Assembly (NCBI GenBank): GCA_009924135.1
Contig: RFSE01000014.1
Location: 1-62,011, forward strand
Length of the DNA stretch: 62,011 nucleotides
DNA from: Pseudomonadota bacterium
Lineage (GTDB): Bacteria > Verrucomicrobiota > Verrucomicrobiia > Limisphaerales > SXTU01
Direction: 5' to 3'
The notes under the pieces were generated by a model. That model searched no databases. It saw nothing but the letters and a program-made list of their open reading frames with translations, and had not been told where the DNA came from. Each line of letters opens with the position of its first letter. Positions within the stretch are counted from its first letter, which is position 1. Below are positions 1-62,011 of the stretch, piece after piece. The position numbers were made by a program, and so were the translations under genes.

Positions 1-45
1 GGGGCTCCCTCTCCCAGCGGGAGAGGGCCGGGGTGAGGGAGAACG
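1..45. repeat. Short palindromic intergenic repeat, copy 1
   Basis: A hairpin of the form CTCTCCC-AGC-GGGAGAG is followed by GGCCGGGGTGAGGG. The same module recurs as an inverted pair near 54283-54412. It lies outside coding sequence, and the left edge of the window cuts off its context. This looks like a dispersed REP-type sequence; a terminator role is possible but no T-run is visible. Confidence 0.6.
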
Positions 46-160
46 GCTGCGCAAGTAACAACTCGCTGCATCTTACCAAACTATTCCCGTAGTTGGTATT
101 ATACCAAGCTCCGAGGCGAGTCGGCAAGATGCGGGGATGGCTCGTGCCTTCCCCCCTTAC

Positions 161-274
161 CAAGAACCTGTGCCGACGACTTGCAGTCGCCGACCATGGG
201 CTACCGCAGGACGAACCGGCTTGGAGCCACCCACCCGCAACGCGGCGACTGCAAGTCGTCGGCACGGGTTCTTG
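161..274. repeat. Palindromic element with 32-bp inverted arms
   Basis: The arm at 161-192 is the reverse complement of 243-274 with one mismatch in 32 positions; the loop is 50 nt. The arms carry the motif CCGACGACTTGCAGTCG and its complement. No convincing reading frame crosses it. It is probably a MITE- or REP-like element, and its RNA would fold into a long stem. Confidence 0.75.
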
Positions 275-275
275 A

Positions 276-427
276 CCCCGCTGCGCGGTTTTCGGACCGT
301 GGTAGCTCCGCATGAACCGGCCGGTTGGCTTGGTACGGCAGGCGTCCTCGCCTGCGGTCATGGTAGGGCGGCGGCAGACGTGGGCGTCCGCGCTGCCGCG
401 CGTGATCAACCGGCCGAGTTGGCCTCA
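276..427. other. Intergenic spacer with small palindromes
   Basis: No gene is supported between the palindrome at 161-274 and the stop codon of the minus-strand gene at 428. The stretch contains short self-complementary words: AACCGGCCG twice, GGCAGGCG-tcct-CGCCTGC, and GACGTGGGCGTCCGCGC near 387-403. The last word also makes up the arms of the hairpin at 35554-35610. The spacer seems to be made of degraded repeats. Confidence 0.45.
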
Positions 428-3010
428 CTATTTCGGCGGTGCCGGGGTGGGTGTCGGGACGGGACGGACATCGATGAGCGGCTTGCCTTTCGGTGCGGCT
501 CCGGGCGGAAGCACGGCCTTGGGAGCCGGCGCGGGTACGCCAGTCGGAGGCGCCGGCGCGACCGGAGCCGTCACGGTGTTGGTCGGCGGCGGCGCATGGG
601 GACGCGGCACGGGCGGAAATGCGAGGTAGGATTTGTTGCCGATCAGATCCATCGGCGCCGTGAAATTCGGCCCCCCGGCGGCCACCGGCCCCATGCTGCG
701 CCCCAACTGACCCGGGCCAACCCAGAAGGAGTAGAGGCTCGCGTTCTTTACATGGAAACGCAGCTTCACCGGCCGGCCATACAGGCCCGCCTTCTGGAGA
801 TCCTGGATGCCATTCTGCCAGCTCACGCCCATTAACGTCTGATCGCCGTTCGACGGGTGGGAGTTCTCCTTGGAGAACGCCTGGAACGGCTCCTTCTTCC
901 CGTCGTTGGAGCTGACAATGATCGGGCGCCCATCAGGATGCAGCACCTCGATGCGGACTTCGCCGTCGGGTGCGTTCGTCTTCATGTTGATGAACATGAA
1001 ACGGGAGTTGAACTTCACCGGCCGCGTGGTCAGCACGCCGCCTTCCGGGCCGGCGTCCATCGAGCAGAAGCCATCCCGGCGCAGGAAGGCCAGACCCGTC
1101 GCGCCTCCGGCGTCGCGCTTGGCTCCCGCCCCCGCGCGTCCGCTGAAGTAGAAGTAAAGATTGCGGCCCACGACCTGGAACCCGCCCGCGACGGACTGCA
1201 CGTTGCCCCAGTTCCAGTCACCCTGCTGCTCCGACACATCCAGAAACGGCCGGCGATCCGGCCGGTCCCAATGGTAGCCATCGCGGCTGAAGCCCAGCCA
1301 GATGGAGTTGGGTTTGGGCCGCCCGGCGGGAATGTTCTTGTCGCCCCGCCAGACCGTGAACAGGCCGACCATCAGGCTTTCGTAAGCAACCGCATCCAGG
1401 TTGTAGAGCTGGGGTTCCACCTTCAGATCGTCGCGCATCGGGTCGAGGCGGTCGGAGCCAACCCACATCTGGGGTTCGGCGGGGTCCTTCCAATACGGTC
1501 CGGCCAGCAGATCCTTGACCTCCCAGTAACGGCGGGCGCGGGCCCCCTCCCAGCCATGGCGGAGACTGTAAACCCAGACATGCCGGAAGGGATTCCAGAA
1601 CACCGTGCTGCGGTCGCCCACGGAGGCGGTGCGCAAGGCGCGCGGTCCCCAGTGGATGCCGTCGTCGGAGAAATGCAGGGACAAACCCCACTTTTTATCC
1701 TCCCCATGGGAGCGCCACATCTTGTAACGGCGTTTCGGGTCGGAATCGTAGGGATCGAGCCAAACCGTCGCGGAATCGCGCGGGTCCGGCTGCACGATGT
1801 TGCTGCCGGGCACGACGCCGAAATCAGGTTTTTCCCAGTTGAGGCCGTTGGTGGAGACGGCCAGCGCCGTGCCCTTCCCGTAGCCGGCCATGTAGTAACA
1901 GGCGAATACCGGCTGCATCTTGAAGAGTTCGCGGGGGAACGCGTCCTCGATCAGCCAGCGGTTGAGCCGTTTGAGCTTATCCCCCTGCGGCTGCTGGGCC
2001 ATCAGGACCATGGCGCGATCGGAAAGCTGCACGCCGTTGTACCGCGCCGGCTCATGCAGCAGCGGTCCGGCCATCAGCCGGTTGAACTCGGCCGCCAGCA
2101 GCTTCTGCATCGCTTCGATGGCCGGCATGTCCTTGCCCTTGAAGTCCTTGATGGCGGCCTTGGCCTCGGCGGACAGGCTTTCGCCGAAGAAGTTGCCCAG
2201 CAGGTTGGTGCCGGGCTTGAGCCGTTCGAGGAGGCTGAAGACATCCATCACTTCCTCGGGTCGGAAGGCCGGCGGAGAAATCCAGTTCATTGGATCAAGC
2301 CAGACGCCGTCGCTGAACGGCATGGCCATGGGGCCGCCGGTTTTCTCCCACTCCTGATCCGGTTTGAGCACCGGGTTGTTCGAGTAAAGCGTCGCCGAGT
2401 GCCAGACCCGCTTGAGCGAGGTGCTGTCGATGAGGAAGTCGTCCACAAACAACTGGCGGCCCGCCGTGATGTCAATGACCGGCGGCGGATTGCTCAGATA
2501 AGGCACGGCCATGGGCTCGCCGGCCTTGAACTCGTCCTTCGGCGGCCAGACCTGGGGCAGGACGATGCCGTTGTAGAGCGTCTCACCCGTCGGCGCGGCC
2601 AGGACCGGAGGGACCGGGGCCGGGGCGTTCTGGGCCGTCAGCAACGGCGGCATGGCGGGATTGGCGGAAGCCGAAGCCGCCGTGCGATTGGTCAGTTGGA
2701 AGATGGTGTTCGACTGGCCCGGCGTCAGCGGCGAGGTGGTCGGCGGGTTGTTCAGTGCCGCGAGTACCGAGGGCTTGGCCGGCTCCGGGTTGGCCGGCCC
2801 GACCGCGTGGCCGCTCTTCGAGGAAAGGCCGCCATTGCCCACGGCCCAGCCGAAAATTCCGCCCGCCAGCACCGCCAATCCGAGCCAGTGCCATGGAATC
2901 CCCCGGGCGGCAGGCAGCGAAGCGGGCACGGGCGACGCCGGGGGCGGCGCGGCGGAAGCCGGCGCGGGCGTCACGGGTTGCGACTGCGGACGATTTTTCT
3001 TTTTCGACAT
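428..3010 (-). CDS. Membrane-anchored GH32/GH43-like five-bladed propeller protein
   Basis: The 860-residue protein starts with a Lys-rich tip and a Pro/Ala-rich segment, then has one membrane helix at about residues 40-58, so it is likely anchored with the bulk outside. Around residue 190 it has the words GRQLFVDDFLID and VWHSATLY, which I associate with planctomycete and verrucomicrobial proteins of the glycosyl hydrolase family 32-like superfamily. Further blades contain repeated W-x-G-x-S-x-D-G patterns such as WLGFSRDGYHW and GLSLHFSDDGIHW. The C-terminal 70 residues form another Pro-rich tail. The substrate is unknown. Catalytic Asp/Glu residues cannot be assigned by eye, so hydrolase activity is inference. 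The next gene on the same strand is a small lipoprotein 76 nt upstream. Confidence 0.75.
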   Translation of the reverse strand: MSKKKNRPQSQPVTPAPASAAPPPASPVPASLPAARGIPWHWLGLAVLAGGIFGWAVGNGGLSSKSGHAVGPANPEPAKPSVLAALNNPPTTSPLTPGQSNTIFQLTNRTAASASANPAMPPLLTAQNAPAPVPPVLAAPTGETLYNGIVLPQVWPPKDEFKAGEPMAVPYLSNPPPVIDITAGRQLFVDDFLIDSTSLKRVWHSATLYSNNPVLKPDQEWEKTGGPMAMPFSDGVWLDPMNWISPPAFRPEEVMDVFSLLERLKPGTNLLGNFFGESLSAEAKAAIKDFKGKDMPAIEAMQKLLAAEFNRLMAGPLLHEPARYNGVQLSDRAMVLMAQQPQGDKLKRLNRWLIEDAFPRELFKMQPVFACYYMAGYGKGTALAVSTNGLNWEKPDFGVVPGSNIVQPDPRDSATVWLDPYDSDPKRRYKMWRSHGEDKKWGLSLHFSDDGIHWGPRALRTASVGDRSTVFWNPFRHVWVYSLRHGWEGARARRYWEVKDLLAGPYWKDPAEPQMWVGSDRLDPMRDDLKVEPQLYNLDAVAYESLMVGLFTVWRGDKNIPAGRPKPNSIWLGFSRDGYHWDRPDRRPFLDVSEQQGDWNWGNVQSVAGGFQVVGRNLYFYFSGRAGAGAKRDAGGATGLAFLRRDGFCSMDAGPEGGVLTTRPVKFNSRFMFINMKTNAPDGEVRIEVLHPDGRPIIVSSNDGKKEPFQAFSKENSHPSNGDQTLMGVSWQNGIQDLQKAGLYGRPVKLRFHVKNASLYSFWVGPGQLGRSMGPVAAGGPNFTAPMDLIGNKSYLAFPPVPRPHAPPPTNTVTAPVAPAPPTGVPAPAPKAVLPPGAAPKGKPLIDVRPVPTPTPAPPK

Positions 3011-3086
3011 ACGACGATTAAGCCAAAGCTGTTGGGCGAAGCCATCCGTTTTTCTACTGAGCCCCCTGGACCGTCAGACAGGCAGA

Positions 3087-3482
3087 CTAATCACTGCGCA
3101 CGGTGTCACCGACCCGGACCTCGCCCTGCGCCAGATCGGCGGCGAAGTTCGCACCCCGCGACTGGTTGGACACGATCACCACGCCGACCTTCTGCCCATC
3201 ACGATAGACGTTGAGCGACTGGTCGGCCGCCGGCACGCGACCGAGCGTGCCCTCAACCACGATGTACTTCAGCGGGCCGTTGACGAGCACGACGCGACCG
3301 GAGAAGGCCGTGACTGGCTCGATGACGGGCGGGGCATTGGGCGCGTTCTTCGCCGGCTTGGAGGAAGCGGGCTTGGTTTTGGCCGGTGGCGGGGTGCTGG
3401 CATCCTTCGCCCCTTTGGGATTGGTGCAGCCCAGGCCGCCCACCAGCAGGGCGGAAATTAGCAGTGTGACGGACCATTGCAT
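3087..3482 (-). CDS. Small lipoprotein, unknown function
   Basis: The 131-residue product begins with a lipoprotein signal (hydrophobic stretch ending GGLGC, Cys at about residue 19). A Lys/Pro/Ala linker follows, then a compact domain of about 70 residues with the words GRVVLVNGPLKYIVVEG and LNVYRDGQKVG. That domain resembles short beta-barrel modules found in verrucomicrobial lipoproteins. Its position just upstream of the GH32-like gene on the same strand suggests co-transcription. No specific role can be stated. Confidence 0.65.
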   Translation of the reverse strand: MQWSVTLLISALLVGGLGCTNPKGAKDASTPPPAKTKPASSKPAKNAPNAPPVIEPVTAFSGRVVLVNGPLKYIVVEGTLGRVPAADQSLNVYRDGQKVGVVIVSNQSRGANFAADLAQGEVRVGDTVRSD

Positions 3483-3635
3483 GAGGGCGCATTAGCGCAC
3501 GTCTTCCCGTGTGGTCAACTGGTAAATCACGCGCCGGACGGTTTCAGGAAAAGAAATTCTCGCCCCGCGCCGGTCCGCTGCTACTTTGCGCCATGCCCGC
3601 GCCGCATGAAGCGGCAGTGCGCAAACCCAGAACTT

Positions 3636-4052
3636 ATGGAAACCGCTGTTGCTCCGACCGCCGTGGATGGAAAAATCCTCGAACTCTGCCAGGCTCTCCT
3701 TGACCGGCCTGATTTCCCCGACCTGCGCCGCCGCATCGACGCCTTCATGGTGGATGAGAAGGTGAAATACGAGTACCAGATGCTCAACGACTCCGGCGCC
3801 ATGCTCCAGCAGAAGCAGCAGCAAGGCATGCAGATCAGCGAAGAGGAGATCGGCCGCTTCGAGGCCCTGCGCGACAGCTTCCTGAAGAACCCCGTCGCCA
3901 CCGAGTTTCTCGATGCACAGCAGGAGATGTCCCGGATTCAGGACAGCATCATGAAGCACATCCAGAAGACCGTGGAACTGGGCCGCGTGCCCACCGTCGA
4001 GGACATGAACGACGGCGGTTGCTGCAACAACCACGGCTGCGGGTGCGAGTAA
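3636..4052 (+). CDS. YlbF/YmcA-family protein with Cys-rich tail
   Basis: The product is an all-helical protein of about 138 residues. The middle has the YlbF-family look: charged amphipathic helices, the words EYQMLNDSGAMLQQKQQQG and FLDAQQEMSRIQDSI. In Firmicutes, YlbF/YmcA proteins form a complex that influences RNase Y; applying that here is inference. The C-terminus CCNNHGCGCE could bind metal. I chose ATG 3636 because the family fold starts there; ATG 3606 is in frame and possible, and the longer frame from 3477 is unlikely. It stands alone, convergent with the metallophosphoesterase, with a 15-nt gap. Confidence 0.75.
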   Translation: METAVAPTAVDGKILELCQALLDRPDFPDLRRRIDAFMVDEKVKYEYQMLNDSGAMLQQKQQQGMQISEEEIGRFEALRDSFLKNPVATEFLDAQQEMSRIQDSIMKHIQKTVELGRVPTVEDMNDGGCCNNHGCGCE

Positions 4053-4067
4053 GGCACCGGCGGACGG

Positions 4068-4961
4068 TTACGCACGCCACTTCAGCTCCACCGGCTTCCC
4101 ATGGGCCGGATGCTGCTCGTTGTGCGCGTGCAGTTCCAGCGTCGTGCCGCTGGCCGTAAGCTGGCAATCCACCCAACCAGTGGGCTGGTCCTTCGCAAAC
4201 GGGTAGGCCACGGCGGGCAGGTTCACGAGGTGCAGGCCGTCGCGTTCCTTCAAGTCCCACTTGTGGGAGTGGCCGAAGAACAGCGCCTTCACATGCCGGC
4301 GGGGCAGCAGCACCTCAAACAGTTCCGCCGTGTCCTGAAGCGTGCCGTTGGGCTTGGTGGGGTCCAGATGCGGGTTGTGATGCACCATGACCAGCGCCGG
4401 CCGGTCGCGGCGCTCATCCAGTGATTTCGCCAGCCAGTCGCGCTGGCTTTGCTCCAGGCGGCCCGGGGACTTGTCCACCACGTCGAGCGAGTCGAGGAGG
4501 AACCAGTTCGCCAGCGACGATTTCACCACGGAAACGTGTTTGCCCTGCACCGGACGCGCGCCCTCGGCGGCCACTTTCAACGCCTGCCAGAAGTTGGCGC
4601 GGTCGTCGTGATTGCCCAGCGTCAAATGCAGCGGCAGGCCGGCTTCGACAAGCGGTTTAATGAGGCCGGTGAAGGTGGCGTATTCCTCCGGCAGACCGGC
4701 CTTGAGCGCGCAGTCGCCATTGATGAACACGCCGGCCAGTGATGATTTAACCCCGAGCACCGCCTGCACGGAGGCGCGCAAGTGATCGGCCATGTTGGTC
4801 TCGCGCGCCAGGGTCTCCGGTTTCGGGCCGATATGCGTGTCCGAGAGCAGGGCCCAGCGGGAGGTTTCGGCGGCGAAGAGCGGGCGCGTGGCGAGGAGCC
4901 CGGTGCCGGCAAGCAGGGTGCGCCGGAGGAAGGCACGACGATGGAGGAGATGCAGAGGCAT
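4068..4961 (-). CDS. Secreted metallophosphoesterase (calcineurin-like), Tat-type leader
   Basis: The protein has about 297 residues. The leader contains RRAFLRRTLLAGTG, a twin-arginine type signal. Mature-protein motifs match calcineurin-like phosphoesterases: LLSDTHIG (first metal-binding Asp/His), a GD motif in FINGDCA, GNHDDR, VMVHHNPH and FFGHSHKWD. All usual metal ligands appear present. The substrate is unknown; family members hydrolyse phosphomono- or diesters and usually bind two metals. ATG 4961 was chosen because the Tat leader begins just after it; the longer ORF to 5027 adds residues without leader character. The upstream region is occupied by a palindromic repeat and a tRNA fragment. 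Confidence 0.85.
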   Translation of the reverse strand: MPLHLLHRRAFLRRTLLAGTGLLATRPLFAAETSRWALLSDTHIGPKPETLARETNMADHLRASVQAVLGVKSSLAGVFINGDCALKAGLPEEYATFTGLIKPLVEAGLPLHLTLGNHDDRANFWQALKVAAEGARPVQGKHVSVVKSSLANWFLLDSLDVVDKSPGRLEQSQRDWLAKSLDERRDRPALVMVHHNPHLDPTKPNGTLQDTAELFEVLLPRRHVKALFFGHSHKWDLKERDGLHLVNLPAVAYPFAKDQPTGWVDCQLTASGTTLELHAHNEQHPAHGKPVELKWRA

Positions 4962-5041
4962 ATGACAAAGTGGTGTTGGTCGGCTGGGTGCGAACCTGTG
5001 AGGTTGGCCCCGGCGATGCAAGCGCATTTACCTTCGGATGC

Positions 5042-5192
5042 ATCTTGGGGCACTGCCCCCGGAGCGCGGCTGTGTCCCGCTCGGCGCGGGATCAGCCGCA
5101 GCAACATGAGAGTGCCGAGCGGGTCGGAAACCCTCCACGCCTACTGCCAGACGCAGCCGCTGCGGCTGGTCTCCGCGACACAGCCACGCTCC
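5042..5192 (+). repeat. Palindromic dispersed element A, copy 1
   Basis: The core 5061-5192 begins GGAGCGCGGCTGTGTC and ends with a near-perfect reverse complement (15 of 16). The inner arms CGGGATCAGCCGCAGC and GCTGCGGCTGGTCTCCG also pair. An outer arm ATCTTGGGGCACTGCCCCC (from 5042) is shared with copy 2 at 16883. Other copies are at 30531-30661 and 44119-44239. The right side joins a tRNA-Arg 3' fragment directly. The octamer CTTCGGAT occurs at 5032-5039 and 5194-5201, flanking the copy, and may be a target duplication. No ORF is inside. Confidence 0.8.
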
Positions 5193-5238
5193 ACTTCGGA
5201 TCAGAAGGTTGCAGGTTCAAATCCTGCCCGGCGCACCA
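5193..5238 (+). pseudogene. tRNA-Arg(TCG) 3' fragment (anticodon loop to CCA)
   Basis: These 46 nt have exact tRNA geometry from position 31 to 76. They comprise A31, an anticodon loop CTTCGGA (anticodon TCG, arginine), an anticodon-stem 3' strand TCAGA, a variable loop AGGTT, a T-stem GCAGG / CCTGC with loop TTCAAAT, an acceptor 3' strand CCGGCGC, discriminator A and encoded CCA. The 5' half is missing: upstream lies palindromic element A, and no GCGCCGG acceptor strand is present nearby. This is the size and position of attachment-site copies left by tyrosine-recombinase elements that integrate at the anticodon loop of tRNA genes. It cannot make a functional tRNA. Confidence 0.85.
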
Positions 5239-5362
5239 ATAAACACGGAGGGGGTTAATCCGTAATAGCCCAACAATGACTTATCCTCGCAACGGAACAA
5301 AGTGCGCTATCCGGCACCAAATTAGGCGTTGGATGGGAAAAATCCAGGGTCCTGTCGCTTGA

Positions 5363-6439
5363 TCACTCTTTGCCCTTGGCCGAACGCAGGTCTTTGCGGC
5401 ACTTGGGATCAGCGGGCACGGCCGGACCGGTTTCCTCGACGGGCTGGTTGAAGAGGTAACGCCACACGTCTTCGTGGATGAACTTGCCGCCGGCGTCCTT
5501 CACGGCTGCGCCGCCGGGCACCACGGAACTGTGCGCCCGTTTCGCGTCGTTCTTCACATTGGCATCGGTGATCAGGCGGCGCGTATTGCCGTAGGGCGGC
5601 TTCGCCTGATCCACGTTCACGATGGGACCGAACTGGTGCAGGCCAAGCAGTTCCCACGAGCGGCAGTAGTGGTCACCGGACCAGCCGCCATCGAGCACGT
5701 GGCTGAAGCCGAAGTAACGGTTCGCGGGCGTGGCGGAGGGCAGCCCTTGCCAGATTTCAAACTGATCGCGCGGCCCGCAGAACATCACCACCCGGTCCAC
5801 CTTCACCTGCTTCGCAAAACGCGCCGCCGTGGTCGAGCCATGCGAGCTGCCGGTGATGATGACGCGCTCCCAGCGCAGGCCGGCTTTGTCGTCAGTGAGG
5901 AAGTAGTCCCAGCGGCCCGCCGGGTTTTCCTTCGCCAGCCATTTCACGAACTGGAACGCGCGCTCCATCATGCCGTCGGGCTTGGGGATGCTGACCATGG
6001 GGCTGACATCCTCGCCCGTCGCGGCTTCAAGGCGGATCTTGCCGAGGAACTGGCCATCGTCGCCGGGCGAATTAGTCCCAAACTTGCCGAACCAGCCGTT
6101 GGCGTAATGCACACGAATGGCGTGCAGCCCGTAGCTGTTCACGCGCTCGAACAGCGGGGCGCTGTGGCCCATCAGCCAGATGACGAGCTTGCCCTGCGGC
6201 TTCACGCGGGTGTCCACGGATGCGTGCTGGGTGTCCTGCGGCTTGCCGTCCTTCTCGAAGACGAACTCGATCTCGGGGTGCGGCTTGGCACGCGGATCAA
6301 TCAGGCTGGCCCGCCCCGTCAGCTCGTAACGCTTCGGCGCCGGGTCGTTGAAGGTCAACGGCGCGTCCGCCGCGACGGACTGGGCGCGAAGCAACGCAAG
6401 GAGTGCACAGCAAAATACCAGCGAACGAACAGAGTTCAT
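5363..6439 (-). CDS. Secreted alpha/beta hydrolase-like protein (BPSS1187-like)
   Basis: The protein has about 358 residues with a signal peptide (hydrophobic stretch ending ALLRAQSVAA). A strand-turn-helix with GSSHGS fits the GxSxG nucleophile elbow of alpha/beta hydrolases. A conserved His may be in the C-terminal words IHEDVWRYLFNQ. The overall look recalls the BPSS1187 family, but that name is from memory. It lies 89 nt downstream of another exported hydrolase on the same strand (6529-7584), so the two may be co-transcribed. ATG 6439 was chosen at the leader; the extension to 6490 runs into repeat-like sequence. The substrate is unknown. Confidence 0.7.
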   Translation of the reverse strand: MNSVRSLVFCCALLALLRAQSVAADAPLTFNDPAPKRYELTGRASLIDPRAKPHPEIEFVFEKDGKPQDTQHASVDTRVKPQGKLVIWLMGHSAPLFERVNSYGLHAIRVHYANGWFGKFGTNSPGDDGQFLGKIRLEAATGEDVSPMVSIPKPDGMMERAFQFVKWLAKENPAGRWDYFLTDDKAGLRWERVIITGSSHGSTTAARFAKQVKVDRVVMFCGPRDQFEIWQGLPSATPANRYFGFSHVLDGGWSGDHYCRSWELLGLHQFGPIVNVDQAKPPYGNTRRLITDANVKNDAKRAHSSVVPGGAAVKDAGGKFIHEDVWRYLFNQPVEETGPAVPADPKCRKDLRSAKGKE

Positions 6440-6528
6440 GGGGAAAGAGCTTAACCACGGAGGGACCGGGATGAACACGGTTTTTGTCACTCAGAAGACA
6501 CTGCAAACCGGAGGCACTGACCGATCCG

Positions 6529-7584
6529 TCAGCGCTGAATCTTGAGGTGCCGATCCAGCAGTTCCTCAGCAGCCGCCTGGGCTTCCGCCGGGTAGCGATG
6601 GCCCTGGCGGTGGTTGAGAAGCCGCACATGGTCCCGCGCGCCCAGCAGCTCATAGACCGGGCGGGCGGCCTCGATGAAGGCGGCGCTTTTGGCGCTGTCG
6701 GCGGAATTGCCGGCGAGGAGCAGGAAGGGGCGCGGCGCGATCAGCGCGAGGAGTTCATGGTGTTCATGCGTGAAACCCGGCGGTCGGCTGCGCGGACCGA
6801 GGTACCAGGGCGCATCCCAGTTGCTGAAGGTGAGCCCGATGCCGCCTTCGCTGAAGACCGCGACCTTGAACCGCTCGTCGAACGCGGCGGCGTAGAGCAC
6901 TTCCTTCGCTCCCAGCGAATGCCCTGCGCACCCGATTCGCTCCCGGTCCACCAAGGGCAACGACTCCAGATAATCCGCCGCGCGGATGCCGTCCCAGGTC
7001 ATGCGCGCCATGCCGGTCCAAGTGGGGTGACGCTGTTGCAGACGTTTCACCCACTCGGCGTAACCGGCCCCGTCATCGAAGATGAAGCAGCGCGGACACA
7101 CCACCACGTAACCGCGCTTCACGAGCTGCACCCCCTGCATCAGCTCCGGCACGGAAGCATCCAGGCCGGCCGCCTGCTGCGCCTGCGTTTTCACGGTCTG
7201 ATGGAACACGACGACTCCGGGCAGCTTGCCGGTGGCGTTCTTCGGGGTGAGCACGTAGGCATCGGTGAAAACGCCCTCCTCGACCTGATACTTCACGTGC
7301 TGCCGCGTGAACTCCGGGAGGGTCTCGGTGGCCAGCACCTCCACCTTCAACGGGGCGCGTTCCCGGGGGAACTCACCGAGGAACGCCTGCCACTCCGCGC
7401 GCACGGCGGTGCGCCGCTTCATCCACCCCGCTGCGGATGTAATGGGCTGTCCGCCCTCATCCACTAGCAGCGGACGGAGCTGGACCGCCGGTGACTCGGC
7501 GGCGGACAAGCGCGTTTGACCAGACTCACACAGCGCATACGCGGCGACGAGAAACGTCGGAAGAATTTTGGGAAAGCAACGCAT
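6529..7584 (-). CDS. Secreted acetyl-xylan-esterase/dienelactone-hydrolase-like enzyme
   Basis: The 351-residue protein has an N-terminal signal peptide. Its alpha/beta hydrolase core shows LPGVVVFHQT (oxyanion strand), the nucleophile motif CAGHSLGAKE and a late catalytic His in NHRQGHRYP; the Asp is likely in LLLAGNSAD. The AGHSLGAKE arrangement is typical of the Abhydrolase_7/acetyl xylan esterase-like group, which deacylates plant polysaccharides or other small esters. It precedes two ceramidase-like genes in a same-strand run (gap to 7604 only 19 nt), suggesting one secreted-hydrolase operon. Confidence 0.75.
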   Translation of the reverse strand: MRCFPKILPTFLVAAYALCESGQTRLSAAESPAVQLRPLLVDEGGQPITSAAGWMKRRTAVRAEWQAFLGEFPRERAPLKVEVLATETLPEFTRQHVKYQVEEGVFTDAYVLTPKNATGKLPGVVVFHQTVKTQAQQAAGLDASVPELMQGVQLVKRGYVVVCPRCFIFDDGAGYAEWVKRLQQRHPTWTGMARMTWDGIRAADYLESLPLVDRERIGCAGHSLGAKEVLYAAAFDERFKVAVFSEGGIGLTFSNWDAPWYLGPRSRPPGFTHEHHELLALIAPRPFLLLAGNSADSAKSAAFIEAARPVYELLGARDHVRLLNHRQGHRYPAEAQAAAEELLDRHLKIQR

Positions 7585-7603
7585 GGAACGGGAGCGAGGA
7601 TGG

Positions 7604-9037
7604 CTATTTCGTGTCGGCTTTCAACTGCGCGAGCATCTCCAGCAGGTGCCGGGTGAGAATGACGGTGGTGTCCTCCTGCACCACGTTGGTGCCCAGCCAG
7701 GTTTCGTAACCGCCGAGCTGGTGCTGCTCCGGCGTCGGGAGGTAGCCGTGGCGGCCGTTGGCCAGGCCGATGACCATGGTCTGCGGGAACGGACTCCGAT
7801 GCTTCAAGTCGAGCCCCGTCTCGGCGAAGGTCTCGAACGGAATGCCGCACACCGCCAGGTCCCCGATGCGCAGGGCCTGCAACTTCACGGTCAGCGTTTC
7901 CTCCTTGCGGTCGGCGGCGGAGACGGTACTGCGCGCGTAATTCTCCGCCAGCCGCGGGAGCTTCTCCTTGGCCGCGGGATCAGTGACGGCGAGGACGGCC
8001 CGCGCCTCGGCCAGTTGCTGGGCCGTCGGCCGGCGATACTTCAAAACGACCTCGCGCTGCACCATGCCGAGCCGGGCTTCGCCGAGATGCTTCCCGATCT
8101 TCTGCTGCGCGTGCCACGCCGTGTCGGCGGCCTTGCCGGCGACGATGCGGATCTGTTCGAAGGGTGCGCGCGGCGGACGGACGACGCCGAAGGGGATGTT
8201 GTTGATGTCCCCGGACGTGCCGTTGGACATCATCGCCACGAAACCATCGTCCGCGCGCACGCGGGCGGGCATGAGCCGGGCGAACTCGCCGAAATAATCC
8301 GCCGAAACCTGCGCCGGCGGCATCCCGCCGACGTAGTGGAGCGAGTAATTCGCAAAGAGCGCCAGCGGCCGGCGCTTCGCGTCCTGTACGGAGAGAATCG
8401 TGATGTCAGGATCGGTCGGCCCGGCGGGGTGATCCAGCACGGTGGGGCTGGTGCCGGGATTCATCTTCACGGTGTCGAGCTTGCCGAAGGGATTCAGCGG
8501 CATCTGGCCCGGCTTGAGGTACCAACGCCGGTTGAACACCTCGTCCGGCAACGGATGCGCCGCCGCACCGACCAGGGCGGGCCGCAACGCCGCGTGGGCC
8601 TGGACGATCGCTTCGGCGATGCCCTCGATGAGGAGCTTGCGATACGCCACAGCGGGCGCGGGTCCGGTCTTGGTGTTCGAGGACGGCGCGGTGTGCGAGT
8701 GCGTGGAGGCGATGAGCATCTTGTCCGGGGCCATGCCGGTGCGCTTCGCGGCGATGCCCTTGGCCTCGTCCTGCACTTCCGGCGCGAGGCCGAGATTGTC
8801 CACGACCACCATGGCCAGCATGGTCGTGCCGTCGTCGAGCACCAGCGCGCGGGCATGCAGCGGGTCATGCGCATTGGTCGCCAGGTTCGCCGCAAACCCA
8901 CCGGGCATGTTCAGCGGAAACTCGCGCGGCGTAATGTCCACGGCGGCAGCCCCGGCGCGCAGGACCGGCTTGTCCGCCGCGTGCAACGTCAACACAACGG
9001 CGAAGAGTCCAACGAACCACAAGTGTTTCAGTTTCAT
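7604..9037 (-). CDS. Neutral/alkaline ceramidase-like secreted hydrolase (paralogue 1)
   Basis: The 477-residue protein has a signal peptide and an N-terminal domain typical of neutral/alkaline non-lysosomal ceramidase-like proteins: AAAVDITPREFPLNMPGG, then MLIASTHSHTAPS, where the clustered His residues are zinc ligands. MMSNGTSGDINN holds the usual catalytic-region GTSGD word. The true ceramidase C-terminal domain is missing; these short versions are common in Verrucomicrobiota and Planctomycetes and may act on other amides. The start is separated from the stop of the next upstream gene by only 13 nt, so the two paralogues are almost certainly co-transcribed. Confidence 0.8.
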   Translation of the reverse strand: MKLKHLWFVGLFAVVLTLHAADKPVLRAGAAAVDITPREFPLNMPGGFAANLATNAHDPLHARALVLDDGTTMLAMVVVDNLGLAPEVQDEAKGIAAKRTGMAPDKMLIASTHSHTAPSSNTKTGPAPAVAYRKLLIEGIAEAIVQAHAALRPALVGAAAHPLPDEVFNRRWYLKPGQMPLNPFGKLDTVKMNPGTSPTVLDHPAGPTDPDITILSVQDAKRRPLALFANYSLHYVGGMPPAQVSADYFGEFARLMPARVRADDGFVAMMSNGTSGDINNIPFGVVRPPRAPFEQIRIVAGKAADTAWHAQQKIGKHLGEARLGMVQREVVLKYRRPTAQQLAEARAVLAVTDPAAKEKLPRLAENYARSTVSAADRKEETLTVKLQALRIGDLAVCGIPFETFAETGLDLKHRSPFPQTMVIGLANGRHGYLPTPEQHQLGGYETWLGTNVVQEDTTVILTRHLLEMLAQLKADTK

Positions 9038-9050
9038 TAAATAAAAACGT

Positions 9051-10391
9051 TTACCGGGCCGGCTTGATCCCAGGCAGAAGTTGACGAATGGACTGCAACG
9101 CCTCGTTCACCAAACGTTCCCCCGCATCGGCGGCGAGGAAGCTGCACTCGGCCGCGCCGTAGCCGCCTTCCTTCACGGCTTGCACGGTGGGGAGATAGAC
9201 GGTGAACGGCGTGCCCCTCCCGCTGTAGGCCAGGCCGAGCACGAACGCATTCGGCACGGGCGATTTCGCCGTGAGATCTAGCTGGTGCTGCACGAACGGC
9301 TCGCCGGGGATGGCCACCAACGCGAGGTCGCGCTGGATGACCACCGTCAACAGGCCCACCTCGGTGCTCTGCGGGCCGCTCCGGTGCGGAATCGTCAGCA
9401 GGCTTTCCTTCACCTGGATCACCGGCGGCGCACTCGTCGCCGGGACTTTCAAGCCCGCGGCGAGCCGGAGGGCGGCCTTGCCGAGAGCGATGCCGTTCTG
9501 CTTCACGATGTTGAACCGGTTTTCGCCGCGCAGATTGTGCAGGTCGTACGGGTCCAGATCGCCCGATGCGCCTTGGAGGAACATGGCCATGCAGTCGCTG
9601 CCCAGCTCCTGCTCGAGGTGGTCCACCATCGCGCCCGGATAATCGCGCGACACCACGCCGGCATCCATGAGCGCCACCGGATGGCAGGCATAATGCACGG
9701 CGAAGGCGCGCGGCTTGCCGGACAAGTCCTCGACACGCAGCACACCCACGGTCGGGTCCACGGCCTGGGTGGGCCGGCGATTGGGATTTTCCCACATCGG
9801 GAGGACGCGGTCGAGCCGGACCTCGCGACGGTTGTGCGCCATGTAAGCGCTGTCATACGGTCCCCGGCCCGCGACGAGCCGCGCGGGGAAAAGGCCTTGC
9901 ATGGCCTTGCCCACGGCGGCCACCACCTTGGCCTCGGTCGCGGCATACCACGGGTCGTCCGAGAGCTTCAGCCAGTTGACCGTGGTGGACGGGCCGTTGG
10001 GATTGCGGGTCCAGTCGGGCGCGGCGGGGGGCTTGATGTGCAGGCCGCGCGGCGCCATGGCGGCGTGCGTGTGCGTGGCGCAGAGCAGGACGTGGTCCAC
10101 GCCCCATTGACGCTTCGCCTCGGCAATCACCTTCGGCGACGCAAAGACGATCAGGTCCGCCGACACGATGGCCACGGAGGTCCGGCTGTCCTTGAGCACC
10201 AGCACGCGGCCGAAGAGCGGATCACGCAGGCGCAACGGCTGGCCGGCCAGATTGACGGCGTCCGCCTCCGGCGGGGTGATCTCGATCTTCGCCGTGCCGG
10301 CCCACAAGCCCGACGGCGACTCGGCGGCACGGGGGGCGACGAAGGGAATCACCCACAACAGCAGGGCGAAGAGGAAGGGCAATGGTTTCAT
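9051..10391 (-). CDS. Neutral/alkaline ceramidase-like secreted hydrolase (paralogue 2)
   Basis: The 446-residue protein has a signal peptide and the same architecture as the gene at 7604-9037: GTAKIEITPPEADAVNLAG, LLCATHTHAAMAP (zinc His cluster), MFLQGASGDLDPYD and a late GLAYSGRGTPFTVYLPT. It is clearly a tandem paralogue, though diverged. The family hydrolyses the N-acyl bond of ceramide; here only the N-terminal domain is present, so substrate is open. It is the first gene of the minus-strand run 10391-5363. Its upstream flank starts with an inverted repeat at 10434. Confidence 0.8.
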   Translation of the reverse strand: MKPLPFLFALLLWVIPFVAPRAAESPSGLWAGTAKIEITPPEADAVNLAGQPLRLRDPLFGRVLVLKDSRTSVAIVSADLIVFASPKVIAEAKRQWGVDHVLLCATHTHAAMAPRGLHIKPPAAPDWTRNPNGPSTTVNWLKLSDDPWYAATEAKVVAAVGKAMQGLFPARLVAGRGPYDSAYMAHNRREVRLDRVLPMWENPNRRPTQAVDPTVGVLRVEDLSGKPRAFAVHYACHPVALMDAGVVSRDYPGAMVDHLEQELGSDCMAMFLQGASGDLDPYDLHNLRGENRFNIVKQNGIALGKAALRLAAGLKVPATSAPPVIQVKESLLTIPHRSGPQSTEVGLLTVVIQRDLALVAIPGEPFVQHQLDLTAKSPVPNAFVLGLAYSGRGTPFTVYLPTVQAVKEGGYGAAECSFLAADAGERLVNEALQSIRQLLPGIKPAR

Positions 10392-10433
10392 GGGTCGTGG
10401 TGGTCATCCTAGCTGCCGCAGTGGAAAAAGCCA

Positions 10434-10557
10434 AACCACGGATCAACACCGATGCACACGGATGGCAACCCGTACCCGGCCGGTTCCCCTCCGAGGTGAA
10501 CGAACCGATGGCCCAATCGCCCCACCCATCCGTGTTTATCCGTGTTCATCCGTGGTT
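10434..10557. repeat. Inverted repeat built of CACGGAT words
   Basis: Arms 10434-10465 and 10526-10557 pair at about 28 of 32 positions and contain spaced copies of CACGGAT and ATCCGTG. They start and end with AACCACGGAT and its complement. The loop of 60 nt has no gene. Words of this type recur in small form near 5247 and 6433. It lies just upstream of the ceramidase-like operon. Confidence 0.7.
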
Positions 10558-10924
10558 GTATCGCAATTTTTATGGCGATGGCTACAATCTGGAACCGGCA
10601 GTTGAAACCGCGAAATACACGGAATACGCGAACCGGAAAAGGTTTCGTAAAAATTCGTGCTCCACCGAGTGGGTGAAATGATTTGCTGTGGTCCGATTTG
10701 GACTTGTTGCCTTGTTTTCGCGTGGTTCGCGGTTCAGCCCGACTGCGGCATCTGGGTTCAGGGCCGCCGGCAAGACCATGCCCTCCGGGGCCGTTCGGGC
10801 CAAACGGGAAACGACACCCCTGCTCCAGTGCCTGATAGCAGCGGTAACAATGGTCATGACCACGATGCGCATGGCTCCACCGTACCGGAACCGGACAGAG
10901 AACGCCACTCGCCCAGCGAACGGT

Positions 10925-11617
10925 TCATGCGCGCTGGCGCAGCCACAGCCAGCCGCCGAGCAAGGTGCCGAGGCCCAGCACCGCCTAGGGCTAGACGGTG
11001 CGCCCGCCAGAGTGCTCACCTCCACTGGTTAGAGTGGAGGCGGGAGCGGAGCCGGTGGTGGCAAGGACCGCCCCGGATTGGGTGGCCAGATCATCACGCA
11101 ACTTGGAGCGGCGGGCCACTGCGGGCAATGCGGCTTCTCCCGCCGGGGCGGGCACACGCCACCAGCGTTCACCTTTGGCTCTGGGCACCGGACGCGGCGT
11201 CTTGGCCGCCACTTCCGGCTTCATGGCCGCAAAGACCTTGTTCATAACGTTGGTAGACACCGACGGAGGCAGATAGCCGCCCCTCATCCCTTGCAGGTTC
11301 GCCACGAGGTGTGGAGTTGCGCTGCACTCCCGAGGGATCTGCCCGATAATTCGATTCGTGTACGTGCCAGCTTGGCCAATTCCAAACCCCGCGTGAGATC
11401 GGAGAATTCCCGGACACGCCGTTGATGAATTGGCGTCCAAAACGATGATTCCGGTGGAAACTTGAGCGTCCGCCGCCTGGTCCGTCCTCTTTACACTTTT
11501 GGCACCGCGAAAGAAGGTGTCCAGTGTTCTGAGCTTGCTGGCGGCGCTCCTTGTCATCGTGGCCATCCTCACTGCGGTCGTCGGTTTGGTTGCGTTCCTT
11601 CTTGGGGCCGTGAGCAA
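10925..11617 (-). pseudogene. Possible decayed gene with C-terminal membrane anchor
   Basis: A minus-strand frame of 208 codons ends at a TAG (10991-10993). It continues in the same frame through one Pro codon and a second TAG, then AVLGLGTLLGGWLWLRQRA and a TGA at 10925-10927. That last piece looks like a membrane-anchor tail: a hydrophobic helix followed by Arg-rich end. The upstream part, with KPEVAAKTPRPVPRAKGE, has plausible composition but no recognisable domain. I read it as a remnant of an exported protein with two nonsense changes. Chance is a real alternative. Confidence 0.3.
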
Positions 11618-11630
11618 CCTGACAAAATGA
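11517..11630 (+). CDS. Possible 37-residue single-helix membrane peptide
   Basis: A GTG at 11517 opens a frame encoding VSSVLSLLAALLVIVAI and continuing hydrophobic to LTK, with the stop at 11628-11630. The frame is open from 11466. Basic residues (PRKK) just before the GTG suggest that a longer start (TTG 11499) is also possible. No ribosome-binding site is clear. It may be the tail of a lost gene rather than a live small protein. Confidence 0.25.
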   Translation: MSSVLSLLAALLVIVAILTAVVGLVAFLLGAVSNLTK

Positions 11631-11688
11631 AAATGAAATTCAGCAGGTTGACACGCATAACCCAGTTTCTAGACTTTGACCCGCCCCT

Positions 11689-12465
11689 ATGAATCCATCG
11701 CTACAACGCGCGCAGAAAATCATGAAGTGGATTGTAATCGGCTATCTAGCTAAGTCGGGGTTCTGCGCGATCGTCAGCGCGATCGTCATGCTCAGACCAC
11801 ACGTCGGAAATCCGCATAACGACGGCCTCGGCCTGATTCTGGTGGCTACGTTGCCGCTAACAGTGATCGGTTTGATGCTTGCGGGTTTGACGGATTGGGT
11901 GCGTCGCCGGAGTAGCCGTGGGACGGACGCAGACGCCCGGATTGCGCTCGGATTCAATGCGACCATCGCCGTGCTCAGCCTGTTTACGGGCTTTTGGCCT
12001 GCGACTGTTTTTCATGGCTGGGCGGCGCTGCTGATTTCGCGGGGATTGAATCTCACGAACAGTCCAGCCGAAAACCCACCCCCGCTTTCCGCTCTTCTCT
12101 CCGCCACACCCATTGAGTCCGGCACCCGCGTCGAACGGAAGCTGCCCGGCATCAACCAGAACATCGCCCTGTTGATCGCCAGCGGCTTTGCCCTTGCCGC
12201 AGTGGTGGTGTTGATCCTTTGCTCCGAGGTGGGGTGGGACAAAGGCCCGCTCGGTCTCGTTCCAATCCTTCTGTTCGCGGGCGGGGTGTTTTACTTCCAC
12301 TTCGTGAAGCGCTGTCCGCAATGTCGCAAGCCTTTGCGCTATCGCCGCGAAATGATTGCCGGAACCACGCGTTACCGGGCGCTGCACGATTGCGCAAAAT
12401 GCAATGTCACCTGGGACTCGGGCATCATTGGTGATCAAAAAAACGACGGATCGGTCGGGCCGTGA
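11689..12465 (+). CDS. Membrane protein with C-terminal zinc ribbon
   Basis: The 258-residue protein has about five hydrophobic segments: near residues 14-35, 48-68, 82-105, 155-175 and 185-200. A cytoplasmic-looking C-terminal zinc ribbon follows, with CPQC and CAKC separated by about 30 residues. I do not recognise the family. The stop overlaps a GTG that could start the WD40 gene (12462), and the first ATG of that gene is 15 nt beyond the stop, so the two are likely translated from one message. Confidence 0.7.
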   Translation: MNPSLQRAQKIMKWIVIGYLAKSGFCAIVSAIVMLRPHVGNPHNDGLGLILVATLPLTVIGLMLAGLTDWVRRRSSRGTDADARIALGFNATIAVLSLFTGFWPATVFHGWAALLISRGLNLTNSPAENPPPLSALLSATPIESGTRVERKLPGINQNIALLIASGFALAAVVVLILCSEVGWDKGPLGLVPILLFAGGVFYFHFVKRCPQCRKPLRYRREMIAGTTRYRALHDCAKCNVTWDSGIIGDQKNDGSVGP

Positions 12466-12479
12466 ATCAATCTCCAGCA

Positions 12480-14594
12480 ATGAAGCCCTGCCTCCTCCTT
12501 CTCCTCATCACGCTCTGCGCGCTGACACTGGCAGGGTGCGGCGGTGCAGGTCTGCCACCCGCTTCGCTGGAACCGCCGGCTGCTCAGGCTCCCGCACCGG
12601 GCGACATCCTGACCAGCATCGGTTCCCCGGGCGGGAGCCACGGTGCCGGGGTGTTGTGCGTGGCGATCAACTCCGCCGGCACCGTGATCGCGAGCGGCGG
12701 GGCGGATGGGACGGTGCGCTTGTGGGCCGCGGCGACGCTACGCCCGCTCGCGCGGCTGGCGATTGGCGAACCGACCACGAGGATCAATGCCGTGGCGTTC
12801 AACGGCGACGGTAAAATGCTGGCCACCGCGCAGGATGCCGGTCCGATCCGGCTCTGGGACGTGAGCGTTTCGCCGCCGAAACCAGTCGCTGAATTGAAGC
12901 AGATCCGATTTGGTGCCGGCTCGCTTTCGCTTTCGGGCGATGGGAAATGGCTTGCGGCCGGCGGCATTGACGCGGGACCGCATGTGTTCGACTTGCGGGT
13001 TGCTCCGCCTCAACTGGTCCCCAATCTTCCGCGCATCACCGGCACGGCTCACTCGATGCTCTTTTCTCCGGACAGCCGCACCCTGGCGGTGGACAGTGGT
13101 TTTGAGATTCAACTGTGGGATATGACTGTCACCCCGCCGACGCTTCGGGCGGGTTTGGGCAAGGGCGGGGGCGATTTTCGCACCGGAACGTTGCTCCTTT
13201 CGTTTTCAAAAGACGGGAAGACGCTCTCGGCGGCTGGCAACTCCGGCGATACGACTCGGCTCTGGGATTTGAGTGGGGAAAAACCAGTGGAGAAATCGCC
13301 AGCCAACGGGCGCAGTTATGGTGCGGCGCTTTCACCCGACGGCGCGTTGCTTGCGGTGGCCGCTTCAGGTGGTGGAAGGTGGCATGCCAGGGAAACCTAT
13401 CTGCCACGGGTCCGGCTGTTTGAGGTTGGCGAAGGCAAAACTCTGGAGTTGGACGCCGTGGAAGCGTACTTGGCCAAAAATGCCTCACGGGTGACGACCA
13501 TCGCGTTCAGTCCCGACGGGCACACCGTGGTCTCGGGAGGAGAAGATGGCGCAGTGGAACGGTGGGATGTCAGCACCCGCAGGTTGAGGCCGGGCCGCGG
13601 CGGAGATGGCACGAACATTTTCATCGAAGCCGCCGCGCCGTCGCCGGACGGACGCCGGCTGGCGGTGGTGGGCCGCAGCGATTCCGTGTTCATCTGGAAT
13701 CTGGAGACGCAGCCGCCGTCGCTGGAAACTAAAATCACCATCCCGCCAAGCGGCCTCAAGCCGGCAGCGCCGCTGGCCTACACGACCAACCTCACGCTCT
13801 CCCGCGTCGCGTGGTCCGCAGATGGTAAAACGCTGGCCGCCGTGCGGGCCCACACTGGTTGGTCCGGTGGCCGCGACGCGGTCTGGGTGTGGAACCTCGC
13901 ACCCGCGCCCCCCGTGCTGAAAGCGGAGTTCTTCCCCGGCGGCTTGCAATCGGTGGCCGCCAGTTCACTCGCGCTTTCACCAGACGGCACGCGGCTCGCC
14001 CTCGGCACGTGGCCGCACGTGGATTTTTGGAATCTGGCCGACACAACGCCGAGACAAAGTGCTTTGCTCAAGGCCATGACCTTCGAGGCGCAATCCATCG
14101 CTTTCACGCCCGACGGACGGACCGCGCTGGCATGCGACGAGAAGACGGCGAAGTTGTGGGACGTCAGCAGCGGCGCGCCAACGCTCCGCGCGGAATTGTC
14201 GCACCGCAACCAGTATCAAGTCCTGGGCAGTGGACCGAATGGGAGGCCAGTGCAGTTCTCCAGCGTCGCCTATTCGGCGGATGGCAAAACGCTGGTCACC
14301 GGCAGCTGGGACGGCGTGGTGCGGCTGTGGGATGCGAGCGGAACGACACCCGTCGAGCGCGCCGAACTCTGGAAAGGCTGGCGCGTGAAATCCGTCGCGG
14401 TGTCCTCCGACGGTCGCACGGTGGGGTCATCCGCCTGGAACGGGCAGGTGATCATCGGCTCCGCCGACACCCGGAAGGCGACCCGTTCGTGGCAGTTCGA
14501 TGGGGCCGTAAACGAATTGTTTTTCCTGCCGGACAACCACCGGCTGGTCGCCGTCCGCAGCGATGGCAGTGTATCGGTTTTACGCGTCCCGTGA
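12480..14594 (+). CDS. WD40-repeat lipoprotein, probably a double propeller
   Basis: The protein has about 704 residues. It starts with a lipoprotein signal ending LTLAGC, Cys at about residue 18. The remainder is twelve or more WD40-type blades with the pattern SPDGxxLA...xLWD, for example FSPDGHTVVSGGEDGAV and YSADGKTLVTGSWDG, enough for two seven-bladed propellers. Such exported propellers are protein-binding scaffolds; the partner is unknown. ATG 12480 begins the signal peptide; GTG 12462 is an in-frame alternative that overlaps the previous stop. Confidence 0.85.
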   Translation: MKPCLLLLLITLCALTLAGCGGAGLPPASLEPPAAQAPAPGDILTSIGSPGGSHGAGVLCVAINSAGTVIASGGADGTVRLWAAATLRPLARLAIGEPTTRINAVAFNGDGKMLATAQDAGPIRLWDVSVSPPKPVAELKQIRFGAGSLSLSGDGKWLAAGGIDAGPHVFDLRVAPPQLVPNLPRITGTAHSMLFSPDSRTLAVDSGFEIQLWDMTVTPPTLRAGLGKGGGDFRTGTLLLSFSKDGKTLSAAGNSGDTTRLWDLSGEKPVEKSPANGRSYGAALSPDGALLAVAASGGGRWHARETYLPRVRLFEVGEGKTLELDAVEAYLAKNASRVTTIAFSPDGHTVVSGGEDGAVERWDVSTRRLRPGRGGDGTNIFIEAAAPSPDGRRLAVVGRSDSVFIWNLETQPPSLETKITIPPSGLKPAAPLAYTTNLTLSRVAWSADGKTLAAVRAHTGWSGGRDAVWVWNLAPAPPVLKAEFFPGGLQSVAASSLALSPDGTRLALGTWPHVDFWNLADTTPRQSALLKAMTFEAQSIAFTPDGRTALACDEKTAKLWDVSSGAPTLRAELSHRNQYQVLGSGPNGRPVQFSSVAYSADGKTLVTGSWDGVVRLWDASGTTPVERAELWKGWRVKSVAVSSDGRTVGSSAWNGQVIIGSADTRKATRSWQFDGAVNELFFLPDNHRLVAVRSDGSVSVLRVP

Positions 14595-14934
14595 AATAGC
14601 TGCTTGGCGTGGTCCCTTTCTGAAAGCGTGGCGAAGCCCCTTCTGGCCTCCCCCCGCCTGCTGTGATGGTCTTTTCAGCGGGATTATGGAAAGACAGGAG
14701 CCGGCGTTTAGTTCCTTAAAACTGATCCCTCCCGTCAACGAATTCTCTCCGCGTCCACAACGGCACAGGAGAGTTCGTTCTGCCGAAATCCCACCATCAG
14801 AAAGGTCGTTTGTGTCGGCGTACATGCCAGACTAACGGGCTCGACACCAGCCAAGGCAACCTTAGATTGCCTCGGCATGAAACTCGGGTAGGGCGCGAAA
14901 CTTCAGCCCAATACACTAAATACACTATTCGGCA
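14595..14934. other. Intergenic stretch, nothing recognised
   Basis: About 340 nt follow the WD40 gene. I see no RNA gene, no strong hairpin with a T-run and no credible frame on either strand. The inverted words GCCTCGGCATG and CAAGGCAACCTTAG near 14850-14880 are too short to call. Confidence 0.4.
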
Positions 14935-15261
14935 ATGCAGACGTTTAGCGAACCTCAGGAAACCGGCGTTTACATCGGCATGGGATTCAACGTGGAGAAG
15001 GGAACGTTGTGTCTGGAGCAGGGCAGACTGCGTCTCGAACTTCAGGGCAAGGTGGCATTCGACGCGCCTGTGGCCAAACTCCGACTCCGCTGGCCGTGGT
15101 ATGGATTTGGTTGTCAATTCATTGCCCGTGTGCCGGAGAGAGAATATTTTGTCTCTTTCCTGCACCCGGGGAACACGCTTTCCACATGGTGGACGGGCAT
15201 TCAGCACGGCAGGAAGTGGCGCCGGCTGATCCTGGCTACAATCAGCGAATCCTTGCCATAA
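14935..15261 (+). CDS. Small hypothetical protein, PH/GRAM-like look
   Basis: The 108-residue frame has regular alternation of hydrophobic residues and words like KGTLCLEQGRLRLELQG and YFVSFLHPGNT. It suggests a small beta-sandwich, similar in feel to bacterial PH or GRAM-like domains. There is no signal peptide or membrane helix. No clear ribosome-binding site precedes ATG 14935. It stands alone between the WD40 gene and repeats. I cannot name the family. Confidence 0.5.
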   Translation: MQTFSEPQETGVYIGMGFNVEKGTLCLEQGRLRLELQGKVAFDAPVAKLRLRWPWYGFGCQFIARVPEREYFVSFLHPGNTLSTWWTGIQHGRKWRRLILATISESLP

Positions 15262-15270
15262 AGCGGGATT

Positions 15271-15356
15271 GGTAGGGCGCGTCTGTCCTCAGGTGCCGCC
15301 GAACCACACGGACGCCACCAGACCTCGGCGGCGCGGTGAGGACACCGCGCCCTACC
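15271..15356. repeat. Imperfect palindrome GGTAGGGCGCG...CGCGCCCTACC
   Basis: Arms 15271-15302 and 15325-15356 pair at roughly 26 of 32 positions around a 22-nt loop. It lies 9 nt after the small hypothetical gene and in front of the second hairpin at 15414. It is likely another dispersed palindrome; no other full copy was seen in the window. Confidence 0.65.
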
Positions 15357-15413
15357 CACCGCTGGTTCAGGGCCTTCGCCGCCGCTCGAACACAGGCTGT
15401 TTAACAGCTCATT

Positions 15414-15469
15414 GGTCAGAAAGATGGGGTCAAAAAATCCAACTCAGGTCCTTCCCCGTCTTTCTGACC
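15414..15469. repeat. Hairpin GGTCAGAAAGATGGGG / CCCCGTCTTTCTGACC
   Basis: Two 16-nt arms pair at 15 of 16 positions with a 24-nt loop containing GTCAAAAAATCC. It lies between convergent genes (the hypothetical at 14935 and the SGNH gene ending at 15507) and could act as a bidirectional terminator. The TGGGGTCA word also recalls REP sequences mobilised by RAYT transposases, but no such gene is in the window. Confidence 0.55.
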
Positions 15470-15506
15470 CTCTTTGGTTCCTGGGAAGGGAGAAAGCGGG
15501 CGTTGG

Positions 15507-16859
15507 CTATGGCTTCAAGGCGGCCTGCGTCTCCTGATGCTGGGCCCAGGCGGCGGCCTGTAGTTCCTTGGCGACTGTCGCCGGGATGTCCGCCGGGGCG
15601 GCGAGGCCCAGGGGGCTTCGCCCGGTCAGCACGCTGTAGAGGCTGCACGCATAGATATACGAACCCCACAGGCCGGGGTGCATCTTGTCCTTGGCGAACA
15701 GGCTTTCCATCCGCTCGGGCGAGGGCTGGCTGCCGAAGTACTTCGTGTAGGCCGGACTGGCGTCCACGAGGGCGGCCTTCAGTTCCCGCCCCATGTCCAG
15801 GTGCAGGCGATGCTGCCGCTCGAAGCCCTGGGGATAATCGCTCAGGATCGAGGCGGTGCCGAACAGCAACGTCTTCGCCCCCTTGCCCTGGATGAACTCG
15901 TGGAACTGCCGCGCATAAGGTTGAAAGGCCGGGGCCTGCACGTTGTAGATGTCCTGCAACACGACGTAATCCCACCGGCCGCTATCGATCATCCCGCGCG
16001 CCGTATTTGTCCCGGTGCCCGCCTCCCAGTGACTGCGCAAGGACGCCCCGCCCTTGATGCAGCCGGTGATCTCGATCGGCGGTGCGCCGGGGTCCGACGC
16101 CGCGAGGTTTTCGATCAGCTTGTTGCCCACCATGAGCGGACACTGGCTGTTCCCGATCATCAGCACGCGCAACGGTTTTACCGGCACCGGCAGCAGCGGG
16201 GTGATGACCTGGGCCACCTGCTTCGACTGCAACGCCGTGCCCTCCGCCGAGTAATGCACCCCGCCGCCGTCCCACAACTTCTTCGGATGATTCGCGACCA
16301 GCGTGTAGAGATCGTCCACGACCAGCCCGGCCTTGGCGATGAGCGGGGCGGCAATCTGGTTGCGCTCGATGACGTTCTTGTCCGGCGCGTCGTCCTTCTG
16401 CTGGCAGGGCGTGGTGGTGGCCCAGACGAGCTTCGCGCTGGGCGCGTAGCGTTGCAACGTGGCCAGCACGTCGGCAAAGCTCTTCCGGTAGCCCTCAAGG
16501 CCGCCGTGGAGGCCGTAGTTGAAGTGGATGACGGAGTAAACATTCTGGCGCAGCACGAGCTTGATCTCATCGAGCAACGCCGGATCGCCGACGGCCTTGG
16601 ACGTGCCCAGCAACGAGACGTACGCCTTGTCCTTCAGCGCGGTGCCGACCTCGGAGGCGTAGCGCACGGTGATCGAATCGCCGATGAGCAGCACGAGCGG
16701 CAAGGCCGGGCCGTTGGCGGGCTTGGTGCGGATGGTGATGGTGCACCAGTCCTGCGCCTCGCGCGGCGTGCGGTAATCGTAGAGGTCTTCAGCATGAATG
16801 GTGGCGAGGGCAAAGCTGCACAGGCACAGCAGCCGCAAGGCAGAGGCTATCAGTTTCAT
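15507..16859 (-). CDS. Secreted protein with two tandem SGNH/GDSL hydrolase domains
   Basis: The protein has about 450 residues with a signal peptide (to about residue 18). The first SGNH domain has block I LLIGDSIT, block III-like GLHGG and a late His in GGGVHYS. The second domain begins near residue 225 with LMIGNSQC, where the usual Asp of GDS is Asn, and ends with the catalytic D-x-x-H in KDKMHPG. GNS-type block I is known in some SGNH subfamilies, so the second domain may still be active. SGNH enzymes deacetylate or de-esterify glycans. It lies at the downstream end of the glycan-related gene run, after repeat copy 2. Confidence 0.75.
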   Translation of the reverse strand: MKLIASALRLLCLCSFALATIHAEDLYDYRTPREAQDWCTITIRTKPANGPALPLVLLIGDSITVRYASEVGTALKDKAYVSLLGTSKAVGDPALLDEIKLVLRQNVYSVIHFNYGLHGGLEGYRKSFADVLATLQRYAPSAKLVWATTTPCQQKDDAPDKNVIERNQIAAPLIAKAGLVVDDLYTLVANHPKKLWDGGGVHYSAEGTALQSKQVAQVITPLLPVPVKPLRVLMIGNSQCPLMVGNKLIENLAASDPGAPPIEITGCIKGGASLRSHWEAGTGTNTARGMIDSGRWDYVVLQDIYNVQAPAFQPYARQFHEFIQGKGAKTLLFGTASILSDYPQGFERQHRLHLDMGRELKAALVDASPAYTKYFGSQPSPERMESLFAKDKMHPGLWGSYIYACSLYSVLTGRSPLGLAAPADIPATVAKELQAAAWAQHQETQAALKP

Positions 16860-16882
16860 AAGAGTTGGGTGCAATTGGGCGT

Positions 16883-17068
16883 ATCTTGGGGCACTGCCCC
16901 CGGAGCGCGGCTGTGTCCCGCTCGGCGCGGGATCAGCCGCCGCAACATTCGAGTGCCGAGCGGGGACGGAACACCTTTACGCCTCCTGCCAAACGCAGCC
17001 GCTGCGGCCGGTCTCCGCGACACAGCCGCGCTCCGGAAGATTTCTCCCCTCGGGGGCAGTGCCGAGAT
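16883..17068 (-). repeat. Palindromic dispersed element A, copy 2 (full length)
   Basis: The core is 16902-17034, with ends GGAGCGCGGCTGTGTC and GACACAGCCGCGCTCC (perfect complements). It is enclosed by outer arms ATCTTGGGGCACTGCCCCC (16883) and GGGGGCAGTGCCGAGAT (to 17068). This copy shows the complete nested structure of about 186 bp; copy 1 at 5042 lacks the right outer arm. It lies between the beta-helix and SGNH genes, just upstream of the SGNH start. Confidence 0.8.
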
Positions 17069-17097
17069 GCGTCCGGTGCATTTGGAAATCATTACCT

Positions 17098-20000
17098 TCA
17101 CGGTTTGGTTGGGCGGTCGAAACGAAAATCCCGGAACGCCTCGGGTTGCAGGCCGATGCCGCGTTGGACGAGGTCGGGGTGGGTGGCGAAGAACGAGTCG
17201 AAATCCAGCTTGAGCCCCGGCTCCATCATCCGGTCCGGGCTGAAGCCGGACTTGTCGGTGGGTTTCCCCGCGACGCCGGGATCGCCCGCGAAGTGTGGAT
17301 CGGCGAAGAGCGGTTCCAGAATGTAATGGCTGATCCGGCCGGCCGGCTTGTCCCCGTTGAGGACCCGCTGTTCCACCGGGATGCAGTCCCGCAGGAAGTA
17401 GCAGTTGTTCCGGTGCCGGAACGCGGTGGTTTCCCCGTCGCAGCAAAGCACGCCGATGTTCAGCTTCGCCTTCTTCTCGAGCATGTCGGTGAAGATGCAG
17501 TGCTCCATGGTGGACGGCTGCGTTTTGTCATTCCGCAGGACGAAGGCCATGATCATCGGCTCGGCGAAGACCGTGTTTTGAATGACCAGGTTCGGGCAGC
17601 GCCAGAAATACATCCCGCCAAACTTGTAGGTGTTCACGCAGTTCTTGATCAGGAGGTTCTCGACGAAGTGGGCGGTCACGGGCGCGGCCGAGTAACCGCC
17701 GCGTCCTTCGGAGAAGCAGCGGGTGATCTCAATGTCCTTGCTGTGGTATAAATGAAACTCCCCGCTCGTCTGCAGGCTCCAGCCTTCGTTCGGGAACAAG
17801 TTGAACCGGGCGAGGTAGAAACCATCGAACCGCAGGTGCCGCTTGCCGCCGACGATGAAGGCGTTGGGCAGAATCATTTCCTGCCCGTCCAGGTCCACCC
17901 GCTCACCCGGAAGGGAGCGGAAGGTGATGGGCAAGCCCTGCTCGCCGGTGGCGCGCACGCGGACCCGCTCGGAGTATTTGCCCCCGGCCACCAGCACCGT
18001 GTCGCCCGGTTTCACGTGCGCGGCCGCGTGCCGGATCGTCCTCCAGGCATTGGCCCGGCCCAGCCCCGTCCGCGCATCGTCCCCGTCCGTGGCGACATGA
18101 TAGGTTGCCGGCGTGGGGTCCTGTTTCAAGGTGGAGAAGGCGAGCGGCTCCGCCGGGATGCCGAGGGGCTTGTCATCGCGTTTCGGCACCATGTCCTTGG
18201 GTGTTTCGATGGCCTTGATGCGAAAATAATAGCGTTGTCCCGGTTTCAAACCCGTGAGGCTGTAGGTGCCGAAACAATTGACGTTGAAGGCCGCCGCAGT
18301 TTCGCACGCGGGCGTCTCGCCCCACGCCAGATGGCAGGTGGCCGGCAACGAGGTGTGCCACTCCAGATTGGCCGTGGTCGCGCTGACCGAGTGAACGACG
18401 GGCCCGGCCACCAGCCGGAGTTCCGGCAAGCGCGGCTGGTCCCGGTACGGGCCAAAGGGCTTGCCCACGGGCCCGCCAGCGGCAAACCGCGCGGCGTTCA
18501 GCAGGCGGGGCATGCCCGCTGCCACCACCACCTCCGGCGTCAGCTCCCGGGACTGCTGATCGTGGTGTTGCCGCACGTCGCTCCAGCTCCGTTGCTGGCC
18601 GCTGACGGCCCACGCGGCGTCGGCCTTGCGGTAGCTGTTGTAATCGGAGTACCGCACGGATGAGGCGTCGGTCAGGCGCAGGGCGACGCCCCGGGCGTTG
18701 TCATACAGGTTGCCGCTCAACTCGGCCTCTGCTACTTCGGTCAGGCTCAAGGCCGCGTTCTGAAAGCCGGTGAACAGGCAGTGCGAAACCTTCAACCCCC
18801 GGACGCCCCGGACGGAGACGCCCGTATCAGCGGCGCTGAAAGTACACTGCTGCAACCCAACTCCCGTGCCGCCCATCACGCTCACCGGACTGCGAAAATG
18901 CAGCCGTTCGAAAGTGACCGCCTGGCAGCTTTCCAGGCGAACCGCACCGTGGATGACCACCGCACCGGTACCGCGTCCCCGGAGGTGGATCGGCGCTCCG
19001 GCGGCCCCTTGCGCTCGCAGTTCAAGCCCGCCGTCGTAGCTGCCGGGCTCCACATACAGCGTGTCGCCCGCCCGCAACCGGCTGGCCGCCCGGCCCAAGG
19101 ACTTCCACGCGTTGGCCACCGAAAGTCCGTCGCTCTGGTCATCGCCATCGAGCCGCACGTAAAAGACATTCGTGGCATACGGGAACGGTCCCCGGTCGCT
19201 GCCCTCGGAACCGGTCCCACGAAAGCGCGATTTCCCCTGCAGCCGGTAGTCGTGGTTCGCGGGGTCGGCGAATTCGCGCTGCCAGTCCAGCCCGTTCTCG
19301 TGGCCCAGGCTGATGCTGTCCCCCGGCCGCGCCTTGCCGGCGTTGCCTTCACGGCCGATGAGCCCGCGCGTGACGTTCACCACGCTCCAATGGCCAGTGG
19401 ACACGCAGCCCTCCGCCACGTGGAAATACTCATAGCCCGTCTTGATCTTGAGATCCGCCGACTCATTGCCCCAGGCCAGGTTGTTGATCAGCCGGCTGCG
19501 GTTCGTGGGATCGTTGCCGCCGTCATTCCCATTGGGAGGCGCGCCGCCGGTGCCGTAAATGTTGATGCCATACATCCCGTTGAGAAACGCCGTCGAGTCC
19601 CGGATCACGTCGCGCCGCGCGCCGAAGACGGTCAGCCCGCCCATGTCCCCGTTGGCGAAGGGGGATTTGTTGGCCCAGGCCACACAACGCTCAATCACAT
19701 TATCGCCGCTGCCCGGTGCGCCCGAGTGCATCCCGATGCCCCAGCCGTTCAAGTAGGCCCGGCAGTCGCGGATGACGCAGCTCTTCCCGTTGACGAGGAA
19801 CATGCCCCAGACACCGCCCGCCGTCTCCTCGCGGTAATGCAGCAGCCCCATCGCGCTGTAGCCGGTCACGTTGATCCCGGCGATCACCACCCGGCGCGGC
19901 CGCACCAGTTGGAAGCCATGCGTGGGCAGGACCGACACGCTGTAATAGTGGTCGGAGGCGGGCCGCATGTCCGACGTGGCCAGGTAGAGCTTCCCCGCGC

Positions 20001-20496
20001 GGGCATCGTGAAAGAACGTGCCGGGCACGAACTCCAGTTCGGCCGCGTTCGGCATGCGCTTCAAGAGGGTCAACGTGTCGAGTTCGTTCACCGTCGGCAT
20101 CTCGCCCGCGAACGGAAAATCCGCCACGAACACGAACCGGTGGCCGGCGAGCGGTTGAAACACCGGGGCCGGCACGTCGCCACGCAAGGTGACCGTTCCG
20201 GCCAGTTCCGCCCGGATCACGGTGTCGCGGTCCATGCCCCCGAGATCAACGCGCTTCACCGCTTCATGGTATTCACCGGGCCCGATGATAAGCGTGTCGC
20301 CCGTACGCAGGGTGTTCACCCCGTGTTGAATCGTGGCGAAGGCGGCGGCGCGCGAGGTCCCGGCGTTGCCATCCCCGCCCTGCTTCGTGACGAAATAGTC
20401 CGCCGCCCATGCGTGAGTGACCGCACCGGCCAGCGCCACCAGCAGCACCATGGCACGCAGGCGGGCGGGCGGGCGCAGGCTTGTCGTCGGGCTCAT
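17098..20496 (-). CDS. Secreted right-handed beta-helix protein with three helix modules
   Basis: The protein has about 1132 residues. After a signal peptide (about residues 17-37, ending THAWA) three similar modules start near residues 38, 446 and 798. Each opens with the words Y-F/V-V-x-x-x-G-x-D...G, then AFATIQHGVNTLRTGDTLII or its equivalents (WKSLGRAASRLRAGDTLYV, WRTIRHAAAHVKPGDTVLV), followed by parallel beta-helix repeats. Between modules 2 and 3 is a fibronectin-III-like segment (SATTANLEWHTSLPATCHLA, GLKPGQRYYFRIKAI). Such DUF1565/NosD-like folds bind or cleave polysaccharides; activity is unproven. ATG 20496 begins the leader. It follows the sialidase by 82 nt. Confidence 0.8.
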   Translation of the reverse strand: MSPTTSLRPPARLRAMVLLVALAGAVTHAWAADYFVTKQGGDGNAGTSRAAAFATIQHGVNTLRTGDTLIIGPGEYHEAVKRVDLGGMDRDTVIRAELAGTVTLRGDVPAPVFQPLAGHRFVFVADFPFAGEMPTVNELDTLTLLKRMPNAAELEFVPGTFFHDARAGKLYLATSDMRPASDHYYSVSVLPTHGFQLVRPRRVVIAGINVTGYSAMGLLHYREETAGGVWGMFLVNGKSCVIRDCRAYLNGWGIGMHSGAPGSGDNVIERCVAWANKSPFANGDMGGLTVFGARRDVIRDSTAFLNGMYGINIYGTGGAPPNGNDGGNDPTNRSRLINNLAWGNESADLKIKTGYEYFHVAEGCVSTGHWSVVNVTRGLIGREGNAGKARPGDSISLGHENGLDWQREFADPANHDYRLQGKSRFRGTGSEGSDRGPFPYATNVFYVRLDGDDQSDGLSVANAWKSLGRAASRLRAGDTLYVEPGSYDGGLELRAQGAAGAPIHLRGRGTGAVVIHGAVRLESCQAVTFERLHFRSPVSVMGGTGVGLQQCTFSAADTGVSVRGVRGLKVSHCLFTGFQNAALSLTEVAEAELSGNLYDNARGVALRLTDASSVRYSDYNSYRKADAAWAVSGQQRSWSDVRQHHDQQSRELTPEVVVAAGMPRLLNAARFAAGGPVGKPFGPYRDQPRLPELRLVAGPVVHSVSATTANLEWHTSLPATCHLAWGETPACETAAAFNVNCFGTYSLTGLKPGQRYYFRIKAIETPKDMVPKRDDKPLGIPAEPLAFSTLKQDPTPATYHVATDGDDARTGLGRANAWRTIRHAAAHVKPGDTVLVAGGKYSERVRVRATGEQGLPITFRSLPGERVDLDGQEMILPNAFIVGGKRHLRFDGFYLARFNLFPNEGWSLQTSGEFHLYHSKDIEITRCFSEGRGGYSAAPVTAHFVENLLIKNCVNTYKFGGMYFWRCPNLVIQNTVFAEPMIMAFVLRNDKTQPSTMEHCIFTDMLEKKAKLNIGVLCCDGETTAFRHRNNCYFLRDCIPVEQRVLNGDKPAGRISHYILEPLFADPHFAGDPGVAGKPTDKSGFSPDRMMEPGLKLDFDSFFATHPDLVQRGIGLQPEAFRDFRFDRPTKP

Positions 20497-20578
20497 GGCC
20501 TGACCTCCGGCGCGGCAGGGCATTGGCTCGCTTTGGTTTTCACGGTGGTGTCTTCGCGGCGGGTTGGGTGGTGACGGA

Positions 20579-21742
20579 CTAGCGCGGACCCGTGGCCTTG
20601 TTGATGAGCTGGCGAAGCTTCGTCGCCGGTCCGGGATTGCCCGCAACGATGTCGCCCTCGTTGGTGATGGCCAGCAGGATTTCCCGGTCCGACGAACGAC
20701 CGCGATCGTAGATGATGTAGAGCTTGCCTTCGTCCGTCTCGACGGCGTCGGGATAAGACACCTGGCTGCGGTCATCCAGCAGCATCTTATGCGGCCAGGT
20801 CTTGCCCTCATCGTCCGAAAGCATGGCCGTCAGGTGGCTGCGTTGGGCGAGCCGCGAGCCGGCCCGGGAGAAGCCGACGTGATTGACCATCAGCAATCGC
20901 CCGGACCGCAGACGCCGCACGTGGAAGCGGGAGCCGGGGCCTTCGATGGCGGAGCGCACGGGCGCGCTCCAGGTGACGCCGCCATCCGTCGAAGTCGTCT
21001 CCGCGACCCCGTCCTTGATGCGCATCGGCATCCAGAGGGTGCCGTCGTTGCGTTCGATGATCATGTGCTCCATGCCGCCGCCGCTGGCCGTGCCGATCCA
21101 CTCGGCGTTTCGCCCGGGTGCCCCGCCGATCCAGGTATAGCTCCGGCCCTGATCGCGTGACCGCACGATGCCGGCGCCGTGGGCCCGGTCATACCAATTC
21201 GCCACGGGCAACAGCCACGTTCCATCGCGCAGCACGGTCGGTTTGTTCAGCATGATGCCGTCGCCGATGCGGACCTGCCTGGTCCATGAAGAATCGGCGC
21301 GTTCTGGATGTTCGCAGACGGTGAACCACACGCCCCAGCGACCATCATGAAGCTGCTTCGCGGCATCGTTCTGAACGTAGAACAACATCAGCCGCCCCTC
21401 CGGCGTGGTCCAGAGGCAGGGGTCGGAGGTGCGCACGGCATCGGGCGGATCAACGACCAGCACCGGCTCAGTCCAAGTGACGCCATCATCTCCACTCGTG
21501 ACCACCAGGACGTAGTTTTCCTTCGTTTCGCCCCGTCCGCCGGAATACCAGGCCGCCCAGAGCCGCCCGGACTTGGCGTCCCGGGCAATGCTCGACACAC
21601 CTTGGTAAAGCCGGGCCGCCGATTGATACTCGGTGCCCGGTTTCGTATTGAGCGGGACTATGGCGAGTGCGCCGTCCTCGGCCGATGCCCGAGCCGCCAA
21701 CAGCAGCGTGGCGAGGAGCGCCAGATTGAGCTTGAGGTTCAT
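20579..21742 (-). CDS. Secreted sialidase/exo-alpha-sialidase-like BNR propeller
   Basis: The 387-residue protein has a signal peptide. Four Asp boxes are visible (SGDDGVTW, SRDQGRSYTW, STDGGVTW, SDDEGKTW), which define the BNR six-bladed propeller of sialidases. The family removes terminal sialic acids, but verrucomicrobial relatives may act on other glycans; the Arg triad cannot be verified by eye. The ATG overlaps the stop of the upstream DUF4838 gene (ATGA), so the two are translationally coupled. This supports one glycan-degrading operon. Confidence 0.8.
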   Translation of the reverse strand: MNLKLNLALLATLLLAARASAEDGALAIVPLNTKPGTEYQSAARLYQGVSSIARDAKSGRLWAAWYSGGRGETKENYVLVVTSGDDGVTWTEPVLVVDPPDAVRTSDPCLWTTPEGRLMLFYVQNDAAKQLHDGRWGVWFTVCEHPERADSSWTRQVRIGDGIMLNKPTVLRDGTWLLPVANWYDRAHGAGIVRSRDQGRSYTWIGGAPGRNAEWIGTASGGGMEHMIIERNDGTLWMPMRIKDGVAETTSTDGGVTWSAPVRSAIEGPGSRFHVRRLRSGRLLMVNHVGFSRAGSRLAQRSHLTAMLSDDEGKTWPHKMLLDDRSQVSYPDAVETDEGKLYIIYDRGRSSDREILLAITNEGDIVAGNPGPATKLRQLINKATGPR

Positions 21743-24700
21743 GGCAGCTTGGCGGACGGGGCGGCTTCGAGGGCATGCACCGGACGCCAGATGCCACCGG
21801 CACCGACCTGGTTATGCACCCTCACATGGAGCACGTTCTCCGCGCCGAACTTCAGCGCCGTGACCGGCACTTCGACGATGAAGGGCTCATCATACAAGGC
21901 CGTGTACGCCTTCTTTTCGGACTTCTCGGAGTGCTCGCCGATGAGGTTGCCATTGAGATAAACCCAGGCCTGTTCGTCCACACCCGCGAACAGGAGCCGC
22001 AGCGTCTTGCCGGTCGAAGCCGCCGGCATGGTGAAGACCACGCGATGCCAGCCATCTCCCAGCAGATTGCCGATGGCTTCGTTTTCGCCCCAGAAGGCGG
22101 GCACCTGCACCGGCATCCAGTCGGTCGCGGTGTAGTGGGCCGGCTTGAACCATTCGTTCTTGGTGCCCACCTCGGTGGGATCGGCGCGGAAACGCCAGTC
22201 CGTTAGGGGCACGGCGGGGCCCTTGGCGATCTGGTCCTTCCATTGACCGGGGGTTTCAAAAGATTCCCGGTAGGTCTTCTCGCGGAGCACCTTGAGCGGA
22301 TGCGCCGAAGCCGATGCGCCCGGGCCGCCAAAGGACATCTCGCCGTTGCTGCGGGGATCTTCAATGCCCGTGCCGCCGGCACTCACCGACCACGCAAAGG
22401 CCCCGGCGGCGTTGGTGCGCTGGAAGTTCACGAACCAGCCCGACTTCACACTCGCGGGGGGAATCGAACTCAGCGGGATGGTCATCAGCACGGTCAAGCG
22501 TCGGGCCGCTGGATCGTGCCGGGCGACATGCGTCCACGCGCCCTTCCACAACGGATCGAACTTGCCGTAGCCGAGGTTCATCATGTCCGTGATCAAGCCC
22601 CGGGCGGCCTGGGCATGGGCGTCGGGCTTGAGGCCCGCGCTGAAGCGAAACGTGACCGGCTTGTCGCCGGCGGGCTGGAGATAGGCTTCGACGCGCTCCT
22701 GCGCGATGGACTCCGGAGTCGCCCCCGCCGGCAGTTCGTTGTCGAAGCGGACGTAGAGTTGGTGGTCGTCAAACATCACGCGCACCTGGCTGTTCAGCGG
22801 CGCAGCGAGGGTCTGGGGTGCAATGCCCTCCCAGGCCGGCGAATCAATCGTTACGGCTCCCGGGGCGGCGACGGCGAGCAGGCGCTTCGCATTGGGCAGC
22901 GGGGCGTTGCGCTTGGCGGCGGTGTCCCAGTTGAAGAACGAACTTTTATAGGGCTCCTGATAGCCGTCGTTCCGGAGCTTCATGGCTTCCGCGTTATGAC
23001 CTGAAATCGGGAAGAGCTGGAAGGGCCAGCCGGCGGGCCCCCTGCCCTTGGCGAAGAGCTGGTCGATGCCGGCGCGCCGGGTGTCGATGGCATTCAGCAG
23101 GCGATCCAGTGAGGCCGAATCCGGAGAGATCTGGTAGGCATTGTAGAGATGCACGGCGGTGACCACGTCTTTGAGGAAGTCGAACTCCGCCCGCACCAGC
23201 GCCAGTCGCGTCTTCGCCTTCGGGCTGTCGGCCATTTGCTCGGCCATCGCCAACTGTTTCTCCATGCCTTGAATGAGTTCCACCGGATACAGGAAGGCGA
23301 TGATGCCCTCGGGATTCGACAGATGCTTGTGTCCGCGACCGTAGATGTCCGTGAAGGCCCAGCCGTCCTCGCGCGTGGCCAGGTAGCGGGAGTAAAGCTC
23401 CAGCGAATTGAAGAGCTGGTCGTAGAAGCTCATCATGGGCGTCGCGGCCTTGCCGAAGGCGGCGTTCACATACTCAATGACGAGATCCTTCGCCGTGTGC
23501 GCCCCCGGACCGTCGAACATCCGCCCCAGGGTGTAATAGGTCGGACCTTCCAGTCCGTAAACGACGCCGCCGTTGCCATCGCGCGCGATGGACTGGACCT
23601 TGGCCGCCATCAGCCGCTTCGCTGCGTTCTCCACATACAGCGGCGTCCGCATCGGGAAGTAGCGCGGCATCATGTTCGGAGTCCAGTAGTAGAGATAAGT
23701 GGCGAAGCCCTGGGGAGCGCCGAACGCCCGCCACGTCGCCAGCTCATGGTCGCGGGTGCCACACAAGAAGAGCTGCACATTGGGCGGCACCGACTTGAAG
23801 GTCTTCGGCAGGGTCTCGGTGATCGCATAGACGGTGATCGTCACCGTGCGATCCGGGAAGGCCTTATAGGCGCGTTCGGCGAGGTTGCGGTGCAGAATCC
23901 ACACCTTCTCGCTCCAGTCCGTGCCCGTGTCGAAGAGCTTGGTGCAGGCTTCGCATTCGCAGCCGCGGAAGCCATCGGGCTGGCCGAGGTCCACGGTTTT
24001 GAAGCCCAGTTTGAAGTGCTTTTCCAGGTCCTGCCAGAGCAGCTCCTGCACCTCGGGATTGGAAATGCAGAACTGCACCTGGCCGCCGCTGCCATTGAGG
24101 ATGCGCTTGCCGCCGAGCAGCGCGAAACGTTCGGGATGCGCGGCGAAGTCAGCTTGTTCACAAGGGATCGCACGATGCCACGTGTGCCCGCCAAAGGTGG
24201 CGTCGATGGTGGGAAAGCGGTTCTGCGCGAGATGATAGAAGCTCACCGTCGGCGGCCAGGTGATGTCGAACTCCAGCACCGGGGTCTTCTTCACATCGAG
24301 ATCCGGTGGCACTGCGATCCGGGGCATGGGCAGATACTCGATGGTGGGCGTCTTGAGCAGATCCACCGCCGCGATCCGGGCAAGCGGGGCAAAACCACCC
24401 TGCTCCGGGAACAGGAAACGCGTGCCGACGTACGACTGAAGGAAGTCCACCACGGCCTTCGCGGTGCCGATCCGGTCAAAGCTCGCACCGTTTGCGCCCG
24501 GCGTACCTTTGCCGGGCGCTGACTCATCTTGCCCCGCGATGATGAGGTCCCGGCCAACCGCTTTGTGGACATAGGACCAGCCTTTGACCGCCACGCCATG
24601 ACGGCGCGCAAAGGCCGTAGCTCCCAGGTAAATGGCCGGCTTCGCAGCGTCACGCGCCGCTTCCGCCACGACCGCAAGCTCGGCTCCGTTGGCCCGGAAC

Positions 24701-25389
24701 GCCGTCTGGAGCAGGCGCGCCACCTGTTGCAGGTCGGCCTGGATCGCCGGCGTCGGGTAAGTGTCCGGCAGCACGACCTGATAATCGCTCGCGCGCTTGT
24801 CTGCGAGCACCAGCAGCGACGCACTGAGCTGGTCTGCGATCTTCTCATTCGCAGCGCGGACCTTGTCGCCCCACACCGACCCCATCCGCAGCACGTCCGA
24901 GCTGTCGTAGCGGTCCATGACCTTCTGCGCCTCCTGCGGCTTGCCTTGCTTGAGGAGAATTGTTGCCACGTTGAGCGTGGAGCTGATCGACACCCAGCCC
25001 ATCGACTTGCCGGAGCAGGCATAGGCCTGCTCGTAAGCCGCCCGCGCCTGCTCTTCGTTGGCCAGGAGGCCGCTGTAGAGCGCGCCCAGCTCGTGCCAGG
25101 CCTCCCCGCTCTTCGGCGACAGCTCCACCGCCAGCTTCAAATCCTTCTCCGCCATCGCACCCTCCTTGAGCAGGACATAGGCTTTCGCCCGCAAACTCGC
25201 GGCCTCCGTGGCCTTCGCCGGCATGTTCTTCCAGGCGGCGAGGTCTTCGTTTTTGAACTGCGCGATCAGGTCGCTCCACTTGCGGTCCTGGGTTAGCGCC
25301 CGCATCTTGACGAGCGCGTCGTCCGGCCCGGCCGCAAGCGCACTGGCAACCGAGAGCGTGGCGAGGAACAGAAGGATCAAATGTTTCAT
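21739..25389 (-). CDS. Secreted TPR + DUF4838 protein with C-terminal sugar-binding-like domain
   Basis: The protein has about 1216 residues. Signal peptide, then a TPR-like module at about residues 25-200 (ALTQDRKWSDLIAQFKNEDL, AEKDLKLAVELSP). The central DUF4838 domain resembles glycosidase TIM barrels, with HTWHRAIPCEQ, FALLGGKRILNG, and a CECEACTK Cys cluster that may bind metal. A CBM9-like beta-sandwich follows (DDHQLYVRFDNELP), and the C-terminus resembles the jelly-roll of GH2 enzymes (LFAGVDEQAWVYLNGNLIGE). DUF4838 is suspected to act on glycans; no activity is proven to my knowledge. The N-terminal TPR module resembles those at the C-termini of the two upstream genes. Confidence 0.8.
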   Translation of the reverse strand: MKHLILLFLATLSVASALAAGPDDALVKMRALTQDRKWSDLIAQFKNEDLAAWKNMPAKATEAASLRAKAYVLLKEGAMAEKDLKLAVELSPKSGEAWHELGALYSGLLANEEQARAAYEQAYACSGKSMGWVSISSTLNVATILLKQGKPQEAQKVMDRYDSSDVLRMGSVWGDKVRAANEKIADQLSASLLVLADKRASDYQVVLPDTYPTPAIQADLQQVARLLQTAFRANGAELAVVAEAARDAAKPAIYLGATAFARRHGVAVKGWSYVHKAVGRDLIIAGQDESAPGKGTPGANGASFDRIGTAKAVVDFLQSYVGTRFLFPEQGGFAPLARIAAVDLLKTPTIEYLPMPRIAVPPDLDVKKTPVLEFDITWPPTVSFYHLAQNRFPTIDATFGGHTWHRAIPCEQADFAAHPERFALLGGKRILNGSGGQVQFCISNPEVQELLWQDLEKHFKLGFKTVDLGQPDGFRGCECEACTKLFDTGTDWSEKVWILHRNLAERAYKAFPDRTVTITVYAITETLPKTFKSVPPNVQLFLCGTRDHELATWRAFGAPQGFATYLYYWTPNMMPRYFPMRTPLYVENAAKRLMAAKVQSIARDGNGGVVYGLEGPTYYTLGRMFDGPGAHTAKDLVIEYVNAAFGKAATPMMSFYDQLFNSLELYSRYLATREDGWAFTDIYGRGHKHLSNPEGIIAFLYPVELIQGMEKQLAMAEQMADSPKAKTRLALVRAEFDFLKDVVTAVHLYNAYQISPDSASLDRLLNAIDTRRAGIDQLFAKGRGPAGWPFQLFPISGHNAEAMKLRNDGYQEPYKSSFFNWDTAAKRNAPLPNAKRLLAVAAPGAVTIDSPAWEGIAPQTLAAPLNSQVRVMFDDHQLYVRFDNELPAGATPESIAQERVEAYLQPAGDKPVTFRFSAGLKPDAHAQAARGLITDMMNLGYGKFDPLWKGAWTHVARHDPAARRLTVLMTIPLSSIPPASVKSGWFVNFQRTNAAGAFAWSVSAGGTGIEDPRSNGEMSFGGPGASASAHPLKVLREKTYRESFETPGQWKDQIAKGPAVPLTDWRFRADPTEVGTKNEWFKPAHYTATDWMPVQVPAFWGENEAIGNLLGDGWHRVVFTMPAASTGKTLRLLFAGVDEQAWVYLNGNLIGEHSEKSEKKAYTALYDEPFIVEVPVTALKFGAENVLHVRVHNQVGAGGIWRPVHALEAAPSAKLP

Positions 25390-25416
25390 GGGCGTCGGCA
25401 TTCGTTTGGAAAAGGT

Positions 25417-27000
25417 TTAGGGCTTCGCTTCGAGCTTGAGCGCCTCGCGGAATTTCGCGAGCGACTCCTGCTCCTTGCCTTGCGCGGCATAGGCGTGACC
25501 GTAGGCGCGGAGCAATTGGATGCGCCACGTCGTGGCCATGCCGGCGAGGTCGCCGTACTGCTGGAGCACTTGGATGGCCTCGGCGGGCTTCACCTGGCTG
25601 GTGAGGATGCGCGCGATGGACACGGTGGCAGTGAGCGGCTGCCAGCCCTGGCCCTGGCCGGTGATTTTGAGCGCCTGACGAAACGCGGCCAGCGCCTGCG
25701 CGTCATCGTTCAGGTTGTTCACGTAATTCTCGCCGAGCGTGAGCCAGATGGCCGAGTTGCTGGGCGCAAGTTTTATAGCCGCCTTCAAGTCCGCTTCCGC
25801 GTGCGGGCCGTCCTTGAGGAAGGAGTAAATCTGCCCGCGCAAGTGCAGCGCCTCGCTGGCCTTCACCTGCGCCGGCCACGCGGCGAAGTCCTCCGCGCCG
25901 AACTGCGCGATGAGTTCCTTCCACTTCCGGTCCTGCTGCAAGGCCCGCATCCGCCCGAGCAGCGCATCCGGGTCCGCCGTGTAACTGTTGTATTGGGCGG
26001 CAACTTGGGCCACTTGCGCGTCGCCGTGGTGGAAGTAGAACCGGTTCCGCAACGAGAGCGTCTGCCCGGCTGCGAGCGTGAAGTCACCGGAGTGCGAACT
26101 GCACGCCGGGCAGTTCGTGCCGTAGGGCCGGCAGGAAAGCGTCTTGTGGTCGTTGTAATTACCCTTGAAGTGATCGGTGCCAAAGCGGTTGGCCGTCATC
26201 AGCCCGTAGGTGCGGGCGTGCCAGTGCGTGGGAAACCGCAGGTTCGTAGGGTGATCAAACATCGCGATGCCCACTGTCTTGCCCGTCGCATCCGGACCGA
26301 AGTAATCCGTCCATTCCGCGCGCTTACCCCAAGCCGCCTCGTTGCGGTCGCCCCGGCTGTTCACGATGGTCCCCAGGCCCTTCTCGCCCTTCTCCGACTC
26401 CACCTTCATCGTGCCCGCCACGCGGGTGAGCAGCCCGCCATCGCGCTTGTCGCCGAAGACCACCGGAGCGTTGGCAGCCTGGAGTTCCACATCGTAATCC
26501 ATCAGCACCTGCCGGTTCGCCAGCGGCGTGAAGGCCAGTCGCACCTTTTCGCGCAGCACCAGTTTCCCGTCGCCGAGCCACTGGTTCCACAAAACCACCT
26601 CGCCCGTCTGACCCGAGGTCATCCGCTCGATCTTCTCCAGCTTTACTTCGGCGGACTGGCCGGGTTTGGGCTTGGGCGGCGACCACCAGAAGTTGAACCC
26701 GTTGACGTCGCTGTGCGAAAAGCGGATCGAGCGATGGTGCGGGTGATCCACGTCCTCGCCCGGCACGCCCGGCTTCATCGGGAAGTGCCGCGTAACGTTT
26801 TCCCCGTTGGGACCGATGACGGGATAGAGATATGGCCCGACCCAATCCTTGTGCCGCCACTCGGTGAACACCTCACCATCAATCGTCACCCGGATGCGGT
26901 CCTCCAGCTCCGTGAGGGCGACGGCGGCGCGGAGCTGGCTGGTGCACGCCAGTAACGCGATGAGAGGCGTAAGCACAACTGACTTCATAAAGGCTTGCAT
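25417..27000 (-). CDS. Secreted DUF6807 (PmoA-like) protein with C-terminal TPR module
   Basis: The protein has about 527 residues. A signal peptide is followed by the DUF6807/PmoA-family domain: EVFTEWRHKDWVGPYLYPVIG, VDHPHHRSIRFSHSDVNG and later MFDHPTNLRFPTHWHARTYG. Despite the database name the family is not methane monooxygenase; members sit in sugar-catabolic loci. The final 175 residues form a TPR-like module (ALQQDRKWKELIAQFGAEDF) that closely resembles the N-terminus of the next gene. ATG 27000 or 26988 could be the start. Gap to the following gene is 27 nt. Confidence 0.8.
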   Translation of the reverse strand: MQAFMKSVVLTPLIALLACTSQLRAAVALTELEDRIRVTIDGEVFTEWRHKDWVGPYLYPVIGPNGENVTRHFPMKPGVPGEDVDHPHHRSIRFSHSDVNGFNFWWSPPKPKPGQSAEVKLEKIERMTSGQTGEVVLWNQWLGDGKLVLREKVRLAFTPLANRQVLMDYDVELQAANAPVVFGDKRDGGLLTRVAGTMKVESEKGEKGLGTIVNSRGDRNEAAWGKRAEWTDYFGPDATGKTVGIAMFDHPTNLRFPTHWHARTYGLMTANRFGTDHFKGNYNDHKTLSCRPYGTNCPACSSHSGDFTLAAGQTLSLRNRFYFHHGDAQVAQVAAQYNSYTADPDALLGRMRALQQDRKWKELIAQFGAEDFAAWPAQVKASEALHLRGQIYSFLKDGPHAEADLKAAIKLAPSNSAIWLTLGENYVNNLNDDAQALAAFRQALKITGQGQGWQPLTATVSIARILTSQVKPAEAIQVLQQYGDLAGMATTWRIQLLRAYGHAYAAQGKEQESLAKFREALKLEAKP

Positions 27001-27052
27001 GAGTGAATGGCCGGAATCGTTGTTCCACTGACGTAGCGCAAAGTGAGATTCA

Positions 27053-30000
27053 CTAGTTTTTCGGCGCTTTGCCGTTGAGCTTTTCCTCAGCGGCCTTCCG
27101 CAAGCGTGCGTCGATGGCCGGGTCGCGGATGATGAGCTGGTAGGTGGTCGCCGCCGCGTCCTTGCGGCCGGCGGCCTGCTGGGTGTCGGCGACCGACAGC
27201 AGCAACGACCCGCGCCAGAAGCCGCCTTGTTTATCGAGCTCGACCTTGTGCAGGGTCGCAAGGGCTTCGTCGAACTGGCCGCGCTTGGTCAGGAGGCGGG
27301 CGATGCCTTGCACGGCGTAAAACTGGTCGGCACTGCCGAGGTGCGGGGCGTTGCCGATCAGCTCGCGGTAGGCCGTCAACGCGCCGTCCTCGTCCTTGAG
27401 ATTGTGCTCCCGGTTGCTGCCGAGATGTTGGCGAATGCTGTCGCGAACGCGGGGGTCGCTGCTCCATTCGAGCGCGCGGGACAAATCGGCCTCCGCCGGC
27501 TGGCCCGCCTTGGTAATGGCGTAGGCGCGACCCCGCGCGAAGTAACCGTCGCCCGCCTTCCAAAAGGGCCAGGCACCGATGTCCTCCGCCTTGAATTCAT
27601 CGACGACCTGCTGGGCTTTGAACTGATCGAGCAGGTTTTCCATGCGCACGGTTTGCTTCACGGCTGCGATGGGGATTCGTGCGGCGAGCCCGGCCGCGAC
27701 CTCGGGTTTGCGGAGGAACCGGGCGAGGGCGGCGGCCTGTTCGAGCGCGTGGGATTTTTGCAGGTCGGTGACCTTGCCTTCCGCAGCGGCGGTGTAGGCC
27801 GCGAGGGCGGCTTCGCGTTTGCCGGTGCGCGCCAGGTCGGCGGCGAGTCGCGTGGCGTTCAGGAAGTCGTCATCCGGCTCGGCGGCGGCAAACTGGAAGG
27901 AGTTGCCATCGTAGAACGTGGCGAACTTCATCACGTTGTGAAAGTGGTCGGCCCCGGTGGGCGACAAGGCGCTGTGTTCCTGCACGCCCTCGCGGATGCG
28001 TTGGCGGCACACGTTGATGTGCCAGGGCAGACTGCGGGTGGGCTTGTGCCCGATGACCTGGTGGAGCGGATCGTTCTCGTCCTGAATCACCGGGATGCGC
28101 ATCTCCACCGTCCAGTGGTCCGCCGCGACCTGCGTGGCCACCTCGGCCTGCGAATCCCAACTGAACCAGGCATTGCGCGCGGTGGAGCGGTCGAGATCGG
28201 CGACGGCCCCGGCGGGATTGACGGCGATCTGGTAATAGGAACGCGACTCCGTCTCGATCAACACCTCGACGACATCGCCATACCAGAGCGCGGAATCGTC
28301 CTTGCGGGTCGAAGTGATGTTGGGCTTATCGCCGGGACGCTCATCACAGCGGATGGCGAAGTAAACATTGTTACCGATCCACGCGGCCTTGACGGTCGTG
28401 CCCAAGGTGGGTGGCCGGCCGGTTTGCAGTTCCCGCAGTTTAGCAGTGGAGGCGGCGGGGCAGTTGGTCCAGGCGGCGTCATCCAGCTTGCCATCGATCA
28501 CGATGGGCCCATGGGCATCGTTGACCAGCCGCAACACGGGCACGGGGCCGCGAACCTTTCCAAGCTGCTGGCTCTTGCTGCGGAGCCCTTTGAGGAAGTC
28601 GTCCAGCAAGGCCAGCCGCCGGCCAAACACGGAGCCGGGCTCGGCCTTCGCCTGCGCCGCCGCGAAGAGGGCCAGGGCCGCGTCCACCTTCGCCTTGTCC
28701 TTTTCCATCTCCTGCCAGTTTGTCTCGCAGTGGGTGAAGAAGCGGTGCATCTCCGTTTCCGCCGGGCCGTAGAACAGGTGGCAGTATTCGCGGAACAGCG
28801 CGTCCACATCCTGCATTGGGCCGCCCCAATACATCCGCTGCGTGAAGTAGATGAGGAAGTGGTTGAACCCCATGCCGACCTTCTCGAAATCCTGCCGGAC
28901 CGTGAGCCAGATGTCCTCGCCCTGCGAACGGCCCTTGAGGGCGTTCACGCTTTCGCCCATCGCGTGGGGCGTGAAGGCGGGCAGATACCAGCCCCGGTCG
29001 GTGAAGGGGTAGTTTTCGAAGTTGATGATCGGGTTGTCCGTCTTGGCCAGCCAGCTCTCGCGCAACTGACGGTACTCCTCCTGCTGCTCCGGCTTGTTGT
29101 TGCGCGGGACGCGCCCGCCCACGATGGACACGACGACATTTGGTTCCAGTTTGGCGAGCTTGAGCGGGGGCAGGGTGTAGATGCCGTAAGCGCAGCAGAT
29201 GATCTTCTTGCTGGGGTGCGTCTTGCGCACTTCCTTCGCCACGCGGTTCACAAAGTCCCAGATGTAATCTGAGGCCAGCCCGCGCTGGTCGCGTTGCGGT
29301 GAATCCTTGCCGGCGCACAACGGGCACTGGCAGATGGCGGTGTAACCGTCCGGCGGCATCACCGAGACCATCTCCATCTGATAGTGATCGAACACCGCGC
29401 CAACGAAGCGCACGGTTTCCTGAAACAACTCCGCATTCGAGTAGCAGAGGTGGTTGTTCGCCCCGCGCTGGTACCGCCGCTTCCCACCGTACAGCGCGTA
29501 CCAGTCCGGATGCTTCGCAAACACTTCGTCGTGATCGGTCAACGTGTCCATGCCATGCGCGGCCTCGATGCCGTAGGGATCGCGGAGGCCCAGACGCATC
29601 GCCCATCGTGCCACGCTGGGTCCATGAACGCCAAAGCGCACGTTGAAACGGCGGATCGGAAAATCAGGCCGCACGGTTTCATCCAGCTTGGGCAGCGCAA
29701 TGGTTTTCAGGGCGGGCACGACCTCGCCCAGCTCGCCCGGCATATACCACCGAACCCCAAGACTCATGAGGAAGCCGCACACGGCATTGTAGGAACCGCG
29801 TTCGTCCTGCTGCCATGCCTCAAGGGGTTTGCGCTTCTCCGGGGTGCGCTCTGCATCCGGCAGTCCAAGATCGCCCGGTAGTGTGAAGCGGTCCTTGTAA
29901 ATCAGCAGGTTGGGCATGCCCCAAAGGGAGCCGGTGAGCTTCCCCCATTCCTGCTGGGCCCGTCCGCTGACGAGGTCCGCGTTATTCTTGCCCCAGGGTT

Positions 30001-30373
30001 CGATGGGCGCGAACTCCGTGTCCTCGCCAAGCAGCGCCAGCCAGTCTGGTCCCGACACCATGCGATACGCGCCGTCCTTCAGACCCGTCGCCGATACCTT
30101 GAGCGCCTCCGTGTGCGGGCCGCGACCGACAAAGATTTTCACGGCCGGCCCGCTCGGCTGCGTGACAATGGGCAGGTGCGCGCCGGAAATCTTTTGGACA
30201 TAGTCCTGCAACTCCTGCGCCGCCAGCCGCACCGAGCGTTGGGGCTTCTCCGCGATGACAATCTCGGCGCGCGGCTGGCCGTCCTCGACCAGCAAAGTGG
30301 CCGCACCCAAGCGGGGAGCCAGGCCAACGGCCACGAGCGTGGCGAGCAAGAGGCACGGCACAACGGCAGGCAC
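27053..30373 (-). CDS. Secreted DUF4838 + CBM9-like + TPR protein
   Basis: The protein has about 1106 residues. A signal peptide leads into an N-terminal alpha-glucuronidase-like domain (AAQELQDYVQKISGAHLPIV, typical of GH67/GH84-type N-domains). DUF4838 follows, with HPDWYALYGGKRRY and a CQCPLCAG Cys cluster. Then comes a CBM9-like domain (IVIDGKLDDAAWTNCPAA, YYQIAVNPAGAVAD) and a C-terminal TPR-like module (EFKAEDIGAWPFWKAGDGYF). GTG 30373 was chosen because the hydrophobic leader begins there. ATGs upstream to 30490 lie in repeat-like sequence with 7-nt periodicity, so they are doubtful. First gene of the glycan operon. Confidence 0.8.
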   Translation of the reverse strand: MPAVVPCLLLATLVAVGLAPRLGAATLLVEDGQPRAEIVIAEKPQRSVRLAAQELQDYVQKISGAHLPIVTQPSGPAVKIFVGRGPHTEALKVSATGLKDGAYRMVSGPDWLALLGEDTEFAPIEPWGKNNADLVSGRAQQEWGKLTGSLWGMPNLLIYKDRFTLPGDLGLPDAERTPEKRKPLEAWQQDERGSYNAVCGFLMSLGVRWYMPGELGEVVPALKTIALPKLDETVRPDFPIRRFNVRFGVHGPSVARWAMRLGLRDPYGIEAAHGMDTLTDHDEVFAKHPDWYALYGGKRRYQRGANNHLCYSNAELFQETVRFVGAVFDHYQMEMVSVMPPDGYTAICQCPLCAGKDSPQRDQRGLASDYIWDFVNRVAKEVRKTHPSKKIICCAYGIYTLPPLKLAKLEPNVVVSIVGGRVPRNNKPEQQEEYRQLRESWLAKTDNPIINFENYPFTDRGWYLPAFTPHAMGESVNALKGRSQGEDIWLTVRQDFEKVGMGFNHFLIYFTQRMYWGGPMQDVDALFREYCHLFYGPAETEMHRFFTHCETNWQEMEKDKAKVDAALALFAAAQAKAEPGSVFGRRLALLDDFLKGLRSKSQQLGKVRGPVPVLRLVNDAHGPIVIDGKLDDAAWTNCPAASTAKLRELQTGRPPTLGTTVKAAWIGNNVYFAIRCDERPGDKPNITSTRKDDSALWYGDVVEVLIETESRSYYQIAVNPAGAVADLDRSTARNAWFSWDSQAEVATQVAADHWTVEMRIPVIQDENDPLHQVIGHKPTRSLPWHINVCRQRIREGVQEHSALSPTGADHFHNVMKFATFYDGNSFQFAAAEPDDDFLNATRLAADLARTGKREAALAAYTAAAEGKVTDLQKSHALEQAAALARFLRKPEVAAGLAARIPIAAVKQTVRMENLLDQFKAQQVVDEFKAEDIGAWPFWKAGDGYFARGRAYAITKAGQPAEADLSRALEWSSDPRVRDSIRQHLGSNREHNLKDEDGALTAYRELIGNAPHLGSADQFYAVQGIARLLTKRGQFDEALATLHKVELDKQGGFWRGSLLLSVADTQQAAGRKDAAATTYQLIIRDPAIDARLRKAAEEKLNGKAPKN

Positions 30374-30530
30374 CTGAGGACGAACGGCTTTCACGCCGTC
30401 CAGACTGGCAGGGAGTGAAACCGATGCAAACGCCGAAGTTGGGAGACGTGTTGCTTGTCCAATCCTCATTCCGCATTCCAAACTCCGCATTGGCCTGGGT
30501 GAGGTGTCGATTCTGCCGTCGTCGTGCCGT

Positions 30531-30661
30531 GGAGCGCGGCGGTGTCGCGGAGACCAGCCGCAGCGACTGCGCCTGTGTACGAGCGCCGCGAAATTCTCAT
30601 GCTAAAAGCCGCCCGACTTGCTGCGGATGGTCCCGCGCCGAGCGGGACACAACCGCGCTCC
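30531..30661 (-). repeat. Palindromic dispersed element A, copy 3 (inverted)
   Basis: Ends GGAGCGCGGC (30531) and CCGCGCTCC (30661) pair; the right half, read on the minus strand, matches the left half of copy 1 over about 40 nt (GGTTGTGTCCCGCTCGGCGC). It lies in the divergent promoter region between the DUF4838 gene and the DUF554 gene. Confidence 0.75.
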
Positions 30662-30744
30662 TAGAGCAAGGTCCGAACGCCTCCTATCGCCAGAGCAGTG
30701 CTTTGGCCTTCCCCGGCGCGTGCCCGCGTGGTTCAGTTCGCCGC

Positions 30745-31464
30745 ATGACCGGCACGCTCATCAACACGGCGGCGATTCTCGTCGGCGGCGGCCTTGGCCT
30801 CAAAGCCGCGCGGCAGTTCTCCGTGACGACCCAGACCCGCATCAAGCTCGGGCTGGCGGCCTTCACGCTCTGGGCCGGCCTGGGCATGATCTGGAATGGC
30901 ATCGGCGGGTCCTTCGGCGGCGTGGCGAAACAGCTCGGCATCGGCATGCTCGCGCTGGTGCTTGGCAACGTGCTGGGCACCTTGCTGCACCTGCAGGACG
31001 GGTTGAACCGCCTGGGCCAATACGCGAAGGAACGCATCGCCGGGGCAAGCGCCACGGACGGCAACCGTTTCAGCGAGGGGTTCGTCACCTGCACGCTGCT
31101 CTTCTGCGTCGGGCCGATGGCCATCCTGGGGGCCATCGAGGACGGCACGAACGGCAACTACAAGCTGCTGATGATCAAGGCCGCGTTGGACGGTCTGGCG
31201 GCCATGGGCTTCGCCGCAACGTTTGGCCCCGGCGTGCTGCTGGCGGCGGTGCCCGTACTGGCGTATCAGGGCACGATCACCCTGGCCGCCAACGCGCTGG
31301 CCACGCACCTGCACGATGTTGCGCTCATCAATTCCATCCGGGTGGCCGGCGGGCTGGTGGTGCTATGTATCGGGGTCGTCATCCTCGAACTCCGCAAAGT
31401 GCCGCTGGCGAATTACCTCCCCAGCCTCGTGCTCGCACCGGTTTTCACGCACTGGTGGAAGTGA
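30745..31464 (+). CDS. DUF554 family inner-membrane protein (YdfK-like)
   Basis: The 239-residue protein opens with the family's characteristic start MTGTLINTAAILVGGGLGL and has about seven hydrophobic segments, with FVTCTLLFCVGPMAILGA and EDGTNGNYKLLMIKAALDG in the middle. The family is widespread with unknown function, possibly transport. ATG 30745 matches the family start. It stands in front of the PQQ fusion gene with a 136-nt gap. Confidence 0.85.
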   Translation: MTGTLINTAAILVGGGLGLKAARQFSVTTQTRIKLGLAAFTLWAGLGMIWNGIGGSFGGVAKQLGIGMLALVLGNVLGTLLHLQDGLNRLGQYAKERIAGASATDGNRFSEGFVTCTLLFCVGPMAILGAIEDGTNGNYKLLMIKAALDGLAAMGFAATFGPGVLLAAVPVLAYQGTITLAANALATHLHDVALINSIRVAGGLVVLCIGVVILELRKVPLANYLPSLVLAPVFTHWWK

Positions 31465-31600
31465 GCGGAGCGAGAGGACCACGGACAAGCTGAACCGGCC
31501 TGACACCGTGAAAGTGCAAACCTCAAGCGGCGACGTCGTCCCACGTACAAAACCGTGTCGCCAAAACCCGCCGGTACCGGGTAGGCTGCCGCCCAACCGA

Positions 31601-34600
31601 ATGAACCTTTGCCGCTGTCTGCTGCCGCACCCGGTCTGGCTTGTCCTGCTCCTGGCCCTGTCAGGAAACGCTGCCGACTGGCCGATGTGGCGGTTCGATG
31701 CCAACCGCTCCGCCGCTTCCCCGGAGATGCTGTCCGAGGAACTTCACCTGCAATGGACCCGGCAATACTCGCCGCGGGTGTCGGCGTGGGATGATCCCCT
31801 CAATCAGGACTTGATGGCCTACGACCGCGTGTTCGAGCCGGTGGTCCTGGGCGAACGCATCTTTCTCAGCTTCAACGATACCGACAAGGTCATCGCCCTG
31901 AATCTACGCACCGGCGAGGAGCTATGGGCATTTTACACGGACGGCCCGGTCCGCTTCCCGCCGGTGGCGTGGCAGGGCAAGGTCTATTTCACCAGCGATG
32001 ACGGTCATCTCTATTGCGTGAATGCCGAGGACGGCACGCTGAAGTGGAAGCTGCGCGGCGGACCGTCCGACCGGCAGGTGCTGGGCAACCAGCGCGTAAT
32101 CTCGGCGTGGCCGGCCCGCGGCGGGCCGGTGCTGCGCGACGGACGCGTCTATTTCGCGGCCAGCATCTGGCCCTTCATGGGCACGTTCATCTACGCCGTG
32201 GACGCGGAGACTGGCAAGGTCGCCTGGGTCAACGACGGCACCGGCTCGCAGTTTCTCAAGCAGCCGCACGGCGCGCCGTCCTTCGCCGGCGTGGCACCGC
32301 AGGGCGCCCTGGTGGCCACCCGCGACTTTCTGCTCGTGCCCGGCGGCCGTTCGGTGCCGGCGGCGTTCAACCGCCAGACCGGCGAGTTCCTCCATTTCCA
32401 AATCGGCTCGACGGCCAAGGGCATCGGCGGTTCCTTCGTGGCGGCCAACGAGTCGGATTTCTTCGTCCACACGCGGTTGCATGGCACGCGCAGTCACGAA
32501 CTGAAGACCGGCAAGACCGGAAAGTTCGCGGGCGGCGAACCGGTGATCGTTGGCCAGCGCTTCTACGCGGCGAACACCAACCGGCTCGGCCCGGTCATCC
32601 AGTTCATCAGCCAGAACACCAACATCCTGTGGGAAGCCCGGGCCGATGCCTCCGGCGATTTGATCAAAGCTGGCAGCCGCCTCTATGCGGCGGGCAGCAA
32701 TTCATTGACCGCTCTCGATCTCTTGAGCGGCCTGCGCAGCACGCGCGTGGTCTGGAACCATCCGCTGCCGGGCGGGGCACAGCGCCTGGTGGTAGCCAAC
32801 GGGATGCTGCTGGCGGTCACACCGGACGGGCGGTTGATGGCGTTTGGCGAAGACGCGGAGAAAACGAAAGTGCTCAGCAGCGAGCCGGACCTGCCTGATC
32901 CCGGAGCCGATGCGGTCGAGCAGGCGAAAGCCATCCTGGCGGCGGCGGACTCAACGGAAGGTTACGCGCTGTGGTTCGGCGTGGATGACGCGGAGCTGCT
33001 CGAAGCGGTGCTCTTGAATTCCAAGCTGCACATCCTGGCCATGGAACCGGACGCCGACAAGGTCGAGGCCCTGCGCCGTCGCTGGGACGCCGCCGGGCTG
33101 TATGGCAAGCGCGTGGCTTTGCACACCGGCGATGCCTTGACCTTCAGCGCGGTACCTTATCTCGCCAACTTGATCTTCGTCAGCGAGTCTGCCGCACCGC
33201 AATTACGCCGGCGACCGGTCTTGCGCACGGTTTATGAGTCCCTTCGCCCGTACGGTGGGACGCTCTGGGTCCAGGCGGGTGCCGAGGCCCAATCGGAGGT
33301 GGAGCGCGCGGTTGAACAGGTAAAACTCGACCCGGTGAAGGTGACCTCCAGCGATACGCATCTGCTCATCTCCCGGCCGGGTCCGTTGCCCAACGCAGCC
33401 GACTGGACGCATCAATACGGCGACATCGGCAACACCGTGAAGTCCGATGATGCCCGGGTCCGTGCACCGCTGGGCCTGCTCTGGTTTGGCGGCAACTCGA
33501 ACCTCGACGTGCTGCCGCGTCACGGCCACGGCCCGCCCGAACAGGTGATCGGTGGCCGGATGATCCTGCAAGGCATGAGCAGCTTCAGCGCACGGGATGT
33601 CTATACCGGCCGGCGGTTGTGGCAGACCGAGTTCAAGGATCTCGGCACCTTCGGCATTTATTACGACAAGAGCTACACCAACGCGCCGTTGAGCACGATG
33701 TACAACCAGCGGCACATCCCCGGAGCCAATGGGCGCGGCGCGAATTTCGTCGCCACCGAGGATTCGGTCTATATCGCCGTGCGCAACGTGTGCCAGGTGC
33801 TGGATGCCCGCACCGGCCGGCTGGAGCAGAGCATCGCATTGCCACCGCCACCCTCGGGCAAAGCGCTCGACTGGGGTTTCATTGGCATTTACGAGTATGT
33901 GCTGCTGGCCGGCGAGGGCTTCGCCAATTTCAACCAGAAGTTCGGCACCAACTCCCTGACTTCCGCCATCGAGGACTATTCCGCAAGTGCGGGCCTGGCT
34001 GCCTTCGACCGGCACTCCGGAAAACTGCTCTGGCGCATCCCGGCCCGGCACAGCTTTCTGCACAACGCCATCGTCGCCGGCAACGGCCGCATCTACGGCC
34101 TCGACAAGCTGCCGGCGAGCGCCGAGGACAAGCTCAAGCGGCGCGGGTTCAAACTGCCCGACGACTACCGGCTCATCGCGCTCGACGCGGCCACCGGAAA
34201 ACTGGTCTGGGAGGAACGCAAGGACCTCTTCGGCACCTGGCTGAGCTACTCGAAGCAGCACGATGTACTTCTGCTGGCGGGTGCCAAGGCGGTGGACCGG
34301 CTCAAGGACGAGACCGGTGAAGGCATGGCCGCCTATCAGGGCGCGGACGGCAGGCTCCGGTGGCAGGATTTGAAACGCAAGTACACCGGCCCGTGCATCC
34401 TGCACCATGAGTTGATCCTCACGAGCGCGAACTCGTATCAGGCCTCCAGCGGCGCGTTCAACCTGCTCGACGGCAAGCCGCATCTCGTCCGCAACCCGCT
34501 GACCGGCAAGTCCGAGCCGTGGCGGGTTTCGCGGGCCTACGGCTGCAATAACATCGTGGCCAGTGAAAACCTGCTCACGTTCCGCTCCGGCGCGGCGGGC

Positions 34601-35530
34601 TTCTACGACCTGCTCACGCAAAGCGGCACGGCCAACCTCGGCGGTTTCAAGTCCGGTTGCACCGCGAATCTCATCGTCGCCAACGGCGTGCTCAACGCGC
34701 CGGATTACACGCGCACCTGCACGTGCTCGTATCAGAATCAGACTTCGCTCGGGCTGATTCACATGCCGGAAATGGAGATGTGGACCTACAGCCAGTTCGG
34801 TCTGGATGCCACTGACGGCGACCGCATCGAGCGAATCGGCATCAACTTCGGCGCCCCCGGCGACCGGCGGACGGAGGACGGCACGCTTTGGCTCGAGTAC
34901 CCGTCCGTGGGCGGCGATTCCCCCGGCCTGCCCATCACGGTGACCGGAAAAAGCGTTGGCTACTTCCGTCACCACGCGTCGCAGGTCGGCGGCGCGGGCC
35001 TGCCCTGGATCGCGGCTTCGGGCGTGCGGGATTGCGAGACGATCACCATCGTGCCCGAGATAGTGCGGCCTACGCTCACCAAGCCGCCGCGTTCCAAGGA
35101 GGACGAGGAGGACGAAGGCCGCGTCGCCGGCAAGCTGTTCGGCACGAAGGAAGGCCCGGAGGCGAAGTCCATTGTGACGGTCGTTCCGCCGGTGGTTCCG
35201 CCCGCTCCCAAGGCTCCGCCCCGGCCGGTTTATCCGCCGGCCCCTTACACGGTGCGGCTGCACTTCGCGGAGCCGGAGGACCTGAAGCCGGGCCAGCGCG
35301 TTTTCGGTGTCTCGCTGCAAGGCCGCCCGGTGCTGCAGGATTTCGACATCGTCCGCGTCGCCGGCGGCAGCCGCCTGGGAGTGGTGAAGGAGTTCAAGGG
35401 CATCGTGATCCAGAAGGACTTGAAGATCGCCCTCACCCGCGCGCCGGGCGTACCCGCCGGTCCGCTGCTCTGCGGCATCGAACTGATCGCGGAAAAGCTA
35501 TCGACGGAAAAGCCCACCGCTGGGAAGTGA
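31601..35530 (+). CDS. Secreted PQQ-propeller / methyltransferase-like / malectin-like fusion protein
   Basis: The protein has about 1309 residues. After a signal peptide (to about residue 25), residues 30-430 form a PQQ-type beta-propeller (VIALNLRTGEELWAF, LYCVNAEDGTLKWKLRGG). At about 440-600 there is a Rossmann-like segment resembling class I methyltransferases: LHILAMEPDADKVEALRRR and VALHTGDALTF. However, the glycine-rich SAM loop is eroded to FGVDDAE. A second propeller region follows to about 1130. A malectin-like domain ends the protein at about 1208-1300 (YTVRLHFAEPEDLKPGQRVF). It is probably exported and binds rather than methylates. ATG 31601 opens the leader. It is followed by a lipoprotein gene. 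Confidence 0.8.
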   Translation: MNLCRCLLPHPVWLVLLLALSGNAADWPMWRFDANRSAASPEMLSEELHLQWTRQYSPRVSAWDDPLNQDLMAYDRVFEPVVLGERIFLSFNDTDKVIALNLRTGEELWAFYTDGPVRFPPVAWQGKVYFTSDDGHLYCVNAEDGTLKWKLRGGPSDRQVLGNQRVISAWPARGGPVLRDGRVYFAASIWPFMGTFIYAVDAETGKVAWVNDGTGSQFLKQPHGAPSFAGVAPQGALVATRDFLLVPGGRSVPAAFNRQTGEFLHFQIGSTAKGIGGSFVAANESDFFVHTRLHGTRSHELKTGKTGKFAGGEPVIVGQRFYAANTNRLGPVIQFISQNTNILWEARADASGDLIKAGSRLYAAGSNSLTALDLLSGLRSTRVVWNHPLPGGAQRLVVANGMLLAVTPDGRLMAFGEDAEKTKVLSSEPDLPDPGADAVEQAKAILAAADSTEGYALWFGVDDAELLEAVLLNSKLHILAMEPDADKVEALRRRWDAAGLYGKRVALHTGDALTFSAVPYLANLIFVSESAAPQLRRRPVLRTVYESLRPYGGTLWVQAGAEAQSEVERAVEQVKLDPVKVTSSDTHLLISRPGPLPNAADWTHQYGDIGNTVKSDDARVRAPLGLLWFGGNSNLDVLPRHGHGPPEQVIGGRMILQGMSSFSARDVYTGRRLWQTEFKDLGTFGIYYDKSYTNAPLSTMYNQRHIPGANGRGANFVATEDSVYIAVRNVCQVLDARTGRLEQSIALPPPPSGKALDWGFIGIYEYVLLAGEGFANFNQKFGTNSLTSAIEDYSASAGLAAFDRHSGKLLWRIPARHSFLHNAIVAGNGRIYGLDKLPASAEDKLKRRGFKLPDDYRLIALDAATGKLVWEERKDLFGTWLSYSKQHDVLLLAGAKAVDRLKDETGEGMAAYQGADGRLRWQDLKRKYTGPCILHHELILTSANSYQASSGAFNLLDGKPHLVRNPLTGKSEPWRVSRAYGCNNIVASENLLTFRSGAAGFYDLLTQSGTANLGGFKSGCTANLIVANGVLNAPDYTRTCTCSYQNQTSLGLIHMPEMEMWTYSQFGLDATDGDRIERIGINFGAPGDRRTEDGTLWLEYPSVGGDSPGLPITVTGKSVGYFRHHASQVGGAGLPWIAASGVRDCETITIVPEIVRPTLTKPPRSKEDEEDEGRVAGKLFGTKEGPEAKSIVTVVPPVVPPAPKAPPRPVYPPAPYTVRLHFAEPEDLKPGQRVFGVSLQGRPVLQDFDIVRVAGGSRLGVVKEFKGIVIQKDLKIALTRAPGVPAGPLLCGIELIAEKLSTEKPTAGK

Positions 35531-35553
35531 ATGCGGAACTTCAACCCGTTGGT

Positions 35554-35610
35554 GGAGCACGGACGCCCACGTCCGTAATGGCCGGCTACGGACGTGGGCG
35601 TCCGCGCTCC
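35554..35610. repeat. Hairpin enclosing a likely start codon
   Basis: Arms 35554-35577 and 35587-35610 pair at 23 of 24 positions around a 9-nt loop (ATGGCCGGC). The loop holds the ATG (35578) of the following gene, and the right arm encodes its residues 4-11. The arm word GACGTGGGCGTCCGCGC is also found at 387-403. A stable stem here could block ribosome access. Confidence 0.75.
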
Positions 35611-36696
35611 TGGCAACCGTTCTTCGCCGCGCTCTTGGCCCTGTGGTGGTCCGCCGTGTACCTCCCGGCCTGCTCGGTTCCGGTCTTTCGCTACGCGCTG
35701 GAAAAATGGCCGCCGGACCACTACGAAGCTGTTCTCTTCCATCGCGGCCCGCTCTCCGCCGCGCAACAGGCGCTCACGCGCAGCCTCTCACCAGACGACT
35801 TGTCGCCCGGACACGCGCGGGCAAATGTGACACTGCAAACCGTGGACCTGGCCGGCGATCCCGCGCCCGAGCTGCTCACCCTGTGGCAATCCATCGACAC
35901 CAACGCCTTGCCCTGGTTGGTGGTGCGCTATCCGGCCAACGCGCGGTTGCCCGGCCATGTCCACTCCGCGCCGTTTACCGAGGCCACGCTTCCGTCAGCC
36001 CTCGTCTCACCGGCCCGCACGGAACTGGTGCGCCGACTCGGCCGGGGCGACAGCGGCGTGTGGCTGCTGCTCGAAACCGGCGACCGGCAGCGCGATGACG
36101 CCGCCGCCCGGCTCATCGAGTCCCGCCTCGCCTACCTCACCTCCGTCATCAAGCTGCCGGCCATTGACCCGCAGGACATCGCCAGCGGGCTGGTCACCTT
36201 GCCGGCGGGCGGGTTGCGGCTGGCGTTCTCCGTGCTGCGCGTGTCCCGCAGCGGTCCGGCTGAGGCGACCTTGGTTAAAACCCTGCTGGGTTCCGAGAGC
36301 GATTTGGCCGGTGTTAATGAACCGATCCTCTTCCCGGTGTTTGGGCGCGGCCGCGCGTTGTATGCCATCGTCGGCCAAGGCATCAACCACGAGACGATCG
36401 ACGAGGCGGCGACCTTTCTCACCGGCCGTTGCTCGTGTCAGGTGAAGGAACTCAACCCCGGCGTGGACCTCCTGCTCACGGCGGACTGGGACAGCTTTAT
36501 CCCCCGCCGTACGGAACCGAAGTCCGCTCCTGTCCCGCCCACCGAAGCACCGGAAACCGTGACCATCACCGGCACACCGGAAACGCCGGCTCCAACCCAT
36601 GCCCGACCGGCCGACTCGAACACGAGCAAGCTGCTCCTCGGCGGCTGCCTGATCCTGGGCCTGCTGGGTGCAGCGCTGTGGTGGCGGCGGAGTTGA
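35578..36696 (+). CDS. Exported lipoprotein with C-terminal membrane helix
   Basis: The protein has about 372 residues. The leader FFAALLALWWSAVYLPAC suggests a lipobox; right after it comes SVPVFRYALEKWPPDHYE, a word I associate with conserved planctomycete and verrucomicrobial proteins of unknown function. One membrane helix lies at the C-terminus (KLLLGGCLILGLLGAALWW followed by RRS). The start is uncertain: ATG 35578 lies in a hairpin loop. GTG 35527 overlaps the stop of the PQQ gene and would encode the hairpin as a 17-residue extension. Its proximity to the PQQ fusion suggests a shared operon. Confidence 0.7.
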   Translation: MAGYGRGRPRSWQPFFAALLALWWSAVYLPACSVPVFRYALEKWPPDHYEAVLFHRGPLSAAQQALTRSLSPDDLSPGHARANVTLQTVDLAGDPAPELLTLWQSIDTNALPWLVVRYPANARLPGHVHSAPFTEATLPSALVSPARTELVRRLGRGDSGVWLLLETGDRQRDDAAARLIESRLAYLTSVIKLPAIDPQDIASGLVTLPAGGLRLAFSVLRVSRSGPAEATLVKTLLGSESDLAGVNEPILFPVFGRGRALYAIVGQGINHETIDEAATFLTGRCSCQVKELNPGVDLLLTADWDSFIPRRTEPKSAPVPPTEAPETVTITGTPETPAPTHARPADSNTSKLLLGGCLILGLLGAALWWRRS

Positions 36697-36745
36697 AACG
36701 GCTCCGCTTTGCGTCCTCTGCGCCCTTTCGCGGCAACCACCACTC

Positions 36746-37342
36746 CTACCCCAGCCAGTCGTCATGCGTCTTCCACGTGGTCTCCGCGACGCGCAGGACT
36801 TCGGCGAGCGGGTTTTGCACCAGCAGCTCGATCAGCAGTTCCGCGCCCTGCGTCACGTTCTTCATCGGGCCGGTATGGAGCATGCCGCGCAGGATCTGGC
36901 TGATGTGTTTCGCGGCCGGGTCCGCAGCCGAGGGCGCGTTCGAGCGGAGCGCCGCCAGCGCCGCCAGCACCTCCTCGTGCGTGTGGCCTTCCAGCGTCTC
37001 GCGGAACACCGTCGCGCGGGCCGAGCTATCGAAGCCCGGCGGGCCGAACACCTGCGTGAGCACAGGCACGATGCCGACTTCCACGGCCCGGTTCGCCACC
37101 GGCACCGCGGGCGGCGTTACAGGCACGAGCTGACCCGCCTCGCCGACCTTGAACTCCACCGTGACCGAGTGCGGCCCAGCCGGCTCGGCATGAGCGGCCT
37201 GGCCCGTACCGTCGAAGGCAAAGTTGAGCGTCAGCCGGATGCGCTCCGGCGTGAGCGGGGTTCCCCCGGCCGCCCGGCGCGCGGCGAAGCCCCGTTCCAC
37301 TTCGCGCAGCACGGTGGCGATGGCATCATTGAGAGGTTGCAT
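36746..37342 (-). CDS. Hypothetical cytoplasmic protein
   Basis: The 198-residue frame has a good codon pattern, no signal peptide and no membrane helix. The N-terminus is helical (LNDAIATVLREVERGFAARR); the C-terminal third has GMLHTGPMKNVTQGAELLIE. I do not recognise the family. ATG 37342 starts at the first helix; the frame extends to 37588 but overlaps the divergent DUF5069 gene (37407), so the short version is preferred. The 3' end faces the lipoprotein gene. Confidence 0.55.
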   Translation of the reverse strand: MQPLNDAIATVLREVERGFAARRAAGGTPLTPERIRLTLNFAFDGTGQAAHAEPAGPHSVTVEFKVGEAGQLVPVTPPAVPVANRAVEVGIVPVLTQVFGPPGFDSSARATVFRETLEGHTHEEVLAALAALRSNAPSAADPAAKHISQILRGMLHTGPMKNVTQGAELLIELLVQNPLAEVLRVAETTWKTHDDWLG

Positions 37343-37406
37343 GGCCGCGACCCTAGCAGGTCCGGCCGGAGATTGCCTCTGAAACTCCTCCGCGTATCCT
37401 CCCGCC

Positions 37407-37940
37407 ATGAACGACAACGGCTGGCAGCAGGAATTTCGCAACGTCTGGGACCGCGCCGTGCAGGCCTGGCACGCGGGACGGCAACGGCCCGACACAATGT
37501 TCAACGCGGCCGACCGCGACTTTCTCGCGGGCCTCGGCTGCTCCACGCAGGAGCTTTTCGACTTCGTGGATGACTCGCTGCGATACAATGGCGACCCCGA
37601 CTACGCGACCTCCCTCGCCGTCACGGCCATCCGGCGCGATTACTTCCTCACCGTGCTGGGCGGCAAATCCACCGGCCACGTGGCCACCATGGCCAGCCTG
37701 CCATCCAAGTCCGCCGAAGTGGACGGCATCGCGTGGCTGCCCCGCCTGATCGTGAAGGCCCGGCTCAAGCTGCGCGGCGAAATGCCCGCCGACCTCATGT
37801 ACGGCTGTGCGGGCGACCGCCCGTTCCTGCGCCGCATGAACATGACCCTCCCGCAATTCCTCGAACTTGTCCGCGACGCCGGCCCCGACGACCGTCGCAT
37901 CGTCAACGCGGTTAAACAGGCGGCGGCAGGCCGGGCTTGA
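37407..37940 (+). CDS. DUF5069-like protein
   Basis: The 177-residue protein has the layout of DUF5069 with reversed-looking segment order: an N-terminal helix pair with FNAADRDFLAGLGCSTQELF, then PRLIVKARLKLRGEMPADLMYGCAGDRPFL. A second, more standard DUF5069 gene is at 45456. Function is unknown. The following CPBP gene starts 12 nt after the stop, so they are likely co-transcribed. Confidence 0.65.
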   Translation: MNDNGWQQEFRNVWDRAVQAWHAGRQRPDTMFNAADRDFLAGLGCSTQELFDFVDDSLRYNGDPDYATSLAVTAIRRDYFLTVLGGKSTGHVATMASLPSKSAEVDGIAWLPRLIVKARLKLRGEMPADLMYGCAGDRPFLRRMNMTLPQFLELVRDAGPDDRRIVNAVKQAAAGRA

Positions 37941-37952
37941 GAAGCCGGTTTC

Positions 37953-38615
37953 ATGTCTGACGACGTTCACCAACCCAAAGCCAATGGAGGCCTGCACGGC
38001 CTGCTGTTCGCAGGATTGCTGGTTGGGGCATCATTGATCCCGGTTTTCCAAGTTTGGCCGGTGCCCTGAGTTGTGGCGTTGGCTGGTTATTTCGCCCTGG
38101 CTGGGAGCCTTCCGGCGTTAAAAGCCGCGCGCCCCCGGCTGCGATTCGGGAGGGTATCGGGCCGGACCATTGCGGCCACCGTGGTAATCGCCTTTCTTTC
38201 CTGGCTGGTGCTGACGACGTTCAACCGCCTGGCGCAGCCGGACATGAGTGCCTACCGGAACTTGCTGCCCATTCAGGCCATGGGCGGAGTCATCAGCGCG
38301 GGAATACTGTTCAGCCTCTTGAATGCTGTCTTGGAAGAACTGGCGTTTCGCTACGTGCTTTATGAAGCCATCGCCGCTGAACGGGGGCCGTTGCTGGCCG
38401 TCCTGGCCACCGCAGTAATCTTCGGAATCGGACACTTGCATGGTTTTCCGCCGGGTCCGACAGGGGCGGTGCTGGCTGGCATCTACGGACTTGCATTGGG
38501 TTGGCTGCGCATGTTCACGGGTGGTATCGGGTTGCCAGTGGCTGCGCACATCATCGCCGATGCGACGATCTTCCATCTCGTCGCCAGCTCGGGAATCTGG
38601 GACAGGCAACCTTGA
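37953..38615 (+). pseudogene. CPBP intramembrane protease gene interrupted by in-frame TGA
   Basis: Reading from ATG 37953 gives MSDDVHQPKANGG, a membrane helix and VWPVP, then TGA (38067-38069). The same frame continues as VVALAGYFALAGSLP and then a full CPBP (Abi) protease: EELAFR (the EExxxR motif), GIGHLHG and PVAAHIIAD carrying the conserved His residues. A single TGG-to-TGA change would explain the break. Alternatively, translation starts at GTG 38073 and the product is shorter by one helix. All catalytic motifs lie after the stop, so a short active protein is possible. Such proteases process membrane-bound substrates. Confidence 0.65.
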
Positions 38616-38715
38616 TATTCGGACGGTAGGAATTGAGTCACGAGCAGCTTCATTGCCCCAGTTCCTACGGGGATTCCTCGACTGACGCCGCCGCTTGCCT
38701 GTGGTCCACTGCGGC

Positions 38716-39564
38716 ATGCTTTGGCGCGCCGGTAAACACGAGTTCCGCTTTCCCCGCCCCACCCTGGTGATGGGCGTGCTGAACGTCACGCCGGATTCGT
38801 TTTCGGATGGGGGCAAGTATTTCTCCCTGGAGGCGGCGCTCGAACAGGCGGGGCAGTTGATCCGGGAAGGAGCGGATATTCTGGATGTCGGGGGCGAATC
38901 CACCCGGCCGGGGGCCACCCCGGTGTTGATCGAGGAGGAAATCCGCCGGGTGGTCCTGATCATCCGGCAGTTGGCGGCGCTCGTCCGGACCCCCATTTCG
39001 GTGGACACCCAGAAGCCCGAGGTGGCACGGGCGGCGCTGCTGGCCGGGGCGAGCATCGTCAACGACATCGCGGCCAACCGCACCGACGCCGCCATGTGGC
39101 GGGTGGTCGCCGAGTTCCGGGCGGGCTACGTGGCGATGCACATGCAGGGCACACCCCAAACCATGCAGCAGAACCCGTCGTACACCGACGTGGTCGGTGA
39201 GGTGGATGCGTTCTTCACGGACCGGCTGGCGCGGCTGGAGCAGGCGGGCGTCCGGGCGGAGCAGGTCGTGCTCGATCCGGGCATCGGGTTTGGCAAGACG
39301 GTGGAGCATAACCTGCAACTCCTCGGCGCTTTGGCGCGCTTCGGCCACCACGGCCGGCCCGTGTTGCTGGGCGTTTCCCGCAAAGCCTTTCTCGGCCAGC
39401 TCACCGGGGCGGCGGACAACCCGGCGGCGCGGTTGCCCGGGGCGCTCGCCTGCGCGGCCCTCGCCGTGCGCGATGGCGTGCAACTCCTGCGGGTCCATGA
39501 TGTGCGGGAGACGGTGGCGGCGGTGAGGGTGGCGGCGGCGATCAGTGCGAAAAGGCGGGAATAG
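38716..39564 (+). CDS. folP: Dihydropteroate synthase
   Basis: The 282-residue protein makes 7,8-dihydropteroate from the pterin pyrophosphate and p-aminobenzoate in folate synthesis. Diagnostic motifs in order: VMGVLNVTPDSFSDGG, DVGGESTRPGA, SVDTQKPEVA, VNDIAANR, MHMQGTPQTMQ, DPGIGFGKTVEHN and GVSRKAFLG. These cover both substrate sites. ATG 38716 gives the usual family length; TTG 38695 is an in-frame alternative. It is followed after 89 nt by cdaA, an arrangement seen in several non-Firmicute phyla. Confidence 0.95.
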   Translation: MLWRAGKHEFRFPRPTLVMGVLNVTPDSFSDGGKYFSLEAALEQAGQLIREGADILDVGGESTRPGATPVLIEEEIRRVVLIIRQLAALVRTPISVDTQKPEVARAALLAGASIVNDIAANRTDAAMWRVVAEFRAGYVAMHMQGTPQTMQQNPSYTDVVGEVDAFFTDRLARLEQAGVRAEQVVLDPGIGFGKTVEHNLQLLGALARFGHHGRPVLLGVSRKAFLGQLTGAADNPAARLPGALACAALAVRDGVQLLRVHDVRETVAAVRVAAAISAKRRE

Positions 39565-39624
39565 TAAGCAGTGTTCAGTTCTGCGTGATTTACTACGGTT
39601 GAACGCCGTCGGCCATGGGCCGGT

Positions 39625-39653
39625 CTGAATACTGATCGCTGAAAACTGATTAC
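39625..39653 (+). repeat. Period-7 array (CTGAnnn) directly upstream of cdaA
   Basis: Four units CTGAATA, CTGATCG, CTGAAAA, CTGATTA are followed by C and the TTG start codon of cdaA at 39654. A similar array is at 55435-55469. Because it occupies the ribosome-binding position it may affect cdaA translation; no Shine-Dalgarno is seen in it. Confidence 0.65.
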
Positions 39654-40610
39654 TTGCTTCTCTCCGCTTCCGGTTTGGGGCAAAGTGCTGACGACACAGT
39701 GGCGTTCGAATTGCTCAACAATATCTGGCGGCCCGCGCTGGAGATTCTCATCCTCGCGGTGGGGATCTACTATGCCGCGAACTTCATCCGCGGCACACGG
39801 GGCGCGCCGGTGGTGACGGGGTTGGTGGTGCTGTTTGTGGCGTTGAGCTTCATCACCACCGTGCTGGAACTGACCGTATTGCGGTGGCTGCTGGGCACGT
39901 TCTCGGCGTTCAGCGCGTTCGCGGTCCTGGTCATCTTCCAGCCCGAACTGCGGCGGCTGCTGGCCGAGCTGGGCAACCAGTCGCTCCTCATGTCCGCCCG
40001 CGAACAGCGCGAGGACGTGGAAGTCATCATCGAAACGGTCGAGCGCCTGGCGGACGTGCGGATCGGCGCGCTGATGGCGATGGAGCAGAGCATCAATCTC
40101 GCGGAGGCCGTCGAATCGGGCGTGGTGGTGGATTGCGAGGCGACGCCGGAAATGCTGGAGACGATCTTCTTTCCGAACAACGCCATCCATGACGGCGGGG
40201 TAATTTTGAAGAACGGCCGCATTCTCCGCGCGGCCTGCATCTTTCCGCTGACCCAGCGGCAGGACCTGCACAAGTCGCTGGGCACGCGGCATCGCGCGGC
40301 CATCGGCCTGAGCGAGGAGACCGATGCCGTGGTGGTCCTGGTCTCGGAGGAAACTGGCGCGATTTCCTATGCCCATCGCGGGGAGCTGAAGCGTGGCGTG
40401 ACGGCTGAGGAACTGCGGGCCTTCCTTACCTCCATCTTCGTGCAACGCGTCCGCGCCCGGAACTGGGTGGATAACTTCCGCCTCTGGCTGGCCCGGAATG
40501 TCAGGCTATCCGGTTCGCCGAAGGTGCCCGTGCCAGCGTCAGAGCCAGTACCCGCCAAACCGGTCGTCCCCGCTCCCGTGGTCCTCCCCAAGAAAGCCGA
40601 GGCCAAGTGA
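39654..40610 (+). CDS. cdaA: Diadenylate cyclase CdaA (DacA)
   Basis: The protein makes c-di-AMP from two ATP. It has about 318 residues. Three membrane helices lie in the first 100 residues (ILILAVGIYYAANFI, VVTGLVVLFVALSF). The DAC domain follows with GALMAMEQ, NNAIHDGGVIL (the DGA motif appears as DGG) and RHRAAIGLSEETDA (the RHR motif). A Pro/Ala/Val-rich tail ends the protein. The start is a TTG at 39654, directly after a 7-nt repeat array; GTG 39699 also fits and begins just before the first helix. The stop overlaps the cdaR ATG by one nucleotide. Confidence 0.92.
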   Translation: MLLSASGLGQSADDTVAFELLNNIWRPALEILILAVGIYYAANFIRGTRGAPVVTGLVVLFVALSFITTVLELTVLRWLLGTFSAFSAFAVLVIFQPELRRLLAELGNQSLLMSAREQREDVEVIIETVERLADVRIGALMAMEQSINLAEAVESGVVVDCEATPEMLETIFFPNNAIHDGGVILKNGRILRAACIFPLTQRQDLHKSLGTRHRAAIGLSEETDAVVVLVSEETGAISYAHRGELKRGVTAEELRAFLTSIFVQRVRARNWVDNFRLWLARNVRLSGSPKVPVPASEPVPAKPVVPAPVVLPKKAEAK

Positions 40611-40996
40611 TGTCCGCGCGCGACGCCATCCTCCAGAATTTCTGGCTCAAGTTCTTCTCCTTCGTGCTGGCCACGATGATCTGGTTTGCCATCTCCGGCA
40701 CTCCGTTGGGGACGATGACGCGCAAAATCGAGCGCGTGCCCATCACGGTGATGAAGTCCGCCAACGATCCGCGCGCCTTCCACGTCGAGCCCAGTCACGT
40801 GGATGTAACCGTCCGGGGGCCGATTGCGGAGGTTCAAGCCTTGACCGCCAAGCAACTCGAAGTTTTCATCAACCTGTCCGACGTGCACGATACTGCTGGC
40901 TTGAAAAAGCAAATCCTCGTCCACACCCCCGCCGGCATCGCGGTGGTGCAGGTGTCCCATGGCGAAGCCAGCATTTCCCCCGTCAACAGTGATTAA
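40610..40996 (+). CDS. cdaR: CdaR-like YbbR-domain protein (short)
   Basis: The 128-residue protein has an N-terminal membrane helix (FFSFVLATMIWFAISG) and one YbbR-like domain (VDVTVRGPIAEVQALTAKQL, VFINLSDV). In Firmicutes, CdaR binds and regulates CdaA and has three or four YbbR domains; this one has a single domain, as in many Gram-negative homologues. Its start overlaps the cdaA stop (TGATG), so the pair is coupled. glmM follows after 24 nt. Confidence 0.85.
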   Translation: MSARDAILQNFWLKFFSFVLATMIWFAISGTPLGTMTRKIERVPITVMKSANDPRAFHVEPSHVDVTVRGPIAEVQALTAKQLEVFINLSDVHDTAGLKKQILVHTPAGIAVVQVSHGEASISPVNSD

Positions 40997-41020
40997 GCCG
41001 GTCCATCGGTCCATTTCCTC

Positions 41021-42406
41021 ATGAGCAACGCACCTAAAAAGATCTTCGGCACGGACGGCGTCCGTGGCACCGCCAACGTCGAACCCGTGACGGCGGAAAC
41101 CGCCCTCAAGCTCGGCCGGGCCGCCGCGCACGTCTTCAAGAACCTCGAATCCCAGTCCCGCTCGCGTGGCAAGCATCGCATCGTCATCGGCAAGGACACC
41201 CGCCTCTCCGGCTACATGCTCGAGAACGCCCTCAGTTCCGGCATCCTCAGCATGGGCGTGGACGTGCTCTTCATTGGACCGCTGCCCACGCCGGGCGTCG
41301 CCTACGCCACACGTTCGCTGCGAGCGGACGCCGGCATCGTCATCACCGCGTCGCACAACCCCTACGACGACAACGGCATCAAGTTCTTTGGCGCGGACGG
41401 CTTCAAGCTGCCCGACCCGATCGAGGCGCAGATCGAAAGCCTGGTCTTCAGCGGCAACATCGAGAGCGTCCGCCCCTCCGCCACGGAGATCGGCAAGGCC
41501 GTGCGTATCGATGACGCCCTGGGCCGTTACATCGAGTATGCCAAGGCGTCCTTCCCCAAGGGCCTGACCCTCGACGGCATGCGCATCGTGGTGGATTGCG
41601 CCAATGGTGCCTCCTACAAGGCCACGCCCAGCGTCCTGCGCGAACTCGGCGCGGAAATCTTCGTCTTCGGCAACACGCCCGACGGCACCAACATCAACAA
41701 GGAATGCGGTTCCATGCACCCGCAGAACCTGTGCGCCAAGGTCCGCGAATACCGCGCCGACCTGGGCATCGCGCACGACGGCGACGCCGACCGCGTCATC
41801 CTCTCCGATGAGACGGGCATCCTCCTCGACGGCGACGACATCATGGCCGTGGCCGCGTTGGACATGCTCGCGCAGGGCACGCTGGCCGAGAAGACCCTCG
41901 TCTCCACCGTCATGAGCAACGCCGGCCTCGGTGCGGCCGTGCAAGCGGCCGGCGGCAAAATCATTTACACCGCCGTCGGCGACAAGAACGTCATCGATGA
42001 AATGCTCAAGTGCGGCTACAACTTCGGCGGCGAGGAAAGCGGCCACCTGATCTTCCGCGACTACTCGACCACCGGTGACGGCCTGGTGGCCGCGCTGCAA
42101 ATCCTGCGGATCATGAAGGCGCGCGGCGAGAACCTCTCCAAGCTCAAGCGCTGTTGGACCCGTTTCCCGAAGCAGGTCTCCAACATCAAGGTCCGCGAAA
42201 AGAAGCCCTTCGACCAGCTCGACGGCGTGCTGGACCTCGTGAAGCAGGCCGAAGCCGAGGTGCAGCCCAGCGGCGGCCGCGTCCTGCTCCGCTACTCCGG
42301 CACCGAGCCGAAGTGCCGTCTGCTCATCGAAGGCAAGGACATGGCCGTGCTGGACAAGTGGTCCAATAAGATTTCCGAAGCCATCAAGCGGCAGATCGGG
42401 GCGTGA
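41021..42406 (+). CDS. glmM: Phosphoglucosamine mutase
   Basis: The 461-residue enzyme converts glucosamine-6-phosphate to glucosamine-1-phosphate for UDP-GlcNAc and thus peptidoglycan. Visible motifs: FGTDGVRGTAN at the N-terminus, VITASHNPYDDNGIKFFG with the phosphorylated Ser, metal loop DGDADRV, GGEESGH (sugar binding) and RYSGTEP (phosphate binding) near the C-terminus. The order cdaA-cdaR-glmM is the conserved cluster in which GlmM binds and inhibits CdaA in several Firmicutes; whether that holds here is inference. Confidence 0.95.
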   Translation: MSNAPKKIFGTDGVRGTANVEPVTAETALKLGRAAAHVFKNLESQSRSRGKHRIVIGKDTRLSGYMLENALSSGILSMGVDVLFIGPLPTPGVAYATRSLRADAGIVITASHNPYDDNGIKFFGADGFKLPDPIEAQIESLVFSGNIESVRPSATEIGKAVRIDDALGRYIEYAKASFPKGLTLDGMRIVVDCANGASYKATPSVLRELGAEIFVFGNTPDGTNINKECGSMHPQNLCAKVREYRADLGIAHDGDADRVILSDETGILLDGDDIMAVAALDMLAQGTLAEKTLVSTVMSNAGLGAAVQAAGGKIIYTAVGDKNVIDEMLKCGYNFGGEESGHLIFRDYSTTGDGLVAALQILRIMKARGENLSKLKRCWTRFPKQVSNIKVREKKPFDQLDGVLDLVKQAEAEVQPSGGRVLLRYSGTEPKCRLLIEGKDMAVLDKWSNKISEAIKRQIGA

Positions 42407-42498
42407 AGCTCGAAGGCTCCGTGGCTTGGGCCGTGGCAGGCATTGGTTTACCTGTTTGGTAGCCGTTCCCATTCCAGCGCATTTGGGGAAGTGACCGG

Positions 42499-43767
42499 TC
42501 ACCGAGCTGGGCCACCACCGGCCGGCCGCCACGCCACAGCACCGCACGCTGCGCGGGTGCCGGTGACAAAACACCCTTGCATCAGGTAGCCGCCCGTGGG
42601 GGCGTCCCAGTCGATCATTTCACCGGCGACAAATACGCCCGGCAGCCGGTGGATCATCAGCGAAGCATCCAGCTCGCGCCAGCATACGCCCCCGGCGGAG
42701 GAAATGGCCTCGGATAGCGGACGCGGGCCGGTGAGCGGCAGGGGGCAGTTTTTGGTGGTCGTAGCCAGGGACTCGGCGGAGGTGAACGGCGCGCCGCCCG
42801 GCCGGTTTTCCAGGATGGCATACGCCGCGTCGCTCAACTTCCAACGGGATCGGGCGGCAGCGAGAAAGTTGTTCGGACAATTGCCGAGCTTCCGGACCAA
42901 CTGCTCGACGGTATGGGTGGGTTTGAAATCAATGGCGATCTCCGGGTGCGCCATCGCGCGCAGCGCCGGGCCGAGCTGGTAAATCGCGCCCCCTTCCAGT
43001 CCATACCGCGTCACCAGCAACTCTCCCACCGCCGTAACGGCACCGGCCCGGGCGGTGATGTTCTTGAGCGGCTGGCCTTCCGCCAGTGCGAGCACGGCGG
43101 CTGGCCACGGAAGCTCCCAACCGCAGTTGGAAGACTTAAATCCATTCACCGCGACCCCGAGCTTTTCCAGTCCGGAAACCCACCCGCCGTCGGACCCCGT
43201 TTCCGGCCACGAGCCACCGCCGAGTGCGAGGATCACAGCGTCGGCCTCGACCGTACGGGCCTCACCCTGGACTTGAAAATCAAGCTGCCACTGCGTCCCC
43301 GGTCGGAGGCCTGTCCAGCGGTGGTGGAGGGAGAACTTCACTCCGGCCTCCCGCAACCGATGCACCCAGCGGCGGAGCAGGGGCGCGGCCTTGAGGGCGC
43401 GTGGATAAACCCGGCCACTGGTGGCGGCAAAGGTTTCCACGCCGAGCTCGGCCGCCCAAGCTCGCAACGCGTCCGCATCGAAGTCCGCCAGCAGCGAGGT
43501 CCACGTCCCGGGTGGTTGATCTCGACCGGTGTAGCGCTGGGCGAAGTCCAGACGGGGTTCGGCGTGGGTGAGGTTGAGGCCGCCGCGACCGGCCACGAGG
43601 AACTTCCGGCCCACCGACGCTTTGGCATCGAATAGCGTCACGGACGCGCCAGCTGCTGCCGCCACCTCGGCTGCCCGCAGGCCGGCCGGCCCGCCGCCGA
43701 TGATCGCAATATTGATGCCGGATCGAAACAGAGCCCTCCGCGCGGCGCAACCTTGTTTGCGGGACAA
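42499..43767 (-). CDS. HI0933-like FAD-dependent flavoprotein (BaiN/RdsA-type)
   Basis: The protein has about 422 residues. The Rossmann FAD motif IAIIGGGPAGLRAAE lies at the N-terminus, followed by VGRKFLVAGRGGLNLTH (a hallmark of the HI0933/TIGR03862 family) and VILALGGGSWPETGSDGG; the C-terminus has GVFVAGEMIDWDAPTGGYL. The family is made up of predicted NAD(P)/FAD oxidoreductases with poorly known substrates. No ATG lies close to the FAD motif; TTG 43767 gives a sensible length and is my best guess. The longer open frame to 45279 overlaps other genes and is not credible. It is convergent with glmM. Confidence 0.85.
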   Translation of the reverse strand: MSRKQGCAARRALFRSGINIAIIGGGPAGLRAAEVAAAAGASVTLFDAKASVGRKFLVAGRGGLNLTHAEPRLDFAQRYTGRDQPPGTWTSLLADFDADALRAWAAELGVETFAATSGRVYPRALKAAPLLRRWVHRLREAGVKFSLHHRWTGLRPGTQWQLDFQVQGEARTVEADAVILALGGGSWPETGSDGGWVSGLEKLGVAVNGFKSSNCGWELPWPAAVLALAEGQPLKNITARAGAVTAVGELLVTRYGLEGGAIYQLGPALRAMAHPEIAIDFKPTHTVEQLVRKLGNCPNNFLAAARSRWKLSDAAYAILENRPGGAPFTSAESLATTTKNCPLPLTGPRPLSEAISSAGGVCWRELDASLMIHRLPGVFVAGEMIDWDAPTGGYLMQGCFVTGTRAACGAVAWRPAGGGPAR

Positions 43768-43839
43768 GTCAGCGCCATCAGCGCATGTCGCTTCTTGCCG
43801 CGCGGAGGCCGGCCAGAACCCAACGCGTGCGTTGGCCTC

Positions 43840-43991
43840 GGGTGGCACCCGTGTCTCGCGGGTAGTTTTCGGCGTCCCGCCGAAAACTTCGGACATCCGT
43901 GCGTCCCAGGGTAACCGTATGCACCAGGACTCCGTACGCCAGCGGTTCGGGCGGGACACCCGAACCGACCCGCGAGACGCGGGTGCCACCC
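43840..43991. repeat. Three-way palindrome (outer arms plus two inner hairpins)
   Basis: Outer arms 43840-43863 and 43968-43991 pair at 23 of 24 positions (GGGTGGCACCC...GGGTGCCACCC). Inside are two further hairpins: TTTTCGGCG-tccc-GCCGAAAA around 43866-43887 and GGTTCGGG-cgggaca-CCCGAACC around 43944-43966. The structure is 152 bp long and has no gene. As RNA or cruciform DNA it would fold like a cloverleaf. Confidence 0.75.
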
Positions 43992-44118
43992 CAAAACCCG
44001 GCGCGCCCGCTCGGGTTGGGTTATCGGACGCCGGATCGTGGGGGCTTCGCCAGGCCGGCGAAAGTGCTTCATCCGGCAGTTGCAAGAAACCGGGCTGCGC
44101 CCCTCGGCCATCGCACCC

Positions 44119-44239
44119 GGAGCGCGGCTGTGTCGCAGACCAGCCGCAGCAACGTGCGGGGCACGGGACGGGGCGGATTACTCCGGCACCCTTTACATAC
44201 GTGGCTGGCTGCGACTGGCTTGCAGCACAGTCGCGCTCC
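44119..44239 (+). repeat. Palindromic dispersed element A, copy 4
   Basis: Begins GGAGCGCGGCTGTGTCGCAG and ends GCACAGTCGCGCTCC; inner arms GACCAGCCGCAGC and GCTGGCTGCGAC partly pair. It is the shortest copy at 121 bp. It lies between the divergent flavoprotein and pseudouridine synthase genes. Confidence 0.75.
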
Positions 44240-44454
44240 GTTCCAATGGGCCACCAGCCCGTAAGTATTTGAATCGCTCCACGACGAGTTACCAGATAGC
44301 GATGTGCACCCGCTTTTCGCCCGGCTTGAGGCGGAGATGGACAAAGGGAGAACCAACCGCCAACGTGAGGCTGTTCCACAGACTGACTCTCCTGTGGTCC
44401 GGAAATGTGAGTCCGGCCATTGCCCTGCCACCCACTCGCATTCTGCCATCCCCC

Positions 44455-45324
44455 ATGTTTCGACCCCTTACCGTCCAGCAGCCGGCGGGACTGCTCGCGT
44501 TTCTCTTCGCCAGCCTGCCGGCGGTTAAAAAGAACAAGGTGCGTCAAAGCCTCAAACTTGAGTTCATCCTGGTCAATGGCCGGGCGACCACGCAGTTCGA
44601 TCATCCATTGCGCCCCGGCGATGTGGTTTCCATGGGCTCCGAAAGCGGCCGGCGCACCCACAACGGTCTGCCGGTGGCGATGAAGATTTACTTTGAAGAC
44701 GAGCACCTCATCGTCATCGACAAGCCGAAGAATTTGCTGTCGGTGGCCAGCGAGGCCGAGCGGGAAAAGACCGCCTATGTCCATCTCACGGACTACGTGC
44801 GGGACGGCAATGAACGCAGCCGGGCGCGCATCTTCATCGTTCACCGGCTGGATCGCGAGACCTCCGGGCTCATGGTCTTCGCGCGCACGGGCGAGACGAA
44901 GGAACTGCTGCAGGCGAACTGGGATCAGGGCGAAAAGCGTTACCTGGCCATCGTCGAAGGCGGACCCCAGGCGGATCGCGGCGTGCTCGAATCCGACCTC
45001 GATGAGGCATCGCCCCACAAGGTGTATTCCGTGCCGGCCAGCCACCTCACCCGCCATGCCATCACGTACTACGAAGTGCTCAAGCGCAACGCCAGCATGG
45101 CGCTGGTGGAACTCCGGCTGGGCACGGGGCGTCGTCACCAGATCCGAGTGCAGCTCGCGGAGATAGGCTGCCCCATCATCGGCGACGAGAAGTACGCCGC
45201 CCGCACGGACCCCGCCCGGCGATTGGGCCTGCACGCGTGGTTGCTGAAATTCCGCCACCCGATTACGGGCCAGGACCACCGGTTTGAATCACTCCTGCCG
45301 GCCGAACTTGCCCGGCTGGTTTAA
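44455..45324 (+). CDS. RluA-family pseudouridine synthase
   Basis: The 289-residue protein isomerises uridine in rRNA or tRNA. The N-terminus is S4-like (VRQSLKLEFILVNGRATTQ). The catalytic domain shows FEDEHLIVIDKPKNLL, the signature IVHRLDRETSGLMVFA with the catalytic Asp, and TGRRHQIRVQLAEIGCPIIGD. These place it in the RluA/RluC/RluD group; the target position is not predictable. ATG 44455 begins the S4-like part. Confidence 0.9.
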   Translation: MFRPLTVQQPAGLLAFLFASLPAVKKNKVRQSLKLEFILVNGRATTQFDHPLRPGDVVSMGSESGRRTHNGLPVAMKIYFEDEHLIVIDKPKNLLSVASEAEREKTAYVHLTDYVRDGNERSRARIFIVHRLDRETSGLMVFARTGETKELLQANWDQGEKRYLAIVEGGPQADRGVLESDLDEASPHKVYSVPASHLTRHAITYYEVLKRNASMALVELRLGTGRRHQIRVQLAEIGCPIIGDEKYAARTDPARRLGLHAWLLKFRHPITGQDHRFESLLPAELARLV

Positions 45325-45455
45325 GGCAACGCCTTGGGAACAGTCCGCATCCCGGCCGGCCTTTGACCGTGCTGGCCATGCCTGCTATCACGCGCCGCAA
45401 ATTGTCTGGGGCACGCCCCCTTGCGCGCTGGATTGAGTGATGCTCTATTCACCCC

Positions 45456-45920
45456 ATGGCACTGCCTTATCCAACCCTCATCCCCGGGCTTCGCAGCCCG
45501 TTCGCTCAGACCAACGGCCTCGTTTATTTCGGCCGGATGCTGGACAAGATCCGGCTCGCGGCAGCGGGCAAATTACCGGACGGCTGGCAGCCAATGCGGG
45601 GGGCCGTGAAGGGGAGCTTCGACTGGCGTTGCTGCCAGTTTCTGAAGCTCGATTACGCCGCGCTCGAAGCCGAAACCCTCACTGGCAACAAGACCGATGC
45701 GGAACTGCTGGCCTGGGCCTTCCGGCAGGGTCGCCAACCCGATGATCAGGAAATTGAAGTGTGGAATGCCTTCATGACCAAGCGCGGCTGGCGCGATGCC
45801 GGCACGCAACGGTTGAACGAACGCCTTGCCGAAATTGGCCTGCCACCCGGCACGGTGCAGACCATGTTTGAATTCATCGATCTGGATGAAGGCCGGTTGC
45901 AGCCGGGCTCACCAGCATAG
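45456..45920 (+). CDS. DUF5069 domain-containing protein
   Basis: The 154-residue protein matches DUF5069 well: PGLRSPFAQTNGLVYFGRML, DKIRLAAAGKLPDGW, FLKLDYAALEAETLTGNKT and a final helical segment after WNAFMTKRGW. The family is common in Verrucomicrobiota and Cyanobacteria and has no known function. It stands alone. A related but diverged member is at 37407. Confidence 0.8.
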   Translation: MALPYPTLIPGLRSPFAQTNGLVYFGRMLDKIRLAAAGKLPDGWQPMRGAVKGSFDWRCCQFLKLDYAALEAETLTGNKTDAELLAWAFRQGRQPDDQEIEVWNAFMTKRGWRDAGTQRLNERLAEIGLPPGTVQTMFEFIDLDEGRLQPGSPA

Positions 45921-46021
45921 GAAAATGATGCCCAGACGTGCGACGTCAACGCCGCACCTCACCTGTCGTTGACACGCTGCGCCACGGTCAACATCAGCGC
46001 GGTGGACAGATTTTATCCGCA

Positions 46022-48046
46022 TCACTCGTCCGTTCTAAACGTGATGGCCGGCAAGCCTTCTGCATTGAACAGGTTTGCCAGCGGGTTCCACGCCCAGCCG
46101 TAGCGGACGTATTTGGGCGTGGGCACCTCGGGTGAGGAGACGACGATGGTGTTGCCCTCGATGACCGCGTCGGCCCAGACCCATTCCTTGTCCGGTCCGG
46201 CCACGATGAAGCCCTTGAGCTTTTCGTCGCCGGCTTTGAGGCGCAGCCCGCCACCCACGTTCTTGAAGTAGAGCCGGATCTTGTCGCCCTTGGGCGGCTC
46301 GATTTGCATTTCGGTGAACTCCGGGCCGGACGCGACCAGGTTCGTCTCGCCATAGACCAGCTTGCGCGCAACGAGTGAGAGCCGCCGCCCGACCTCCTGC
46401 TTGTTGCGCGGGTGAATGTTGCCGGGATCACCGATATCAATGGTCATGGCGAGGCCGGTGTTCGGCACCGTGCGCGCCGTGCGCCATTGCGACTCGCGGA
46501 TCTCCGCCCAGCCCGGCTCCACGGGCTTGGTCTGCAAGCTGTTCAAATTCGCCAGTGAAACGATCAGGAAGGGAAAGTCACCGACCTCAAACCGCTTCCG
46601 CCAGTCGCCAATGAGCGTGGGCAGCAGCCGGCGATACTGGAGCCAGAACGGCCCGTTGGCCTCGCCCTGATACCACAGCGCGCCCTTGATGCCAAAGGGC
46701 GTGAGCGGGGCGATCATGCCGTTGTAGAGCGCGGTGATGGTCTTGTAGTGGCCCACGCGCGGGAGGGGAAAGGGCACGGTCAAATCCTTCATGGCCGGGC
46801 CGCGCTTCGCCTTCCAGGTGCCCGCGATGCGGACCTGGTTCGTGCCGGGATTCGTCAACGGCCGCAGCACCATGTTGCTGGGTTGCGAGTCAAAACCGCC
46901 GGGGCCGTTGGTGTTCACGATCGCGGCTACGAACAGGTTCTTGCCGGGTTTCACCAGCGACGCGTCCACGACGTAGTTGCGGATGCCGGACATCTGCTTC
47001 GAGCCGAGCATCGTGCCGTTGAACCACACCACGTCCGCGTCGCGCACGACCGACAGGCTCAGCATCAAGTCCTGCCCGCGCCACTTCTCCGGTACGTCGA
47101 ACGTGTGCCGGAACCACACGAGCCCGTCGAAATCCCTCAGCTCGGGAATGCCGGTTTGCTCCCACGGCTTCGGCACGGCGATGTCCAGCCAGTCGCTCGT
47201 ATCCAGATTCGGGTCGGAGGCATACTTCTTGGCCGTGCTCGCGGGGTCCACCTTCGCGGTCCACTGTTCCAGTGCGCGGAAGAATTCGAAGACCGGGCCG
47301 AAGAATGCGTTCGTCTGGTCCAGGTCCGCGAACCGCTCGCGGAAATCAAAGGGCATCTCGTGCCGCAACGCTTCCCCGCTCACCCACGCCTCCGCTGCCG
47401 TGGCTCCCGCCGAGCTGTGGATGAGGCCGATGGGCACATTGAGCTTGCCCTGCATCTCCCGTGCGAAGAAGTACCCGACAGCCGTGAAGTTCTTGGCGAA
47501 CTCCGGCGTGCAGGGCTCCCAGCGGGCGGCGGGGGGCAGCAGTTCCGGCGTGAGCGCGGAATAAAAATTAACCGTGAAGGACCGGATGTTTTGGTTTGTG
47601 CAGGCCTTCACTTCCTCCTCGGCGTTCTGCGCGAGCCGCACGGGCCAGTTCATGTTCGACTGCCCGGTGCAGAGCCACACGTCGCCGAACAGCACGTTGG
47701 TCAAGCTCTCCTTGTGCCCGCCACCCTCCACCACGACGGTGTGCGGTCCGCCGGCTGCGAACGGCCCGACTTTCGCCAGCCAGCGGCCATCCACGCCGGC
47801 GACGGCCTGGGCCGCTGCCTTGCCGTCCACCGCAACGGTGATTTTCTCGCCCGGTTTGGCCCAGCCCCAGATGGGTGCGGCGATGTCGCGCTGCAACACC
47901 ATGTCGCTGGTGAAGAGGGTATGCAAAAAGGGCAGCGGACGTGGCTGTACCGGCCACCACGGCTGCGGGCCGGCGGGCTGGGCGGAAGCCCACGGAGCCA
48001 AGGTTAAGGCTGCGAGCCACGCGGCGAGTAGTAAGATGCGCTTCAT
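46022..48046 (-). CDS. Secreted sialate O-acetylesterase-like SGNH enzyme
   Basis: The protein has about 674 residues with a signal peptide (to about residue 23). N-terminal beta-domain words LPFLHTLFTSDMVLQRDIAAP and WGWAKPGEKITV are typical of the family. The SGNH core is split: block I VWLCTGQSNMNWP holds the catalytic Ser, a jelly-roll insert resembling GH2 sugar-binding domains (LSLSVVRDADVVWFNGTMLG) follows, then GALWYQGEANG and IHPRNKQEVGRRL with the late catalytic His. These enzymes remove O-acetyl groups from sialic acid or plant glycans. ATG 48046 starts the leader. Confidence 0.9.
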   Translation of the reverse strand: MKRILLLAAWLAALTLAPWASAQPAGPQPWWPVQPRPLPFLHTLFTSDMVLQRDIAAPIWGWAKPGEKITVAVDGKAAAQAVAGVDGRWLAKVGPFAAGGPHTVVVEGGGHKESLTNVLFGDVWLCTGQSNMNWPVRLAQNAEEEVKACTNQNIRSFTVNFYSALTPELLPPAARWEPCTPEFAKNFTAVGYFFAREMQGKLNVPIGLIHSSAGATAAEAWVSGEALRHEMPFDFRERFADLDQTNAFFGPVFEFFRALEQWTAKVDPASTAKKYASDPNLDTSDWLDIAVPKPWEQTGIPELRDFDGLVWFRHTFDVPEKWRGQDLMLSLSVVRDADVVWFNGTMLGSKQMSGIRNYVVDASLVKPGKNLFVAAIVNTNGPGGFDSQPSNMVLRPLTNPGTNQVRIAGTWKAKRGPAMKDLTVPFPLPRVGHYKTITALYNGMIAPLTPFGIKGALWYQGEANGPFWLQYRRLLPTLIGDWRKRFEVGDFPFLIVSLANLNSLQTKPVEPGWAEIRESQWRTARTVPNTGLAMTIDIGDPGNIHPRNKQEVGRRLSLVARKLVYGETNLVASGPEFTEMQIEPPKGDKIRLYFKNVGGGLRLKAGDEKLKGFIVAGPDKEWVWADAVIEGNTIVVSSPEVPTPKYVRYGWAWNPLANLFNAEGLPAITFRTDE

Positions 48047-48148
48047 GTCGGGAATTGGCCCGGCCTTCATCCCACACTTCGGCCCGGCGAAGCAATCTCC
48101 GGGTGACGCGCAGCTATGGAGCGGTCGGTGCCCCCCAGAATTCCGCGA

Positions 48149-51100
48149 TCAATCCGCAAACAGGAAGCGCAGGTCATCCAGCGTCAGCGCCTGCGCGAAC
48201 TTCTCTTCGCCCAGGACATCCTCGGCGAGGGCGCGCTTGGTCTTTTGCAAGGCCCGGATTTTTTCCTCGATGCTGTCCTTGATGAGCAGGCGGTAGGCAA
48301 TGACCTTCTGCGTCTGGCCAATCCGGTGCGTGCGGTCAATCGCCTGCGCCTCGACCGCCGGATTCCACCATGGATCGAACAGCACGACGTAACTGGCGGC
48401 GGTCAGGTTGAGCCCGAAACCACCAGCCTTCAGGGAAATGAGAAACACGCCACCCCCGGCCTGGGACTGGAACTCGCGCACCACGTCCCCGCGGTTTTCC
48501 GTGGCACCGGCGAGGTAATGGACGGGCCAGCCCTTGTCCGCGAGGGCCGCCTTGAGCAGGTCCAGGAGGGTGACGAACTGCGAAAACACGAGAACCTTGT
48601 GCCCTTCCTCCATCAACGGTTCGAGCTGGTCGAGCAACGCTTCGAGCTTCGCGCTCCCGGCCTTGGAGTCGTCCTTCACGAGCCGGGGGTGGCAGCAGAT
48701 TTGCCGCAACCGCAGGAGCGAGGTGAGGAAATGGAAGCGGTCCTTGTTGAGCTGCTTCTGCGTCTGGACCTTGAGCAGCATCTGCTGGGCGCGTTTCAGT
48801 TCGGCGCGGTAGAGCGTCTTCTGCTCGCCTTCGATTTCGCAGTAAAGGTCTTCCTCCACCCGGTCGGGCAGATCACGGGCCACCTGCGATTTCGTGCGGC
48901 GCAGGAGGAACGGACGGACGCGGGCCGAAAGCCGGCGGCGGGCATGCGGGTCTTCCTTCGCATCGTAAAGCTTGCCGAATTGCGCGCGGCTGCCGAGCAC
49001 GCCGGGCATCGCGAAGGACATGAGGCTCCAGAGGTCGAGCAGCCGGTTCTCGATGGGCGTGCCGCTCAGGACGAGGCGGTGTTCCGCACGAAGGGCACGG
49101 GCGATCTGCGCGGTCTGTGAGGATGGGTTCTTGATGTACTGGCCTTCGTCGAGAATGACGGCTTGAAAATCCGTGCGTGCCAGTGATTCGCCGATGAGCC
49201 GGAGCTGCGTGTAGTTAAGGACGTGCAGATCGGCGGTGTTTTGTAATGCCGGCAGGTTTTCCGCATCGGTGCCGCGCCAGATTTTTACCCGCAGACCGGG
49301 GGCGAAGCGTTCCACCTCGGCCCGCCAGTTGTCCGTGACGCTCTTGGGGCAGACGACGAGGGAAGATAGGGTCTGGGGTCTGGAGTCTGGGGTCTGGGGG
49401 AGTGTGGGGCGCTCGCGCAGCCAGAGGAGCCAGGCGAGGGTTTGGAGGGTTTTGCCCAGGCCCATGTCATCGGCGAGGATGCCGCCGAAATTGTTCTCCG
49501 CGAGATAGGCGAGGAAGTGGAAGCCCTCCAACTGGTAAGGCCGCAGGTCCGCCTTCAAGGCCGTAGGCAGCGGCGGAGCGACGCGCGCCTTCAACTCGGT
49601 GGCGCGGCGTTGGATGGCCTCGGTCTGGGCCTCAGGGAGGAAGCGCTTCGCCGCCGGGTCGGCGAGCTGGAGCGCGTGGAGCCGCTGCGGTTCGTCGGTA
49701 AGTTCGCGCGAAGTAAGGCCGAGCCGCGCGAGCTGTTCGTCCTCCTGATCCGTGAGCTGGAAGGCGAGCTTGCGCCAGCCTTTCTTCTCCAGGCGCACGA
49801 AACCGCCCTTGGCCGAGAGGAGCAGCTTGATCTCCGCCTGCGTCAACTGGGTGTCGGCGACGTTCAAAATGACGCGCAGGTCGAACCAGTCAGTGCCCGC
49901 CTCGGTGGCTTCCAGTTGCACGGTGCCGGCGATGGCCCCCTCGGCGAACGAGGCCAGTTCGCCTTCCAGCTTCAGCTCAATGTCCGGCGGAATGGTGCGG
50001 AGCCACGCGGCGAATTCGTCCGGAAATTTCTTGGTGACCCGTTTGGTGAGCTGGCCCAGATACTGGTCATACCGGCAATCGAGCGGGGCCATCAGTCCCG
50101 GCACGGCGGCGAGGGCGGCGCGGTCGTAAAAGACAATGGCGGAATCGCCTTTGGGCCGGGGACGCGGCGCCCGCTCGCTGCCCCAGCCCACGGGCGTCCA
50201 GTGTTCGAGCACGCAGTCGTCCGGGGAATACGCATGGACGCGCAAGTGGCAATCCTCGGTTTTACTGTGCTCGTGGATGGGCCGCAGCGACGCCGTGATG
50301 CGCAGGCGCAAGGGCCGGTGTTCAACGCGCTGGCTGAGCCGCGCGGGCAGTTCGAGGCCGAGCCGGTGCAGCAGCGCGACACCTTCCGGGCGCTCGAAGG
50401 CGGCGGCGGGAATACGGTTGTCCCGCGTTGGGTCCACGACGCCCGGCACGAGCGGCGGACCGGGGAAGATGGTGGTTTCGCTCACGTAAAGCTCTGGATG
50501 GCCGGGCACCACGAAGAACATGGGCGGCGGGGCCTGTCCGTCGGCCGTTGTGAGGCGGAGCGAGTAATCGCCGTCGTCGCTCTCGGCGGGCGTGAGCTGC
50601 CAACGCAACGGTTCGGCACTCCAAAAATAGGGCGCGCCCGACGGCGTCACGACGTGCTCGCGGACGGAGGGCGTGCGGATCAGGAACGCCAGCAGGCGGA
50701 CGGAGTCCACATCGCGCACCTGGACGCGGGACTGGACGCCCATGGAGGAAAAACGTCCGCGAAAGGTCTGCCAGAGAATTTCCTGGTCCGGCTTCAAGGT
50801 GGCCAGGCCATTGTCCAGCTGCCCGGTGAGGCGCACGTAGGCTGTGGACTTGAGCGCTTCAAATTCCCGGGCCCCGGGTCGTTTGTACTCCAAGTCCGCA
50901 CCCTGATTGGACAAGCGCACGCGCAGCTCCGTGGGGATGACGGCCTCGGCGGGCTGGTCCTTCTTCGACACGGCTTGAAGGCGCTGGTTCCAGACCTCGA
51001 TTTCCCGCCCACGCTGCCAGCGCTTCAATCGGTCGCTGATCCCAGCCAAGTCGGTGACGGGCAGCATGAACTTGGGGACGGTGCCGCCGGCGAGGTGCGT

Positions 51101-51703
51101 GGCGTGAGCCACGTACAGCCAGAACTCATGTTCGTCCTTGGGGGTGGAGGGCCAGATCTTCAGTGGCTGATACGCCTGCGGGGCCGGTGGCGTCAGGCCC
51201 AGCGTGGTGAAATCCATCGGATAGATCGCGTTGTAAACCGCCACGCGGCCAGCCACCTCGTGAACCTTGGTAAGATAGCTGATCTCCTCGCGCGTCAACT
51301 CGCGTCCCACGGCCTCGCGGAGCATTTCAGCCAGCGGACTCACGGCCGGGTTGCGTCGGGCGGCGGCCTTCGGCTGGCCCGCCGGAGTCACCACTCCGGT
51401 GGCGGCGCTCGTCGGGCTGAGCAGCAGGGTTTTGAGTGTGGCATAGGCGTGCTTGCAATCACCCGCCAGGGGGCAGGTACAGGAATCTTCCCATTTGCCG
51501 TCAACCAGTTCCCAGTCCACCTCGTACACCTCGCTGCCCTCGACATCGGCCTGGTAGTGAGTGCCGGGAACCACACAGCCCACCCCCAGCACGCGCCCCT
51601 GCCGGAAATAATCTTCACCCCGGCTGCGGTCGCCGGCCCCGAAACTGCGCAGGGTCTCCCAGGCTTGGTGCTCCTGTTCCAACGGTGGGAGGGGGGACTT
51701 CAT
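48149..51703 (-). CDS. SWIM-domain SNF2/SWI2 family helicase
   Basis: The 1184-residue protein has a SWIM zinc finger at about residues 72-83 (CTCPLAGDCKH). The SNF2 ATPase has motif I ILADDMGLGKTLQTLA near 746, motif II VILDEGQYIKN near 849 and VLSGTPIENRLLDLWSL. The C-terminal helicase lobe has FSQFVTLLDLL, SLKAGGFGLNLTAA and IDRTHRIGQTQKVIAYRL. It likely translocates on double-stranded DNA to remodel protein complexes; the cellular role is unknown. A 7-nt tandem array codes for PQTPDSRPQT just after motif I. It lies between the esterase gene and the epimerase gene on the same strand. Confidence 0.92.
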   Translation of the reverse strand: MKSPLPPLEQEHQAWETLRSFGAGDRSRGEDYFRQGRVLGVGCVVPGTHYQADVEGSEVYEVDWELVDGKWEDSCTCPLAGDCKHAYATLKTLLLSPTSAATGVVTPAGQPKAAARRNPAVSPLAEMLREAVGRELTREEISYLTKVHEVAGRVAVYNAIYPMDFTTLGLTPPAPQAYQPLKIWPSTPKDEHEFWLYVAHATHLAGGTVPKFMLPVTDLAGISDRLKRWQRGREIEVWNQRLQAVSKKDQPAEAVIPTELRVRLSNQGADLEYKRPGAREFEALKSTAYVRLTGQLDNGLATLKPDQEILWQTFRGRFSSMGVQSRVQVRDVDSVRLLAFLIRTPSVREHVVTPSGAPYFWSAEPLRWQLTPAESDDGDYSLRLTTADGQAPPPMFFVVPGHPELYVSETTIFPGPPLVPGVVDPTRDNRIPAAAFERPEGVALLHRLGLELPARLSQRVEHRPLRLRITASLRPIHEHSKTEDCHLRVHAYSPDDCVLEHWTPVGWGSERAPRPRPKGDSAIVFYDRAALAAVPGLMAPLDCRYDQYLGQLTKRVTKKFPDEFAAWLRTIPPDIELKLEGELASFAEGAIAGTVQLEATEAGTDWFDLRVILNVADTQLTQAEIKLLLSAKGGFVRLEKKGWRKLAFQLTDQEDEQLARLGLTSRELTDEPQRLHALQLADPAAKRFLPEAQTEAIQRRATELKARVAPPLPTALKADLRPYQLEGFHFLAYLAENNFGGILADDMGLGKTLQTLAWLLWLRERPTLPQTPDSRPQTLSSLVVCPKSVTDNWRAEVERFAPGLRVKIWRGTDAENLPALQNTADLHVLNYTQLRLIGESLARTDFQAVILDEGQYIKNPSSQTAQIARALRAEHRLVLSGTPIENRLLDLWSLMSFAMPGVLGSRAQFGKLYDAKEDPHARRRLSARVRPFLLRRTKSQVARDLPDRVEEDLYCEIEGEQKTLYRAELKRAQQMLLKVQTQKQLNKDRFHFLTSLLRLRQICCHPRLVKDDSKAGSAKLEALLDQLEPLMEEGHKVLVFSQFVTLLDLLKAALADKGWPVHYLAGATENRGDVVREFQSQAGGGVFLISLKAGGFGLNLTAASYVVLFDPWWNPAVEAQAIDRTHRIGQTQKVIAYRLLIKDSIEEKIRALQKTKRALAEDVLGEEKFAQALTLDDLRFLFAD
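49370..49400 (-). repeat. Heptamer tandem array inside the SNF2 gene
   Basis: Units of GGTCTGG/AGTCTGG (read on the plus strand) repeat with period 7, giving LPQTPDSRPQTL in the helicase. The insert keeps the reading frame. It falls in the loop after the motif I helix, where SNF2 proteins vary in length. Confidence 0.65.
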
Positions 51704-51777
51704 GTGGCTTTACTCAGCGCGTTCAACGACCCGCACTCTACGAACGGTCAGTGGTTTGTCACCCTTGTCAAAAAAGC

Positions 51778-52941
51778 TCATCCCTGCGCGGGTATCAGCC
51801 GGGCGAACTCCAACCACTGGCGGGTGACTTCAGCCCCGGCCTTGAAGTCGTAGGCGGGCTTCCAGCCGAGGGTCTGCTTGAGCAGCTCATTGGAGAACTC
51901 AATGGGAAAGGCCTCGAGCCGGATGCGGCTCGGATTCGGCATCGGCACGCCCGGCCCCGTGCTGGCGCGCGGGCGCGGCGACATCTTCGCCTTGAAGGCG
52001 AGCACCTTCTCCTCGCCCATGCGGGCCTTCGCCGTTTCCTTCGCCCACACAATGGCGGACTTCACGGCGGGAATCTTGCCAAACTGCCGGTGCAAATCCG
52101 GCGAGACCACCAGCTTGGCGGCGGCGGTGAGGTTGGATTTCAACGTGGGCCGTTGCCTGGCCCAGTACGCGCGCAGTTCGGCGGTGTCGAAGTTCACCGT
52201 CTGTACCGGCTGGCCGAGCATTTCGGCAAAGGTCAGGTTCCATTCGCGCCAGGTGACGGCCTTGTCGGAGTTGACGAAGAACGCCTGGCCGACGCCTTGG
52301 TCCGACGTGATGGCCGCGTGGATGGCCGAACAAACATCATCCACCATCACGGCGTTGCAGACCCACTTGCCCTCGTCGAGCAACCCGATGGTGCCGCCCT
52401 TGGCCTGCTGGATCGCGGCGAGGACGAAGCCACCGTACGGTCCGTAAACCACCGTGGGCCGGAGGATGATGGCGGGCAGGCCGTAGCGGTCGATGGCGCG
52501 GCGCACGAGCCGTTCCTCCTTCGCCTTGGACACGACGTAGGTGCTCTCGTCGTGCCGGACGATGGGCGCGGTGGCCTCGTGGCAGCTTTCCGGGCCGGGG
52601 TTCGACCCGTGGACGGACATCGAGCTGATGTGGACGAAGCGCTTCACCTTCGAGTGCAACGCAGCGGCGATGACGTTCGCGGTTTCCTTGGGAGCGAGGT
52701 GGTCTTCGCCGTGGGCGAGATGAACCAGCGTGTCGCAGCCTTCGAGGGCTTTCAGGATGGTGTCCACCTTGCCGAGGTCGCCGGGAATCATCTCGGTGTC
52801 CAGCCGGGCAATGCGCGTGGCGTGGGTGTAATTACGCACCAGCGCGCGATACGGGAGCTTCCAATGAAGTTTCAACCGTTCGCACAGCCGCGTGCCGATG
52901 AAGCCCGTCGCGCCGGTGAGGAGGATTTTGGAAGGAGTCAT
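51778..52941 (-). CDS. NAD-dependent epimerase/dehydratase (extended SDR)
   Basis: The protein has about 387 residues. The N-terminal Rossmann motif KILLTGATGFIGTRL (GxxGxxG) is followed by HLAHGED, the catalytic region ISSMSVHGS and the Y-x-x-x-K motif YVVSKAKEE, then ILRPTVVYGP. This defines an extended short-chain dehydrogenase acting on nucleotide sugars or related substrates. The C-terminal 120 residues extend beyond the usual fold. ATG 52941 is directly before the Rossmann strand. The upstream 157 nt hold heptamer repeats and then the Gfo/Idh/MocA gene, so the two may be co-transcribed. Confidence 0.88.
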   Translation of the reverse strand: MTPSKILLTGATGFIGTRLCERLKLHWKLPYRALVRNYTHATRIARLDTEMIPGDLGKVDTILKALEGCDTLVHLAHGEDHLAPKETANVIAAALHSKVKRFVHISSMSVHGSNPGPESCHEATAPIVRHDESTYVVSKAKEERLVRRAIDRYGLPAIILRPTVVYGPYGGFVLAAIQQAKGGTIGLLDEGKWVCNAVMVDDVCSAIHAAITSDQGVGQAFFVNSDKAVTWREWNLTFAEMLGQPVQTVNFDTAELRAYWARQRPTLKSNLTAAAKLVVSPDLHRQFGKIPAVKSAIVWAKETAKARMGEEKVLAFKAKMSPRPRASTGPGVPMPNPSRIRLEAFPIEFSNELLKQTLGWKPAYDFKAGAEVTRQWLEFARLIPAQG

Positions 52942-52953
52942 GCGGTGGGGAAA

Positions 52954-52987
52954 TTCCAAGCTCCAAGCTCCAAGCTCCAAGCTCCAA
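52954..52987. repeat. Heptamer array CTCCAAG
   Basis: About five units of CTCCAAG in tandem lie 12 nt upstream of the epimerase start codon. The complementary array TTGGAGC lies at 53045-53100, so the pair could fold into one stem enclosing the region. Confidence 0.75.
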
Positions 52988-53044
52988 CCAATACGGATGA
53001 ATGAGCGGTTTGGGACTGGGGTCGGCATCCGGGCCACGTTGCTT

Positions 53045-53100
53045 TTTGGAGCTTGGTCATTGGAGCTTCTTTGGAGCTTGGAGCTTGGGTTTTGGAGCTT
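53045..53100. repeat. Heptamer array TTGGAGC (inverse of 52954-52987)
   Basis: At least five TTGGAGC units, partly interrupted, run up to and into the stop codon of the oxidoreductase gene (53099-53101). They are the reverse complement of the array at 52954-52987. Confidence 0.7.
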
Positions 53101-54121
53101 ACCGGTTCACTTCCACCCACGGCTGCTTCATCGGGGTGCGGGCGGCATAGGCGCGCTTGATGACCGCCAGCGAGAGCATGGCCGCCTCGGCGGTCACCTT
53201 CGGCGTGCCGCGCGTGCGGACGGCCCGGGCGAAGTCCTCGATTTGCAGCAAATACGGGTTCGGGGCCGCGCCCTGGTAGCGCACGCCCAGTTCCAGCGGT
53301 TCGCCGCCCACGGTGCGGGTGACCGTGATCGCGTCGGGATCAAGATACTTCACTTCGGCGGTGCCATGTGAGCCAATGACCCGGATGCCGTTGAACAGGC
53401 CGTGGGTCCAACTGAAGCTCATCCGGCATGGCACGTTGCGGCCCGCGATGGACAGTTTGCCGGTCAAATTCGCGTTGCACTCCACGCCGCCAAACGAATC
53501 GTCCTCGTAGGCGATGTCGCTCACGTCACCGAACAGGTCCACGACCCGGTCCACCAGATGCACGCCGGAATCGAAGAACGCGCCGCCGAGCGTGAGCTTT
53601 TTGTTGAAGTAGGCATCGCTCGTCATGATCCAGCCCATCACGGAGCCGGCCTCGGCGATGACTTCCTGAATCTCACCGATGAGCGGATCGTTCACGATCC
53701 GCCGGAAGACCTCCGTGTTGCGATGGAAGCGCGTCATCAGGCCCACCGCCAGGATGCGGCCGTGTTTCCGGGCGGCCTCGCTCATCAGCCGCGCCTCGGC
53801 GGTGCTCAATGCAATGGGTTTCTCGCATAGCACGTCGATGCCCATCGCCAGCAGTTCGCACGTGACGGGCGCGTGGAATTTCGGCGGCACCGCAACGACC
53901 GCCGCGTCCACATGGCCGGCGAAGTCCTTCACCTCGGCGGTGACCCGCGCATCGGGCAGGACATATTCCTCCTTGGCCAGGGCGGTGTTCTTGGTGACGC
54001 GGTCACACAGGTAGGTGACCTCGATGCTCGGGGACTGGATGAACGCCGGCAGATGCATCTCGCGGGTGACCGCGCCGCAACCGACGATGCCGAGCCGCAC
54101 TGGTTTGGTTGGTTTGCTCAC
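53099..54121 (-). CDS. Gfo/Idh/MocA family oxidoreductase
   Basis: The protein has about 340 residues. The NAD(P)-binding motif LGIVGCGAVTREMHLPAF lies at the N-terminus, then DAAVVAVPPKFHAPVT, and the family signature DVLCEKPIALSTAEARLM with the catalytic Lys in EKP. The C-terminal domain has GAFFDSGVHLVDRVVDLFGD. Such enzymes oxidise or reduce sugars and inositols. GTG 54121 places the Rossmann motif at the usual distance; ATG 54172 adds 17 residues without homologous look. The epimerase gene follows on the same strand, suggesting joint sugar modification. Confidence 0.88.
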   Translation of the reverse strand: MSKPTKPVRLGIVGCGAVTREMHLPAFIQSPSIEVTYLCDRVTKNTALAKEEYVLPDARVTAEVKDFAGHVDAAVVAVPPKFHAPVTCELLAMGIDVLCEKPIALSTAEARLMSEAARKHGRILAVGLMTRFHRNTEVFRRIVNDPLIGEIQEVIAEAGSVMGWIMTSDAYFNKKLTLGGAFFDSGVHLVDRVVDLFGDVSDIAYEDDSFGGVECNANLTGKLSIAGRNVPCRMSFSWTHGLFNGIRVIGSHGTAEVKYLDPDAITVTRTVGGEPLELGVRYQGAAPNPYLLQIEDFARAVRTRGTPKVTAEAAMLSLAVIKRAYAARTPMKQPWVEVNR

Positions 54122-54584
54122 GATGCCAGAATCAAAATCGCCGCGCTGAAAACGAAGAGTGAAGTAAGGCATTTGCGGGACTGCGGCAAGCCGACAATCA
54201 CGAAAGGCTGCATAAGGGGGCGCAGCTCAGTTTTTTTTCCGGTGTTATTCGAACCGTGGATTGGACGAGGGCGGACGAAGGTGCTCCCTCTCCCCCATCG
54301 GGGGAGAGGGCCGGGGTGAGGGGGCAAGCCGCACGAATAGAAAGAACGGTCCTAAGCGCAAGCAGCCCGCCCCCTCTCCCTAACCCTCTCCCCCGATGGG
54401 GGGAGAGGGAACCTGAGCGCGAGCAGCGTCAGCCAGAGTCTTCCAACTGGCGGCGATTTCCACTGCGTTCTTCGCGTACCGATGGTTCCTTCATCGGGAC
54501 ACTTGCAAGAAACTGAGCTGCGCGCCTGCATCCGGGTCTGCTTTTCGCTTGAGCTTTGCGCGGTGAACTTTGAGCTTCGTCGCG
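54122..54584. other. Divergent intergenic region with inverted repeat pair
   Basis: About 460 nt between the oxidoreductase and modB-like genes. The centre is an inverted pair of short palindromes (54283-54412). Apart from that I see no gene or RNA. The promoters for both directions must be here but cannot be pinned. Confidence 0.5.
54283..54412. repeat. Inverted pair of CTCTCCCC-GGGGAGAG palindromes
   Basis: Copy at 54283-54323 (CTCCCTCTCCCCCATCGGGG...) and an inverted copy at 54371-54412 share about 40 nt. Both match the module at 1-45. Each is a hairpin, and together they form a larger inverted repeat with a loop of about 47 nt. Confidence 0.7.
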
Positions 54585-55373
54585 ATGTCATCGCCCCTCC
54601 AACGCGTTTCGCCCTTCTGGGTCTCGCTGGGCGCCGTGGCCGGCCTGTATCTGTTCTTCCTGCTGGCCATGCTCACGGCCACGGCGTGCTACACCACGCC
54701 GGGCAAGCTCATCGAGGCGCTGGCCAAACGCGAAATCCAGCACTCCATCGGGCTGAGCCTGCTTACCTGCACCGTGACCGCACTCCTCTCGCTGCTGCTG
54801 GCGGTGCCGGTCGGCTACCTGCTGGCGCGGGCGCGTTTCCCGGGCAAGCCCTGGCTCGAAGCCGCACTGGACATCCCCATCGTGCTCCCGCCGATGGTCA
54901 TGGGCCTTTGCCTGCTCATCCTCTTTCAGACCCGCTTCGGCCAGTTCATTGAGCACTTCATGCCGTTCACGTACACCGTGTTCGGCGTGGTACTCGCACA
55001 GTTCACCATCGGCGCGGCTTTCGCGGTGCGGACAATGCGCCACACGTTCGACCACCTGTCTTCCCGGCCTGAAGATGTCGCCATGACGCTGGGCTGCACG
55101 CGGGCGCAGGCGGTCTGGCGCGTCACGTTGCCTGCCGCGCGGCGCGGGATGTTTGCGGCTGCCAGTGTGGCGTGGGCACGCAGTCTGGGGGAATTCGGTC
55201 CCATCCTCGTCTTCGCCGGAGCGACGCGCATGAAGACCGAAGTATTACCAACGACCGTCTGGCTCGAACTCAGCGTGGGCAATCTCGAAGCCGCCGTGGC
55301 CGTAAGCCTGCTCATGGTGCTCTGCGCGATGCTCGTGCTCGCGGCGGTGAAATGGCTGGGGGAAGAGGTATGA
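54585..55373 (+). CDS. modB: Molybdate-type ABC transporter permease
   Basis: The protein has about 262 residues with six membrane segments (first VSLGAVAGLYLFFLLAMLT). The EAA loop EDVAMTLGCTRAQAVWRVTL contacts the ATPase. DIPIVLPPMVMGL and WARSLGEFGPILVFAGAT are typical of molybdate/tungstate/sulfate permeases; LGEFGPILVFAG is close to ModB. The modC-like ATPase gene is 109 nt downstream. No periplasmic binding protein (modA) is in view, so the substrate is inferred. ATG 54585 was chosen. Confidence 0.85.
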   Translation: MSSPLQRVSPFWVSLGAVAGLYLFFLLAMLTATACYTTPGKLIEALAKREIQHSIGLSLLTCTVTALLSLLLAVPVGYLLARARFPGKPWLEAALDIPIVLPPMVMGLCLLILFQTRFGQFIEHFMPFTYTVFGVVLAQFTIGAAFAVRTMRHTFDHLSSRPEDVAMTLGCTRAQAVWRVTLPAARRGMFAAASVAWARSLGEFGPILVFAGATRMKTEVLPTTVWLELSVGNLEAAVAVSLLMVLCAMLVLAAVKWLGEEV

Positions 55374-55378
55374 AAAAG

Positions 55379-55469
55379 GTTTCAGGTTTCAGGTTTCAGG
55401 TTTCAGGTGATGCCGCAGACGGCCCGGCACCCGGACTGAACACTGAACACTGGCTGCTGAATACTTTCA
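55379..55469 (+). repeat. Two heptamer arrays between modB and modC
   Basis: Four exact GTTTCAG units lie at 55379-55406. A second array with units ACTGAAC, ACTGAAC, ACTGGCT, GCTGAAT, ACTTTCA lies at 55435-55469. The second array ends just before TGGAGG, the ribosome-binding site of modC. Confidence 0.75.
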
Positions 55470-55482
55470 GTGGAGGTTTCGC

Positions 55483-56130
55483 GTGATCCGCTTTGAGACC
55501 ATAGCCTGGCACGCCGGGGCCTTCCGGTTGGAGAACATCTCATTCACCGTGCCCGCTGGTCGCTACGCCGTGCTCATGGGGCGGACGGGCTGCGGCAAGA
55601 CGACCTTGCTCGAAATCCTCTGTGGCCTGCGCCGTCCAGCTGGGGGGCGGGTCTTCATCGGTGAACGGGACGTCACGGACCTGCCGCCGGGCGAACGGGG
55701 CATCGGCTATGTGCCGCAGGACGGGGCGATGTTTCCCACGATGACCGTCCGCGAACAGGTCGGTTTTGCGCTGGCAATCCGCCAGCGACCGCCGCCGGAA
55801 ATCGCCGCGCGCGTGAAGGAGCTTTCCGACAGCCTGGGCATCGCGCACCTGCTCGACCGCCGGCCGCAGCATCTCTCCGGTGGTGAGCGTCAACGCGTCG
55901 CCTTGGGACGTGCGCTGGCCGCCAAACCGAGCGTGCTGCTCCTGGACGAACCGCTCTCGGCGCTGGACGAAGAGCTGCGCGACGACCTCGCCGCGCTGCT
56001 CAAGCGGGTGCAACGTGAACAAGGGCTTACGGCGTTGCACATCACCCATAGCCAGCACGAGGCCGAACAACTGGCGGACGTGCGGTTCCGCATGGCAGCC
56101 GCCGGTGTGACGGAGGTGCGCCAACCCTAG
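55483..56130 (+). CDS. modC: ABC transporter ATP-binding protein, ModC-like
   Basis: The 215-residue ATPase has Walker A MGRTGCGKTTLLE, Q-loop VPQDGAMFP, signature HLSGGERQRVALGRA, Walker B VLLLDEPLSALDE and H-loop HITHSQHEAE. It lacks the C-terminal molybdate-binding (MOP) domain of full-length ModC. GTG 55483 is the start, preceded by a clear GGAGG at 55473-55477. It energises the permease encoded just upstream. Confidence 0.85.
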   Translation: MIRFETIAWHAGAFRLENISFTVPAGRYAVLMGRTGCGKTTLLEILCGLRRPAGGRVFIGERDVTDLPPGERGIGYVPQDGAMFPTMTVREQVGFALAIRQRPPPEIAARVKELSDSLGIAHLLDRRPQHLSGGERQRVALGRALAAKPSVLLLDEPLSALDEELRDDLAALLKRVQREQGLTALHITHSQHEAEQLADVRFRMAAAGVTEVRQP

Positions 56131-56142
56131 CAGTGGTTGAAC

Positions 56143-56871
56143 TCACCACCAACCGTTGGTCATATCGGGAGGAGGGGTCAGGGGCGTGACCGTTCCGTAG
56201 GTTTCGTAGAGCAGGGGGAACTTGAAGAATTCACCGTGACCATCGGCAAAAAAGAGCGGCACGCGCCGTTCCCCCCGGTAGTTGTGCCATTCGGTGGCGG
56301 TCAACAAGGTGTTCCGATCACGATGCCAGATGTAGTCACCGAAGATGAGTTTTGTGGTGGGTGACGCAGCAAAATCCGGATCCCTGCTTGAGCCAGCCAC
56401 CGTCGCGGCGGTCACGTGCATCGTCTGATAGCGGTCCGTGTTCCACTGGACCGAATAGCTGCTCCCATAGGCGTCGTAGCAATTCTTCATGTTCCAGACC
56501 GCGTCTCCGGCATCGGAGGGGCAGCGGTAGCTCTTCGTGTCCCCGGAATAGCGGTTTAGCGGACGGCTGGTATCAATGATGTTTCCGACCGGGTTGGGCG
56601 GTGCTGACGTGCCGGCCTTGCCACCCCAGTCATTCCACTGGTTGTGGACCGGATAGAGGTCATCGTGGTCACCATTATACACCTTGAACGCGAGGCCGAT
56701 CTGTTTGACGTTGTTGACGCACTGGATTTGCTTGGCCTTGCCTTTGGCCTTGGCCAATGCAGGCAACAGCATGCCTGCCAGGATCGCGATGATCGCGATG
56801 ACGACGAGCAGTTCAATCAGGGTGAAGGCGGCACGGACGTGCCAATCGCAGGTATGGCGATTTGAGGGCAT
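56143..56871 (-). CDS. Type II secretion/prepilin-like protein (DUF1559-like)
   Basis: The protein has about 242 residues. The N-terminus has a short basic leader, then [20 protein letters not shown], the prepilin class III signal with Glu at position 5 of the mature helix. The C-terminal half has [13 protein letters not shown], the FADGH word of verrucomicrobial and planctomycete pseudopilins. It is likely cleaved by a prepilin peptidase and exported. Many such genes occur per genome in these phyla; the role is unknown. It is convergent with modC (12 nt). Confidence 0.85.
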
Positions 56872-56977
56872 GGCTGATTTTTGGCTTATGAAAAGCATTA
56901 GCAGCCCGGCCCGGTTTGCGCAAGCCCTGAAGTAACGCCCGCTTGCGGTGACGGCGGGACGCTTCCAAACTCGCCGC

Positions 56978-57745
56978 ATGAGCTTGCCCGAACTCACGCC
57001 GGAAGAACGCGCCACCTACGAGTGGCAGATGTGGCTGCCGGGCTTTGGCGAGGCCGCGCAACGCCGGCTCAAAGGTGCGTCCGTGCTTATCTCCCGGGTG
57101 GGTGGCCTCGGGGGAAATGTTGCCTATCAGCTCGCGGCGGCGGGCGTGGGTCGGCTGGTGCTGGCGCATGCGGGCAACCTCCGGCGGAGTGACCTGAACC
57201 GTCAATTGCTCCAAACGCACGAAGGGATCGGCCGGCGGCGGATGGACAGCATCGTGCGGCGGTTGCACGAGCTGAATCCCCGGCTCGAAATCACTGCGGT
57301 TTCCGAAAACGTCTCGGATGCGAACGCCGCGTCACTCGTGGCCCAAGCGGACGTGATCGTGGATGCCGCGCCGCTGTTCGAGGAGCGCCTCGCGCTGAAC
57401 CGGGCCGCCTTCGCGGCGCGCAAGCCCATGATCGAGTGCGCCGTGTACGCCTTTGAGGCGCACCTCACCACGTTCATTCCGGGCCGCACTGGCTGCCTGC
57501 AATGTCTCGTGCCGGAAGTGCCGCCGGAGTGGAAGCGCCAGTTCCCCGTGCTCGGGGCGGTCAGCGGCACGGCGGGTTGTCTGGGCGCGGTGGAGGTGGT
57601 GAAGGTGCTTACCGGGCTGGGTGAACCGCTCGCCGGCACCCGCCTGGTGATGGATCTGGGCACCATGCAATTTCGCCGGCTCAAGCTGGCGCAGCGCGCG
57701 GATTGCCCGGTATGCAGGATCGGGAACGTGCCCGCCTCAGCCTAG
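56978..57745 (+). CDS. ThiF/MoeB/HesA family E1-like enzyme (diverged)
   Basis: The protein has about 255 residues. The ATP-binding loop [19 protein letters not shown] is present, and [19 protein letters not shown] matches the R-Q helix. The acidic residue usually following the second strand (LDxD in MoeB) is replaced by AHAG, and the D-C-T-D-N motif is DAAPLF, so ATP handling may be unusual. GRTGCLQC and CPVC form the zinc site. The family adenylates the C-terminus of small sulfur carriers (MoaD/ThiS). Proximity to molybdate transport genes fits molybdenum cofactor synthesis, but this is inference. Confidence 0.8.
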
Positions 57746-57815
57746 GCCCTTGTATCGGCAAGGACCGCAACTGCGCCGTTGCCATGCGGTGGGGGGCTCG
57801 CTAGAGTCCCGCGCC

Positions 57816-58088
57816 ATGAAAAACGTTCAGACCGCCCTCGTCCGGATTTCGCTCGTGCTTGCGCTCGCTTCGGGCGCGCTGTTCCTCGCCGGCTGTGAGA
57901 CGCCCTCCGGCGGCAAGGGCCCCGCCACCAACAACGTGGAAGCCCTCAAGACGGCCGCCAATGGTGGCGATGCCGATGCCGCGCTCAAGCTCGGTGACAT
58001 CTACATGAAGGGCAATGGCGTGCCGAAAAACAACGCCGAGGCCGAGATCTGGTACAAGAAGGCCGCCGAGCTCTACCAGAAGAAGTAA
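57816..58088 (+). CDS. Small Sel1-repeat lipoprotein
   Basis: The 90-residue protein has a lipoprotein signal ending LFLAGC, then one Sel1 repeat (AANGGDADAALKLGDIYMKG and AEAEIWYKKAAELY). One repeat is too short for a full solenoid, so it may bind a partner or be a truncated member. ATG 57816 begins the leader. Confidence 0.75.
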   Translation: MKNVQTALVRISLVLALASGALFLAGCETPSGGKGPATNNVEALKTAANGGDADAALKLGDIYMKGNGVPKNNAEAEIWYKKAAELYQKK

Positions 58089-58166
58089 CCGCCAGTCCGA
58101 TCGCTTCCTGCGGTCGATAGCGGATCAGGCCGCCGCCCCTTCCAACGGCGCGTGGCCAGGCAAGTG

Positions 58167-58907
58167 ATGCAACGCGCACACCCCAACCATTACGCCGTTT
58201 TGGGGCTGGATCGCCGTTGCACGGCTGATCAGATCCGCACTGCTTTCCGGGTGCTGGTCCGGCAGTCCCACCCCGACCTGAACCCCAATGCTCCCGCTGC
58301 TGTCGCCCGCACGCAGGAGCTAAACGCTGCTTACGCGGTCCTCAGCGATCCCGAGCGCCGCCGGACCTACGATCAGGAACTCGCGGCCCCGGAAGTTCCG
58401 GTCAAAGGGGCACGCGCAGCTCAGGGCGAGCGCAATGTCAGCCAGGAGGCTCACCTTCGCATCGAGGACCTGCTCCGGGGCACCACGCTGGAGGTGCGTG
58501 TCAACGACCCGGGCAATCCCCAAGGCCCGGAGACCTACCCGCTCGTCGTCCCGCCGGAGACCGCGCCGGGGACCCGTTTTCGCATACCTCGGGTGGGACC
58601 GTTCGCCGGCGGTTTTGTCATGGTGAAAGCCCACGTACGCCCGGACTTCCGGTTCAAGGCGCGCGGTTCGGATTTGCGCTGCGATCTGAAGCTCAAGCCC
58701 GAACGGGCTGCCCAGGGCGGCATGGAAATGATCCGCAGCGCCACCGGCACGATGCTCTCCGTGCGCATCCCGCGCGGCGTCGCACGCGGCGAAATCATCC
58801 GGCTGCCGGGCGAAGGGTTGCCGAAAGCGCGCGGTGGCCGGGGCGACCTGCTCGTGCGGATCACGTATCGGGTCGAAGTGCGCATCTCCCGGCCCTCGGG
58901 CCGGTGA
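58167..58907 (+). CDS. DnaJ/CbpA-like J-domain protein
   Basis: The protein has about 246 residues. The J domain at about residues 5-65 has HYAVLGLDRRCTADQIRTAF and the HPD motif in RQSHPDLNP. It is followed by the C-terminal substrate-binding domain seen in DnaJ and CbpA (LLRGTTLEVRVND, VKAHVRPDFRFKARGSDL, IIRLPGEGLP). There is no Gly/Phe linker and no zinc-finger domain, as in CbpA-type proteins. It would stimulate DnaK. GTG 58152 is an alternative start. Confidence 0.85.
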   Translation: MQRAHPNHYAVLGLDRRCTADQIRTAFRVLVRQSHPDLNPNAPAAVARTQELNAAYAVLSDPERRRTYDQELAAPEVPVKGARAAQGERNVSQEAHLRIEDLLRGTTLEVRVNDPGNPQGPETYPLVVPPETAPGTRFRIPRVGPFAGGFVMVKAHVRPDFRFKARGSDLRCDLKLKPERAAQGGMEMIRSATGTMLSVRIPRGVARGEIIRLPGEGLPKARGGRGDLLVRITYRVEVRISRPSGR

Positions 58908-58918
58908 GCGCACGAAGG

Positions 58919-59084
58919 TGGCGGCAGGCATCCTGCCTGCCGTAGAGCCGTGGCTTCCAGCCCGGCGGAAGAAAACACCCGGCACCCCGAGCACTCACGC
59001 ATAACCACACACCGTCCGGCTCCTCACGCCATTCCGGGCGGCAAGATGCCGGCCCTCTACGGCAGGCAGGATGCCCGCCGCCAC
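58919..59084. repeat. Palindromic element GTGGCGGCAGGCATCCTGCC...
   Basis: The first 30 nt (from 58919) and last 30 nt (to 59084) pair at 29 of 30 positions. Further in, GGCAAGATGCCGGC and GTGGCTTCCAGCCC are partly self-complementary. The element is 166 bp and occupies the whole gap between the convergent DnaJ-like and HMA-like genes. Confidence 0.75.
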
Positions 59085-59089
59085 GCGTT

Positions 59090-59668
59090 TCACTGTTTGC
59101 CCGGCAATTCCACGCGCGCCTTCTTCAGCGCTTCCTCCAAGGTCTCGCGCTTCGTCTTCGTGGCGTCAATCCACACGATGATGGCGCAGGGTGTGGCGCT
59201 CACGGTGGCGCGCTCCACGCCCTCGAGCTTCGCGACGATGCTGTAGGCGGCGAAACGGCAGCCCTTGCAGTCGAGCACGCCGATGGGGATTTCCACCTTG
59301 GTCAGCTTGTCCGCCGGCACCGTGGACGGCGCGGTGACCGTGAACGTGTTCTTGGACGCCTGGCCGATGAGGCTGCTGACGCGCTCGGTGATCTTCTCAG
59401 GCGTGGGCGGCTGTTTGGGCTTGGCGGTGGGGAAGAGCTTTTCCAATTCGTAGCGCAGCGTGACCTCGGCCTTCGCGGCATCGAGGCTGACCAGCGCCAC
59501 GTCGGGCACGGTCTTCATCACTTCGCGCAAGTCCGCCTCGCGCTCCGGCGCACTCAGGCCGATGAGCCGGTAAGTGCCGGTCTGCTCCTCGGCGTGGAGG
59601 TGCGGCAGGACGAGAAAAAATGCGCAGATAAAACTAACGAAAGAACGCTGAAAGAATGGTGATTTCAT
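59090..59668 (-). CDS. Exported protein with C-terminal heavy-metal-associated-like domain
   Basis: The protein has about 192 residues with a signal peptide. Two HMA-like halves are visible: the N-terminal half GTYRLIGLSAPEREADLREV without Cys, and the C-terminal half with VLDCKGCRFAAYSIVAKLEGV, the CxxC metal site, ending in the usual helix. The pattern suggests a periplasmic metal-binding or sensing protein. The start is 12-15 nt from the stop of the upstream gene. Confidence 0.7.
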   Translation of the reverse strand: MKSPFFQRSFVSFICAFFLVLPHLHAEEQTGTYRLIGLSAPEREADLREVMKTVPDVALVSLDAAKAEVTLRYELEKLFPTAKPKQPPTPEKITERVSSLIGQASKNTFTVTAPSTVPADKLTKVEIPIGVLDCKGCRFAAYSIVAKLEGVERATVSATPCAIIVWIDATKTKRETLEEALKKARVELPGKQ

Positions 59669-59679
59669 CGCATTAAATG

Positions 59680-60054
59680 TCACTTGCCGTTTTCTTTTTT
59701 GAGCTTGTCTGTATCAATTTCCAAATTCTTCAACTGAGCCAACGCTTCTGGATTCCAATCAACGTTATCCAACCACTTCAGCCTTAGCTCGGCCCAACTT
59801 TCTTCCATGGTTTTATACTGCGACCCATCATCACATCCATACTCGGTGCGGCAGCAGGAACAAATATCAAACGAAGCTCCAAGCCCTATGTCCGTAATAC
59901 GGTTGCCTTGTTCATCACACCCATAGCCCGCCCCCCAAGGAGGCTCATCGCTAGGGGAGAGGTCTCCACACACAGGGCAGGGATAACGTCCGTCGTCGTG
60001 TTGTAAGATAGTTACGATTTCATCACTTCCCCGAGGTATTTTGATTCGTCGCAT
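59680..60054 (-). CDS. Cys-rich CPCC-like zinc protein, AT-richer than its surroundings
   Basis: The 124-residue protein has YPCPVCGDLSPSDEPPWG and FDICSCCRTEYGCDD, a four-Cys or six-Cys zinc module similar to the Cys-rich CPCC family. Several members sit as immunity-like proteins beside polymorphic toxins, but no toxin is next to this one. Base composition and codon use are clearly more AT-rich than in neighbours, suggesting recent acquisition. Its stop lies just before the HMA-like gene. Confidence 0.7.
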   Translation of the reverse strand: MRRIKIPRGSDEIVTILQHDDGRYPCPVCGDLSPSDEPPWGAGYGCDEQGNRITDIGLGASFDICSCCRTEYGCDDGSQYKTMEESWAELRLKWLDNVDWNPEALAQLKNLEIDTDKLKKENGK

Positions 60055-60098
60055 GGGCTTACTTTTGGTGCTTGTTGTGACAGAAACCCATAAACGAC

Positions 60099-62011
60099 TT
60101 ATCGCGTCTGGAACAGCCGGCTCTGCACAAGTTCGTGAACCAGCGATCGCACGCCGCCGCCCTGCTTCTGCGTGCTGGTGACAATCGCGGCAATCTGGTC
60201 GCGGTCGTTGAAGGCGAGTTCGCGGCCGGTGGCATAAATGGCGAGCTGTTGCGCGAGGTTTCTCAACAGCTTCTCCGCATCGGCGGCGGCGAGTGATTGA
60301 AACTCGCGGATGTCGGCGAACTTCCGTTCGTCCGGCAGCGCGCCGCTGGCGTCCACCTTCGGCCCGAGCTTGAAGCTGATGCCGATGAACGGGTCAATCG
60401 CTCCGCGCGGTGCGGGATCGCCCTCACCGATGGACCGGTAGCGCGTGCGGTAGCCGCCGATGACATCGAAGCTTTCCAGGGCAAAGCCCGGCGGGTCGAT
60501 CTTCGCGTGGCAGCTCGCACAGGTGGCGTTGTTGCGGTGCTTGTCGAGCAGCTCGCGGATGGTGCTCGCACCGCGCACGTCCGGCTCCACGGCGGCGACG
60601 TTCGCGGGCGGCGGCTCGGGCGGCTGACCGAAGAGGCGGTCCATCACGAACGCCCCGCGCGGCACGGGCGAGGTGGTGGTGCCGTTGGCCGTGACCTTGA
60701 GGATCGCGCCTTGTGTGAGGAAACCGCCGCGCGGGCAGTCCGCCGGCAACGGCACGCGGCGGATCTGCGCACCGCTCACGCCTGCGATGCCGTAGTGCTT
60801 CGCCAGCTTCCCGTTCACCATCACGAAGTCCGACTTCACGAGATGCCGCGCATCGAGATTCCGAGTCAGCAACTCGCGGAAGTAGGCGCGCGTCTCGGCC
60901 ACCATCGAGTCTTGGAGGTAGGGACCAAACTCGGGGTAAAGTTTCTTGTCCGCATCGTTCGCGGCGATGGACCGCAGCTTTAGCCACTGGCCGAGGAAAT
61001 CCTCGACGAACCGGTCGGACTTCTTGTCCGTCAACAGCCGCTCGACTTCACCACGCAGGGTTTTCGCGTCGTGCACCTTGCCGCGCGCCGCCAGCTCCAG
61101 AAGCTTCGCATCAGGCGTGGAGTTCCAGAGGAAGTAGGACAAGCGTCCTGCGAGCGCAAAGTCGTCTAGCTTGGCCGCCGGTTCCACGCGATACAGAAAG
61201 TCCGGCGAACAGAGCGCCGCGCGGTAGGCCCAGCGCATCGCCATCTCGAAGGAATCACCGGCCTTCAAGCGGTCATCCACCTTGGCCACGTAGGCCTTCC
61301 GCACCTCCGCCTCAACGGGCCGGCGGAACGCCTTGGGCAGGAAACTCGCGAGCAGCTTGTCTGCATCCACGAGTGGCTGTTCGCTGCGCACGGTCCACAG
61401 GCCGGTTTCCGGGTCGGGCCGGTTTTTGCCTGCGCCGATCTGGCGGACCTTCTTGCGCGCGGGTGGCGATACGCCGGGATTGGCCTTGGCGTCGAACTCC
61501 ACCAGCGGCAAATCCCCGAACAGCACGCGATGCGCAACCGGCGGCCACACCTCGTGCAGCGGTCCCTCGATGTCCAGCCAGTCGCACGCGATGCCCGGTC
61601 CGGTGAACGACATCGCGTGGCCCTTGCGCGCGTAGTTGGCGGCGGGCGCGAGTGACGCGACGTTGAAGCCGATGATTTCGTTGTGGTTCAGCCACGTGAC
61701 CAGCTCGTGCTCCTTTGACTCCAGCGACGGCGCATCGAAGTAGCCCAGCACGTAACTCGGATGCTGGCCGCCCCGGCCATCGCCGGTGAGCTGCACGACG
61801 GAAAACCGCGCCGCTTCGGTGCCACGCGCTGGAAGGACCTTGCCCTTGTCCCATTGAAACGCCCACACCGAGGTGCGCACGCGGTAGCGGCCGGGATAAA
61901 TCGTGACGTGCTCGATGAAGTAGGGACTGAGCGACTCGTCCTCGTGACGAAAAAGGCCGGTGCTGCTGTTGGTGTTGAAAATGCCCAGGCGCTCGTGCGC
62001 GCCCTGATCCA
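60099..62011 (-). CDS. DUF1592/DUF1588/DUF1585-type cytochrome-associated protein (partial)
   Basis: The frame is open through the right edge of the window, so the N-terminus is missing; at least 637 residues are present. The DUF1595/DUF1592 part has FRRPVEAEVRKAYVAKVDDR and LSYFLWNSTPDAKLLELAA, and DUF1588 has GFLTQGAILKVTANGTTTSP. It contains the c-type haem motif CASCH in NNATCASCHAKIDPPGF, followed by FDVIGGYR, then the DUF1585 tail. These large exported proteins of Planctomycetes and Verrucomicrobiota usually sit next to a DUF1552 gene; that neighbour would lie on one side, and it is not seen on the left. Function is unproven. Confidence 0.9.
   Translation of the reverse strand, partial: DQGAHERLGIFNTNSSTGLFRHEDESLSPYFIEHVTIYPGRYRVRTSVWAFQWDKGKVLPARGTEAARFSVVQLTGDGRGGQHPSYVLGYFDAPSLESKEHELVTWLNHNEIIGFNVASLAPAANYARKGHAMSFTGPGIACDWLDIEGPLHEVWPPVAHRVLFGDLPLVEFDAKANPGVSPPARKKVRQIGAGKNRPDPETGLWTVRSEQPLVDADKLLASFLPKAFRRPVEAEVRKAYVAKVDDRLKAGDSFEMAMRWAYRAALCSPDFLYRVEPAAKLDDFALAGRLSYFLWNSTPDAKLLELAARGKVHDAKTLRGEVERLLTDKKSDRFVEDFLGQWLKLRSIAANDADKKLYPEFGPYLQDSMVAETRAYFRELLTRNLDARHLVKSDFVMVNGKLAKHYGIAGVSGAQIRRVPLPADCPRGGFLTQGAILKVTANGTTTSPVPRGAFVMDRLFGQPPEPPPANVAAVEPDVRGASTIRELLDKHRNNATCASCHAKIDPPGFALESFDVIGGYRTRYRSIGEGDPAPRGAIDPFIGISFKLGPKVDASGALPDERKFADIREFQSLAAADAEKLLRNLAQQLAIYATGRELAFNDRDQIAAIVTSTQKQGGGVRSLVHELVQSRLFQTR

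Follow-up and report, generated by a model that had tools for sequence, protein, structure and literature searches.

How did the 3' half of a tRNA gene come to lie, without its 5' half, directly against a palindromic repeat in this genome? The window, the whole 62,011-nt stretch that was analysed, belongs to a 490-contig draft assembly of 6.68 Mb that is 90.45% complete. The features that bear on the question are listed below in window coordinates.

4068-5027, minus strand: metallophosphoesterase gene, the left neighbour (PF00149; strong homologue in 6 of the 10 other genomes of the genus)
5027-5035, plus strand: predicted left copy of a 9-bp target duplication, from the 9-bp rule of the repeat family; right copy lost
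5036-5059, plus strand: left terminal inverted repeat, slightly diverged, with the right one absent (by comparison with 39 copies, 34 end pairs)
5061-5192, plus strand: palindromic core of a MITE-like repeat (element A) with at least 39 other full-length places in the genome
5193-5238, plus strand: isolated 3' half of tRNA-Arg(TCG), from anticodon loop to CCA, identified by tRNA identity to relatives; probable att core copy
5194-5200, plus strand: anticodon loop CTTCGGA, the likely 7-bp crossover region judging from where identity starts in isolated copies
5363-6490, minus strand: conserved gene of unknown family, the right neighbour (no Pfam match; 79-85% identical homologue in 6 of the 10 other genomes of the genus)
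16883-17034, plus strand: second copy of the repeat in the window (91% identity)

The tRNA-Arg(TCG) half and its counterparts in the genus

Positions 5193-5238 (ACTTCGGATC...GCGCACCA) showed 2 mismatches to the last 46 of the 77 nt of the intact tRNA-Arg(TCG) called by ARAGORN in three genomes of the same genus (G003, G006 and G007), bearing out the preliminary description, which had read them as a tRNA-Arg 3' half lacking the 5' half. Base A5193 may instead be part of the repeat; the tRNA identity is certain from 5194. The T-arm, anticodon loop and CCA all read intact, and the piece reaches the 3' end of the tRNA gene, as a displaced 3' tRNA fragment does, and is broken at the anticodon loop, a crossover place. 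Over the window, ARAGORN called no tRNA and no RNA family reached its Rfam gathering score. The last 43 nt of the fragment occurred at one place in its own genome at up to 3 mismatches (reversed control, 0), and the 32-nt 5' half as found in relatives was absent at the same stringency. ARAGORN was applied to 30 fetched loci and a tRNA cluster on contig C180 of this genome, among its 47 Rfam matches; tRNA-Arg genes for TCT, ACG, CCG, CCT and GCG were found. Absence of an intact tRNA-Arg(TCG) from the genome, which the preliminary description had named as refuting its reading, is literally the case at the stringency used, but in a 490-contig draft that is 90% complete; the three relatives do carry the gene.

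Within the family (11 genomes, including the window's own, all of one genus), the tRNA 3' part was found at 7 places in 6 genomes at up to 3 mismatches. It belonged to an intact gene in G003, G006 and G007 (contig C124) and was an isolated half like that of the window in G004 (C180) and G010 (C69); a further contig of G007 (C782) starts 5 nt ahead of the half, which cannot be classed. No second copy was present in G004, G010 or the window's genome at this stringency. The contigs of G006 and G007 stop at the CCA of the intact gene, indicating that assemblies break at tRNA-Arg(TCG).

A tRNA gene decayed or split in place, with its 5' half diverged or encoded elsewhere, would account for the intact anticodon loop, T-arm and CCA in an assembly without an intact gene. 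This is highly improbable, however, given the absence of the 5' half from the genome at up to 3 mismatches, the complete genes in relatives and an upstream sequence that is a repeat present at many other places.

Isolated halves and integrases across the order

Across the order, the 46-nt pattern (up to 3 mismatches) was found at 115 places in 99 of 320 genomes. All 115 were read, and 87 scored as intact by a 24-nt test. Among the other 28, two had less than 28 nt upstream (L090 and L200) and two were judged complete by eye (L180, masked, and L240, with a different 5' half); 24 were isolated halves, the window's included. Identity to the intact 5' half began at A31 in 14 of the 24, at C32 in 4 and 1-5 nt earlier in 6, a common start that is partly built in, since the pattern begins at A31 in the anticodon loop, covers halves reaching that far 5' and misses those broken further 3'. 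The preliminary description had placed the break at the anticodon loop, as a preferred crossover place, and the isolated copies of relatives, whose identity starts at the edge of that loop or up to 5 nt before it, agree with it.

Two contigs carry several of these sequences on one strand. On contig C87 of G066 (L174), an intact gene at 755 is accompanied by isolated halves at 26631 and 37278, a tandem-island layout, and contig C74 of G264 (L183 and L184) has several isolated halves, as in tandem islands.

In G010, a 468-residue tyrosine recombinase, P0001 (PF00589, E value of 2e-12), starts 56 nt from the 5' side of the fragment and points away from it. Its PHROG match is integrase, it falls under every NCBIfam cut-off, and against solved structures it gave a single weak XerC-like match (4a8e). 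Searches with phmmer of open reading frames of at least 90 residues placed P0001 relatives 44-221 nt from the 5' side of 8 of the 24 isolated halves, G010 included (the one at L169 has just 95 residues), and a partial match downstream of one intact gene (L152). A profile search added weaker matches at L233 and L176 (intact) and at L179. Pfam analysis of ten further nearby open reading frames identified PF00589 at L173 (5' side) and L179 (3' side) and a serine resolvase (recombinase) domain on the 5' side at L188; the remaining seven contained no recombinase. A PF00589 protein was thus found within 221 nt on the 5' side of 9 of the 24 isolated copies (the eight P0001 relatives and L173); for the other 15, a scan of part of the nearby open reading frames found no tyrosine recombinase on that side (L188, with its serine recombinase domain, is one of the 15). 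Tyrosine recombinases are expected to carry the residues R, H-R, H and Y, and these align in the seven long P0001 relatives.

No P0001 relative was found in the window's genome, and G008 had one match, at 44%. PF00589 had 22 matches genome-wide and none on the window's contig; the integrase that the preliminary description proposed to look for between intact tRNA and fragment was not found there. Integrases adjoin isolated copies elsewhere. Exact matches to a 45-nt pattern were absent from viral contigs, and P0001 from viral contigs (peptide patterns with tblastn confirmation) and plasmids. Among the phage and plasmid records, the matches listed (20 of 459 and of 270) were tRNA-like only, none spanning 80% of the query.

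A motif near ATCAAGGATTT occurs in the first 40 nt past the CCA (111 distinct sequences) and may possibly be an integrase arm site. It scored above the 99th percentile of background in 32 of 85 intact and 9 of 26 other copies, the motif having been trained on the same sequences; after the window's fragment it was not significant (p = 0.18).

Separately, 8 of the 22 PF00589 matches in the window's genome lie within 1.5 kb of a tRNA match, compared with 0.5 expected (contigs C2, C41, C117, C173, C413, C487 and C489, with two pieces of one frame on C173), and tRNA islands seem to be common in this genome. In the cluster on its contig C180 (7000-10500, L079), seven tRNA genes are packed into 2.2 kb. 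One of them is tRNA-Arg(GCG), and Asn, Phe, His and Pro(TGG) are each represented there by a second gene; the array is phage- or plasmid-like.

The truncated repeat and the break in gene order

The left side of the junction is element A. A 207-nt query matched at least 43 listed places in its own genome, including itself and three short reverse ones, and the full-length count of at least 39 other places came from scoring 40 of 184 candidates. Positions 5032-5192 fold with a z score of -4.06. Read with their flanks, 29 of the 39 other copies had both ends recognised without gaps; among the exceptions (L040, L044, L046, L058, L061, L069-L072 and L076), L058 and L072 extend past the end of their contigs, and L076 appears truncated on its right side. 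Three copies (L051, L060 and L063) have the core in the opposite orientation to the ends. The family has 22-bp inverted ends and a unit of 194-196 bp (34 end pairs). Spaced at 9 bp, 23-29 of the 34 flanks matched per position, versus 8-14 at 8 or 10 bp; the duplication was exact over 9 bp in 11 of 34 pairs and over 10 in none, and had at most one mismatch in 18. The end pattern (up to 2 mismatches) matched 160 times in the genome (reversed control, none), and three stretches with several repeat ends contained only short units. Among the stretches fetched, similar pieces occurred in two other genomes of the order, G142 (L137 and L190) and G028 (L144).

Inverted ends with a duplication of fixed length, the mark of a MITE, were found for the family and not for the truncated copy in the window. 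Like bacterial MITEs, the family combines a length of about 195 bp, inverted ends, 9-bp target duplications, many copies and a strong hairpin; unlike them, it has no identified transposase partner, and the window's copy is without one end. REP/REPIN palindromes, which go with RAYT transposases, are likewise high-copy, but element A is much longer and carries terminal inverted repeats and target duplications. Neither the repeat family nor the tRNA-Arg(TCG) site is named among the literature matches listed for Verrucomicrobia islands and MITEs, which does not prove absence, nor is the repeat named in the available part of PMC3733652, on repeats in Verrucomicrobia and MITEs.

In the window's copy, the left end is GGATGCATC in place of GGGCGCATC, the core is present and the right end is wholly missing. 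The earlier statement that element A ends at the base preceding the fragment is right for the core and wrong for the whole repeat: this copy stops about 40 nt short, exactly at the fragment start, and other copies mostly continue. Six places in the genome matched the partner junction (a right end followed by the predicted 9-bp duplication) at 3 mismatches, none convincingly.

The 8-mer CTTCGGAT, said to flank the copy on both sides, does occur at 5032-5039 and 5194-5201, but its second occurrence lies within the fragment itself. Such a direct repeat bordering the copy would suit transposition of element A into an existing tRNA 3' half, with CTTCGGAT as the target duplication. In two-ended copies, however, the duplication is 9 bp long and adjoins inverted ends of 22 bp; the window's copy has no right end, and the left CTTCGGAT would cut into the left inverted end and straddle the predicted duplication. 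Loss of the last 40 nt or so exactly at the fragment start argues against a clean insertion into a tRNA piece, and we regard this alternative, raised in the preliminary description, as very unlikely. The 8-mer might also have served the integrase as a stand-in attachment site beside the repeat: recombination between att sites and high-copy repeats would have moved gene blocks and fused repeat and tRNA half at the exact crossover base. We regard this scheme as very unlikely. The common CTTCGGAT is modest evidence, as one of the 69 left edges examined in other copies also has an 8-mer, a different one, in common with the fragment's first 20 nt.

The neighbouring genes lie on separate contigs in all four relatives with strong homologues of both (G001, G003, G004 and G007). 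In G004, contig C213 aligns with window positions 431-4961 at 82%, and contig C58 with 5360-10394 at 85-90% with short gaps, so that gene order is broken at 4962-5359, the interval in which the repeat and the tRNA half lie. Within it, 5239-5362 had no homology to G004 above shuffles (531 of 1,000 as good) and 4962-5032 had weak homology (56 of 1,000 as good). The left neighbours are conserved genes of the genus, not island genes. The relatives are also drafts, and gene order around both genes varies among them. The junction of the flanking gene blocks is a rearrangement (or assembly) junction.

An assembly error would mean that contigs were falsely joined inside the many-copy repeat core, the fragment being real and its left neighbour not. 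The non-adjacency of the two sides in four relatives, the abundance of full-length repeat copies and the contigs of G006 and G007 that stop at the intact tRNA are all compatible with this. However, the genome has no second copy of the fragment at up to 3 mismatches, so the 5192/5193 junction does not itself lie in sequence common to two loci, although contigs might have been joined at a point to its left, inside the core. The local gene order of the relatives also varies of itself. We judge a false join unlikely, with an appreciable chance of being correct.

Origin of the fragment

Since the gene is intact in relatives, isolated halves recur across the order and recombinases adjoin 9 of 24 of them, the fragment is probably the displaced 3' half (attR type) of an island whose tyrosine integrase acted at the anticodon loop of tRNA-Arg(TCG), later brought against a truncated repeat. 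The relatives' intact and isolated copies and the integrases thus favor the first of the two origins offered in the preliminary description, an att copy left by a tRNA-targeting recombinase. According to excerpts of PMC4383910, an integrating island restores the tRNA while displacing a fragment of it, the anticodon loop is among three crossover places in tRNA genes, and 2,083 of 3,919 islands have anticodon-centred sites; displaced tRNA fragments are described as common in prokaryotes in the accessible part of PMC9897764.

We infer the same origin for the window's own fragment, and with it the order of later events. The island would have borne a copy of the tRNA 3' half, and its integration would have rebuilt the tRNA at one island end and pushed the original half to the other. 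Island and integrase would afterwards no longer have lain beside the fragment, and a deletion, a rearrangement or possibly an assembly join would have set it against the MITE-like repeat upstream of the phosphoesterase gene, a repeat that has lost its right end.

The fragment fits a known kind, the usual footprint of island insertion and an ordinary genome scar. As in category 1b of PMC9897764 (partial tRNA genes from mobile-element integration), so far as the excerpts define it, the gene is complete in relatives and the break is at a known crossover place, but the mobile element was not found beside the fragment. With Islander-type islands of anticodon-loop site 'A', as outlined in those parts of PMC4383910, it shares the 3' fragment running to CCA, the integrase beside relatives' fragments and the tandem layout in G066, and it differs in that the assembly lacks an intact tRNA and the contig an integrase. 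Two things are unusual: neither the island nor an integrase nor the intact tRNA was found, and the break lies directly against a truncated repeat. Of the Islander signature, the intact cognate tRNA on the same replicon was not seen in this 90%-complete draft, and the fragment is therefore not filed as a complete island; nor was an integrase between tRNA and fragment seen on the window's contig. With both missing, Islander-type calling would skip this fragment.

If this explanation is correct, the fragment records an island that once occupied tRNA-Arg(TCG), and islands have landed at that gene repeatedly across the order, with integrases of a recognisable group. It would further suggest that the orphan half of a tRNA can persist after its island has gone, as a marker of genome rearrangement, and that such halves escape island finders requiring both an integrase and an intact tRNA.
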